From Aquila chrysaetos chrysaetos (Eukaryota; Chordata; Aves; Accipitriformes; Accipitridae), in the NCBI RefSeq assembly GCF_900496995.4, contig NC_044012.1, positions 4,278,001-4,342,000 of the forward strand: a stretch of 64,000 bases of DNA, given 5' to 3'. Below, piece by piece: positions 1 through 64,000 of the stretch; positions within the stretch are counted from its first letter, which is position 1, and each line of letters starts with the position of its first letter. Position numbers and translations under genes: made by a program. The notes beneath the pieces were generated by a model. That model was given only the letters and a program-made list of their open reading frames with translations, searched no databases and was not told the origin of the DNA.

Positions 1-1332
1 GCTTGCCCCTTGCTGTCTCGGTAAGCCAAAGTTCTCAACAGCAATACTTTCCCACCCACCTCTCCCAGAGGAATGCAGCTTCCAACAACTGTGTATTACA
101 GAACATTAGGGATCAGGAAGCACCATTGTTGTTCATTTTATTGACAGCTTAGCACGAATAATAATGATTTTTTCTATAAATCAAGCAACTCTTTTGTTGC
201 ACTGGTGGTCAGAGTTTGACACAACTTGAAAAGGCTGACACGTCAGATTGCTGCAAAGTTTGAAGAGGTATTCAGCAAACCGCTGATAAACAAAATGCTG
301 TGAAAAGTGTTTACATGTATTTTAAAGAAAACTGTTGGCAGATTCAACATTTATTTTAACTTGAATGCACAGTATAAAGCATATTTCAAGTTCTTGTCAC
401 TGACTTATCAGCTGTAGGATCCATCTTCTAAGAGAACAGCAAGATCAGTTTGACATATCATGTTCTACCTAAAATCCCGTACTACAAGGGATTGTCACTT
501 TCACATAACTCTGAGTGCTGCCAACCTTTAATTATTTTCAAAAGAGAATAACAATCAGAGTTCTGGATGCAAAACCTGAAATCAAATTATTCCAGGTTAT
601 AAGCAATGCCTCTTTATTCTTTTCTTGTGTTTCCATGACAGTCTGTAAATCTAATCCAAAGCAGATGCATGTTCAAGTCTCAGCTTTTGGCACTCTCTTT
701 CTAAATGTAGAAACAATGTACTATTGACATATTGATGGAAAAGGTTATATCCAGTTCTTGACTAGGCAGTAATGTCACATTCTTCAAAAGAACAATGAAA
801 TAGATAAATGTTCATTTAGCATAATTTTTAAATAATGTCAATTTTTTATATGAGAAAGATGGTGAATTTAGAGCCAATCTCCTAATACAATTCTACATCA
901 CGGTTGCCTTTTATACTTAAGTATTACATTTTCAGCAGCACCTTCACCCAAGTTCTCTATTGGAAATATCAGTGGCATTCAGGACTGACAAACAGGTAAA
1001 AGAGAACAATTATAGATACTGTTCTTGGTAACATAAGACACAAACAGAGAGCAACTGATATGCCTCCTACACAATACTTAAGATTTTCAAAGGTGGCTGA
1101 GGTTCTGGACATTTTAAAGAGATTTTCAGTATTTAAGGGACCTTTGACAGCTATCAACAAAAAAATCTGGAAGTTTAGCACTCAGCTCATGCAGAAAATT
1201 ATGAAAATGGTCTAAAATAGCCTTTGAAATGTCCAAATATCTTCAGTAGCTCTGGACAATATTTAGTATCGTGCTGTATGACAGAGAAATGCCACATATT
1301 AAGTAGATCTCTCATATACTTCTATTAAATAT

Positions 1333-1373
1333 TCTCCTGCACTGGAAGAAACTTCCCATCCAAGTGCAGGAGA
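1333..1373. repeat. Short inverted repeat forming a nested hairpin
   Basis: The 11-base arm TCTCCTGCACT (1333-1343) is perfectly complementary to 1363-1373. Inside it, GGAAG (1344-1348) pairs with CTTCC (1352-1356) around an AAA loop, and 1357-1362 is left as a bulge. The total is 16 base pairs in 41 bases. Pairing outside the outer arm is weak, so the stem is short for a typical microRNA precursor. The function is unknown. Confidence 0.6.
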
Positions 1374-4300
1374 TTGGCCAGGAATGGCAGTAGCACAAAT
1401 ATCGCAGCTCCTAGGAAGACTTATCCAGGGGAGAGTGAAGCTTTAAAACATTTGCAATTCATACCTGAATGATCTCTTACTTTCCCTCTGGGCTCCCTCT
1501 GCAGTCATGTTCTGCTGAGAGTCCCAATTAAACAGATGCAGCTGCTAAAATTAGTTATCTTAAGAGCGATGCATCGGTTCCTGCCTCTCCTTGGGATCAA
1601 AGGCACCTCAGTGGGAGCGACTCTCTGACAGCTGGAAAGGTCACCTAGGAAGTTCCTGCTCATCTGCTCTGGGGTCAGATCCTTCCCGTGGCAAGGTCTG
1701 GACCCAGCAGTTGGTAGCAGGCACTTTTTACCTTCAAGGAAGTTCTGACATGGATGCAGTGATCTGCTAAGAAATTGGTAGCAGCAGGACCGGGGTCTTA
1801 GGTCTGCATAGTACATCCCCTTCAGTTGGGCTATGCAGGAAAATGTAAGAACCAACTTTGACTTCCTGAATTAATTAATTTTAATATTTCTTGTCAGTCT
1901 TGCAGCACACAACCGTCTATCCTTTGAGACTGAAGCTCAGCATAGATTGACAAGCCATAGATAGTGGTAATCTGCAGGAGAAAAATGTTAAGACTACTTA
2001 TCTGAACTAAAGTACATGAAACATTCATCTCAACAGGATTAGGCAAATTACAACAAGTTTAAAAGTCCCTGTTCCTTTTATCTCTGTTTTGGTTTGCTCT
2101 CCATCTCCTACGTATCCCACTTATGGTACTTGACTTGCCTTTTACCTCTTCTCAAGAAACAGGAACCAAATCAGTGTTCAGTGAACCCACGGGAGCCCTC
2201 TTACTGCTTCGTAGTTTCAAGTGAGGTCCATGTGTTAAGCATCATTGCATAAACATGTGAGAGTGTGAGCTAGCTTTAAACTCAGGATACTCCAGGCTAA
2301 GGGCTAGTATGGAATGTTTATTAATCAGATCATATATTCACTTACTAGTTTGTTCTGTTTCCACAAGTTCCTCTACCAGTCCCCTAAAATTAGAGTAACC
2401 ATTCCTCAGTAATGAATAAAGTTTCTAGAGTTTCAGATCTCACAGTAAAAAATTAACTGTTATCAGTGTTACAATATTTAGCATCTGCTGCAAGTCACTC
2501 ATGGCTAGTTATCAGCTCTTCTGTGGCTCCCTAATGATTTTCTTAGAGAGGGAGAGGCAAGGACGAACTACATTCGATCCACAGTGAGGTGATTTAGCTC
2601 ATGCTGGCAGGCAGATCTGGCAAATGTTTCTCTTGAGTGACATTTCTGATGGACATTGCTGCAGTGACACTTGCCAGAGCAGCATCTGTAAAAGAGTAAG
2701 GGATGAGCACATCTATACCCATGTTCTGTGCAGGCAAGCTGAAAAAAAGCTGTAAGGAAGAACTTAGCAGACGTTACTGTTTGCAAACAGCCACTTTGGA
2801 GGATTAATAGCTTCTGTAGCCTGAATAAAATGGCAGAGTTGGGTTTTTTCCCACTGGAAAATAACTTTCCTAACAGACCCAAAATCAGAAGGTAGAAGAT
2901 CTATTCAATTTTACATGCATCATTCTAATTTCAGTGAATGTTCCACTTTGAAATCAAAGGTATGAACAGCATCATTTTCAGGGTATTTTGGCCAAAATGC
3001 ATCTGCGTATATTTGATAGGTAGGGCCTAGAGTCCTTCCACACAAAACATATCTCAAAAACCACAGTCAGAAATATTTATTCACATTCACAGGTATGTAT
3101 TCCCAAAATACTGTATGTGCAGTGATTTGTGGAAAATTCAAGGAAATATCCATCATATCCTCAGCTGATGTAAACCAGCATTCCTCCACTGCAATAAACA
3201 AAACCAACTTCTAACAGATTCAGCTAATAATTTCTTAAATGAACTGTATGAGATTGCCTCTATGCAGCTCATTTCTAAGGGACCAGAAAGATGAAACAAT
3301 GATGTCTCATTTTTAACAGGCTACAAAATGAACCTGAAGCACCTATCAAAATTACTAAACAGTGATTACTTACAACTCAGCAGCTGACCTCATTCTGTGA
3401 TTCAGGTATGGTTACTTGCCTGCTTAGTTACTTAAATTTTCATTGAATAATCATTTTGTTTGACACTGACCATCATATTTTATTATTCTAGGCTCACCAT
3501 TCACTTGAATAAAGAAGCTGAAAAATTGACTATTAATGTCAAGACTTCTGGGGTGATGTAACAAAGCGTTTTGTTAACTAAACACACATCAAGACTTAGA
3601 GTTATGGTCACAATTCTTAGTTTTCCTGAGACAACTGGAAATCAAAAGAATGCAGAATCTGGAGAATTTTATGATCTTTTTACTAAACATAAATTAGACA
3701 TGAAAAATCATTTTCTACATACTCATTTACAGTTACCTGAAAATTCAGCCTTGAAAATAGGGATAATTCTTTCAGAGACATACTAATTGTTCTTTCTCAA
3801 ATCAGCTTGTTTCCCCATATATAAAACTGTTCCTTGGTGGACAGTTTTTTACTCTGAAAACATTGCTGATTTGTAATCTACTTTTGTATCTCTATACAGT
3901 TCAATGCCGTAAGAAGTTTTTCTGTTTACATCCAAAGTTGTAGTGACTGGTTGGGATCTTAAAACATAGTAGGACAACTATCCATCAGGAACACCTAGCA
4001 TAGCCTGGAGAAGAGAAAAATATCATGGGCAAAACCAGTAACACATCCCTCCCCCCAAAACCAAACGCAATCTTACACAACTAGTAGCTTTTAGAGTAGG
4101 TCTGACCAGTGAGAGAAATCCAACCAATACACCATATCCACATGGAAGGAAATGGTAAAGTTGGAGGATGCCTTGTCCAGTGCTCCCATTTAGCTAGGTA
4201 ATTGGGGTCCAAAATTATCATCATTTCCACTAATATCTTGTATCTTTGGCATGAGAAAGGCTGAACTACTGTTTATGACTGTTACCCAGGGTGAGGTACA

Positions 4301-7300
4301 TTAATAAGGCTCCGAGTGAAAGGGCATTAGAAATCAAGAAACCTCACTTTTATTCTTTGCATTTGTCAGAGGTCTTAACAACAGGGTTATTCTGTACTCA
4401 GACTACTAAATGGACATAGAAAGAATTACAGTTCCCTAGTTGTGAATGATTGATTACTCTCCTTGACTTCTAATTTTGCCTGAGTAAATATTTCAGGTTC
4501 TGGTCTTGAGGTTGTAAAATAAATCATAATATAATTATACCTTGCCAGTGTTTCAGAGGAAAAAAGTACATGAATTTATTATTTCTGATAAGCAGTCTTA
4601 TAATAACAGAAGCCTGAGGTAAGACAAACAAACTAACTTCTTCTATCCATGCATTTTGTTCCAGATTAAAATGGCTAAACTCTGAGTTTAAAACTGACCT
4701 ACTTCATTCTGGAAGATGAGCAGGCTAGTGCTTATAGACACAAGGATCATGCAGCAGGACAAGCACTTGTACATTTGGAAGGCAGCTAGTTTCAAGCTAT
4801 CAAATACATCAAGCCAAACAGTGTGCACTGAAGCATTGTATCTACTGTCAATGGATATAAATTGCTTTATTTTACATAATGAAAGTGCAATTTGTAAAGC
4901 CAGTGTTTGGAACTCAAGACAGTGAATTTATGTTGTAAGCTACCTGATTTTTGGCTGTCAAGCTAAAAAGCTGTCTGGAGAGGATGGAAGTCAAAGGCTG
5001 AGATTCACTCAAATTCTAAAGCAAGATTGCCGTGACAGATTGGACATAAACTGTGTGACAGAACAGAAAAACACTTAATAGTATGTGATAATTCTGTATG
5101 TTTGTAGTTGGGAGTGTAATTTCCTTGCAACCTCATCACTGTCTAGCTCCAGAGATGCCTGTCTCTTCCCTTCCTTTTCTTAGGCACATAGGTAATAACT
5201 CTCCTCCAGTGCATAAATAGGAGTTGGCCTCAGTCAGCATGCAGAAGCAGAAAAGTGCAATTTGGAAAGGCTGAATTAGCTCCAACACTTTTGATTTACC
5301 CAAGCAAAAGCATGAAGACTTGATCCTGAATTCATCCTCAAATGCAAGAGGCAGACACTTCTTTTGGACACTTTCCTACCCACCCCCTTGCTAGAAAAAC
5401 TGGGCCTTATTCAACAGCCATGATGGATAATAATCTAGCTGTTTGAGTTAATGCATACTCACTCAGCCAGAACAGGACTCTGCTTGGCAGTAATCATGAC
5501 CCAGACCCATAACAGCACTTGATGTCACCAGTCATCTAAATTTACTGTGATAAATGGAGTATTTCAGTGGATCCCTAATGATTTCTATTATGAGAGTATA
5601 AAAGGCAGAGACCTGAAAAACCTAAATCACACATCTCATTGCTATCTGAATGATAATAGCTCTGCTGCCTGTTTGCCTAGCAGGCAGGGTGAGCTGCACA
5701 GAGTAGAACATGGGAAGCTCTCACTGCATTTCTTTTCTCTAACCCATTTTTATCAAGCAACACTTGATCAGGGACACATTCATGTTACATCTGGCATATT
5801 ATCAGAAAGCAAAGGCAACTGCAGCTTAAAGGAGCTGGAGTCCATGCTTGCCCTGGACAGCAAGTAGTCTCTCAATATGGATTACTTTCAGCCTTCCAGT
5901 CTTTTAAATTTTTTTCTCTTTTGAAAAGTTCTGAATTATCTACCAGTATCTTTTTTAGCAATGGAAACTCATTTTAACCACTCTGCTTCCTAATCTCATT
6001 GTAATTGTAGCATTCAAGAATGAAAGGGTCTCAAATTACATTAAACTCATCAGAAGACGCTCTGGGAAATGCTATGTTTTAAACATCAGATAGCAACCTG
6101 AGCCATAAATTCAGAACAATGGACTAACTAGATAAGGAAAAGAGAGTTAATTTAAAATTACCTGATTTAAAAAGACACTCAGCTATAGTCTTCCCATAAT
6201 CACCAGACTAATTCTTCAAGGACTCAGCTCAGTTAAAGCATGTCATCTACCTAGTGTGATTCCTACTGTACTTCATTTCTTGCTCATTTCAAAGATATGG
6301 GATTGTTAGACCAGCTCTGTGAGTTTTTTATTATCTACCATCAATGCTTCAAGAGGGGAAGCTATGCTAAAATTAAGGGTATGGAGCCCACATCCTTCAC
6401 AATCACAAGAGATTGAATATCTCAGTTGATGCAAGGCAGGGGCACATCAGCATGATCATTGTGGGAGAGAAAGTGAACTCTTGCCTCTGTGCTGCAGGGA
6501 GTCTCATTTCTAGCTGCACTTAGAACTTATCAGAAGACATCACCTGGTGCTGGCAAGGTCAAGAAGATCCTGCTGATCACAACAACAGATCTTGCTCTGC
6601 ACTGGCATTAGCTCAATTGAAATGTCCTGGAAGGAAGACAAAAGTTTAGGAAAAGCACAATCTCTCAAAAAAATAGGATCCAAATGTACTCAAAGCTCTA
6701 AAGCTCAAGTCTAATATCTGTTATACGAATATCCAAATTCATATACAAAATAATGTGTTTGGCCAAATCCAGATACCTAGTGAAAACACTCCAGAGTTTT
6801 GGCTTAGGTTGCATCCAGTTTGAAAATGTATATACTTAAAAATAACCTTTCACAAAAGTAAAGGAGAAAGAAGAAAATCCCCAACAATACTAATTTTGAA
6901 TGCAATGAATTTCAAAGAACTACACAGTCATATACTGGGAGACTGAAATTTACTCACAGTGGGTTGAAAACAGAACCTACGAAGGACATTGATGGAGCAG
7001 AGCTTCATGACAAGCCCTTGCTTGAGGTTGAGTTTCTCTCTGCATGTCTAGTTCACTGTAGTGCACTCCGAAAAATTCCTACTCATTCAAGGCTCTTGAA
7101 ACTCAAATGATCTCTGAAACTGGTGACTGGCCTCCATATTCAAATGATTCCCCAAATATCAATTCAATTCTCTCCTGTTTGCTTCAGAACTTCCTGTTTT
7201 GACAAAGACTGCCAGTTTCAGAGCACCAACAATGATGTAGTGATTTTCATCATCTAAACCACAAATAGAATTGATCACGTGGTGGTCAGACTGCTACAGT

Positions 7301-10300
7301 CATGCTGGATTAGAAGACTGCTATGATTCACTATGGGTATCTATTCAATTAAGTAAAAATTCTACACAACATATCTACACAGATTTAAAGCTAAATGACC
7401 GTTGATGTGTGAATGGGTTTAACCTGAAGTTAACATTAAATGAAAAACAAAGGTAAATGACACAGCATTTGAATGGACAGTAATGCCAAGAAATAAAAGT
7501 TTACTACATGGAAAAGGAATTTTAGAACAAAATCTTTTATTAAAAAGCTATTGACTATTTGAGGATATTGAAAAAAGATTTCATACAAGCCACTGCTAGG
7601 TAATGTAATTTTGTAGAAAAGCCAGAGTGAATTGAAAGAGTTCATATAATGGTCAATGGAAGATTAAAATAATGAAATTTTGACCCCGCAAGATATTTTA
7701 AAGCATATGATTGGGATAAGGCAATCCCATTATCTAGTTCATCATCTGACATTATTGAGGAAAGTAGCCAAGAACATTTCAGAGAGTGGATTAGATGCTG
7801 TGAGTAAGGACCTCGGTGGCTGTGAAAAAAGACCAGGGTGTGGAAATCCATCCCTTAGCCTTTGCAGTGAGTCAGAATGCTGAAAATAACATAGTTTGAG
7901 TGACACTGAAACTCTTGCATACATGGAAGGATGGGAAATAGATGAAGATCCCTAATGATTTCCTTAATCATTTCCTGAGAACTTGACATTCTATAAAAGC
8001 ACTGGAACCCACGACGATGAGAATATCTCTCTAGCAACAACCATCAATAAAAGCATGTAGAATAAATAATAAATGCTAGACCCCATAAGCAATCGGACAT
8101 TCAGAAGTCTTCTTTTTCCCTTATGGGAACTATTAATACAATAAAAAATTCAAAATGGCATTACACAAACAGAATTTTGCAAACATGCCTGCTGCAGAGA
8201 CCAATCCTATTGACTGCGGAGGATTCCCAAGGCGAGACACAAATATATTCCTCCCCAGATCAGTATTCGGGAACACTCTGGACCAAAAGGCTTCATACTA
8301 GATGAATATGAGGCCCATGATACTCAGCACAAATTCTGCTATTGAATGAAGGGTCCTTCTAGAGAATATCCCATTGAAGAGAAAAATTTTGTCCCAAACC
8401 GATGACTTTATTGCGATTGAAAGCAGTCTTTTAATAACAAGAAAGATTTTTTTATGACAACACGTTTCTGGTTCACAACCCAGGCTACTCAAGTGCTAAA
8501 GGAAAATGACTTGTCAACTAATTCCTTCTTTACACTCAACATTTATGAGAGAAAACAGAATCATGATTCAAATACTGAGAAAAAGGAATTTCATGACAAC
8601 CACCAGAACTATCTATGCTGCCTTGAAAGAGAAAGTCTGGGACATCACGTCATCCTTCTTGTTTTTCCTGCTAGTAAAGCACCAATGTTAACTCTACCAC
8701 ACTCGTCACTTCTATTTAGCTTTGTGTTTCAGATAAGACTTACCACCTCATTTATATATCCGTGGCTAGCATTGACAAAATATCATCCTTTTCAATGCAC
8801 ATGCAAAGTCTGCAGCAAGCAGCATTGATCATTCCATTATCACTCTGTTATGCTTAATTTCCTCTTCATCTTTCAAGTCAAACTCCATCTCAGGCTACAT
8901 CAATAGTGGTGGCAACACACTGATTGATTACCCTTGCCTTTGGCAGGCATGCATGCTGCAGGTACATTGTAAGATTGCTTTTGTGGTACCCCAGCACAAC
9001 CGAGCTCTCCTAAACTCTTCAAAGAACCAAATTAACAAGCGCATTGCGATCTTTAAGCACTCTGATAGGACTTTGTAACAAGCAATTAACTGATGCAACC
9101 AGACAGTTTGACAAAGCACTAGAAATCTCTGCCAAGAGGAGGACTCTGCTGCAAGCATAAACCAGCTTCAACATCCACCCGGGCAGCTCCTTGCCTCGGT
9201 TCTGCCCTAGACAGTAGCAGGCAGGGCTCACGTGATCTTACCCATTCCTAGTCAGCCAAAGGAGGCAGCATGACTGCACTATGGAAAAGCAGGGATAGTC
9301 ATTCAGTATTCTCCACTCTGAATAAATGAAGGCAGAGCAGAAAATTGAATGTAAGAAACTTTGTGAAATGAAGCAACTCCTTCATCCTTCTAGAGCAAAG
9401 GAGCTTTTGGGAAGTAATGACCCTAGAGTTCCTCCTGACAGTAGCAGTAATTTCCTGATGAAATCAATGGTTACCATTGGCTTTGATTTAAAGGATGAAA
9501 GAATCGCTTTTCCTCTTCCTTCTCCTTTCGGGAGCCAGCCAAACCACCAGCACTTGCCTCATCCATAGCCCAGCCAAAAGGTCCCATTGTCCTATGGCCC
9601 CAGAAGTTAAATTACTGAACACAGTGGATATTGGGATTATAAGAAATGCCAATTAAAAAAACCCAAAACCTCATCAGTCCATCTTTTCTGATACCTGAAG
9701 ATCCTTTGAACCTTTGGCATTTCCAAACATACCCAGGATGTTATCAGTAGCTTGATTTCATAGTTTATCAACACAGTATCTTGCAAACTGTCCTGCATGC
9801 CAGCAGTCCATAGATAGGCAACCCTGCAAGACCTGCAAGAAACTGAACAGCAGGTCAGTAACACAATCTGGTGACCCTTTCTTGTCTTGCTTTGTGAAGC
9901 TTTTGTCCCTTTACAGTTAGCTGTGCTAGCTAAGGGCCAAAGCAGAGGAAATTTGCTTCCCACAGAAGGACAGGTATTATCCATAGATGCTGCTTTCAAA
10001 CTTGTAATCTGCAAGCCAGTGGCAAATAAGGGAAACTGTTCTATTCCAAGATCAACCAACTCAAACAAGAATATTCCACAAATTCCTTGCCACCAGAGCA
10101 GAACCCGCACTTGCAGACTGTAATGAAGAAATAAGTCCTTTTTAATCACCATCATTTTTAAACATTTTTAGAACATTTTAACCAATTTTCTTAGGACATC
10201 AGCACCTAATAATTGTGGTATTACTCAGATTAGTACGTATAAAAACACAATGGCCAAATTGCTAACAGTATTTCATCCATCATTTACCACCCTAAGCGCA

Positions 10301-12143
10301 TCTCTTCAGTGCCTGCCTTTTCTTTATCTGGCCTATCTCCACAGTATACGCACAAGTTAACAAAGCATTTGAGAAAATTAATTAACAAGAGAACTTTTGC
10401 TCCATTTTTTCTGGCAAGATCAATTTAGTAATTTGCAGTAATAATTACAGGCACTCTGAGTCTACTACTGTTTGTGTTCCCTAGATACTACTGGTGCAGA
10501 TCTGAACAGAAGTGGTAACTAAACCAGGCAGCATACATTATTAACTCTAGTTAATGCACCAGTTTAATTTCAACAGTCTTTGATTACGGAAAGTGCAGTA
10601 AAATAACCACTAGCTTTAGATGGAGTTTTATTCATGGCTGGCTGAATAATGAAATCACAATGTGCACAAATAACATGTTGACGAGTATTGATGCACAAGT
10701 ATTTATCACATTGTTTCTAGGATTGTTTTCCAGTTCCAATTTATTTTCAAAATGTGCCTCCTCTCAGTTTCCATCTTTCTCTTACTTATATGACTATGCA
10801 TTACTGACCCTGCTCAAGTTCTGTATTTTGACATCTGAAAGTAGTAAACTTATAGTAAATAACCTTAACTCTTCCCCTGGCAGTCATGCATGCACACACA
10901 ATTTTTGAAACAATACATCGCTTGAAGTTTTTTAGCTCATGTAGCCTTAGAACAGGGAAAGGAAAGATGACCTCTTCGTGTCCCTTTCAAGTTATGCTTC
11001 TAATGGATCTCTTCTATAGCTTAAGATACAGTAAAAGTGTTTCTAAGATAATGTAACCAAAATTATAAGAGTTGAATTTTACTGCCATGCAATTAGGGTG
11101 CTGTTAAAGTTTAATTTCATTTCTTCTAAAACTTGCTGGTTGTTTCTTCCAAATGGGCTATGACTATGTGATCCTTTCAATAACTTTCTGCTTGGCATAG
11201 GCTTCACATTTTTGCACGGAGCTAGACAATACTACATTCATGCAACAGGAGATTATAGCAGTAGTCCTGCATATACTTTTATAGCTTGATATTGTGTATT
11301 GTTATGCATTTTACTGCATAAATAAGCACTCACTACTGATTATCAAAGGAAATGTATGGAAATGTATTACATTGAAGAACTAAAAATAATCATGTACTAT
11401 CAATGCAGTCTAAAAATAGGTAGTGTTTTGACACCCAAGAACAGATATGTTCTCTCACATGCAGACAGGTGTAACTCTCATTTATCACATGTTCTGAACA
11501 TCTTTATACAGTTTATAACAACATAAAGAAAGAACTAGTTCTTTTCAATATTACCCACTCATATTACTGATATAAGGGGAAAAGAGATCAAGATGTTAAA
11601 ACCCAGTCTTCATCGTATCTGGCAAGGAAATATCCCTATAACATATTCCTAGCACGCGTCACAGATATAACAACACACTGAATCCAGCATGAAGAACACA
11701 GCTTCCCATAGGAAATGCTTACTTAGAAACAGAAACAGAAGAAATTTGGATCAGTGGACATTTTTTCACAGCCATGTTTAACCACTTTCCCTGCACTAAG
11801 AGTCTTATTTATCTTAGCAGGGACATAAGTCCAATGTTAGGACCTATCTGCTGTTAAGTTCACATGAGGAGACCTTGTTGCATTATGATAAACAGAGACA
11901 GAACAGCACTGACACAATCTGAAACTAAGATAGAAATTGATGATGTGTGGTAGCATAAAAGACTAACAGGATCTTTAAATGTATGTGTGTGGGACTAATA
12001 AGTAGGAGTAAGAAAAGTTATTTTACAGCACAGCTGAGGCAGACTGGAGGACTGTGCAGTCTGGTAGCCACATTTGAAAAGGATATTGAAAAATCATGAA
12101 GTGATGAATAAGCTGTGTCTGGTACCCGGGGTTCTGTCTGACT

Positions 12144-12156
12144 GTTGCGTGGCAAC
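12144..12156. promoter_or_regulatory. X-box-like (RFX) palindromic site
   Basis: GTTGCGTGGCAAC is close to the RFX X-box, two GTTRCC-type half-sites facing each other. One half-site has a mismatch and the spacer is one base. RFX factors use such sites in ciliary gene promoters, but no promoter or exon is established next to it. It lies inside a small GC-richer patch at about 12120-12260. A chance match is quite possible. Confidence 0.25.
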
Positions 12157-15100
12157 AAGGGGTGCACGCTTTTGGCCCAGCTCTGGTTCTCAAAGGAGCA
12201 CCTTTAAAGGGAACAGGTCTGCCAGCTGCAATCTTTCCTACAAACCCTCCTCCATCTTCTGACTTAGTACATGGATTGTCACAGTCAGGCTCAGGAAAAT
12301 GGTGAAAAGTTTTCATACCTCCTGCAGATAAAGGGAAGGGGCCCAAAAAAGAGACAATCTAGGAATGTTATGCTGATATGAGATATTGCCTATAATTAAA
12401 GCAGATTTTTTTTTTTGAAGCACTTCGTGTTGCCAGTTATGATGTGTTTGAAGAGGTACTTATTTTTCACCAGTGGGATTTCTAGTTTGTCTGTGATAAC
12501 AATTTTCTGTATTTTTTTCTACTAGAGGCACTTCAAGCTTTTCCTGAGGAAGAGTAGGGACTAAAACAAATGATGTTTTTTTCCCCAGTATTAGAAGAAA
12601 AAAAAATACCCAGTCTCCTTTGTGCTATCAGTTTTTGCTGTATGGTAGAACAAATGATACATATGTGGCTTCCACACCACATTTACAACTTGGGGAAATC
12701 TAAATCTCAAGGCTTAAATTTTACAGTACTGTTCTGACATTTTTTAAACACACAATCTTCCCTTCCTGTGGCAGGGCAACAAGAGTACACCCTCCACCCC
12801 ATTACTTACCCCCTGATTCTAGGAATGAAAAAATAAATCAGTCTCCCACACTGAGGCAACTGATATGGTTAGTGTCTAGTGCCAGCAGCTTGCAGACTCA
12901 AAAATCCAGTCAGACTCCAGAAGCTATGTGATTGCCCCCAAACAAGACATGTTTTACTAAAAAAAATGATGCTTATGTCCCCAGATGTATGGTGTCTTTC
13001 TGTCCCACTATCTATTGAAAATGATCCATGTGAGCCCCAAATCCCACCAGGGTTACTGGAGGGATCCCTTTTACTTCAGTGGTTTCTGGTGTGAATTCTT
13101 GTGAGCAAACTGCCTCTTCCTTTTCCGATTCCTACTCATTCTCACCCCAACCTAATCTAAGCTGGCTAAAGGGTAGAGAGTGCATAACCATTAAATGATG
13201 AGGATCTTGCCTTCACTTTATTAACGCCTCCCTTGGGAGTGCTAACCACAGACTGGGAGAAGATGATCACATTATCAGAAGCTCTATTCCTCAAAGAGAC
13301 AAGTCTTGAGAGTTCCTTTACATCAGATGTAGTGACTGAATTTCACTTGACATGTCACAAGCATCCAGTGTGTTGGCCACAGAATAAAGTGAATAATTTA
13401 GCAGGGAACTGCTGTATGCCAAACAAACAGGTTGTAAAACAGTTCTGCAAAAAATCTGGGGAACCAGCTGTCTAGATCTGAGGCACAAAATAGTATTTAT
13501 TGCTTATGCATCATGCTGAATTGCTAACAACATGGCCCAAAATTAGGAAAAGGATGATGAACATGGAGGAGTTCTTTTTTGTTGTCCATTGTCAAAAACT
13601 CTTTTAGCACATGGACAACTACAAGGAACTGCAGGCATTACTTTTAAGGTTGCTAACAATTAAAGAAGTGTATACTAAAGCAGATATATTCATGTTGCAA
13701 ACAGGAATATCACAGTCTACCTACAACAGATGAGACAACTGCAGATTTTTGTGTGATGAGAGCAGTGGTTCACAGTTTGGGCAGGAAATGAAGAAGTCAT
13801 TCTAATGAGTAATTTGGGAAGCTAAATGTAGACCCATATTTGCCTGGACGTTGCAGTTAGAAAACCTTCCCTTTCCTATCATGATACCAAACAAACAAAT
13901 GCTGGTTTTATTCATTCCTCAGTGGGTGGATTTTGCAAAAGAGCTCAGCATTAACCTAACTGTGATCGTGCCAGCATCAAGAGGAATTCAACACCAGATT
14001 CAGCCAGAGTAGGAACTGGCTATCACTGCCCCAAGATGTCCAGTGTTATAGATTTACACATTCTGCAAAGCCTTTATAATTACCCCGCTATTCAGAGTGG
14101 CTGCACAACCATGTAATTGCCCCCTTTTCTGGTCTGGCTTCCCTGCTGGCTTCCACATTTGTCCATTTGTTTTCCAGGTGGCACCTCTGACCGTTTACAA
14201 ATGACGCCTTTCTCCTGGCTTTAAAGAGTTGGAATTGGAAGGAAACATTTCAAATTTCAATGAGAAAAAATTTCAACTGTCCTTAATTTTAGTCTAGGAT
14301 ATGTAGTTGTAAATTTGTGATTGATTTGCCAAACTTCTTTTAACTCAATAACAGAGGGAAAAAACATCTTAGTAGAGCAGACACTGAGAATAATTACCTA
14401 TTCTCCTCTACACATGAAGTATTTATAATTAAATATATCCAGCTTTGTCTATTCGAAGCAGCAGAAATGCCAATGAATTCTTTAAGAAATGTTCAAGGAA
14501 ACGTAATCTTTTAAATTTTCAGCTAATTCTGGGTAGATTGTCAACATTCAAAAAGTAAGACATACTTAAACTTAACTGCGCTTGCAGAAGAAGGCAAGAA
14601 ATAAAATAAAGGAACGTTTCATTATTGTGCATAAAAACCTAAAACTGGGAAATAAATAATTATATTATCTTTGTGGAAAGAAATGAAGACTTCAGAAAAA
14701 AAGTTGTACATGGAGATATATTAAACAGAGAAAACATCTGTAATTCAAACAAGAATGTATACTCATTAAAGCAGAGAAGCTCTTTTAATAGAATGCAAAT
14801 ATAATGAATGGAGTTAGAAGATATGAGAATAGCAGTATTGATTTCTCTCAGAAAACTCTAACAATTAACAATGATAACAATTTTTCAGGATAAAAAGTGA
14901 AATAATCTTACCATGTAGTTACAGTCATTGTTCGGATATAGTTTACAGCACTCAAGCCTTACCAGTCGTTGGATGGAAATTCCCCCCTCGCCCTATTGGA
15001 GTCTGTAACCTCCAAAGCGCTTCTTTTCCCATAACCCACACAGTATTTTTACACGAGAGTAAACCAACATAATTTGCGTCCCTTACTGAGGTTACTATTA

Positions 15101-18100
15101 TAACTTTGTATTAATTTTTTGCTCTTCAAACTTTCCAGCTGAGACTAAATTTTATTCCCTCTTTTGTAGCCCAAACATCTCTGGGAGCACTTTTAGTATT
15201 TAAACCAGAAACTGGCCAACATTTAATTAGTGTCTGGCACACTCTATAACCTACAGTGTCTTCCCTGAGGAAACAACTGTAGTTTTGCAGGCTGTGTTTT
15301 TGCCACCTTCTGTGTGACACTGACCTAGCCCTGCAAAACAAACATGCTTCAATCCTGCAATGTCCTGAGGTGCTCAGCACCTGCAATTCCACATGACAGC
15401 TGTGGATAATCAGTAATGTGCAGGATCAGCCTCTTAGTACACATTATTTTTTTTTTGGCAAAGAAGTAGACAGGGCTAATTAACAGGATAAAAGACACAG
15501 GCTTATCTGTCTATGAGTTAAACCATAAAATAACTTCATTGTACTATACCCTTCTGAACCTTCAAGTAATTCCCTGGCTTGATTGATTAGACTGGAAATG
15601 CAAAGACTGCAAAACAGCATTCAGTTGTTCTATTTGTTATAATTTCAATTTAAAGCTGCAAGTAAACTAGCCTGCTGCCCAAGTGCAATTCCAGTTCCTC
15701 TAGCTCAGAAAAACTACTGCAAAACTAAATACGTTATTTAGCACTTACTGCCTACCCTTTGCTTAATTTGGGAGCATGAAGAGTGAGACCGCATGCTCAG
15801 TCATGTTCAAAATGGTTTGTCTACATCTTCAAAACCAACAAATTTTCACTGAAGTGAGTCAGCTGTTAGTCTGACCTCCACCCTTGAGTGCTCAGCAGCA
15901 ACACTGTAATATCAACCCAATGTCTGCAGATAAAGCACTGAAATGTGTTTTGATGCATAAGTATACCTCTTTGTGGTTAAAAGCTAATTCTTCTCCCTGA
16001 AGTACAATCTACTAAACAGCTTGATCTGTCTCTGCTCTGAAGGTGCTTCATCAGGAAATTCCAGAATTCAAGACACAGGAAGATTACTTCCAGTGAACCC
16101 AGACACAAGTTTCATATCTCACTGGGTCCTTGCAAATCCTAAGTTAGGATGACAATGGTCACTCAAGTACCTCTGAAAGCAGCACATCAGTGACTTTAAC
16201 AGAGGTAGTGATCTGTACTAAAAAACATCAAGAACAACCACCTGCACCACAGCCAGACCCAGCAAGGTACAAAACATTTTACTGGCATCTCTACCTGGAG
16301 AAGAAACCGAATCTCCATTAAGAACTTCTCTCTTTCTGCACTGCAAATCTCCTTGAATTTTAGCCAACATTACTACTAATTACTTGATGGAAAAATCCAA
16401 TCATTTACATTTAATTAGCACAACAAAATTATTCCTCATATCTGGCATGCTTGCTCTTTTCGGGAACCATAATGAGATGCCCTCTGGAATGCTTATAATT
16501 GAAGGAGAAAACGGACTTCAAGTTTCTAAAAATGAAGGTCTTCAGGCACTATAGGTCATAAATGTCAATGTATGTGAGAAGAAAATATTTCATTTTGGTG
16601 CATAGTCCACAATGCACATAGCTACAATGAAAGATTCATACCTCTACATTAACATTTTACCTGTAAGGTACTGGCACGCACAGAGCTCATTCCCTTCCAC
16701 TGAAGTTGGACTCCATGATTCTTTCACAGAAAAATCAGCTGGTATTTGGTGCTAAGGGGCAACAAATCAGGGATGGACCTGAAATTGGCAGTGAAAGAGA
16801 GAGACTGTTATCTCTAGAACTGTCCAAAGGAGATCGAGACCGCAATACTTCGTGTTAGCAGAGTATGGCCCTTCCTTTTCTCCTCATACTGCCTTAGCTG
16901 CAGTAGCACTGAGGCAAGGAGCAGCTCAGACAGCTTCACACTAACGAAGACTTTCTCTTTTCAGTAGGAATTCCTCCTGGTCCTTTGGCGCTCAACTGAA
17001 ACAATTCCACAGCCCGTTTTTTCTGTCCTGTGCAGATGCCCATCAGAAATAATGGGATTCTGGATTCAGTGGTCCTCATGAAAATTTTATCGAGGCAGAG
17101 TTAGAATTGGAAGGTGCAGTTTTAAAGTAAAGTCTCTTTTTGAGGCCCACCCTTCCTTATCTCTCTCATCTTGCAGTCTTTTCTCATGCTTAATTTAAAA
17201 AGTCGCCATACATAAAATACCAAAATTCAAATAGCTTTATAAAGTTACTACACTTTTTTGCTCTTGTATAATCATACATTTCTCTTGGTGAATTTAATTA
17301 TTGCATTTAATGGACTGCTACCAAATGAACCATACACATGCTGATCACATAGATCATGTACATGTTTTTATAAATGTGCTGATCATGGATTCTTTGACCA
17401 ACATCTCCAAAGACTGAATCTACCAGAGGACAGATGGCCATGTGAAGCAAAACATATCTTAGCAGTTTCTTTTAAGGCTCACCTGTCAACACTGAAAGTA
17501 TCTATGTTTAGTTGACTCTTCTCCTAGTAAAATGTCTGGGTTTGTACATATGACTTGTCCTTTTCCTTACAGAACTATAGGGTCCACTAAAGGTAACAAA
17601 CTATAATCTTACAATCTCTTCATTGTCCTTTTATAGGTCGTTCCTTGAGCACAGTTCCTTTTGTCCTGGCCCTAGAGATGCCAGTAAGCAATACCATACA
17701 TTACCATGCAGTTATTATTAGGCCACTGATATTGCCATGCATTGTCACACTTTGGTATTGTTTCTGATTGCTTTCTGCTGCTGAAAGCTTAGTAAATCTA
17801 AAGGAAGAACAGTGTAACATCCTTCTCCTTCCAGCAGGAGCTTTGGAAAGGGCTTTTGGCTTTGTGGTCATTGGCCATCAGCAAGCTTTTCCCTTTGGGA
17901 AAGTATAGATTAGAAAAGCTTTTCTCTTCTCAGTCACAGAGGGTTTAGTAGCAATGCTAAGGAAATAACATTCTGAGGTGTCTGTGTACAAGAATGAAGT
18001 GGGAGGGCGAGGAGGAATTAGACAGTGAAAGGGTAATGTATGAAATATGATAACATCCCTCATATCTCTGTCTCTTACCTTGCTCACCTTCCTCTGGCCC

Positions 18101-21100
18101 AACCTCCTAAAATGAAATTTGTCTTCTCTTAATGAATCCCTGCTTGTCTTTCTTTTCTCTCATGTGGCCCAAAAGACCTGAAGCACCCAGGGAAGTACAC
18201 CTTGATCCGTTCTGACGGCAAGTAACAGCAAACTAATGAAAGACTGAAAATACAAAATATAAGATAAATCACCAGAGGGGAATAACTACTGCAAAAATAA
18301 CTTCATTTTGTAACAGGAGTTAACGTCATGTGAGAACTACTCATACAAAAGCTATTTGGTTTAGTTGCTGAAGAATAATGTGAAAAAAGCACAGTGAATT
18401 GTTTCTGGTTTAATACAAATCACTTTCACATTTATTCTAGAGCTGGTTTTGCTGTTTCTATAATTTGTGCTTTATCCAGTTAAATATTCACATGAGTTGT
18501 GATACTGAACATTTACTTTTCCTTTGACAGTTATTTTCTAAGCACAGTTCTTTGTTTAATATGTTCTGGCCTCATGTATATTTGACAGCCTCTAAGGAGT
18601 GTTATTCCTCTGGAAGTAATAAATGAGTTCTATTTGTTATATTTTCTCAAGAATTTCTGCCACGAGCAACTCAGGTTGCAACTGAGATATTATATTCATT
18701 CTCAAGATTTCATCGTAAGTCTTTGGCTTGAATAAAAAACACATATCTGTGATTTTACGTGCTGAGTATCTTAAGATCCATAAATTCAGCACACTCCAAT
18801 GAGGCAAGAACAGTTGCAACAGTTTGAGTGCACAATCATTGTACGAGTAACACTCAGAACTACCACAATTATCTGAAAGTCATCAGGGAGCCCAAATAAG
18901 ATCTGACACTCAAAGCAATTAAAGTATAGTTGCTATTTATTGCCTCACAGAATACACAGACATAATAATATCATCTTTTCCAGACTGTTACCGCTGAGTT
19001 AATGCACCAGAATTCTACTAGGTCCTCTGGAAGAGCTACTATTTAAAAAAGCTGTAAATAGAGGACTGCAACTCTTTGAGGTCATTACAGAATCAACAAC
19101 AGTGGTTTTGGTAAGAACAGGGTCTTTTGCAAAAACAACCGTCTTTGAAAAAATTGCCTTTGGGAAATTTTATTCTGCCTTTTTAAACTTATATTTCATT
19201 AGATGCTTCCCAATCCCTGTGTTGTGATTACTGGGAAGAAAGCCTAACAACAAATATACAATTAATTCTGCAGCATTAACTACTTAAGGTGATTTTGGCA
19301 TTAACTGGCACAAAAAATGTTAAATTGATAGCCTCTTTTTCAAGTTATTGAGCTCTAATCTTATGTCACCAAAGGAAACAGGAACTGAATCAGACCTAAA
19401 GACACCAGTACCAGAAATCTCTATCACGTTTCCACAAAGGCAAAGTTCATTTCAAGTTCTCTGGAAAACTGAAGATGTGCCTGCTTTTGTACAAAGCCTG
19501 ACCATGACTTACTGCTATATGAGGTCTAATCATTCTGCACTGGAATTACATATCCCTGCATTTTAAAGGAGTTTCATCAACTGTTTGTAGATTTATCATT
19601 GTAAATGTCCCTTGATTTTAAGGAAAACAACAGGCTCTTTGTAAATTTTAAAGGTCCTCCTCTGTATACTTTAAATTAAGACTTTGTCACTAAAAAACTA
19701 GCAAGAGAATTCAGCCTTCTACAGCTCCATTCATTTTAGTAATCTCTGAACATTACTGTGAAAGGATCATTAATCCTACCAGTCCTCCTTGCATAGCATT
19801 TTCTTTCAGTCCAGTCTCAAAAAGGAGACAAACCCCTGCAAATTTTAAGTCAAGTCATTGTGTAACTATGCCAAAGTCAGTTATTGTTTAGCTATGCCAT
19901 GCTTGGAAACAAATGAATAACAAAAACATTTTATCCTGACATGAAAAAAAATTTCTGAAGTTATGAGAATGAGTGTGCAGCCATTTGACACTTAGTGAAA
20001 ACCTTAATGGCCTGAGGAATCATTTTGTTAGTCAGATCCGACTCCCTGCATAACAAGGACTGTTATACCAGTTTAGTAGACACACATTTTAAGTGATATG
20101 TCAAAACCTTCTAGGGCTCATCTGTACCCTAAAATGGAACATGGTATTGGGATGTTTGTGCTAGAACAGGCACCAGCTGAATCTATGAAGTGCCTTATCT
20201 AAATTTGCCACAATTGATAACAGTATGGTCACAAAGTGGTGAAGTCAAATCAGTAATTTCTCAATCTCAAGGTCAAGCTGCAAGAAAACCATCTACAAGA
20301 AAAAAAGCTGGTGAATCAGGCCAATCCATAATTTTTTCTTGTTAAATGATGGAGAACCAATGAAGGCATGTGCATTGTCACCTGCTGAAACCTGGAGGAC
20401 TGCTGCAGGGAGTAGGCTTTGGACCATATGTCTTCTCCTGGCAGGCAACTAGACTATGGGCTGTAGCCTTGACACCCTGGTCAGGAGGCTAGAAGAGACA
20501 GAAATGGCCTCCAACAGCTTGACATATCAAGCAGTTTCCTGAGAGCTTCCCCCTTTTCTGCACTACCTAAGGGCATCAAATACTAAGAAGATAACAGGAC
20601 ACAGCAACTTAGTTTTACCAGAAGAACGTGTAATAGAATAAAGATCACCCTCAGCTCGGAGTGAGAAGGCACAAGCATACACCTCAGACCTCTCCTGCTC
20701 TGTGCACATCTCTCCCTGCTGTGTTTGCATCTGCTAAACTCTTTGCAGAAAGCCACAACTGCCTGACCGACCAACACACAGTGCACACAAGAGAGTCCAC
20801 GTCAGTGAGCACCGTGTCATCTCCCTGTACAGTCATATGTTCAGGAGCATCTCGGGGAAGACACGGTCCCCGGGCAGACACTGCTATGCCACATCCTTTG
20901 GGGTCTGGAGCAGCCGGGCAGCAGCCACAGCCTGACCCTGTAAGCACTGCTATCTGCCACGAGACTCACACCAGCGTTGGGGGGAGCCAAGAGATCTGCA
21001 CTTTGACGTGCACCAAGAGACCAGATATGACGACCTTTTCAAAACAGTTTATCTGACTCAAAATAGCATTATAAAAACAACCACCTTCCGTAAACACACC

Positions 21101-21292
21101 AAACAAATAAATGGGAGTTAATTTCTTAGCATTTTTCAGAACTAGAAGCTGTATTTACTTTTAAACAGACAACAAAATTTCCCCATGCTGGCACTAAATA
21201 GTTTTTTTTATTACTACTGCAGTGCTCCAACAGGCACATTAATAATGCAAATGCCCCACATCTCACATTCGTTACTAGTTATGGGATAAGGC

Positions 21293-21480
21293 AGAGTGCG
21301 TCAGCGCATCGTATCGGCTTTCGGGCGAAATGAGACGTTTGAGAATCATCTGCTGCTAATGGGAAACGTTCTTCATTTACAAATTCATATTCAATGTTTT
21401 TGTTAACTTCCGTTTAGATCTCATCCCAGTATACAATAACCAAGCGGTGTAAACATCGATTCATTTCACAAACGAAAACT
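21293..21480. other. CpG-dense patch upstream of the HSBP1 CpG island
   Basis: About a dozen CpG dinucleotides occur in roughly 190 bases (for example in GCGTCAGCGCATCGTATCGG and TTCGGGCGAA), while the surrounding AT-rich DNA has very few. The patch is about 0.7 kb upstream of the CpG island and about 1 kb upstream of the likely HSBP1 start. Retained CpGs suggest an unmethylated regulatory element, possibly an upstream edge of the promoter domain. This is inference from composition only. Confidence 0.35.
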
Positions 21481-21962
21481 AAAAATGAGTAGTTTTGGTC
21501 TAAAAACCCTATAAACTTACACTTAGGAAATGCTTATCCTGCGTCCATCCCCACCACAAAAATCCAGCCTACGAAGCTTTCAGTATCTTAAAGACCATGT
21601 CACTAATCTGCAGCAGACATTAATCTAATGCACGCAACTTTGTTATTTGTACTTTCTTTCATGAAGACAATATGCCACAATAATATACTCCCTTTAATCA
21701 TCAATCCACTTATATAACGTTCCTGACTTCCAGCACTAATCTGTAATGCCGCCCTTCCTCCAGTGAGCCTCTCTCGGAAGCCAGATTACCTGCAAATGTC
21801 CGCTGGCTGGGTTTAACTGCTCATTCCCTTTTAAATTAAACGATAAAAAAGGGGAAGGCCTCTTCAGGCAGCACCGTTTCTCAGGCTAGAAAAATACGTT
21901 TGTAATCTCCCCAACTCGCAAAGCTATTTTTTAAGAGCATGAGCAAAACTATTAAATCTCTG

Positions 21963-21988
21963 CGTGAGGAAAGCCACGTGAGGAAAGC
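21963..21988 (+). repeat. Tandem 14-base repeat containing an E-box
   Basis: CGTGAGGAAAGC occurs at 21963-21974 and again at 21977-21988 (period 14). The junction creates CACGTG (21975-21980), the canonical bHLH E-box recognised by USF and MYC-type factors. It lies about 0.5 kb upstream of HSBP1 at the edge of the CpG island, so a regulatory role is possible but not shown. Confidence 0.5.
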
Positions 21989-22300
21989 GTAAGATTACAT
22001 GCGGGGGGAAAGGTGTTTCAACGCCTTCCCATCCCACACGGCTGTGCCAGCGCTCCGTTTATACGAGACTTTGCCTCCTACGCTGAGTTAGCATACGCAG
22101 GGGAGGCCCACGAGGTCCTCACACCTCACACCCCGCTGCCAGCGGGGACCAACGACGGCCGTGATGGCGGTGGAGGGGGAACAGGCCGGAGGCCGGCCCG
22201 GCAGCCCCAGGGGACGAGCGGGCTGCCGCACCCGGCCGAGGGACGCCCTCCCTGCCACGACGGCGGGTGCTGGGGGGAGCGGGCAGCCCGGTGACGGGGC

Positions 22301-22321
22301 TTTCCGTGGGTTTTCCGTGGG
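22301..22321 (+). repeat. Two tandem copies of an 11-base unit
   Basis: TTTCCGTGGG is repeated at 22301-22310 and 22312-22321 and is followed by a partial third unit (TTTTCCCG). It sits in the CpG island roughly 200 bases upstream of the HSBP1 start codon. It may be a duplicated factor site or a replication-slippage product. Confidence 0.5.
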
Positions 22322-22390
22322 TTTTCCCGCCCGTCGCCCGGCGTTGCCCCGTCCCGACCCTCTCCCCTCAGGCGCCGGGGTGGGGGGCGG

Positions 22391-22476
22391 ACTACATTTC
22401 CCAGAATGCTCCGGGGGGAGCCCGCCTCTTCTCGCGAGGAAGCGGCGGCGGAAGTGGCGAGGCGCGGCCCGGAAGC
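22391..22476 (+). promoter_or_regulatory. HSBP1 core promoter: ZNF143-like, CTCGCGAG and ETS sites
   Basis: ACTACATTTCCCAGAATGC (22391-22409) closely matches the long ZNF143/STAF element of the ACTACAATTCCCAGAATGC type. It is followed by the palindrome CTCGCGAG (22431-22438), core of the TCTCGCGAGA element bound by BANP. Then come ETS-type sites CGGAAGTG (22449-22456) and CCGGAAGC (22469-22476). No TATA box is seen. This order is typical of constitutive CpG-island promoters, and transcription probably starts around the ETS sites, 40-90 bases before the ATG. No clear heat-shock element was noticed, so heat induction is not suggested. Factor assignments come from known motifs, not from binding data. 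Confidence 0.75.
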
Positions 22477-22516
22477 GCCGCTGCCGTGGAGACGGGAACC
22501 GGGACCTGAACCCACC

Positions 22517-23645
22517 ATGGCCGAGACCGACCCGAAGACCGTGCAGGATCTCACTGCCGTGGTGAGGCCGCCGGGACCGGGACAACGGCCTCGGGGGGGG
22601 GGGGGGGGGAAGCGGGGCCGCAGAGCCGCTTCCCTGAGGAGAGGCCCCGGCGGGAAGGGGTAGAAGCCTCCGGCCTCGCCCCGTTGGCGGGCCCTGGCGT
22701 TACCTCCCGGGGCCCGGCGGGGCCGAGCTTGGGTAACCCGCGTCTGCCTGCTCTTGGAGGGGCTGCTGGGCTTGCGGTGTTGCCTGGGCCTTTTCCCCGG
22801 GTCGTCGTATAAACCGCCTCCGCTGTAGAGTTGTTTCTGCCGAGTCCCTGAGGGACAAGGAGGAGTCCTTTGGGCAAGGAGGAGTTATCTGTGTCCGGGA
22901 GGGATATGCTGAAGAGCAAGGGTTCGGGAGTGTGGAGAGGAAGGCTGTTATTCTGATGGGGAAAGTGTCACGGTGTGATTAACGTAGGACGCTGGAAGGC
23001 GCTGTTGTGGGTTTAGTCCTGGTTGTGCAACGCAGGCGTTTTCTAGATCTTAAAATTGTTTACTGTGAGCTTCGGTTCTTCTGTGTGTACATTCACATAG
23101 ATGTGAAAATATGATACTTAAATATGGAATTATAGTGCAGAGTTTGTGCACGGTTGAGCTCGGCAGTGAAAGAAAACATTGTAATTACCTCATTACATGA
23201 GACTAAATACTGTAACAGCCTCTTTAATGAAAACAAAACAGACTTCTTTTTTTCCTTTCTATTAGGTGCAGACATTGCTTCAGCAAATGCAGGACAAATT
23301 TCAGACCATGTCTGACCAAATAATTGGAAGAAATATCCTTTCTTAAGGGCAGATAGGTGCTATACACTACAGAATCATAAGTATTTAAAAGTATATTTAT
23401 CAGTGGGATTTGTAAGATAAATTTAAAGTGACCAGAAGAGTTTGAGCAAAGCTGTAATAATAAGCAAACAAACAAAAAATCCCAACCACTACTAGATTGC
23501 AGTCATAGTCCTTAACTCCAGTGAACTTGATGACATGAGCTGTCGCATAGATGACCTGGAGAAGAACATAGCAGACCTCATGACACAAGCAGGAGTGGAA
23601 GAATTGGAAGGCGAGAACAAGACCCCTGCTACTAACAAGAGTTAA
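22517..23645 (+). CDS. HSBP1: Heat shock factor binding protein 1, three coding exons
   Basis: Coding exons are 22517-22561, 23266-23332 and 23527-23645 (stop TAA 23643-23645). They total 231 bases and 76 residues, the same length as human HSBP1 and nearly identical to it. The start has a strong Kozak context (CCCACCATGG) and gives [12 protein letters not shown]. The protein is one amphipathic helix. Core positions V16, L20, M23, F27, M30, I34, I38, M41, I45, L48, I52 and L55 form a coiled coil, with a 4-4 stutter at 30-34-38 and a heptad duplication RIDDM/RIDDL (37-41, 44-48). An acidic polar tail follows from about residue 60. In other animals HSBP1 forms trimers, binds the HSF1 trimerisation region to damp the heat-shock response, and assists WASH complex assembly. 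Residue 43 is Cys, where human has Ser. Exon 2 splits the I38 codon after one base, at a minor-class intron. This frame is certain enough to define all coding junctions. Confidence 0.97.
22562..23265 (+). other. HSBP1 intron 1, major-class GT-AG
   Basis: This 704-base, phase 0 intron lies between V15 and V16. The donor is GTG|GTGAGG, and the acceptor is a T-rich tract ending TTTCTATTAG|GTG. Both codons at the junction are GTG, so the cut site was fixed by the two adjacent valines of the HSBP1 family. The first quarter is GC-rich (CpG island) and includes a run of 17 G; the rest is AT-rich. Confidence 0.93.
22593..22609 (+). repeat. Run of 17 G in intron 1
   Basis: An uninterrupted G17 tract begins 32 bases after the exon 1 donor site. 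Long G runs near a transcription start can form G-quadruplexes in DNA and pre-mRNA and are error-prone in sequencing, so the exact length is uncertain. Confidence 0.85.
23333..23526 (+). other. HSBP1 intron 2, U12-type AT-AC intron
   Basis: This 194-base, phase 1 intron starts with ATATCCTTT (23333-23341), matching all nine positions of the U12-type AT-AC donor. TCCTTAAC (23509-23516) is a perfect U12 branch site, with its adenosines 11-12 bases from the end. The intron ends GTGAAC, so the terminal dinucleotides are AT and AC. No GT donor lies at the exon 2 end that would keep the frame. A CAG at 23518-23520 could serve as an AG acceptor, but it would make the frame hit TGA after five codons, whereas the AC end restores I38-D39-D40. 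Removal therefore needs the minor spliceosome (U11, U12, U4atac, U6atac), which tends to make splicing a slow, regulated step. Confidence 0.95.
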
Positions 23646-23768
23646 AGTGAGACAATTGCTTGCTAGCCTTGAAACAAATCCTCAGGTCACTTGAAAATAC
23701 CGACTTTAAAGTAAATGGACTTTTTCCTTTGATTTGTGAGGTGGTCTGAAATTCATGCAGAGCAGAAC

Positions 23769-23790
23769 TATATATATATATATATATATA
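23769..23790. repeat. (TA)11 microsatellite
   Basis: There are eleven perfect TA units just downstream of the HSBP1 stop codon, followed by degenerate TATA-rich sequence to about 23823. It lies in the probable 3' UTR intron and is likely length-polymorphic. Confidence 0.9.
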
Positions 23791-24318
23791 GTATTGTACT
23801 GTCTCTATATAGAATTATATATGGTGTTATAATACAAGAAGCCTTAAGAAGCTCTTCTCTGCAGGCTCCTACTAGCCTCTTCAGCAAGGATGTTTTCCTC
23901 ATCAGTATTGGGAAGAAAGTGATTTTCTTCATGTCTAGGTAGCTTTGAGGAAGTGCAATAGCTGTATTCATCCTCTGGTTCTCTGAGTGTGATCTGAAAT
24001 AATGACTGTCTTTGCAGCATGGGAAGGAGAAGAGATGGGAAAAAATACCAGCAGCAAACGGAGCTGTTCTCTTTTTTTTTCCCATCATATTTGAGTGTTC
24101 TGAAAAGGAGCGTAATCTCATGTACGTTACCAAAATCAGCTCCGATTTCCATAGCTGGCAAGTTAGTGTGAGCATGGTGCTACTCTTCCATCTTCTGCTG
24201 CATCCTCTAGACTTCAGCTCCCACTAAGCTCCTAAAGATTGTAGACTTGCTGCTGTGCACAGGGGCTAATGAGTGAGCTACTGTAAATTCCTCCTGTGTA
24301 AGTTAGGAGCTTGCTGGG

Positions 24319-24337
24319 AGTACGTGACTCACGTACT
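24319..24337. promoter_or_regulatory. 19-base palindrome centred on an AP-1 site
   Basis: AGTACGTGA and TCACGTACT are perfect reverse complements around a single C. The centre is TGACTCA (24325-24331), the consensus AP-1 (FOS/JUN) site, flanked on both sides by ACG/CGT. A perfect 9-base-arm palindrome around a consensus site is unlikely by chance. It lies in the probable third intron of HSBP1, so it could be an intronic stress-responsive element. That function is inferred. Confidence 0.5.
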
Positions 24338-25123
24338 ACTGCAAAGCAGCAGGTCCTGACTCGACAGTGTAAGACAACACTCAGACGTGAGGCAGGGCGT
24401 ATTCTAGGGCACTGCTCCCTGGAAAAAGAAATTTCTTATTGAAAGGTTAAATGTGATATATATTCTTCTTATGTAATTTCTTAATTGATAACCTGCCCCT
24501 ATATTATACAAAAAAAATGGAGAAGTAGATGTTTCATCTACGTGGCAAGCAGCAGTTCAAAATCTAGTACAAAAACGTGTAAATAAATTCAAGTGATCAG
24601 GTAGGACCACACAGCGTTTACAACAATTGCTAAAGGCATTTCAGAAGATGCGGGCAATGCAAGAGTGCCAAAACCGTTACAGCATAAACAAGGTGTGTGT
24701 CTAGTGCTTAAGTATGATATATGAGCACTAAGATTTCACTTCAGTTTGTATAGAGCTTGATTTTTGTAATCCATGGAAGGCAACTGGTAAGTAAAGTACT
24801 GGATGTATCACATTAGATTAACTTTTTTTTTCTCAGGTGGCTAAGTAAGACATGTCTCAGCCTCTCTTAGGCTTGAAATTCTGAGATCACATCTAGAATG
24901 CTATGCAGCCTGTATAATAGGCATGTGTGTTTGAAACAGGTATACGTTTTGCTTGTTACCTATTTTTTGTGATACTTTGACAGAAATACAAATTATTATG
25001 GGTGTCATTGCCCCCTGTGCCAGTTCCCTTAGCCTGAACCTCACAAATGAAAATTTCTGATGAGTATGATTCTCTTAATTCTTCTCAGTAACATTTTTTA
25101 TTCTTATTATTTTTCCCCAACAG

Positions 25124-25390
25124 ATTGCCAATAGCTTAAGATGAATCCTGGAAGACTTCTTTTTTTTTTTTTTTTCCTACAAGTCCTTGGAATTACAGAA
25201 CAGCTTTTTGCAACTACTGTGTGTAAAAGCATTTTTATATTGTTACAGAGCTTGCATTCCTAATGTATATTGTATAGTTAGGGATAGATTAGTTTATATT
25301 TTGATTTGTGTACTGTAATTTCACTTTTTGAATTCTTGTTATGAGGATCAATTAGTTGTGTTATTAAAACACTGATCTTATGGTTCTCAA
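25124..25390 (+). other. HSBP1 last exon, 3' UTR
   Basis: It begins at the acceptor CAG|ATTGCC (25124) and runs through a T-rich stretch to the poly(A) signal ATTAAA at 25363-25368, with a GT- and T-rich downstream element (TGGGTGTATTTTTTTG). No coding frame is seen. The exact end is estimated, 15-25 bases after the signal. Confidence 0.6.
25363..25368 (+). terminator. Proximal poly(A) signal ATTAAA of HSBP1
   Basis: This is the common ATTAAA variant, with A-rich sequence just after it and a GT/T-rich element about 30-45 bases downstream. It is the first good poly(A) site after the spliced last exon. Confidence 0.6.
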
Positions 25391-26440
25391 CTACTGGGTG
25401 TATTTTTTTGTGAAGTCACTTTCTCTTTCTTATACTTTTTCTAGATGTTTCATTTTTGATAGCTAAACATCTAGTGACTCCCATTAAATCGAAATCTTAA
25501 CTTGTTTAACGTAACTTTGTAGAGTGAAGCACAAGGTTGAAACTTTTCATTAATCTTAGCTCTGAGCATCAGTCGCTCAACTAGTTGAGGACTATGTGCC
25601 GTTTTCTCGTAAATGTAATAAGGTGATTTTGGAAACATAAGGCACTGAATATCAAAATCATATCTCCTACTCCTGGTATTACCTTACCTGTGTGTTCCTA
25701 GAACATAAACCAGAAATAGAGATTTAACATTAGAGATGTTTGTACACAGTTGAGCAACCACTGCCATTCAAATCTGTTACATTTAGACAGACAAGGAACT
25801 ATTAACTATGAAAAATCTCGCTATGGGATTTAAGTTTTTTAACACTGTAAAACTCTACTTTGAAACTGCCAATGTGTCATTTAGCATCACCTTTGAATTA
25901 TGATTAAAATAGCGACGCTGGACAGAACAGGGATGGAATTGTGGGAGTGTCTGTATGTGGTCTTTCAGTTTAAATCACCAGCTCGTTGTACAAAACAGTT
26001 TGCTAACAAAGCAATGTTATACTGAGTAACAAAAAAGGAGAGAATCCAGTTAGAATTGTAAAGCCTTGCTTCTCTTTGAATAACAACTAGCCGGAACTCT
26101 TCAAAATACTTGGTTTGGAAAGGTGTTTGTTTTTCTAATCACATCCACGTTTATGGCCCTGGAGTGTAATGGACTATGTTACAGTATTTTGGCAATGAAA
26201 AGTGTATTTAGAAGAGTCTGTGCTATGTCACGTGTGAAGAAAAATGACCACTGTCGGATATTACTGACAATCGTTGCAATGCTCCTCAAACTTTAAATAC
26301 AAGTTTAAGAAAGCACTAGTAGCAGTGAGCAGTTATATGTGGACTATACTTAAGACTGCTCTTTGAATGCCACCAAATTAGCACATGTGTGTTATGAAGG
26401 CAAGATGACAGGTCATTTTTCAAAACTGAGGGGAAATTGT

Positions 26441-26550
26441 AATAAAGGCTTGTAATAATAGGGGAATTTTGTGAACATAGGAAATATATCAATACACCTT
26501 GTAATACTAGCCTTAGGCTCTTTGTAATGTCATTTAAAAAATCTAATAAA
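26441..26550 (+). terminator. Two possible distal poly(A) signals
   Basis: AATAAA occurs at 26441-26446 and 26545-26550; the second is followed by GTATTATGTGG, a GT-rich context. Together with the unbroken AT-rich, 3' UTR-like sequence from 25.4 kb, they could end a longer HSBP1 transcript about 1.2 kb past the proximal site. Chance AATAAA motifs are frequent in AT-rich DNA, so this needs transcript data. Confidence 0.35.
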
Positions 26551-28959
26551 GTATTATGTGGTAACAAATAGTCAGGTCATATATATTAAAGCAAAATCTA
26601 GCATAAGTATATCATTATATGTGAGATTGTATTTAGTTATAAGTTATAGAAAGAGTTTAGCACAGCTGCTGCTTATAGAACATAGTATAGATATACTAGA
26701 ATATAGTCAGTATTACACAGTCTAGTGTTCTGTATTATAAAAGGGTGAGCATGATTCATGCCCTGTAAAATCTGGATTTTACTAGGTAATTACAATATAG
26801 ACCAAATTCATAGGAAAATATATTAAAGTGGAGGATCATTTTGTATGATGTTTATACAACTATAAATTCTCATCTGGCCGCCTTCCTCCTGCGGGAGTAA
26901 TGGTCATTCTTGAATTTGCTTGTGCTATCCTATATACAGCAGTAGTAGGCCTGCTTTCCTGAAGTTTATTGTGTCAGAATAACTTACTGGAAAATTATTT
27001 CAGCTTTAAGAAGCAGCTAGATTATCCAAGTCATTGGAAAGATTCTAATCACTTTTCAGTAGAGATAGTCTTCCATCATAAATTTAACACTTAACTGATT
27101 TTGTAAAGTAATAATCCAATTCAAAACAAGCCTTTCAGACAGGAAGGTATTACTTGTAGCTCTTTAAACTCTGCATATTTTTGAGAAACATGTTTTATTC
27201 TTACTCAGAACCAGTGATGGAGCTACATATAACCAGCACATGCAAACCAAAGTACAATCCCTTTTGGCCACGTTTTCTTGAAGTGCAGTTAGTGTAATTG
27301 ACAAAGAAAGCATAAGAGGACTGTTCTTAAGTGTTACTTTATATGGATTTGATAAGACTTTACAAAATAATAGTGCTCTTTTTTTTTTTTTCTGAATATG
27401 CTGGTTCACGTCTTACCTGACAAATATTTGTCCCTTCCAGTGGGCTGCCTCAGTTGCAAAGAAGAAGATCAAGCTCTTGAACAGGGACTGTCTTCCGTAT
27501 TAGAATATGAAGAAAGCTGTTGCATATATTCATTTAAATCAAACTACGTGCTCTGTTCTGTTCAGGACTGTCATTTGAGACTGCAGGTTGTGTTTTTTAG
27601 TTATTTAACTCTATGCTAAAGTCTATATAAGCACTTTCTACTTTAAGAGAAATTTTCTGCTACCTGTCATCATAGTAACATACATTTGGATTTTATCATT
27701 GATGTATTTACCTCCTACAGTGGATTTTCACAAACAGTTACAGATTAAATGCACCCTGCTCTGGTTTCCTGGTACAGGCAGGTGTGGTGGATGCTGCATT
27801 TTCCAGTTTGCAATTCAAAGCTGGTGTTGACTTTGAGCAGACCTGCTGTAATTCACAGGCACAGCAGACCCAGGCTATGGCAGCAGAATTGTCTGCTCTG
27901 CCTGTGTGAGTGAGCCTGGGTATCGTCTGCTCACGTCTGCCTCCTGCCTACCTGCAAGCGGGGAGAGGGTTTCTGGTATGATAGGTGCCATCTCGGAGGA
28001 GATGAGAGAGATGCAAAATGCGCTCTCTTGAACTTGCCGCTTCCTTCATTCTTTCCCGTCCTAGCCCAAGCAGCAACTAAGGGGACAGTAAAGCTACTTT
28101 CTGTAAGTGAGCGTGAGGTATGGAATTACACAGAGCAAGTAGAGAGTCTACGGGTCCTGCATTTATGGGAAAAAGGAAGAACAGCTAAGGACGGAGAAGA
28201 CAGAACCCCCCCTGCTCCTGCCTAAGTTCCTCAAGCTCTCCACTGTCTCTGCTCTCACCTCGCCACTTCTGCTCCAGATTTCCATTACCACCATCCTCTT
28301 CAACCCCTGCTTCTTTTCCACTCTGACTCTTCAGAGCTGTTACTGAGGAAAAAGCCACTGTTTCCAAACTGTTTCCAGGTAACTACTAAGTATAGACACT
28401 CTTTCACAAAAGATTTACATTAGGAACAGCAAATAGAATCATTTTTTTTCTATGACAGGAATTATGAGTGACACCATGTAAGTCTTCAACCACAATTTTC
28501 ATAGCCAAGCATTAATAACAGTATTGTTTTCTGAATGCTAGACTTAAGACCTAACAACCCAGAAACAAGCTGAAGATCTCGAGCTGTGTGGCCTATGTAT
28601 TTTACACTGGGCAACAGAAATAAATTTTAAACTCCTGCCTCGTCTCTTCTGGTGTCTTAATTCCTATCTTTATAGCAGGAATGATACTCTGTCAGTACAG
28701 AGGAACAGTGTCATAATAAATCCATGTCTTGAAACACTTAGGCCCACTGATGAGTGATCCAGAATTATGGTATGCTTAAGAGGATTTTTCATTTAATCTC
28801 TGCCCTAAAGACAATGTACGGTAAATAAGACTGCACACAGATAGCTCTTCAACTAATACCATCTGGCCCATGCACTAAATGAAGCTGGTTATAGGCCAGA
28901 GCAACCCACTAAACTACGACACTCGCTGTCTGCAAGAGCTGGTTTCGATGCCTTCCTTT

Positions 28960-29025
28960 CCCCGAGTTGAACCCAGGTCTCCCAGGTGCCCGGCAAGTGC
29001 CATCGCTGCATTGCTGCCTGCTTTG
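28960..29025 (-). repeat. Possible MIR-like SINE fragment
   Basis: The motif GTTGAACCCAGGTCTCCC, followed by GTGCC and TTGCTGCC, resembles the reverse complement of the tRNA-derived B-box end of MIR-type SINEs. It is short and diverged, so the call rests on one motif cluster. Confidence 0.35.
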
Positions 29026-30239
29026 GGACGGAGCTCAGGAGAAATTACTTGGACTTCATCTTGCAATTCTCGCAGTCTCTTGTTGGCAGGGGAAACAGGG
29101 AACATTTGTGCATATTCATGTTATCTGGCCGCCTCTCAACTTACTGTCTCGACACTCCCAATAAAGTACCGTTGGTTCCTTTCCTTAGATGAGTAAGGCA
29201 CGGGGAATTGGTTTGCCTGAGATTACTGTAGAAATCAGTAAGAGACCTAACCCGCCTGTCTTCCAAACCCTAGGGGAGTCCTGAAGTCATTCAGGGGTTC
29301 TTCCTCCAAACTTGAAAGCTCATGAAATTAATTCCTTCATGCTGTAAATACATTTGACACAGCTCCTTCGGAAAGAAAATAATTTTGATTCTGTATGGTT
29401 TTGCTGTGAAGCACCTGTAACCAAGGCCAGAGATGCTGTCCATCCTCTCGCTAAAATTACACCTGAGTCTGCAGTTTTTCTGGAGGTATTCACATGGAAT
29501 TATTTAATGAAGCTCTTCACTTTTCCTCAAGATGGTAACTTTCTAGCAGAGAGTGCCTTCTAGTGGGCACGCTGTCACTAATAGAAGGAACACTACTCGG
29601 ATTAATTATTTGGTTACCTTTAATGTACAAGTTCAGATGTTAGGACTTTAATGAGCCACATGCTGTTTTGAAATGCGGTTATTACACAAGACACTGAGGC
29701 TTTGTTTACAATTAAGAAAATTAATAAGATACATAAAGCCCTTCCTGAGCTTTAAGCCTTACTGTGTTTTGAAAAGACCTGATGCTCGCTGAGATTTTTT
29801 TTTTTTTCCCTGACTCCAATGTGGAGTTAATGAAATTAGATCATTAGGAAAATAAAGCATGGGAATAGAAACTTTACGTCTTATAAGTACTCTGAGATAA
29901 GAAAGATTAAACAGGAATTGTCTCTCTGAAAAATGCACATGTATTAATAGAAAGTGTTCTTTTATGTCATTGTGCTACAGACCTGACATTTTTTATTTAT
30001 GAAGCTCTTGTAGTCAGATACATATGTAAAAATTTCTTCAGTTTACAAGCTGTAGAATATACAATCCTTGCTCAAAAGATTAAATCCTGTTCGAAATAGC
30101 ACCTGGAGAAGTGATGGAATTAAGTGTTTCTCAAGTCTCAGATTCATAGGTGTTCATCTGACAAGCCTGGGTGGAAGAGCTGTGACCCTGTTGTGCAAGC
30201 CCTCATACGGATATGGAAAATAGAGCAAAATAATCCATC

Positions 30240-30370
30240 CTCTTATGGGCAAAATGGAGAAAACAGGCAAAGCGCTACCTGAAAAGTGGAGGCAAAAGGG
30301 ACGAGAAAAATTACTTAAGGCTTCACAGCACATCGGTGGCTGAGCCAGGCCTTCAATTTAAATCTTTCTT
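30240..30370 (-). repeat. Possible MIR-like SINE fragment
   Basis: AAATGGAGAAAACAGGCAAA, then TTACTTAAGGCTTCACAGCA and GGCTGAGCCAGG, follow the order of reverse-strand MIR sequence (tail AAATGGGGAAACTGAGGCA, then the AAGTGACTTGCCCAAGGTCA and GGCAGAGCTGGG blocks). It is strongly diverged. Confidence 0.35.
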
Positions 30371-31929
30371 AAGTGACCTGCAAAAAACACTTGAGACAGA
30401 CTAGTTAGCACTTGCCTGTCCCAAACCAGGTAGGCAGGCAGGTGTACTTGCAAAATAAGGATCTGCTCCTTCACATCTGAATTCCCTTAAGAGTTTAGAT
30501 CAGAAAAAAACACGTGCTGCATAGTCTGCTTGTCTTCAGCAAAAGGTATCCCAAATTTTGATGCAGCATAGCGTTCTGTTATATGTCAGTGTCAAGTAGA
30601 GAAATGTTTGTCCAAATGCATCTCATGGGCACGTAGGAATGTCATCAGCTCCGGCTAGGTGGATTACTGACAAAGACCTGTCTGCTATTCTGCCAGCTGA
30701 CACTCCCAGTTGCTCCGGCTCAAAGTAATTCACCTGCAGGGCACCTCAGTTTTTACTTACATTCCTTCTCAGTCCAATTTCTCCTTCTCTAAGAATATAT
30801 GAATTTCCCAACAGATAAAAGTTTCTGATTCCCACACAGCTCTAATAAATATTTCACTTATTTCTGTTGCAGACACGTTGTGTTTTGAAGACCAGATCCC
30901 TGTCTCTTTAAAGCATATTAGGGAAGCTTTTTGCATTTTAACAGGCACCACCACACTGGAGGAAATCACTGAATTCACTGTTCTCTATCTACTGGCATAG
31001 AAATATCGGTTCCTTAGGAGCCACACAGAAAGGTTTCCAGGAAATTTTTGTTTGTTCGTTTATTTTTACATGCACTTTGAGAAGTCAGGAGGCCAAGGAT
31101 ATCCAGGACAGAAATTGTGTAGTCTGGGAAAATTAAAGCAACTGATATCACAGAGGAAAAAGAGACAAACTTTAAGACACGAGGTTAGCTGCTAGTTTTT
31201 AGGCATTTAAGACCCCATGTGTGAAGACTGTGTGTGATGAAGTGTCCACCATGGCCTGCGCTCTGACATATGACACATCACAGTGGCAATAACGAAAGAG
31301 CATTCGTTAGCTTCCCAAGAGGCTGCTCAACAGCAGAACAGCAATTCATTTAGTTTGCCAACTGCTATAAAACAGGAGAAGTTTTGTATCATACAACAGG
31401 TGCCCAATTCAGTTAGACTGTAAGAGGCTGAATCTCAGCCAAATCCTCTCTTCGAAACATGTTCACTCTAAAAAGTATTCTTTAGTGCTAGAAGGCAGTA
31501 AGAAAAACTCAGAGAGCACTGCAATAGCTAAATATCTAAGGCCCCAAAGTGCAAATGTTACTGATCTTTGCAAACAAATTGATTCTGCAAGGATTTTGTT
31601 CACTCCTGAAGTACCAGAAAGAAGACCCTTCATGGCTCATCACCAGATCTTTTAAGAAAAAGTATGCGAATTTCTTCCTGGCTCTACAGAGCAGTGAATT
31701 TTTAATGCAAATGACTGGTCATCAAAGATAAAACAACCTGAGTGCTTGCTTGCCTAAATTCATGCTGAGAAACGCCAGTACAGGACCTCAGTCATGTTAT
31801 TATCTTAAAAAAAAATAACTAGTACCAACAACTGAGTGATTGTTAATGAATGCTAATGTGCTAAAAGGGGGGAAAAACCAAACAAAAACCTTACACTTTT
31901 TTTCAGCGAAGCCAGCCCTCCTGCTGTTG

Positions 31930-32160
31930 ATGCACAAAACATATTATAAATCAGACCAAATCTTAAAAAATTAATGGGACTGCAAATGTTAAAATTAATG
32001 GCAAATGCAATCGACATTTATTAGAAGGGACATCACTGGGATCTCCAACAAATTAGGCAAAAAATTTAATCAGGTTCTTATCAGAGGGTTACAAATAGAT
32101 GTGTCATTTTAATAAATTCGACAAGTGTACCGTGCAACTGAGAATTGGGTGCATCTTAAA
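31930..32160. other. TAAT-rich stretch, candidate conserved element
   Basis: No repeat or open frame is evident. The stretch carries several ATTAATGG and TTTAAT cores, as bound by homeodomain proteins, and has the even AT-rich texture of vertebrate conserved non-coding elements. The call is by texture only. Confidence 0.25.
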
Positions 32161-32839
32161 AGACAATTAACTGTAGATCCTTGAACAGGATTCACTGCTC
32201 TGGAAATTCTTTGCAAATACTTTTTCCAAATTATTAGTGTTACCCTGTTGTATGAGAAGGTATAGAATTGTGCTCTTCTTCACGAGTAGCCCCAATTCTC
32301 ACCTTTTTAACTGAACGTTTTAATAAAAAATATATTCAGAACCAGTACAGAATCCATAACCAAGAGCTCTTGAATTCTTTGAATGTTGCAGGTGGCAGTG
32401 GAGGAGATGACTGGGGTTCCTTTAATAATCTGGTTTTAAATATTCTTAATTTTATTTTTATAGAAGGTCTTCACATTAGCATTGTTCTTCTTTCAGGTTA
32501 GAACCACTTCTAAATAAAAATCATGACAGCAGTTTAAGACTTTACTACAGAGCAACTGTGGAAGTGAATATGACCATAAGGTTTTAATTGCTTCACAGAG
32601 ATTCCAGACACGATCAAGGCCTTCCCCCTACATCCCCACTGAAGACACTCTTTGGGATTCAAGGTGATTGATGAGTTAGAATATTAGTGCCACTCATTAG
32701 CAAGAAATGTAGTAAATTGAAGCCCTTGAAGGAAAGGTCTGTTGCTTGCCCAAAACCCCTCTTGTTTAAATTCCATTTTGAGCACTTCTAAAACAACAGG
32801 CAACAGTAAACAATATTTAGCCGAATGACACCATCTGCC

Positions 32840-32857
32840 TTTTTTTTTTTTTTTTTT
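32840..32857. repeat. T18 homopolymer
   Basis: An uninterrupted run of 18 T. It could be the tail of an old minus-strand retroposed element, but no element body or target duplication was recognised next to it. Confidence 0.85.
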
Positions 32858-35800
32858 GCATCATCTTTCCAGTGTTTTAAGCAAGGATTTGGTTATAAAT
32901 ACTGACAATTGGCACTATAAATTATGATTTTCTGCTCTCTGAGTAGTGAAGAGCAAAAACAAATAAAGTGCAGATTTAAATCTCAGTTTTCACACATTAT
33001 TGAGCTTGTGAGATGTGTTTCCAGATTAACCCGCTCCTGCCTCATGTTCATGGGAGGGGATATGGCCACTGCTGAAGCACATTCACTGACATTTGTAATT
33101 GGTTCTGCATTCAGTTGGGCCACCTGGAACTGGGGATAGGGTTCTGCTTCATGGAGATAACGAGGAGATGAATGGCTGAAGGAGTGGAGTAAGACAAACC
33201 AGTCACCTTTGCATCTTTATTTGGGGGCCCTTTAAGTCCCAGTGCTGTTCCTTCTAAGGCTCGGACTAGCAGAAGTGTCCTCTGCTTCCAAACACTGCAA
33301 AATTTATAGGAGCTCTGTGTTATTCCAGTGATACAAGACAACAAACAGAATGGAAATTTCTACCGTCTTTACACATTTGTAGCCTCATTGATCCAGAGCG
33401 TTTTAGGAAATCCTGCTCCACCCCCCCAAAAGCACTGAACGAAATCACTGTTTCACACATCATACAAAATTAAAAACAAATTTATTGAACCTGAGGCGTA
33501 TTTAAAAATCAGGAGGCTTTTCATGCCGTAAGTTATTTTAAAACATCTTTGAAACTACTCCATAGACTGAAGTTAAACAATTAAAATGCATAATCACATT
33601 TAAAAAGCAGCACCAAAAATGTAAGTCATTTTGTCACAGACACTGCTCCAGCATGGTTTGATTATTTAACGTTATGCTCTAAAACCAATTTATACCCTAT
33701 ACCCTTGATCTCTATTTCAATTTCAGGATGTTAATGCATGCACCATTGCTGTATTAGCTGATAGGGCAGAACAAATACTTCAGGAAAAGTCATGATTAGA
33801 ATTTGAAATCTCTTTCAGCCATGTTTAATACCCAAATGTACTCACCTCGCTGGCTTTTCCTGCAGATTTTTCCCACTGGAACCCCCTGTTTTATGCCTGA
33901 AAAGAATGATTATTTAACATCAGTAACAGGTGAACGTAGAACTCTGCAGGGAGGATATAGGTGCAGTCACTCCTGCCATGAATGCTAAAATTATCAGGCA
34001 TCAACTAAATCTCTACAAGCTGAAGTGCTACACAGACAAACAGCCTGTCTCTCTGGGCAGGGAGAGCAAGCAGCCGCCACGTACCAGGCTACAGAAATCT
34101 TAGGATCCAAATAGCTGAGACTGAAGGTGCCAGAGGCTATTTGCTCATTTTCCTCTGCATTACCTGCACCTCCAGTTTCTGCAAACTTTCCTCTATTCTT
34201 TGCAGTGACTTTGTTTCACCGCGTACAACCCTGCAATGAGAAGATATTAGGGGGTTGGATCATGGAATCACACCACATGTTTTGAAGCCTCTAACATGGC
34301 CCCAAGTTCCATTCATTCACTACTAACGGAAACAACACGCTAGATAAACAAGGAGACAGAATCACTGTTGCAGGATAAGTGATTTTGTATTCCGAGCACT
34401 GGCAAAGAAATGAGTGAAATTTGAGGGGAAGCTTATTTATAGGAATTTAGCCAGCAGGCAACGTTAACACAGGGGCTACCATCCCCTGTATTATTAATGC
34501 TTTGTTAATTGCATGCATACAGCCAGTAAAGTGATTCATTACCTTTTCTTGTTCAAGACATATTGTGGATAGATATAGTCCACTATCAGAATATGCATTC
34601 CCAAGCATCTCAGACTAACTACTTGTCTAGCAGAAGGGTATCACACTTGTGCTCTCTGCGGAAGGCATGGGGGCAACTGGTCGTGTCCTCCCCAAATTCC
34701 TCCAAGAAAGGAGGGATATTGCAGACGATTGCTCAAAAGGCACAGGGAGATGGAGGAGGTGTAGAGCACGTGCATGTATATCTCAGAAAAACAGTTGGCA
34801 TAGATCCAAGTCTTTGCCCCTTCAGATGAACGTGTAGATACGATTCAGTGCCAGCTACCCACAGGGCAGCTGCCATTTCAGGTAGCAGAGGGACTTGCAC
34901 TGGAACTGGGATTTACAAGGCTGGTGCCTGCCTTGGAGAAGGCAGAAATGTAGTGCAACGCTTCGTAGTGGCACAGCGAAGATTGTACCAACCTTTTCTA
35001 AGTCTGCAACAGGGCTGTCTCAAAAACCCTGCTAAATAAGCCTGGTTCCTATAAAAGGCAGCAGATAATTTGAAGGAGACAGCTTTGCCTGGAACTAAGT
35101 GAACATTTATTTTCACTGCATACTCCAAATTCACTCTTAAAGATCTGCCTGGTATTTGTGTAATGAATCTTCATTCTGAGGACAGAAATCTTTCATTTTT
35201 GGTATCACTTAGTCTTTTTCTTACTGCTTTACAGCTTGTCTCAGAAAAGGATGGAAATCTCTCCCTGTAGCAACCTCTTAAAAACCACAGAAACAAGTGG
35301 GTCATTTGTGATAGTAACACCCATATATTTTCCAAGGAAGGTTTACTAAGCAAAGGGACTGTGACACTTTGCAGAAGTCCTGCAGTTTCTCTTGTGCGAG
35401 ATAGGAAAGGATGGTGAAAGTAGAGAGTTGTCCTTCAAGTGCCCTTGCCTAAACAAAATGAACAGCTTGACTGCCTATCATTAGCAGGCAGAACACCTCT
35501 GCAGGAGGCACACGGCTTGAAACCCAGAGAATTCTGCATGATTACAGCTAAGTAACTCCACAAAAATCAAGCAGAAAGTTTTCCTGAGGGAATTATCTAT
35601 GAAAAAATGTTTACACTAAGGTTAGCATGTATTAACTGAGTCTGAGTAGAAAAAATGTTATTTGGAGATAAACAGGGAGTTTCAGCTCTCAGAAGGAGAA
35701 TGGGTCGAGGGCGCATGCCCTCACTGCAAGGACACAGATGATATATGCTTCACCTCAGGGTACTGTGAACAGTATCTCCAACTTCAAGGTGATAGGCGAA

Positions 35801-35974
35801 CACACACTCACAGCATAGCATAAATATACAATTACGGGAAATTTTCTTTAAAGATGGGAAAGGCTATGTGCCATGCAATGCAAGTCTACCTGAAAACTGT
35901 CTGTTTCTGTTAAATGGGAAATCGGAACTGCTAACCACAATTACACCATATCAAGGTTTTTCTACCTCTGTTTT

Positions 35975-36000
35975 CTATGATTCTGTCTTTAGAATCATAG
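35975..36000. repeat. Perfect 10-base inverted repeat
   Basis: CTATGATTCT (35975-35984) and AGAATCATAG (35991-36000) are exact reverse complements around the loop GTCTTT. The arm equals the ATTCTATGATTCT unit that ends many avian CR1 elements, but no CR1 body flanks it, so any link is speculative. Confidence 0.6.
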
Positions 36001-38033
36001 GAAAAACTAGTAAGTACGTTGAGAAGTCAGCTATCTCCCAGTCTGCTCCAGAGCATAACTATGCTATGAAGTCTGACAGATTTAGTTTAACTGTTCTTAC
36101 AGATGCTCCGTGATAGAAATTTCAGTGAGGTTTTGTGATTCTGGAGCACTCCCACTTGACCATCCTCTTGGGCCAGCCTCAAGGATGATGCTTAACCTGT
36201 AATTCTTTGGGCTTTGGATGATGTATGCCAAGGTGGAAGACCAGAAACAGTGGGAACAGGTCAAGCAGGTCAACTTTTTTAGGATAAACAAGGCTCTTGT
36301 ACTTCTGTAGGAGGAGATCCTACAGGTTAAGCTTCATCACAAACTAAATACACACAGTATAATTCCTCAGAATTATTGCACAAATGTCACTAGAATTTTT
36401 ATTTAACTAAGGAATTTGGATCCATGACTAAAAATCCTCTAATCTTCACCAATATCTATTGCTATTTAAACATCAGCCTGTCTTACTTGTTACAATGACC
36501 GTTTGTTAAATCCTAGTCTTATGGTAATGATAACCGATCAGATTCCCACTGTTCTCTAGTGCATAGAACTGAATTGTCAACTGAGTGCCAAAAATCTTAC
36601 TAACAGAGGAAATACTTCTATAGGTTCAGTAGCAGAAATATGGTTTTTTCTGAGCAGACATCTTTGGACTGGTGCTACATTTCTTTTACAGAAGCTTATT
36701 ACAGCTGAAGTTTTGCTTCAGTGTGAAATTAGTCCAGGTTTCTGAGAGTCCATGTAAGCTGGCTGGCATCAAAAATACATAAATCTTCTACTTTAGCCAT
36801 TGCTTTGACTTCACCACTTTTTCAGGTATAGTTCTTGGAACTGATTAGTTTCTGAAGAGCTCACATCAGTGAGCAGACACGTAGGCCAGACCCAACCTAG
36901 CCCCTGAATTTTGGTGAGGTTCAGAGCCAAACTTCCTTGTCACCACAGCCTTTAGCAAGATAGTTCAACAACCTACAAATCTGCAGTTGTTACACTGGAG
37001 TCAGAGCCTCATGATGACAGCAAGAACAATCCCTTGATTTTTCCCGTTCCAAAGAGCAGGAACAGATTTATTGCCTGAGGGGAAGGAGTGAAGCAGCACT
37101 AAAGCATTTACAACTGTCAAGCCTAGAGCCCCTGGGATAGAAAACCTCCCAGGTTACATGGAAAGAGCAAATCTCATCCATTTTCCCCTTTAGATGACAG
37201 GTGTGTGTAGCCTTTTAAAAACACCCCAGACAGTATTATTTAATTCATTAGCTATAGAAAACATCAATGTTTGGGTTAAGAATCAATCTCCATTTACTGT
37301 AGGATTCTGGCCCACCAAGTAGATTCCATATTCCCTTCCTCTCTTGGAACAGCCATGTTCTGTGTATGTTTGTCAGTATAACCGGGAAGCTTTCGAGTAA
37401 GTGGCATATACAATAATTGTTCACAAACAGCTAGGCGTGCAAGAGCTATACAACTGCAAAAGAGCCCAAAAGCTGATGGAAATATATGTGATTTCGATAA
37501 AGATTAGACATTTTCTATGAAACCTGTCAAATAGTTTTCAAAATGATACAAAACCATACAGGAAAGCGGTTGGAATAATGTGATTTCAAAATTGCTTGTG
37601 TGACTATTCTGTACTACTGATGCTAAGTTATTGTCCATTATTTATCGTCAGTGTATTCAGCTCTAGACAGAACATACAGGAGGACTCAGACAGAACTGAA
37701 GGAATGGAGAGTGCTGTCTTAAATGAATAGTCAGCAGAGAGCACTAGGATAAATCGATAAATGTACAAGATCATTCCACATTTTTGAGGAAGGTACAAAC
37801 CCACATTGTCAGGCTGATTCAGTAGATGGCACTCTACTCTCTGTAATGAAGACATGCTTCAGCACAGTGTTAAGGGAAGAATCAGGTTCTGGATGAGAAG
37901 TACAGCTGAGATCCTTACTCCTTGTAGTCATTAGATGATCAGATACCGTGGCAGTAAGTGCCACTGATAGGCCTTAACAGATGGCAGGATCCAGGGTGCT
38001 TTTCAACTCCAGGCTTGATAGCCCAATGACCCA

Positions 38034-38160
38034 GTTGTAGATTGGGTATTGACAATCTGCCTCCCCAAATTCCTGTGAAGTTAAAATTGGGCATAATGGC
38101 ATTGTTAATTTTCTGTCCTAAACTCCTTGGTCATTTCAGTGCCACTTCCCAACCCAGCAG
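38034..38160 (+). repeat. Diverged direct duplication, copy 1
   Basis: It shares with 38458-38572 the ordered blocks GTTG-AG, CCAAATTCCT, GTTAAAA-TGG, AATGG, TGTC-TAAA, TCA--CAGT and CCAACCCAG, at near-constant spacing (offset about 415 bases). Identity by eye is roughly two thirds, so the duplication is old. The intervening ~300 bases are not obviously repeated. It could be two insertions of one unrecognised ancient repeat or a local duplication. Confidence 0.6.
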
Positions 38161-38457
38161 CGAATTGTATTCCAGGCTGTGCTGGATGATTTCTGGATGT
38201 GTAAGTGTAACAGTTGGTAATCCACTAGGGATGAAGAGACATCTCAGACAGTAAAGATATTTTTCTTAGGCTTAGGGGAGGCACTTTACAAGTTACACAA
38301 TTAAGCAAATGAAGACATAGTCCTTCAGTTTTCCACAGCCAGTCTCCTTCATGGTGTGCTTCTCTTTCTTTGCTAAGGGAAGTCATTCTCTGACTTCAGC
38401 CTAAAAGAGACAGACAGACCCATTCCAATAGTAGCACCTTTGTGAATATGACCTCTT

Positions 38458-38572
38458 GTTGCAGTACGGGGTCAGACCACAACCAAATTCCTCATGGTGT
38501 TAAAACTGGACAGAATGGTGTCCTTTACTTCATGTCTTAAATCACTGCTCATAGCAGTATTCCAACCCAGTA
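38458..38572 (+). repeat. Diverged direct duplication, copy 2
   Basis: This is the partner of 38034-38160, in the same orientation and with the same block order. It lacks about five bases relative to copy 1 before the shared CCAACCCAG end. No open frame is preserved across either copy, and I do not recognise a repeat family. Confidence 0.6.
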
Positions 38573-40984
38573 TATAGGCTGCATATCAACTATGGATAAA
38601 ACTATGTGGGTGTACATGTACAGCATTTTAGGGATATAATGGGGCTGGGAAGGTACTGCAAAATGGAACACAAGCCGTACAACAATCAGAAGGTATTTTA
38701 CTTACTGTAAATTTGGTGACTGGAAAATGAAATTAGTCAGAAACTTCGCAATGAGATTGTGTTGGCGACCAGATCTGAAGCAGCATCTCTAGCCCACTTT
38801 GTCCTACAAAAATAGATATAGAAGATTTCAAACTTTTTTCCAAGCAAAGCAGGAATCTGTAGCATCTCTGCATTCTTCTGCAAAAATCCTATTCTCTTTT
38901 ATTATCCCAGCACAAATCAGAAACCCACTCACTTCAATAAGGCAGAATCAGAATGGTGTGAGGAAGTAAATATTTTTGTTCCTGAGAGCTGGCACCATGA
39001 GCAAGGTGGGATGGATGGGTTCATTACTGATGTCATCCTCCTCCTCCCCTCAGCTCAGGTGACAGTTCGGAATTTTAAAGACCCATAACTCTAGGGATGG
39101 TGAGGTAGGGAATCCACAGATGAAAGCCACAGATCACACTGTTACTGTACTCTTGGATGAAAATAACAACCTTCTCTCTTCTTATATTCACTTGAATTTT
39201 AAACCCCATCTTGACAAACACAGGATAAGCACAATTTCTGATTACAGTGACAGTCAAATTTTTGTTGTACTTTTATAGCTGCGCTGTTCCACTCTTATAA
39301 GAGAATATGTGGTCGAGAGAGATGATGTTCCACCCATCATGCTACTTCCATCTCCCCAGGCAAAAAGAGGAAAGATTCAGTGTTCTTCTGCTGAGAAGTC
39401 ATCCCTGTCCCTCAGTGTTTTGGTGTTTCAGAACAAAAAAAAGCAAGCCTCCACCTTAGTTTTGAATAGTGATTTTTCAAAATGAACTCATTCTGCCATG
39501 ATTCTTCTCATGACACTTTCAATGTTTTTTCCACATCAGCAACTTTCTAATAGTAGCAGAGAAGCAAAGAAGAGCTCCATAAAATAGTATTAAACAAGGA
39601 GGCTCATTGGTAATTAAAGTGGGAATGGAGATAAAGGAACACTGGGTAAAGCCTGCTGGAATGCCTCTTTGGGATATTTCAAACAGTTTTTTGAAATAAC
39701 ATTTCTGTCTTTCTAGAGCTAATTATACATTTGCTGTACACTAAGCAGAAGGCTAAATTAATTGGAAGAACAAAGGTAATTTGTTGTGGGTTGGAACGAG
39801 GCCATGGATGCTTGTTTCCCTTGTGGGAGAAGAACTGGTGACCTATCCTAGGTTTGTCATCAACAAAAGATGGGATGCAGGACCAGAACGTGCATCCCAC
39901 CCAGCCCATCGTGTAGCAGTACTACCCTCCAGCCTCCTCTTCATCCCTAGCTGTGCCAGCCACTGTGATTACTGACTGGGTAGCAGCAGGTGGAAAGTCC
40001 CTCTGCCTCTCCTTCCAGCCTCCCTCCATTCTTTCACCATCTGGCAGTAGACTGCTTCAGTAAGAGCTGCCAAATTCAACGTGTCAATATTAATCACCAA
40101 AGTCACGATGGAGTATTTGTGAGGCCCATACTCACGTTCTGCCTGTCAAATAGATCATCTCCTTTGCGCTGGTTCTTCATAAACAGCTGGAGATTTTTAA
40201 ACACCTTATTAAAATAGAATAGATCATCAGCAGCTGGAGCATTTCGAAGATGAATAGGCTTTATGCCAGTAAATATGGTACTTGCCAAAAAACAGGTGGC
40301 AACTATAACTACAACGCTCTGCAAGACTGCTGCCCTTCCTGCTGTATATATTGATTTGGACAGGCTTTACCATGTGGGACAGGTATTGAATACCTACCTC
40401 CTTTTCCCAGGTTGTCAAAACTTGCAAATATAAAACATGTATTCTCAACCTTCCAGAACGTCTGCTTAAATATGAAGCAATTCAGTAGTTCCTTTTTCTG
40501 ATGAGAAAAAAAAAAGTATGATCAAAAAAAATTTGCTGAACATTTGCAGAAAATCAATTTCTCTAAGGTATGAGCGCGCCTATATTGCCAAACCTGGAAG
40601 CTGTTCAAAAATATACATTTCAGTTTGAGGTATTAGTGCTTTTTTGGCAAAACATACACATGCACTCGGTGTCTTTAAACTCAATTTTATTCCCCCATGA
40701 GAAGGATTTAATTGGCTTCAAATAAGAAATCACTGTTTTACATAGTACAATCTTTCACTTAATACCCAAGAATCCATGTCATGTATTTAAATTACAAGTA
40801 AAATACTTACTAATGAACTAATGTTTTGCAAACACCCACAGAAATATTTGAACTTAACCACTTTCCTTTTAAACAGGACATGGTGTAGAGAGGGAGGTAG
40901 CTTGCTTGGGTAACCACAGTGTTGGCGAGAGAACAGGGCTGTTAAACAGAATTGTGGCCCTTCCTTTTACTCCTAGCATTTCCC

Positions 40985-41155
40985 TCTAATTCACTGTTTA
41001 ACTTCGGGAAAGACACTTAACCTCTACACGCCTCAGTTCACCCGTCTGTAAAATAGCAGATAAGTCACCTAATTCACAGGGATGTTATGGAGATTAATTA
41101 ACTAACGTCTGGAAAATGTCTCAAGATCCTTCTGTGAAAGGCATTATAAGGGCAA
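40985..41155 (+). repeat. MIR-type amniote SINE remnant
   Basis: The order of blocks matches sense MIR sequence: GACACTTAACCTCTACACGC, CCTCAGTTCACCCGTCTGTA, AAATAGCAGATAA, CACAGGGATGTTATGGAGAT, TTAATTAACTAACGTCTGGA and AGATCCTTCTGTGAAAGGCA. The last part, with its AGATCC and GAAAGGC-TATA motifs, fits the amniote-wide (MIR1_Amn-like) 3' end as I remember it. It is clearly diverged, so old. Confidence 0.75.
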
Positions 41156-41420
41156 GGGATAGTAGTATAACCATATGCAAAAGGTTTTATCACTTGGCAC
41201 AAGACAGTTTGGTTTTATCTTCCTTCCCTCTGCAACATTGCTGAGTATTTTTACAGGGACCATTGACTAACAGCAGACTCATGCAGCTTTGCAGAGTACC
41301 ATTATCTTAAGTCAAAGGACATGTTGTTTCAACCTAAGTGAAATTGTATTTAGTCAGCTCCCGATACTGCTTCAAGATCCCCAGTGAGATCAGAGCCCTG
41401 GCAGGCTAGATGCTGTACAC

Positions 41421-41446
41421 ACAGTCCTTGAAAAACAGTCCTTGAA
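41421..41446 (+). repeat. 14-base tandem duplication
   Basis: ACAGTCCTTGAA recurs at 41421 and 41435 (period 14). It is a simple slippage or microduplication event with no apparent function. Confidence 0.7.
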
Positions 41447-43757
41447 CATGTAAGAAAGCTGCATCTATTTAACACAAGAGATCTTCTTAAGCTAATTTAA
41501 TTGAACTGACAAATGTGCTATGTGGGCTGTCTTTAACAGCGGTGTATTTTCACGGCCAGCTCCAGGTAGAGGCAGAGCAGGCGGGTGCCTTGAGCAGCAG
41601 ACTGCTGTGAGTAACAAAACGCCCATGGGCTTCTTGCCAACTTTGCCTGTGCAGGATCCAGGAAAAGCCTGACTCGTTATTGCCGCTTCCCGACAAAAGA
41701 AGAGTTGGGATGGGCTGTGGTGTTAGTTAGTGACCCCTCCTACCCCAAAAATCAGTGGTGGCAGGCTCCCACCAGTGCCCTTGCTTTTCATGTGCCATTC
41801 TGAATATGCTGTTTCACTCCAGCTGAAAGAACAAATTGCAGCTCTCTGACATGAGTTTGAGTCAATCAGTTGATGTGAAGTCAGACCTTACATTAATCCA
41901 ACTTTGCAGTACCCACAGTCACTGCTCTTTGGTACTTGCCATGTGAATAGGAAAATAAAAAGGCGGAGCAGAACAGGGGCAAAGTGGGGAAGTGATATGC
42001 CCTTCAATAGCATAGTCAGAAATAATTCCCAGAGTCCCCCGTGCCTAGTGTCCTAACTCCCAGATCTAGCTGGTTCCCAATACATATTAGTGATTTGTCT
42101 TGGTCTGCCTGCTTTTCCATCAACACTTTCTTGTATTATCTGATAGAGCTTTTACCCAGCGAACCTGAATTCCACCATGTCATCTTCTCCACTGAGCTCT
42201 GCATGCAGCTTGACATGCTCCACTCCCCTTCACTTGTTACCTGCTCTAAGAGCCAATTTTAAAATAGAAAAGTATCTATCACAAGCATGTTGCTTTCAAC
42301 TGTAGCACAGCACATTGCAGTACATTTTTATATTAGGAAGAGAAGTAGAAAACTTTGTTTTAAAGCAGCTGTTTATCTTCCTGAGCTGTTCTGATTCAGT
42401 TTCCTCTTCGAACAGCAGACCTGGAAGGGCAAGGGAGTGGGGAGAAAGAAAGGTTTGGCCACAATTTAAAGTCATTTGTTCCTGTCAGAATTTATATGAG
42501 CTAAATCTCAAGCCTGGACAAGCCTTAATAACTATCATATTTAAAGTTCAGCTTTACAGGGGAAGACTGTGTGGCCCAAGGGGATAAGTAATAGAATATA
42601 GAATCGTTCACCTTTCATATGCCCATTCATACCCAATCCAGCAAGGACAGGCTGGTGCTGGCCTTTCAGAGGCATACATGACATGAATTTAGCAGTCTCT
42701 AGCTAATCCCGTTGGACTAAACTACTGCTAATTGGTGTCCTTGCTGGATAAAGTCACTCAGTAGGTCACTGACAAAGTCAAAAGAGCTAGCTTTACTGCT
42801 AGTCCTGTGGTGGAGGGATGGGAAGCCTCTACTTTCTGATGATAAACTGACCCACCCAAACAATTTTTCATGTTCCTATACCTACTTTATCTTTACAGTC
42901 ACGCAAGGTTTGTTTCAAGAGAATGCACCCAATTAAGACAGTAGTCTAAAAATAAGAAAAAGCAATGTGTGGGCAGATGGGTTTTCTGTGGAGTGAGGTG
43001 CACTGTGGATAGTAAAGACAAGAAACAGAGCCAAAGATTCTTCTCCATTGAGGTGTCACAGGTCACAAGTGGAAACATCCTCACAGAAAACTTGGGAATG
43101 GCTTTAGCATATTTTTACCACTGCAGACTGCTAAGAAATGACTGATAGCAGAGCAAGGCAATAATCTGCCAATTACCTCCTCAGAAATTGGCCATTAACA
43201 AAGACGTGTCTCCTGTTATCAGCCTCTCCTAAGTTAAGAGCTTCTCTGCTCAAGATTACAATATTATATGTTCTTGTTCCAGAACAGAGGAGAGCTAACA
43301 CAAGCAGTAGGCCTTTACCAGAAATATTTCTATTTTAGTTGATAGAGGCCAGTGCTTTCTGCGTGGAAGGTCCCAGAGTTGGTCCCTGCTGACCTGTTAC
43401 TGTGAGGTTTATGATCAAGAGGCATGAACAATACTGCTAAGAAATCCCCCTTGCTGAAATCACTTCTGACCCTAAAGCAGAATTCAAAGCTGGCGTGTTC
43501 AGCAGTAACCTATTTCTTGTTAGTGGTTCAGTCACGCAAGATATCCACAGCAGCAGTCAGTGTTCCCCGTGGAACTTAATGGAAGAGGCAGTCAGCATAG
43601 ACAGGTGTCTTTTCAAGAAGGGAATGAGGTAGAGCAGAAGAGAGAACAAGAGGGGAAAAAAGGTAGTTAGGAATAAGTTCAGTTGGGCTAATTCACGCGT
43701 AATCTTGTGTGAAGCGGTTCAGCCCAATAACCTTTTGTGGTATCCCTCTGGAGCAAG

Positions 43758-43783
43758 AAATCTCATTAAAAAATCTCATTAAA
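43758..43783 (+). repeat. 13-base tandem duplication
   Basis: AAATCTCATTAAA is repeated exactly twice in tandem. The perfect copies indicate a recent duplication. Confidence 0.75.
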
Positions 43784-43868
43784 AACAAGATCTGAGAGAG
43801 AGACCGATCTGGTGAGAAAACAAGAGCAAGAGGATGCTCCCATAACAGCTGTAGCTAGAGAAGACATA

Positions 43869-43910
43869 TTTCTCCAGCACTAGAAGCTGACAGCTTTCTC
43901 CAGCACTAGA
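43869..43910 (+). repeat. 26-base-period tandem duplication
   Basis: TTTCTCCAGCACTAGA occurs at 43869-43884 and 43895-43910, separated by AGCTGACAGC. The copies are identical, so the event is recent. It lies 86 bases after another microduplication (43758-43783). Confidence 0.75.
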
Positions 43911-46900
43911 TTTGTTTTGGCAAAAGGACAAACACAAGGAAAAGGTCTCACATTCTGCATCTAGTCTTTAACCCCTCTCCCCATGTCCCTAGCTTCTGCA
44001 GGTCAGGCAGTACCGAAATAGATCAGGTGAATCCTGACAGCAGCTTCCACACGCAAGTTGACCTCACTGCACCACACTCGGGACACAGCCCCAGCCCAGA
44101 AATGCATAGGCTTGTTATTTCTTATTGATGACCAGAGAGGTCCCTGTTCTTCAGTGCTGCCAACCATTCCGGTTGAGGGGCAGCAGCAAAGTCTGAGGTC
44201 TGCAGACCGCTGAACCTTGTTATTCATTACAGCCGTGAGACTGTCCGAGGGTATCAGTCACACAAAAACTTGCCCATTTTATTACTCTGCTGATTGGAAC
44301 CCTTACTTGAGGGGACCCCCTTTGTATCTCCCCATATAATATGCTTCAGGCAGAAGCTGGGACCTTGTGAGGAGCTTTAATCTATAATGTACTTACTATT
44401 AGTGGGAGTCCACAGTGAAGAATATGTGTGCATGAAAGATAATGTAGGGGAAAAGAATTTTTCCTTATTTTTTAAAATCAATCTCATCAGTTGTTTTAAA
44501 TTCTGTAACGTGAAGCTGAGGCCAACTTACAATTGGTAACACCAGGTTTGCATAGAAGAGAGAAAGAAACAGCTCTAAAATTAGAAGACTAAATAATCTT
44601 GGATTTAAAAGCATCACAAATGCTGGTCTTGTAAACACCCTCATCAAGAGAAATACAAGTGTGCTTGCCATGTAATTGCATATTCAAAAATAATATGGAG
44701 AGAACATTTTGTAAAGAAAAGCAAATTTAGCACTCATGAAGGGTCCTGTCTGGACGGCCTACAGAATGAAGCTGCTCTGCTGACTCACTAAGGAGATAGG
44801 GCAGTAAGGCAGGTCAGTCCCCCTTCAGTTCTGCTCACAATGGAACAAAATCAGTGCAAATAGCCCCTCATTTACACTCGGTGTTCCTGTAGTTCATTCC
44901 TCTTGCCCCAGAGGTTTCCAGCCTTTCCTTACACCATAAAAGACAACAGATCTGTACGGATACAAGTTCACTTATGGTTCTTAGCCATATCGCCTCAAGA
45001 GATAGCTTGTCAATGAAAGACAGAAAACTACTTGCTGTCATACCTTCATTTCCTTAGACCTCCAGGCTACATGACATGCAGACAAAATCCTTGCTATGCC
45101 TCTCTTTTACTAGTAACTCCGTATTTTTCCAAATCCTTTTCACCCTGAAGAAAAATGAATACAGATAGGGAAAGATATTTCAAGATGAGGGAAAAAAAGG
45201 GGCTAAAATAACCTCAATTTTCAAACACTTCATGGGTCTGGTGTAGGCTAAATCTACCTCCAAATAGCTCTAGGGTTTCTGGGACATTCAAGATCCAAAT
45301 ATGAACTTAAGTAACAGTCACTCCTGTCTCTTCAAACTGGAATACATTTCAACTATTATGAAACCAAGATGCCACTATTCCAATGATCTAAGCCCAGACA
45401 CTCCTACGGTGGGTGCTTGACCTTCAGACCCAAATGTTGCAAATTTGAATTATCTTCAGTTTTCTCACACTTACATATAACGGTGAGTAGGGGATGGATC
45501 TACAGAGCTGCTGCTAAGCACTGAACAGAGGCATACTAAGAGGTTTCCCAGACAACTTTACTCTGCAGCTTCAGTGTCTCAAAAGGGCATTTGCTAAAAT
45601 AAACCAAAACACCACAATTTTAAACCTCTGCTCATAGCTTCCACACAGGTCTAGGATCTGCACAGAGCTACCAGATGGTGTCAAGTGCACTTACTGAGCT
45701 GCAACTCAGGGACCAGACCAAATTGGCGTAAAAAGCAATGGAAGAAAAACCCTGCATCTGGTGTAAATAATAGATTTGCAACTCTTGCAGCACATTCACA
45801 TGCAGACATGTTCTTCAAATAAAATCTGAATCTCTGCTATTATCAAAGGATATTAAGCAGTACATTATGGAGCTTAAAAATAGACCCAGAGAGTGGTTGT
45901 ACCAGTTACTGTAACTTTAATCTGCAAGAAACTTTTTTACTGAGGCATAAATAGTGCCTGTCAAGAGCATAATACAAATCCCATCTGGTAAACCTTAGCT
46001 TTTAGATCCCTTTTGAATATATGACCTCATTTACAGTGTGTAAGACCCAAAGCGAGTCCTGCTGAACAATGTTTTCCATGTTAAACTTGAGCACTATTCT
46101 TCCAGACTCATTCTAGTGAAATATTGGTTTATCAAGGGAAACTACAAAAAAGGGATGGATGCATTACATGCTCATTGACTTTATTCAGATACTTTGCTGG
46201 ATACATTTTCAGTACGAGCGAGATGGAAGCGGGGTGGAAAGCAGTATGCTTTGAAAAGGCACTTTGAAAATACTTCAGTGGGCACTTTCTAATGAGATTC
46301 ATGTGATAAGATCACTTGTAACTCTGTCTCTGCAGCTGTGTCAGTCAGAAGCGATAGGGAGTGATAACTGCAGCAATGGAGGTCTCCAAGTGTTTCCAGA
46401 AGGAATTCTCCATTTTATCGCTTCCCGTGTGATATTATGTGCTTGTAATAGTGCCCAAAGACTTCAAAAAAAGCTGCCCCAAGGGCCTGCCGTGCTAAAT
46501 TCTCTAGATTTACCTAGGAAGAGACACGCCCTGAAAAGCTCAAGTCTTATTTTGCCTTGCTAGTACAACACGCAGTATCTGCCTTGGGAATGGTAACACA
46601 GGGTGAATAAAGATTTTACTGGCGTGAATAAAAGTTGACCATCTTTTTAAACAAACCAGCAAGGTTATATGTAGCTGAGAGAGTTTAGCAGAAACTACCA
46701 CGATTAATCAGGGTACAAAGAAGGGGCATTCTCCTGCCTCCGGTAGAGGTTAACACCATCCAATTATGACAGAGAGCATCCTGGGGAGTTCAGCCACCTC
46801 ACCCTTAAGGCTCTTCCATTCAGACAAATAAAACCAGCTTCCCATTCTGCAATACAGACACTTGAAGCAAAATTTATGAGTGATGTTCAGCCAGGGTGTT

Positions 46901-46987
46901 TGCTTTGCACTAACAACCAACGTGCTTACATCCTAGCTCAGATCAAATGTAGTACAGAGTATATGCACTCCCTCAGAGGATTAATCA

Positions 46988-47215
46988 TCAGAACAGGGCT
47001 GGATGAGAACCTCAAAGGTCATACAGTCTATCTTCCTGCCTAAGGCAGGCTCAGCTACACAAACTATTCTTGACAGACGTTTCTCTAATCTGTTCCTGAA
47101 AGCCTCTAAGGATAAGGACTTCACCACCCCCAAGGAAATCTCTTCCATGCTTAACCACCCTTGCAATTCCAAAGTTTCTCCTAGTAAGTAAAATCTCCTC
47201 TGGTTTAAGTGACAA
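46988..47215 (-). repeat. Decayed CR1-type LINE 3' end
   Basis: On the + strand it reads ACCTCAAAGGTCATACAGTC, then AAGGCAGGCTCAGCT, AATCTGTTCCTGAAAGCCTC, TAAGGATAAGGACTTCACCA and AACCACCCTTGCAATTCC, then AAGTTTCTCCTAGTAA. This is the familiar reverse complement of the 3' part of sauropsid CR1 elements, as I remember them. Only about 230 bases remain, with many substitutions and no coding frame. It supports a sauropsid host and is not active. Confidence 0.75.
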
Positions 47216-48814
47216 AACAGAGCAAAATGAGGTCAGAGAGACCTTCTTGTCTCCGTCTTGCACATTTCATTGCGATGATATTTTTAATTTTTTTTTTACC
47301 TAGAGCACATGGCCACGACGTATTTGATAGATCCCTGTATCTTGTCTGTCCAAGACATCAGCCAAGTGATAGGACTGCCGTGACGAACTTCTTTCCAGTT
47401 GTGACTTTATCTTTCAGATTGTAATGGAACAATAGAAAAAAGTATGAAGTAGTGCCTGTAAATAGAGTGCATCTATGAACTGAAATGAATTTGAATTTTC
47501 TCTTAATCCGATTGTTAATTGGGTCCTTTTCCACACTTAAAGAGTTCATTATGTTTCTGCCTGATTTTGCTGTGACACAGGCAGAAGAGAGCATTGATTC
47601 AAAAGAGATTCTTTTGGCAATCATGGTTATATGCACTCAGTTTTTAAAGACAGTTTTTTTGTAAGGTTTCCCTTGACTTGAACCAGCATCAATTCCATCC
47701 ACAAATCTCTCTCAAATCTCAAGTCAATGATATAATCTTATATTGGGCCAAAATGAGGTCCTTAATACAATTTCTTCTTTGGATGTTCAGAGTATTTCAG
47801 AGGGACTTGCCACTTGGCTAAGATGTACAGATTTTAATGGTCAGAAAGCAGCCCAGAAGAATTAAATTAAGGCCAGAGCAACTAAATAAGAGCCCAGAAA
47901 AGGGAACTCACTGCAAGAATACACTGAGTAGCAGGACCATGCAGAGAAGTACCCAAAGCCAGCCAAGAAATGCAAGGAATTCTGAAGACCCTCCCCAGCT
48001 CTGCCACTAAGGAACAGGTCAGAAGGCCACGCCTGCAAAAGCAAGTGAAAACAGTCCAGAGGGAGCTTTTGCATTTGCTAAATAGAAAATGACAGCGAGT
48101 CCCCCACCAGGCACAGGTTTACAAGCTTTCGCTTCTCCTTAGCGATCTTCCCTTTCAAGCAGAATTCAACTCAACAGCAGGACTCCCAGAACTGGAGCAG
48201 CAGGACATCCAGAAGATGGTGCTCTTGGGTAAAGCACAACTTCTGGACAACAGAAGTTTAAGAGCCCCTTGGCTTTCATGGTGTAGCAAGGATTCCTGCA
48301 CATTTTGTTCTTAATTCACAGAGGAAGCCCGTGTAATAATTACTAAGCAGCAGAAAGGAAGGCATAAGGAGGCAGACAGATTAATGGAAATAGCACCGTG
48401 CCATTGAGAAATGCCCCTCACCCCTTGCGAGTATATACACACAAACTATAAAATAGCAAAAATAAACAATTTTGTCCGCAGTTTGATCAAGATCTATTCA
48501 GGATCAAGAGACTACTCAGAGTCCTCCTCTAAAACCCAGAGCAGAAAATATGGCAGAAATTGTGTGGGGAAGGGAAACAAATAAAACATGGAGACCATGT
48601 CTAGCAATTCCCTCAGTCATCACATAATCTTTCCTGGGATACTCATCAGGGACTTGGGTGTGCAGAAAGCACCACCTCTGACTATTCCCCACAAAGGAGG
48701 ACGGGTTACTCCCAAAGAACCAGGCAAGGAAGCAGCTGCATTATGAAGCCTCATGAATCAGTATTATTTAGCCAGCGTTTCATTTTTAAATGCATCTATC
48801 AAATAAACAACATT

Positions 48815-48910
48815 TTCTCTCAAGGATCTCTAAGTATTTTACATAAGAAAATAAATATAATTATCTACATAACAGAGATTGAAATAGAATTATTTTCACT
48901 GCCAAGGAAA
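48815..48910 (-). repeat. Possible MIR-like SINE fragment
   Basis: CTCAAGGATCTCTAAGTATT, TTACATAAGAAAATAAATAT and AATTATCTACATAACAGAGA resemble the reverse strand of an amniote MIR 3' half (AGGATCTCAAAGCGCTTTAC, then ATTAAT-rich sequence and a TTATCCCCATTTTACAGA-like block). Diverged; moderate support. Confidence 0.45.
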
Positions 48911-49414
48911 TCTGTTTTCCTTCCCTTAGCAAAACAACTATTGTACTGTGGAGATGATGCATTAGAGTAAGCTATTGTGCCTTGTTCCTAGATTTCAACA
49001 CAATATATGCACACTCCAGAAAGAAAAGAAAGTATATGTTTATGTATATAGATATCTGAAAGCTTGATTTGCAGGAGATCTAGCTGTGCTTGTATCTGAG
49101 GCATAGTGAAATCCAAAGCAGACAGAAGACTTAACGGATATTAAGGTAAGCGCCAAGTGACTGATTTCCAAGGCCAGAGACTGAATCTGTGGCAGCGCCA
49201 AGGGTAGAGCACCTCTCGCATTCAGCTGAACCCTCACTGCCACCTTCTTTAAGCCCTGTGTTTCCAAACAGGCAACTACTTCAGCCAGCCTTATCGTTGG
49301 CATGCAATGAAGATCAGGCTGCCTTTTTGCTAGAATTGGGCCACCCAGTGAGATGCTGAAAGCAGAATTGCTCTTTCTATTGATCTAAAACGAAGTGAAT
49401 AACTCTATTTCTTT

Positions 49415-49473
49415 GGGTTTTGGGTTGGGTTTTGGGGGTTTTTCCATGTTGTTGGGGTTTGGGTTTTGGGGGG
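49415..49473 (+). repeat. G/T-rich tract with G-quadruplex potential
   Basis: Seven G-tracts of three to six G are separated mostly by two to four T. The first four (GGG, GGG, GGG, GGGGG, with loops of 4, 2 and 4) already satisfy the standard quadruplex rule, and the last three come after a CATG-containing spacer. A T-run follows (to 49494). It looks like low-complexity DNA and not a telomere repeat (no TTAGGG). Confidence 0.75.
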
Positions 49474-51399
49474 TTTGCTTTTTGTTTTTTTTTTAAAAGA
49501 ATAACCTTGTACCTCAGTCCTGGGCTGGAAGAAAAAGACTTCACCAAAAATAAATTAAGACCAGACCAGCAGGCTCAGAAACCTCTATTCCCTAAACTGA
49601 GAGTCAATTAGTTATAATCAATTAAATAAAATTAAGGAAAACAAAGTCACATGGGCCTGGGAAAGGAAAAATGATAAATGAACTACCATTGTAGTCACTT
49701 GGGGGAAAAAAATGTCACCATCAAGGAGAAAAAAAATGGAAGCAATTAAAAAAGTTAAAGACTTTCCTTATTGCAGGGAGACAAGGGAATGTGCCAACCC
49801 CCAAAGGTTTTCATCAAGACTTTTCAATTCATTTCATTTTTGTCTCTTTGCTGGCAGTTTCTGGTGGGCTGTGGGAAGTACTTAAGCCATGGGGCCCAGA
49901 GCCTTGCAGAGTGGCCTACTTTGCAAACCCAAGCGTAGCTGCCATCACTTGTGCTAACACAGGCCAGATGCTTACAGCTGACTTCAGCCCAAATGTTTTG
50001 TCCCCATTACATTTTAAGAACCCCCTCCATGGGCAAAGAACAATCCTAGAGTCTACGCAACTGTCAACTTGAGAATATGGATATTAACTGCCGAGGAAAT
50101 GACTAATTAGACTCTATGACTGCTCTACTAGCTGCATTTAGCAGACTCCAGATATGACCCAGAGAGAAAATCTTTTAGATTAATCATGCAGATTACAGTA
50201 AAAACAAACTCAGAAAAGTCCAAACTGCCCAGGACATAGAGCATCTTCTTGATGATACCTTTGAAGCCTGCACTGTCTGGATTTGAGTCCAGACAAATCT
50301 GACAAGTCTAGTATTAATACATCTCACTTTTAACGTAGATGGAGCTTCCATGACACACTGCCAACAAGAATGTCAATGAATAGCAGCCTTGGTGGTAGGT
50401 TTCAAAATCAATATAATCAGCACAGTGTTCTATTCACAGCTTATAAATTGCTGTCACAGTGGCTAACTTCACAGTCTGATCAGTTTCAGAAGCCTTGTTA
50501 AAACTGTCTATGAAGTTTGCTGGACACAGTTTTGTCAAAAGGTATTCTGCCTGCAGCTTAACACAGGCACACTATTCAGTCTCTGCCCAGAAAGTCCCCA
50601 CATGGCAATAGCAGAGAGGCCACAGAAAAGAAAGAAAACATGCTGACAAAATTTCAAGAGATAAGGTAGAAACTGAAGTGGTGTATTTGGAAACATAAGT
50701 TGTTTCCCCTACCCCCCAGAGAGGCATTCTTAAAGGCCGTGAATTTGGGAATCTTCAAACCGAAGCAAAAGGTAGAAAAATAAAGCAAATATTATGTAGT
50801 GTTTTCTACTTCACCAGTTCACATTAACACCACAGACTTCCAGACACCTAAAGGCACATGAAGGCTGAAACAGGCTATTTTTTCCACCACAGGACAATCC
50901 TACACTGCCCACAAGGCATATATCCTTTCAACGCAAATTCACATCATTATCAACCAACTAATTTAGTCTTTCACCTGTCAGGTAATTAGGTGAAGATCTC
51001 ACCACCCACTTTCAGTAAGCTCAAATATTACTTCAGGATTCCTGTGCTATGCATCTTGGATCTGAATTTCACAGTATTTCCTAATCTTTCAGTCACTACT
51101 CCAGAAGTATCTCATTTTTCAAACAATTTGAATAAATCAATTCTTGGCATAGCTCACTTGATTTCAGTTGAGTTATACCTTTCAGTTTCAAACTTGTCAA
51201 CATATTCTTAAAGTTTTGAAGAATAAAGTGCAGTTCTTTCCACAGACAATCCCTTAAGGCCATTATGTTTCATCATGACCCTTAGTGGTGAAATGTCATT
51301 TATTAAAATATTTTTCCTCTATTGTATGCTTTATCCTGCTGCTGTTAAGATCTTCAGAAATCAAACCACCACCAAAATAAGGTGGAAAAGTACTATTGC

Positions 51400-51530
51400 A
51401 AATCTACAGAGAGGGAAATAGACACAGACATTAAGTGATTTGCCTGAGACAGTTGAAGAAAACTGTATCAGGGCTGGGAAATGAAGTGATGCCCCTTGGC
51501 TCTTCTTTCAGTACTTTATTCTTGGGATCG
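51400..51530 (-). repeat. MIR-like SINE remnant
   Basis: AGAGGGAAATAGACACAGAC, ATTAAGTGATTTGCCTGAGA and CAGGGCTGGGAAATGAAGTG follow the reverse-strand MIR order (GAAACTGAGGCACAGAGA, AAGTGACTTGCCCAAGGTCA, GCAGAGCTGGGAATTGAA). The match extends about 90 bases with good spacing. Confidence 0.65.
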
Positions 51531-51939
51531 CTCTTATCTTTCTCAGCTTCAATAGCCTGGAAAGACAACATTTAAGTGCCTTGGGTGGTGTCATCTTCTT
51601 TCATTCAGCCCTGCAGCTCCTACAGCAATGACAAGCTCAGAAAGCATGAGTCACTTTCATGGACAAAGCAAGTTTTGCTTTTTAACAAGAACACTTGCCT
51701 TAATAATAAGTTTTAGTTTCTTTCTTCCCAAATTATTTCAGGAATTTTAAACCACAGAGATTAACCCATTATTCTTTGGATTTTCTCTTTTCTTTACAGT
51801 GGTGTTGTGAAACAGATTAAATCTGTTGTTGTCAAACTCATGGTGCCAAAACACCAAATTGCTACAGCTATGAACTTTATTAGGTAACTTGGTATTTCTG
51901 CTGAAAGAGATAGACCATATAGGAAATATCTAGTATTAA

Positions 51940-51968
51940 ATATATATATATAAAATATATATATATTT
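51940..51968. repeat. AT-only TA-rich tract
   Basis: TA-repeat arms flank a short AAAA centre, giving a self-complementary AT palindrome-like tract of about 29 bases. It is a probable unstable microsatellite. Confidence 0.8.
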
Positions 51969-52724
51969 TAGATTCTTAGTATATTAATTTGGAACTGAAC
52001 TGGTCTTTTCTCCATTTCTGTAGATAGAAATCCTTGGAGAAGTTCTACAGAAGTACAAAAGCAGCTTGCTGGAAAAAGGAATCACAGATCACTATCACCT
52101 GTTTGTCATCTTTCCTTCCCTAAAGGACTGTAAACATACAGAGTCCTTATTGGTGACATTCTACTCTAAATGCAGAAACATGTCCTCACTTTCTTTCCCC
52201 CTGCTGATTTGTTTACAGGCATCTCTCACCTGCAAGAGATGGACAAATACTACCCCTTTTGTACTTAACTAAGTGGAAAGATAGAAAATGTCTGCCATAC
52301 AACCTGACTAGAAAGCCGAAAATCATACTTCCCATTTTTACCTCTTTCATCTCACTTCTGCGCTATCTCCTATGGGCCATCACATATCTACTGTGAATTT
52401 TCTTGTATACATCTGCCTGAACTTTCTCAATTTTTTTCTGGAATATTTTGCTGCATTCGGAATGGGAGTCACATGGGTGAACTTTGCTCAGATCCTTCTG
52501 CATCTATTATCTCATGTAATGTAACATCACGAACATTAGTGATAGACTCAATACAAATGCTTTAAACATCAGCTGTCACTGTTAAGAATACTAAATCAGA
52601 TGAAAAACCAGTTCTTGCTAGATTTTTACCACCTCTTTTCAATACTATCCCCCCACTTGCTCGTAGATCTGTAGCAAGATAGTTATATTTAAAGATAAAC
52701 CTCTACAATTTCTGCTATAATGAT

Positions 52725-52766
52725 CCCCCCCCCCCAAAAAAAACCCCAAAAACAAAAACCCCCAAG
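52725..52766. repeat. C11 run followed by C/A-rich tract
   Basis: An 11-base C run is followed by A8 and alternating short A and C runs. The complementary strand is G/T-rich, similar in texture to the tracts at 49.4 and 57.6 kb but in the opposite orientation. Confidence 0.8.
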
Positions 52767-53969
52767 TTCTCATTACTTCAAGCTGTATTGCTGCTCATTT
52801 TCAGTGTGCCAGAAATATCTGCTATTGAGGTCTTTCTGACAGGCCTGTTTTTATTATGGACAAAAAGACGTCTACATTTCAGCCTTCCGTTGCATCTGCA
52901 GTCACTATACGGGTAAACTCAAAGGCCTCTTTCACAGAAGGACCATATCTTTTCAACAGGAATGCAGGACATTTTCTTTCCTGCTGAGTATTACCAACCT
53001 TCCCGAGTTACTCATACCATCTAGCTACAGATAATTAACTTCAAGTGTACCATATTGAATGTTTGAAGCCGAATCCATGGCCTTCAGTAAGCAAACCTTC
53101 CGACCCCTGCCCCTGCAGGCAGTGATGGATGCTCCTCACGGAGTGATGCTAAGGGTCAGGCTTTGCAGAGAGGTGGAATTGCAAACTGCTGTTTTTCCGT
53201 CACATAGGGCCCAGACTTGTCAAAACATTCTCCTCTGTTTATGCTCACAAGAAAAGCTCATATACATCCTCCTACTCTCATCTAAGGCATCAACTTCAGC
53301 ACTGTCTTTTAGTCACTACATGCTTGTAAGCCTGCATTCTTATAGTCTTACTTGCTTATAAAAAAAGAGAGGTATTAAGATATCTGCTTTTTCTACAGTG
53401 TACACCTCCAAGGAGGTTTGAAGCATTCTCAGAAGGGATGACAGAACTGGACATGAGACGGAAATATTTGAAAGCTCAATGGAACTGCCTTCTACCTCAA
53501 ATGCTGGCTTGATTAACTTACTGGGAGCCCTTTCTCACCACTGACTTTGCAAAGAGTATGAAGACCTTCAGCATCTCCTTAAGGTGAGATCCAACTCATC
53601 TACTCCACTCACCTGAGTTGGGTGTCAAGCCTAAGGTAGTCATCTGCACTGCCCTCGGCAAGGGACGCAGAGGAGCCTCCAGGGAGCAAGTCATACACTC
53701 TCTTAGCATGGAATAATCACCTTCTGGGCATGCCCGTCTTCCCATTTGCCTATAGAGAGCCAGCTTAAAGAAGACACCTCTCTGAGGACAAGTGAAGTTA
53801 GCTGAATGACTCCACCCTTAACTTCACTTTCATAGAGCATCCTGTATATAGTTAACACCTTTCTGCAGTACGGACACATGATACTGTACACTGACACAGT
53901 ATAAAGATCTGTTTTTCCAAGGGAATAATTGAGGTAAAATAAAAATCCATGTTCTTTACCTGGCTTTTC

Positions 53970-54125
53970 CCACTGATTATGTATGTCACCCTGGGCAAGT
54001 CACTTTATTTCTCTTAGCTTAGTTTCTCCAGTGTTTCATATAAGTGAAAGTAATAAGAGAGCCTCACAACAGCAGTACCCAGTGTAAAATTAATGTCTAC
54101 AGAGAACATTCAATCCTCCCATGAA
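53970..54125 (+). repeat. MIR-like SINE remnant
   Basis: TCACCCTGGGCAAGTCACTT, TATTTCTCTTAGCTTAGTTT and CTCCAGTG follow the sense MIR order (TGACCTTGGGCAAGTCACTT, AATCTCTCTGTGCCTCAGTT, TCCCCATC). The continuation with CTCACAACAG and TAAAATTAATG is weaker. Confidence 0.65.
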
Positions 54126-57100
54126 AAAGGCAAGATCAAGACAAGGCATCACTTACATGGATATTTTTAAAGAAGCAAAGGCATCTCATTCCATTTGACA
54201 GGTATCACAGATTCAGATGAAGTTACTGTGGATTCCAGCACAGTACTTTTCTATAATTATGTAAATTACTCTGGTTACAGCCACTGGATATATTCACATA
54301 AATGACCCTGATTTTTCAGAAACACTCCTCATTTTCAGGTGTAATTTTGCATGCACAATAAACTGTAGATTTCAGAGAAGCACTTTAAGCATCTAAATAT
54401 CAGACTGTGCCTACAAATTGTTTAGACAGACATTTTAATACTGTAATTTGTTAGTGCAATTACTTAAGTAGGGAAGACTGTGTGCAAGGAGGCAGTAAAT
54501 AATTAAGACCACCAAACTACAGCCTAGGGCACCATTTTAAAATCTTTTATCTAATATCTAATTTGGCAAGTGGAGGGAAAAGGTGCTTAAGGAGAACACA
54601 CATAGACAACCAGCACATAAGCCTCCCATTGCACCATACAATCTAGTTTCACTTATTGCTGAAAATAATTTTTGAATGCTCTGATTCTAAAGTTATCAAA
54701 ATTGGCTATTGTAAGTAGTTGAAGCTGCTTGGCTTTTCAAAGCCTCATCAAGTTTTTAAAAACACAGATGGCTGTTCTACAATAAAAAAGAATCTACCTG
54801 CAGTGATGCATTTACACCAGAATAATCAGGCTGTAACAAGAGAAAGAACAAGCCATATATTCAATATGGAAAGTTACATTCATGAACTCTAGTGCTGTCA
54901 GTATAAACAGGTGCTATGCTGAAAGTGTAAAGCCTCATTAATGCATCATTTAATAAAATGTCCCATTTTCATATATTTCAGGTCTTTTTTACATCTTCCA
55001 TAAAGATTTGCTTTTCCAAGTTACTCATCTCAACCCAATGATGTGATAGATCTCGAATCTCAGAAATGGTTCTGACTACAGCAGTTGACAACATAAAACG
55101 CCATACAAAAGAAATACTAAAACCTTTATGTATGTGATTAAGGCTACTCAGAATGCTCCATCTATAGCCCTGAAAATAAAAAGCTTCTTGCTGCTTGAAA
55201 ATGTTGCTCTGGCAGCATTTTAACTCAACAACATTGTAGGAAAAACAAGAGACAAAAAGCCTTCAACAATCCCCCTTGCAGAAAACCCATTAAACACAAC
55301 AAATTTCACAATGTCAAATCAGTAGCTTGCAGCTTTTTCGCAGGCTCAGTATTTGTAGTGGGGAAACTGTCCAAGCCAACAGAGCATGGTACGAGAGGGA
55401 CAGAAAAACCTTGCAGAATCAACGTGGGAGAAATGCTGGAGCCAAAGAAAATGAGAGGCAGTGGGGTGGAGATAAAATCACCGTTTGGAAAGTCACTTCT
55501 CTGTGGCCAATGGAGAAATCCCTTTAGAGTCAGCAAGCTGACAAAACACTGTCTTCTCTACCAAGAGGAGGTGGGCAGTGTTGTCTCTGCCTGCGTATGG
55601 GCACACTAACAGACCTTCAGCCTCAGGACAGGAGGAGGAAAAAGACGACTGGGTTGCTCTGATGCTGTTTCTGGGAAACAACTGATCTATCCCCCAAAAA
55701 GTGAATTGCAGCTTTAAAACCTTAATTTTTCCTCGCCTCCTCAGGTTAAATTAAGCTTCTGAACTGCTTCTGGATGTCTCAGCTTGAAAAGCTTACACCC
55801 TGTAAAGCTCAAGAACTCTGGATTTTGAGATGCAAGATCCCCAAGTATTTCAGGTCTTTAAACAGGAATTTTGTCAAGAAGTCTTCACCTTCTGTATTTT
55901 CCACAAAATCTTTGTAGCAAGATGATCAGTAACTTTCTGTAAGTATATTTTGATTTCACAAGGCTTAGATTTAATTGCCTGGTAGAAAATTCAAACTTAA
56001 ATCCTGCTTCCGGATCATCTCCATTTTCCTGTGGAGCTGCAATACCTGAACAGCTCTTCAGTTGTTTCTTGCTTTGTCTTTCTACATTCCCCTTGGTGGG
56101 CTAGGGCTCCACACAGGCCTGACACATGACAAAGTTGGACTTCTATAAATTCTCACTGCCATCATGTCTCTTTTCCTACCAAAATCAGAAGCAAAATTCC
56201 CCTGACTTCATGTAGGAGTTATACTAAAGACATCTTCAAATTCAGAGAAAGGCAAAAATGACCAATCCAAGGAAACTGAAATACTTCAGAGATAAGTTCA
56301 AAATGTAGTGCAATAAGCAGATACCTATTTTGGCAAGGTAGTGTAGAAAGTCTATAGATGTAATTAGAATAGTAGATATTTCTGTTGTATCTGCATAAGA
56401 ATGCTCTTTATCTTGTTATCAACAGTAATTGTTTCTTTATGAGACTTCATAAATCTAAGTTACCTATACCACCTTGTCTAGATTCACTGATGTCTGATAA
56501 TGCTGCTGGACTTACGTTGCAGCCTTTTCCACTGTAAGGTTATCCACTTGGCTTCCTTCTCCCTGCTCAACTGCCTATTTTTGCAGAAGCGTTAACAGAA
56601 AATATCACTGATGCCACCATATCTCTATCAAGTTTCACTGAAAATAGCTAATAGGATCAAAAGTTATTAGAATAACAAAGAAGAGACAGTGAATTCATAA
56701 ATCTTGTTCCTTTAAGAAACCAAAATAAAAGAGATAATATGCTGTATTAAATAAAAAATCCTGTACCAGAAATTGATTATTTCACCTGTTGATGATAATG
56801 ATTGACGATAACATGTATTTTAAGAAGTGCCTTTCAGTCAGTTTCCTTGAGGGGGTGGATTCTCATTGCTTAAAGTTACAATGTTAAGCTGTGGTGTCCC
56901 AATAATTAAGAGAGCAGCTCCTAATTTAATGAGCTAAGAATCTTTCATTGAAATGAGGATAAATAGATGGATCAAAAAGAAGATATCTTTTGTTTAAACA
57001 GAGATCACGATCATCTAGCAGGTACAGCAGAAATATTCTGGCACTCATTACAGCTGGGCATATATTTGTTTGAAGTCACACATAGCTCCCTTTAGGATAT

Positions 57101-57643
57101 GAGAATTTTCCTTCTATTAACTCCTTGTGTGCTGCACTCTTATAAATAACCAGAGATTGATGTTTTAAACTTTCTTATAATAAAAATTCTGAAGACTTCT
57201 AGACACAAGCATATCATTAACTCATACCTTAATACTTAATTGAAGAGTCAGTTAAATAATGCTATATTAAGAGGGGGGAAAAGCCAGAGAGTTATTTGCA
57301 AAGTATTCAGAGATCTTAAAGTGACATCGAAAGTGGTACTGCATTACTACAAATTTTGCTAGCCAAATCCACACCCACCCTCTGATGAATGAAACTCACA
57401 GTAACATGGACAGTGTTGCTTAACCGTCACACTACCCAGAAGTTGTCACATTTTGTACAGTGTGCTTGTCATGTTTCTCTATCTTAAAGTATAGTATTCC
57501 CTTTTATCCTCACGTCTCAAGGTAAAAATAAACAGAATTCATCTGCCACTCACATAACCTTTTCTTCTCTCTTAGATCAGGTGTCCTTGGAATGTTAGCA
57601 CCTACTCACAGTAGCTAATGAAAATATCTTCAGGCAGTTTGTT

Positions 57644-57670
57644 GGGTTTGGGGATGGGGGTTGGGGAGGG
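57644..57670 (+). repeat. Strong G-quadruplex motif
   Basis: Five G-tracts (3, 4, 5, 4 and 3 G) are separated by TTT, AT, TT and A. These short loops make it one of the most stable-looking quadruplex motifs in the window. A T-rich, G/T stretch continues to about 57721. Confidence 0.8.
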
Positions 57671-58749
57671 ATGTTCGGGTTTTTTGTTGTTCTTGTTGGT
57701 TTTTGTTTGGTTGGGTTTTTTAGCATCATTTATTTAGGGTTATCTGCTTGTCCTCAAACTAAGCCAGGAACATTCTACGTTGAAGTTACCAACCTTTTCT
57801 TGATAATGATCCAGGACAAATTCCTGCACAGCTTTTTCATTTGCTTCCTTCATTTCCTTAAAGAAAAAAAAGGGGCATCTTTAACACAACTGAAGCCAGT
57901 CCATAGCTGGCTGTTCTATGTGTTCTAATGTCTAGGAGACTCAGAATCAAGGCACATCATGTTAACAAAACCTCATGAGAGAATCATTAGCCCCAAGGAG
58001 CCTGCCATATCAGAGGAAAAACATGCAGAGGAGGGGGGAAGTGGACACACTACAGAAAGATATAACATGCTTGAAGGAGGAGAAAACAACACGATGCAAG
58101 AGCTTTAGGGTCCCTACAAGTATTTCTGGGAAATTCTTTTTTTGCTAGACAATCCATGAACAGTTTGTATCTATATTCCATCTTGTAAGAATTGCTTCAG
58201 TCTTAAAGCACCAGAAATGTTTCACACCATTTCCTCTGCAGGGACTTTCTGTCATGTCACTACAGACTGAAAAGGAAAAGAGAGGCAAGTATGTGTTATG
58301 CAGAAACCATTACTTTAGGTAAAGTAGCAGTTCTATTTTAGTGTGAACCATTCATATTTTTCAAATAGAAGAAAAGATGTTTCCTTAAAAATAGGGCTCT
58401 TAAAAACAGATAGCTGACATACACTTTGGTTCAGTGTGTGACTTTTCTTGGCAAATAGAGATAATTTTTACCTTTTAGCTGAAGTATTTGGGGGTGGGGG
58501 GAAGGCAATGAAGTGTCCTTAACCCTGATAAATCTTTTAAGTAACAGTAGCATGAGCAGAGCTGCAGACAGACTTCAGCACAAAGACGAGGCCCACAACC
58601 AGAACAATTCTTGCTAAAGTACAATCTTTGATAATGACTATTAAGAACAAATAAAACAAACACAACAGGAAAGGTTAACACCTCCTTTGCTAGCATTTTC
58701 CTAAGGTTTATTCTTTTGTGCAAAATGCTTAAATCATGCTGAATGCTAT

Positions 58750-59120
58750 TTTTACTTTAAATATAATCAGGGAGAATGAGAAACTAATATTCCCAAATTG
58801 CAATTATGAAAGAAAGTATGTAACGTTTTAGGTGCTTCATTTAGAGAACTCTCCAGGTTAATTACATGATTTTTCTAATGAAGATATTTCCATGAATACT
58901 TAGGATTGTTGCATTCATCTCATTTGGTAATGAATAGATTGATACGCAGATGATTTCAGCATTTCATTAAAATAGCTGCAGAATAAATGCTGAAATTCAT
59001 TCAAGTGAATTGAGAATGCTAGTTCCAATTATGCTGCTTCCCAAGTTTAATTAATAAGTTGTATTGTTACAATTAATCATCGTCAGATGGTTATGAAAAG
59101 TGAGTTTTTATGATCTGAAT
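58750..59120. other. Candidate conserved non-coding element with hairpin
   Basis: This repeat-free, frame-free stretch is dense in TAAT-type homeodomain cores (GGTTAATTACATG, TTTGGTAATGAATAG, TTTAATTAATAAG, ACAATTAATCATCG). It includes a perfect 12-base inverted repeat, ATTTCAGCATTT (58953-58964) against 58985-58996, around a 20-base loop with three more possible pairs. The combination resembles deeply conserved developmental enhancers, but conservation cannot be seen from one sequence. Confidence 0.35.
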
Positions 59121-60226
59121 GCTTTCTAAATGCGCACTGTGATACATCTATATCATTCAAGTCCACGTGCAGTAAATCAAGCAATATTTACAATAATATC
59201 TAAGTACATGGTATAGCAACTATGAAGCTGCTGTGAAACTCTTTATGTTGAACCTATGCTAACCTGCTTTTTGGAGCAGCTTTATCTAGATGCCCACCTT
59301 AATGATGTCATTTACTGTAATAGGAAGTTGTGTGTAAAATAAGCAGGACTGGGGCCCCAGGATCATCTCCTGCCAGAGCAGGACCATAGAAAATGGAACG
59401 CAAAGTTTGAAAGATCAAGGGGTACGATAATTGAATGACCTTTGTATTGGGTTGCTGAGTTTGCCCATATACACGAATGAGCAAAGGAACAAAGACAGGC
59501 AGACAACCCCAGTATCTCATCAGAGCAAAGGGAACACCTTGACCCTGCTCCTCCCTGGGCTATCAGAGGACAGTCAGGCCATGACCCGCGTGTGTTACTC
59601 ACTACGTCAATCAGCAGTAGAGATTTTCCCCCATCACAGGTAAGCAGGTGTCTGTTCAGTACACTTACATGGCCATGCCCTGCACCTCATCACAGCAAAC
59701 GCTCCTGTCTTTTGTTCAGCTCCATTTCCATTTATTTTCCTGGGTGAGGGGCTCTCAGAGCTGTGCTTATATGGAAGACTGAGTGTCAGCCACTAAAGAT
59801 AGGGCCACGGGTAGTACAGGTCCATGTGCTTCAGATACAGCGACCTGAGGGACTAGACTACATGCACATCGTGTGGGTGTGCATGTTGTGTGTGTATTTG
59901 CTAGTGAGCATCAAGTTAGATCCGCAAATGGGATAAGAGGCTTGAGAGCCAAGTATTGGAGTAGCCATAAGTCTCGGCTGGATACTGGAGAAAACAGGTG
60001 ATCTAAGAGTAGCCAGTGACATGCATTTGCACATCTGTGTGTGTTTCTCTCTCTGCATGGGGCAACAGGGAGATCAGAGGATCCAGGGGCTAGCTACCAG
60101 ATAGACTGTCTAAGACCAAGTACTGAAGGGATCTATATCACACCTAGGTATATGTTTTCCACTAACAGGCTTTCATCCTCATCAGCGGTGTTGCTTGTGT
60201 TGATCAGGGGTGGCCAGCCAAGCCAC

Positions 60227-60244
60227 ATGCACGTGCATTTGCAT
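60227..60244. promoter_or_regulatory. Palindromic E-box overlapping a POU octamer
   Basis: ATGCACGTGCAT (60227-60238) is a perfect 12-base palindrome centred on CACGTG. It overlaps ATTTGCAT (60237-60244), the octamer bound by POU/OCT proteins. The composite is notable, but no gene is close and the function is unknown. Confidence 0.35.
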
Positions 60245-61559
60245 GCATGTCTGGTGGGAAAACAGGCTCAGCATCACTCCTGGCTGGACCTGGCGACACA
60301 GAGCCCGTTAGGCTACTGTACTTGGCAACTCCTAACACCAGTTATTTCAACTGGCCCTGCTCAAAACAGCTCTAATTGCGTCTAGGGGAGCAGGCAAAAC
60401 TTGTATGGATAATATTTGTTAAAGGAAACCAGGAACTCTCCCCAACAGGTTTCTTTTCTATTATTTTCTCCACGTGCATGAGGAAGCAGAGAATTTGCAA
60501 ACTCCTCCCAGCATCTGCTAAGAGTCCTGGCTAACCAACCATGCACAGAGCCTGGCCATTTCCAGGCACCTCCACAACTGCTGCTTCTGGCCTTCTATCT
60601 TTCTTAAAACCAGCTCTTCTCACTGTTTCTTACCTGTCCAATTTCTCCCCTCCCTTTAATTTATGTCATAGCCATAAGAGTAGTGAAAGCACTTCAGAAT
60701 ACAGTTTACCATGATACCCATTACTTTTCTAGAACTGGAGCAGTAAAAGTTGTACTGTCATTCTCAATTGAGGGCTTATTTCTAACTGTAAAACAAGTGA
60801 CCTTCTTTTGACCTGCTAAGAAAGCATTTGGTTTTCTACTTTACCTGGTCATTCTACAGCTTTCAAACCCCCCATCCTTTATGGTGTATTAAAAGAAAAC
60901 CTCCTTTTGACACTGCATCTGAAAATGAGTTTTAAGAACTTTTCGCTGATAATAAACCAAGGACCTGATCTAAGGGCCAGAGATGTCAATAGAAAGACTT
61001 CCATTTGTACATTTCAGTGGGCTTTAGATCACAACTTTGGTTTTCCATGTGTACCTTTGTCACAGTTCCACATAACTGAGGGACTTGCATTATGAAGAAA
61101 CAACAGTATCAAAATCTGAAGTAAAAATAAAATTTGTTGAATTTTTCTTTTTTACGAGTTGAATCTCCAAGAGTATTACAATTGAAGGAGGTTATTTCAG
61201 ATTCCCTTCCTTTTTTATTTCCAATTACAGTTAAGATATTAAATAACACCGAACTACAGGCTCTTCTCCGAAGATCAAAGATAAATTGCTTTCATTAGAT
61301 TCTGATTGGTTGAATACAAAAACTGTGTAATGTTTACACATACCTTGATCTGCAAAGAACACTGACGTTTCTTTTCTGCACCAGAGTGATACAGGGTTAT
61401 CTAATAATGTTCCTTAAAACGAGGTAGTGTGTTCTTCATTTCAAAACTGCCATAATTTGAGAGCTCCTGGTCCTGTAATTGCTTTAAGGATGATCTGTTA
61501 GCACTGTGTTGTTTTGGCATGCTATTTATTTTGGAGTGGACTTGGAAAAGCAAAGGTAA

Positions 61560-61720
61560 CTTGAATAACTAAGCCGAAGTTATTATCTAATAATGATTTT
61601 TGTTTGAAGGTTTAGGCCAAATTAATTTTAACACCACAGTGATTTATTCTGGGATGCCTTTGTGCTGCATGTGATCATATTATTACTATAAAAATTATTT
61701 GGTGATGAAAAATATATCTA
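61560..61720. other. AT-rich stretch, candidate conserved element
   Basis: It contains repeated TAATGATTTTTG, AAATTAATTTTAAC and ATTATTACTATAAA-type motifs without a repeat family or open frame. This is the same texture as 58750-59120. Weak support. Confidence 0.2.
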
Positions 61721-63169
61721 TTTCTAATAAATCAAACTATCATTGGCAACTTTTCATTCTGGTCAGAAATTACTTGATATATATAATTCAAATGTTCTTA
61801 ATTCTTGCCTCAAAACTGACTACTGAAAAAGAAATGGAGACTACACAAGGGTTACTGCTTTCATAATTGTGAAAATAAAAAAGTTACATAGGAAAAATAT
61901 GGATTCTTTTATGCAAAACTTTGAAAAGGAGGAAGAGAAGAAAAAAATCCCTCCCACCCTTTCCCCAAGCTTGGCTGGGTATACACATTTTTATCTACCT
62001 TCTTGTTAAACTGCTCAAGAGGTTGAGATTTTTGGCCCATGTATCATGACTCCTGACAATACTTTGCAAACCATGATATAATCATCATCTTAAGATCTCC
62101 ACAGAAATGCTGCCTGGCTAACAGGTGTGCAAAGCAAGATTTTTACTCTTGCAATCCTCACAATTCCCTTTGATCTCTTCTGGAATCCTCACATCAGACA
62201 AGTTAAAAGTGACCCAGCCAAAGTGAGGCTTTGCTGCATGACACGATACTCCAGTCCTTCATCGCTTCTACAGTCTTTTAGAAGTAAATGCTTGCTTTAA
62301 AGTTGTTAACATATAATTTAGGTTCCCATTATCAGATTTGCTACTGGAACAGACCAAATAGGTATCTGGTTTTGATATTTCATACACAGGTCTGCTAAAG
62401 GTCAAGCTACAATATTTTAGAACAACTTTAATATATTCCAAAGATCTGACTGTAAGAGAATTCCTTGGCTAAAGTATCCCTACCATGATTTCTAGATTTA
62501 AATGTTCATTTACAGGAGCTTCTGGATGAAGCATTAAGTAAGGGTTGAGGAGGCAGAAGACATTACACTTCAATAAGACCTCAGTTTAAACAACTATTCA
62601 GTCATAAAAATACAAAGTAAGAACAATAAGGACTTCACTTCTAACAGGTATCTTTTAAGACAGTGAGGAAACAAGTGTTCTGCAGAATACACACCACACT
62701 CGGTCTTGCCTAGGCACTTTTTTAGATACACAAAGTATAGGTAGTTTGGCAACAAAGCAAGCTTGCTTTAAATATTTTTCACCCAGAGGAAGGGAACTTG
62801 CCAGTACAAAGTTTGATGGTATTGCCTCATTCAAGAAATATAGCTTCTTCTCCCTAATAAGCAAGGGCAGTCCAGCAAGCCCACCACTGACTAAGATGAC
62901 TGGTCTTTAATAACCACTTCTCTACATTTTATACTAGGTATTGGTGACCTAAGATGCACAGTCAAGTTCCAGAAACATTCAATCAAGTCCAGGAAGCGTA
63001 GCACCTTGATCATACCAAAACGATATAAACTGAGAATTTACCTTCTACAGCAGTTCCTGCAGGTCATTTACGCTAAAATGCGTTCCAAACCATTAGTATA
63101 GTATATGAGAGGAGACCTACATTTCTGGGAAGCTCTATTATAAAAAATAATAATAAAAAGTGATCGTTT

Positions 63170-63300
63170 TGTGATGGCTCTCCACATTAATTGGTTGATG
63201 TGGAAAAGGATGTGCAATCAAACCACATCACAGCACTATGATTTTTTAATTAAACAATAAATTAACAGTGTGGAGATCAATACTCAATTCCATTTGAAAA
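63170..63300. other. AT-rich stretch with alternative hairpins
   Basis: TCCACAT (63181-63187) pairs with ATGTGGA (63198-63204). TGATGTGG, which overlaps the right arm, can also pair with CCACATCA about 30 bases further on (63223-63230). Several TTAATTAAA-type cores follow. A candidate regulatory element, by texture only. Confidence 0.25.
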
Positions 63301-64000
63301 TGCCAGATGGGTTTGAATTCAGAAAAGGTCACACACATTGTAGATTAGCTCTCCTGAAATAATTAGTAAAAGAAGATGCAGTCTAGCCTCTTAATTTGGA
63401 GCACATTTTGAAAAATGTGAGTAATTACTTATTTTCAGTATTAGGAAATTAATACAAAGATTATTGAAAGGCTGGAAATTTTACAACAGCTTGAAAAATG
63501 TGAACTGAGGGTTGCAAGATGGATGCTACGTTCAAAGGAAAAATGTAAAGCTAGCTGGGCAGAAATGGGAGAGGGATGAGGTGTTTGCACTTTTGTTCTC
63601 ACCTCCTTTAAAAGAACTATCCAGCATAGATGTGCAATTTCAAGCCCTATAGAATTTCTTCTTTTCAGAAATGAACAGCCAAGATCAAGCTTATGTATTT
63701 AAGCAAAAGAATAGGCAAATAGAAAAATGGCAGGAAGGAAGCTAAATAAAATTATAAACAAATACCACCCATGGGATCTCAAGTGATCTGGCTACCTTAT
63801 TTTTATAAATATTGAGATTGAAAAAGCAATTCTCCTAGATGCTACAGTGTTTGATATGCTATATTTTACTACATATATAATGGCTACAAGGAAAATCATA
63901 TTACCAACATCAGTTTTCCCATCTACCTGCGTGAACAGCATTCCAACAAGGCTGAGATCCAAACTATAGATAATTTGATCCAGAGACACCAAAAGCACCA

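Follow-up and report, generated by a model that had tools for sequence, protein, structure and literature searches.

AT-AC introns are a rare kind of intron that is removed by the minor spliceosome, and the class has long been known. At a U12-type donor U11 binds first and U6atac after it, and the U12 branch-site consensus places a T directly before TCCTTAAC. U2-type AT-AC introns lack the extended, conserved donor and branch-site sequences of the U12 type. In one database, AT-AC introns constitute 18% of the U12-type introns of chicken (excerpt of PMC7367187), and chicken is reported to conserve 94% of the minor introns of human, a value attributed to an earlier paper (excerpt of PMC10639083). 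Taken together, these two excerpted values make an AT-AC intron in HSBP1 expected rather than surprising, and the second of them makes it likely that the orthologous intron is already held in intron databases. Within openly licensed PMC full texts, we found none that tied HSBP1 to the terms U12-type, minor intron or AT-AC; in the same texts, the sole co-occurrence of HSBP1 and minor spliceosome was one where the gene is listed among the symbols of a table, matches for HSBP1 with U12 were judged unrelated from their excerpts, and none combined "factor binding protein 1" with both minor spliceosome and heat shock. Excerpts of such texts retrieved with HSBP1L1 and splice site concerned an association with heat stress and alternative first or last exons, and intron class was absent from them.

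We identified intron 2 of an HSBP1 gene as, with a probability of about 0.97, an ancient minor-class, U12-type AT-AC intron that interrupts codon 38, judging from its sequence. It shares with the U12-type AT-AC (A-type minor) class its terminal dinucleotides, the ATATCCTT donor, TCCTTAAC, a spacing of 11-12 nt, phase 1 and a host genome that encodes the minor snRNAs, and is an ordinary member of this known class. The preliminary description had called the minor-spliceosome signals perfect; this holds for the donor and for TCCTTAAC, both of which are exact, but the base directly before TCCTTAAC is G where the consensus has T, and we noted no other difference of weight. With U2-type AT-AC introns the likeness is in the terminal dinucleotides, and the presence of both U12 signals sets HSBP1 intron 2 apart from them.

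The gene lies within a window of 64,000 nt (C9:4278001-4342000) of a 1.23 Gb assembly of 144 contigs, and its features are collected in the table below. The product has 76 residues and matches the Pfam family PF06825 with 104.1 bits, against a cut-off of 28.6. A run of 17 G is present in intron 1 soon after exon 1 (22593-22609), where the length of the assembly may be unreliable. Directly after the stop codon, 23647-25123 is probably an ordinary GT-AG intron (GTGAGA...CCCCAACAG), which contains a short AT repeat (23770-23790); if this intron is real, the stop codon ends one base before the last HSBP1 junction. Scans of the window for Rfam families (at the gathering cut-off) and for tRNAs gave no matches, and none of the 10 stop-to-stop frames searched against Pfam, out of 21 of at least 110 amino acids, reached a curated cut-off; 8 of the remaining 11 frames fall within 22088-24223, either inside HSBP1 or next to it.

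Table. Features of HSBP1 (positions in the window) and of its HSBP1L1-like paralogue L011 (contig C18 of the same assembly)
Feature	Position	Strand	Basis or remark
HSBP1 exon 1, coding segment starting at ATG, 45 nt	22517..22561	+	Frame; protein family; weak own-genome match (E 2.52, residues 1-17)
HSBP1 intron 1, ordinary GT-AG (GTGAGG...TTAG)	22562..23265	+	Read from sequence
HSBP1 exon 2, 67 nt, with a phase-1 end at AGA A	23266..23332	+	Frame; same length as L011 exon 2
HSBP1 intron 2, U12-type AT-AC, 194 nt, phase 1	23333..23526	+	Sequence, frame, snRNA pairing
U12-type 5' splice site ATATCCTTTC	23333..23342	+	Pairing with own-genome U6atac and U11
First in-frame stop (TAA) on retention of intron 2	23344..23346	+	Frame reading
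U12 branch site TCCTTAAC	23509..23516	+	Exact motif; pairing with own-genome U12
Decoy AG (CAG), downstream of the branch site and upstream of the AC	23520..23521	+	6-7 nt after branch-site adenines; early TGA if used
AC 3' splice site of intron 2	23525..23526	+	11-12 nt after branch-site adenines
HSBP1 exon 3, coding up to the stop TAA (23643-23645)	23527..23646	+	Frame; proposed 3' end 23646, from donor-like GTGAGACA (GTGAGA) next to it
HSBP1 candidate untranslated exon 4	25124..25160	+	Proposed start after CCCCAACAG; inferred from sequence
L011, paralogue with AT-AC U12-like intron	188-1596		Junction scan
L011 coding exon 1, 45 nt	188-232		Same length as HSBP1 exon 1
L011 exon 2, 67 nt	476-542		Same length as HSBP1 exon 2
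L011 intron 2, AT-AC, 959 nt, phase 1	543-1501		Starts ATATCCTCTTTC, ends TTATCTTTAACTTTTTAC

Within the coding sequence, intron 2 starts ATATCCTTTC and ends TCCTTAACTCCAGTGAAC (in a longer reading of the 3' end, AGTCCTTAACTCCAGTGAAC), flanked by ...GGAAGAA upstream and TTGATGACATGAGC downstream. We scanned all junctions with the last exon base in 23280-23419 and the first exon base in 23400-23599 that leave introns of at least 30 nt, and a single one, the AT-AC junction 23332|23527, restored the conserved peptide IIGRIDDMS, joining AGA A to TT GAT GAC at codon 38. This upholds the earlier argument that the frame proves the AC end, since within the scan the cut after AC is alone in yielding the Arg-Ile-Asp-Asp junction. 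The solved chain 3ci9_A, which we take to be human HSBP1, spans the same junction (match 2.1e-23).

The splicing signals lie where this junction places them. The donor ATATCCTTT is exact at 23333-23341, including the conserved ATATCCTT at 23333-23340, and from the two branch-site adenines it is 12 and 11 nt to the final base of the intron, as the preliminary description had held in placing the AC end at the right distance from the branch point. Either adenine can serve, with a best distance to the 3' splice site of 11-13 nt (excerpt of PMC3584512), a range within which both adenines of HSBP1 intron 2 fall. The description of 23333-23526 as the AT-AC, U12-type intron 2 of HSBP1 holds, its coordinates and motifs being exact and the frame, the paralogue and the genome's own snRNAs agreeing with it.

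For each of the four minor snRNAs, this genome contains one or more matches that exceed the Rfam cut-off, with the best matches of U12 (149.5 bits), U6atac (134.4 bits), U11 (110.7 bits) and U4atac (86.7 bits) covering the full models; no match to these families was found in any of 14 control genomes. The high-scoring U6atac copy is found at C24 only, and two weaker U6atac-like matches above the cut-off (L014 and L015, 39.9 and 35.5 bits) may be pseudogenes. CCDC84 was matched by three stretches of the genome, two of which hold one read-through stop, as expected where the frame runs into an intron; CCDC84 is CENATAC, a factor for A-type minor introns (excerpt of PMC8280824).

Bases +4 to +10 of the HSBP1 donor form seven contiguous Watson-Crick pairs with the own-genome U6atac, and bases +5 to +9 form five pairs with U11, plus one G-U at +4. 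TCCTTAAC and the next two bases form nine contiguous Watson-Crick pairs with U12, with one A bulged. In a control covering the U6atac and U12 pairing, random 12-mers from the window, in any register, reached the seven-pair run with U6atac 1-40 in 41 of 3000 cases and the nine-pair bulged run with U12 1-40 in 17 of 3000, and we therefore rejected snRNA pairing as a proof by itself. We propose that U11 and then U6atac would pair with ATATCCTTTC, in an order taken from established knowledge, that U12 would pair with TCCTTAAC and bulge one adenine as the branch nucleophile, and that the AC 11-12 nt downstream would be the 3' splice site used, so that AGA A is joined to TT GAT GAC. We infer both the actual splicing of the intron and its dependence on CENATAC.

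Counted over the whole genome, the U12 motifs by themselves do not exceed what chance would give. ATATCCTT has 55,288 matches in the genome against 51,954 for its reverse, and the strict trio of ATATCCTT, TCCTTAAC and AC, with a gap of 155-185 bases, occurs 8 times, including HSBP1 intron 2 (the flanks of the other 7 having been inspected by eye only), against 17 for the reversed control; we thus discarded such genome-wide counts as a sign of rarity. The motifs are decisive because their positions were fixed beforehand by the protein: the joint chance of both motifs and AC at the two protein-fixed places is about 1e-10, under a first-order Markov model with four branch offsets allowed. Elsewhere in the window we noted a second ATATCCTTT (50920-50928, +) and a second TCCTTAAC (58516-58523, +), which are 7.6 kb apart and which we read as chance.

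We compared the HSBP1 protein with the whole genome, scoring only first-look candidates, and obtained four matches: the three window exons, and a second gene on C18 (L011), presumably HSBP1L1-like, which is 53% identical over residues 38-69. None of the four is a spliced HSBP1 retrocopy recording the junction, although a short or diverged copy could escape this search. A junction scan of L011, for which the target LRMEEMGERIDD was picked with human HSBP1L1 in mind, found only one pair of ends that restored it, AT-AC in phase 1. Independent support for this junction comes from the resulting product, which can be aligned to HSBP1 through the junction without gaps (identity 45%) and scores 74.9 bits against Pfam HSBP1. 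Seven GT/GC-AG pairs also keep the downstream frame, and each of them adds residues absent from HSBP1.

The L011 intron starts ATATCCTC and ends TCTTTAACTTTTTAC in the shorter reading, contains the U12-like motifs ATATCC and TCTTTAAC, and resembles HSBP1 intron 2 in its codon position, its phase, its AT-AC ends and the lengths of the two upstream coding exons. It differs in its length (959 against 194 nt), in its weaker donor ATATCCTC and in its branch-to-end distance, with branch adenines 8-9 nt from the intron end, below the optimum given in the excerpt of PMC3584512. In the HSBP1 register, the pairing of its donor with U6atac covers +4 to +7 and is interrupted at +8, its best register being a shifted one with five pairs. 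Its branch region can still form an uninterrupted run of nine pairs with U12, of which two are G-U, leaving an A bulged, and pyrimidines make up 14 of the final 20 intron bases. The L011 signals are weaker than those of HSBP1. Since L011 has the same arrangement, the AT-AC intron most likely predates the duplication that gave rise to HSBP1 and the HSBP1L1-like gene.

Three other explanations were weighed. In the first, the intron has AT-AC ends and is nevertheless removed by the major spliceosome. Such U2-type introns exist, the CENATAC study having examined 85 major AT-AC introns or related subtypes (excerpt of PMC8280824), but here the donor and the branch site match the U12 signals exactly and are complementary to U6atac, U11 and U12 as encoded by this genome, a strong pyrimidine tract is absent (11 pyrimidines in the last 20 bases), and L011 keeps U12-like signals at the same place, all of which make this explanation very improbable. 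It is less probable still, to a degree that we consider negligible, that splicing uses the AG at 23520-23521, which would make this an AT-AG U12-type intron, or that the true junction is a GT/GC-AG pair. Minor introns with AT-AG ends exist (excerpt of PMC8280824), and a second scan found eight GT/GC-AG pairs that keep the downstream frame of HSBP1; none of the eight restores IIGRIDDMS, and the AG follows the branch adenines at only 6-7 nt and leads to ...GRMNLMT followed by TGA, bearing out the earlier remark that the nearby CAG gives an early stop. That the locus is a non-functional copy with relic signals is hardly credible, given a coding sequence intact over three exons (Pfam E 3.3e-30), a start within a G+C-rich stretch, and no second HSBP1 locus among the four genome matches apart from the more distant L011.

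Returning to the minor-class reading, retention of intron 2 would extend the frame by NILS to the TAA at 23344-23346. This stop precedes by 300 nt the proposed junction of exons 3 and 4 (23646|25124), itself placed by splice-site-like sequence; decay of the intron-retained form is for this reason plausible. Loss of CENATAC affects A-type (AT-AN) introns most, with 92% of A-type against 24% of G-type minor introns hit upon its depletion (excerpt of PMC8280824), and U6atac is limiting and stabilised by p38 under anisomycin treatment, in a study whose main text is without the words heat shock (PMC3728624). The sensitivity of A-type introns to CENATAC depletion and the limiting supply of U6atac together make HSBP1 a sensible test gene. 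The role of HSBP1 in the heat-shock response is itself putative: its over-expression did not inhibit this response in Xenopus (excerpt of PMC2854154).

A wider proposal, which we regard as unlikely as a whole, is that A-type minor splicing would be needed for the two HSBP paralogues alike, such that no HSBP copy would escape control by the minor spliceosome. Under stress, p38-stabilised U6atac would then raise HSBP1 mRNA and feed back on HSF1, autophagy or other functions of HSBP1, and loss of CENATAC or U12 would deplete both proteins together.

HSBP1 intron 2 clearly exemplifies an A-type minor intron in the gene of a 76-residue protein, and L011 suggests that the two copies have both retained this intron class since the duplication. 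The HSBP1 and HSBP1L1-like genes are thus predicted targets in disorders of the minor spliceosome, including the loss of CENATAC.
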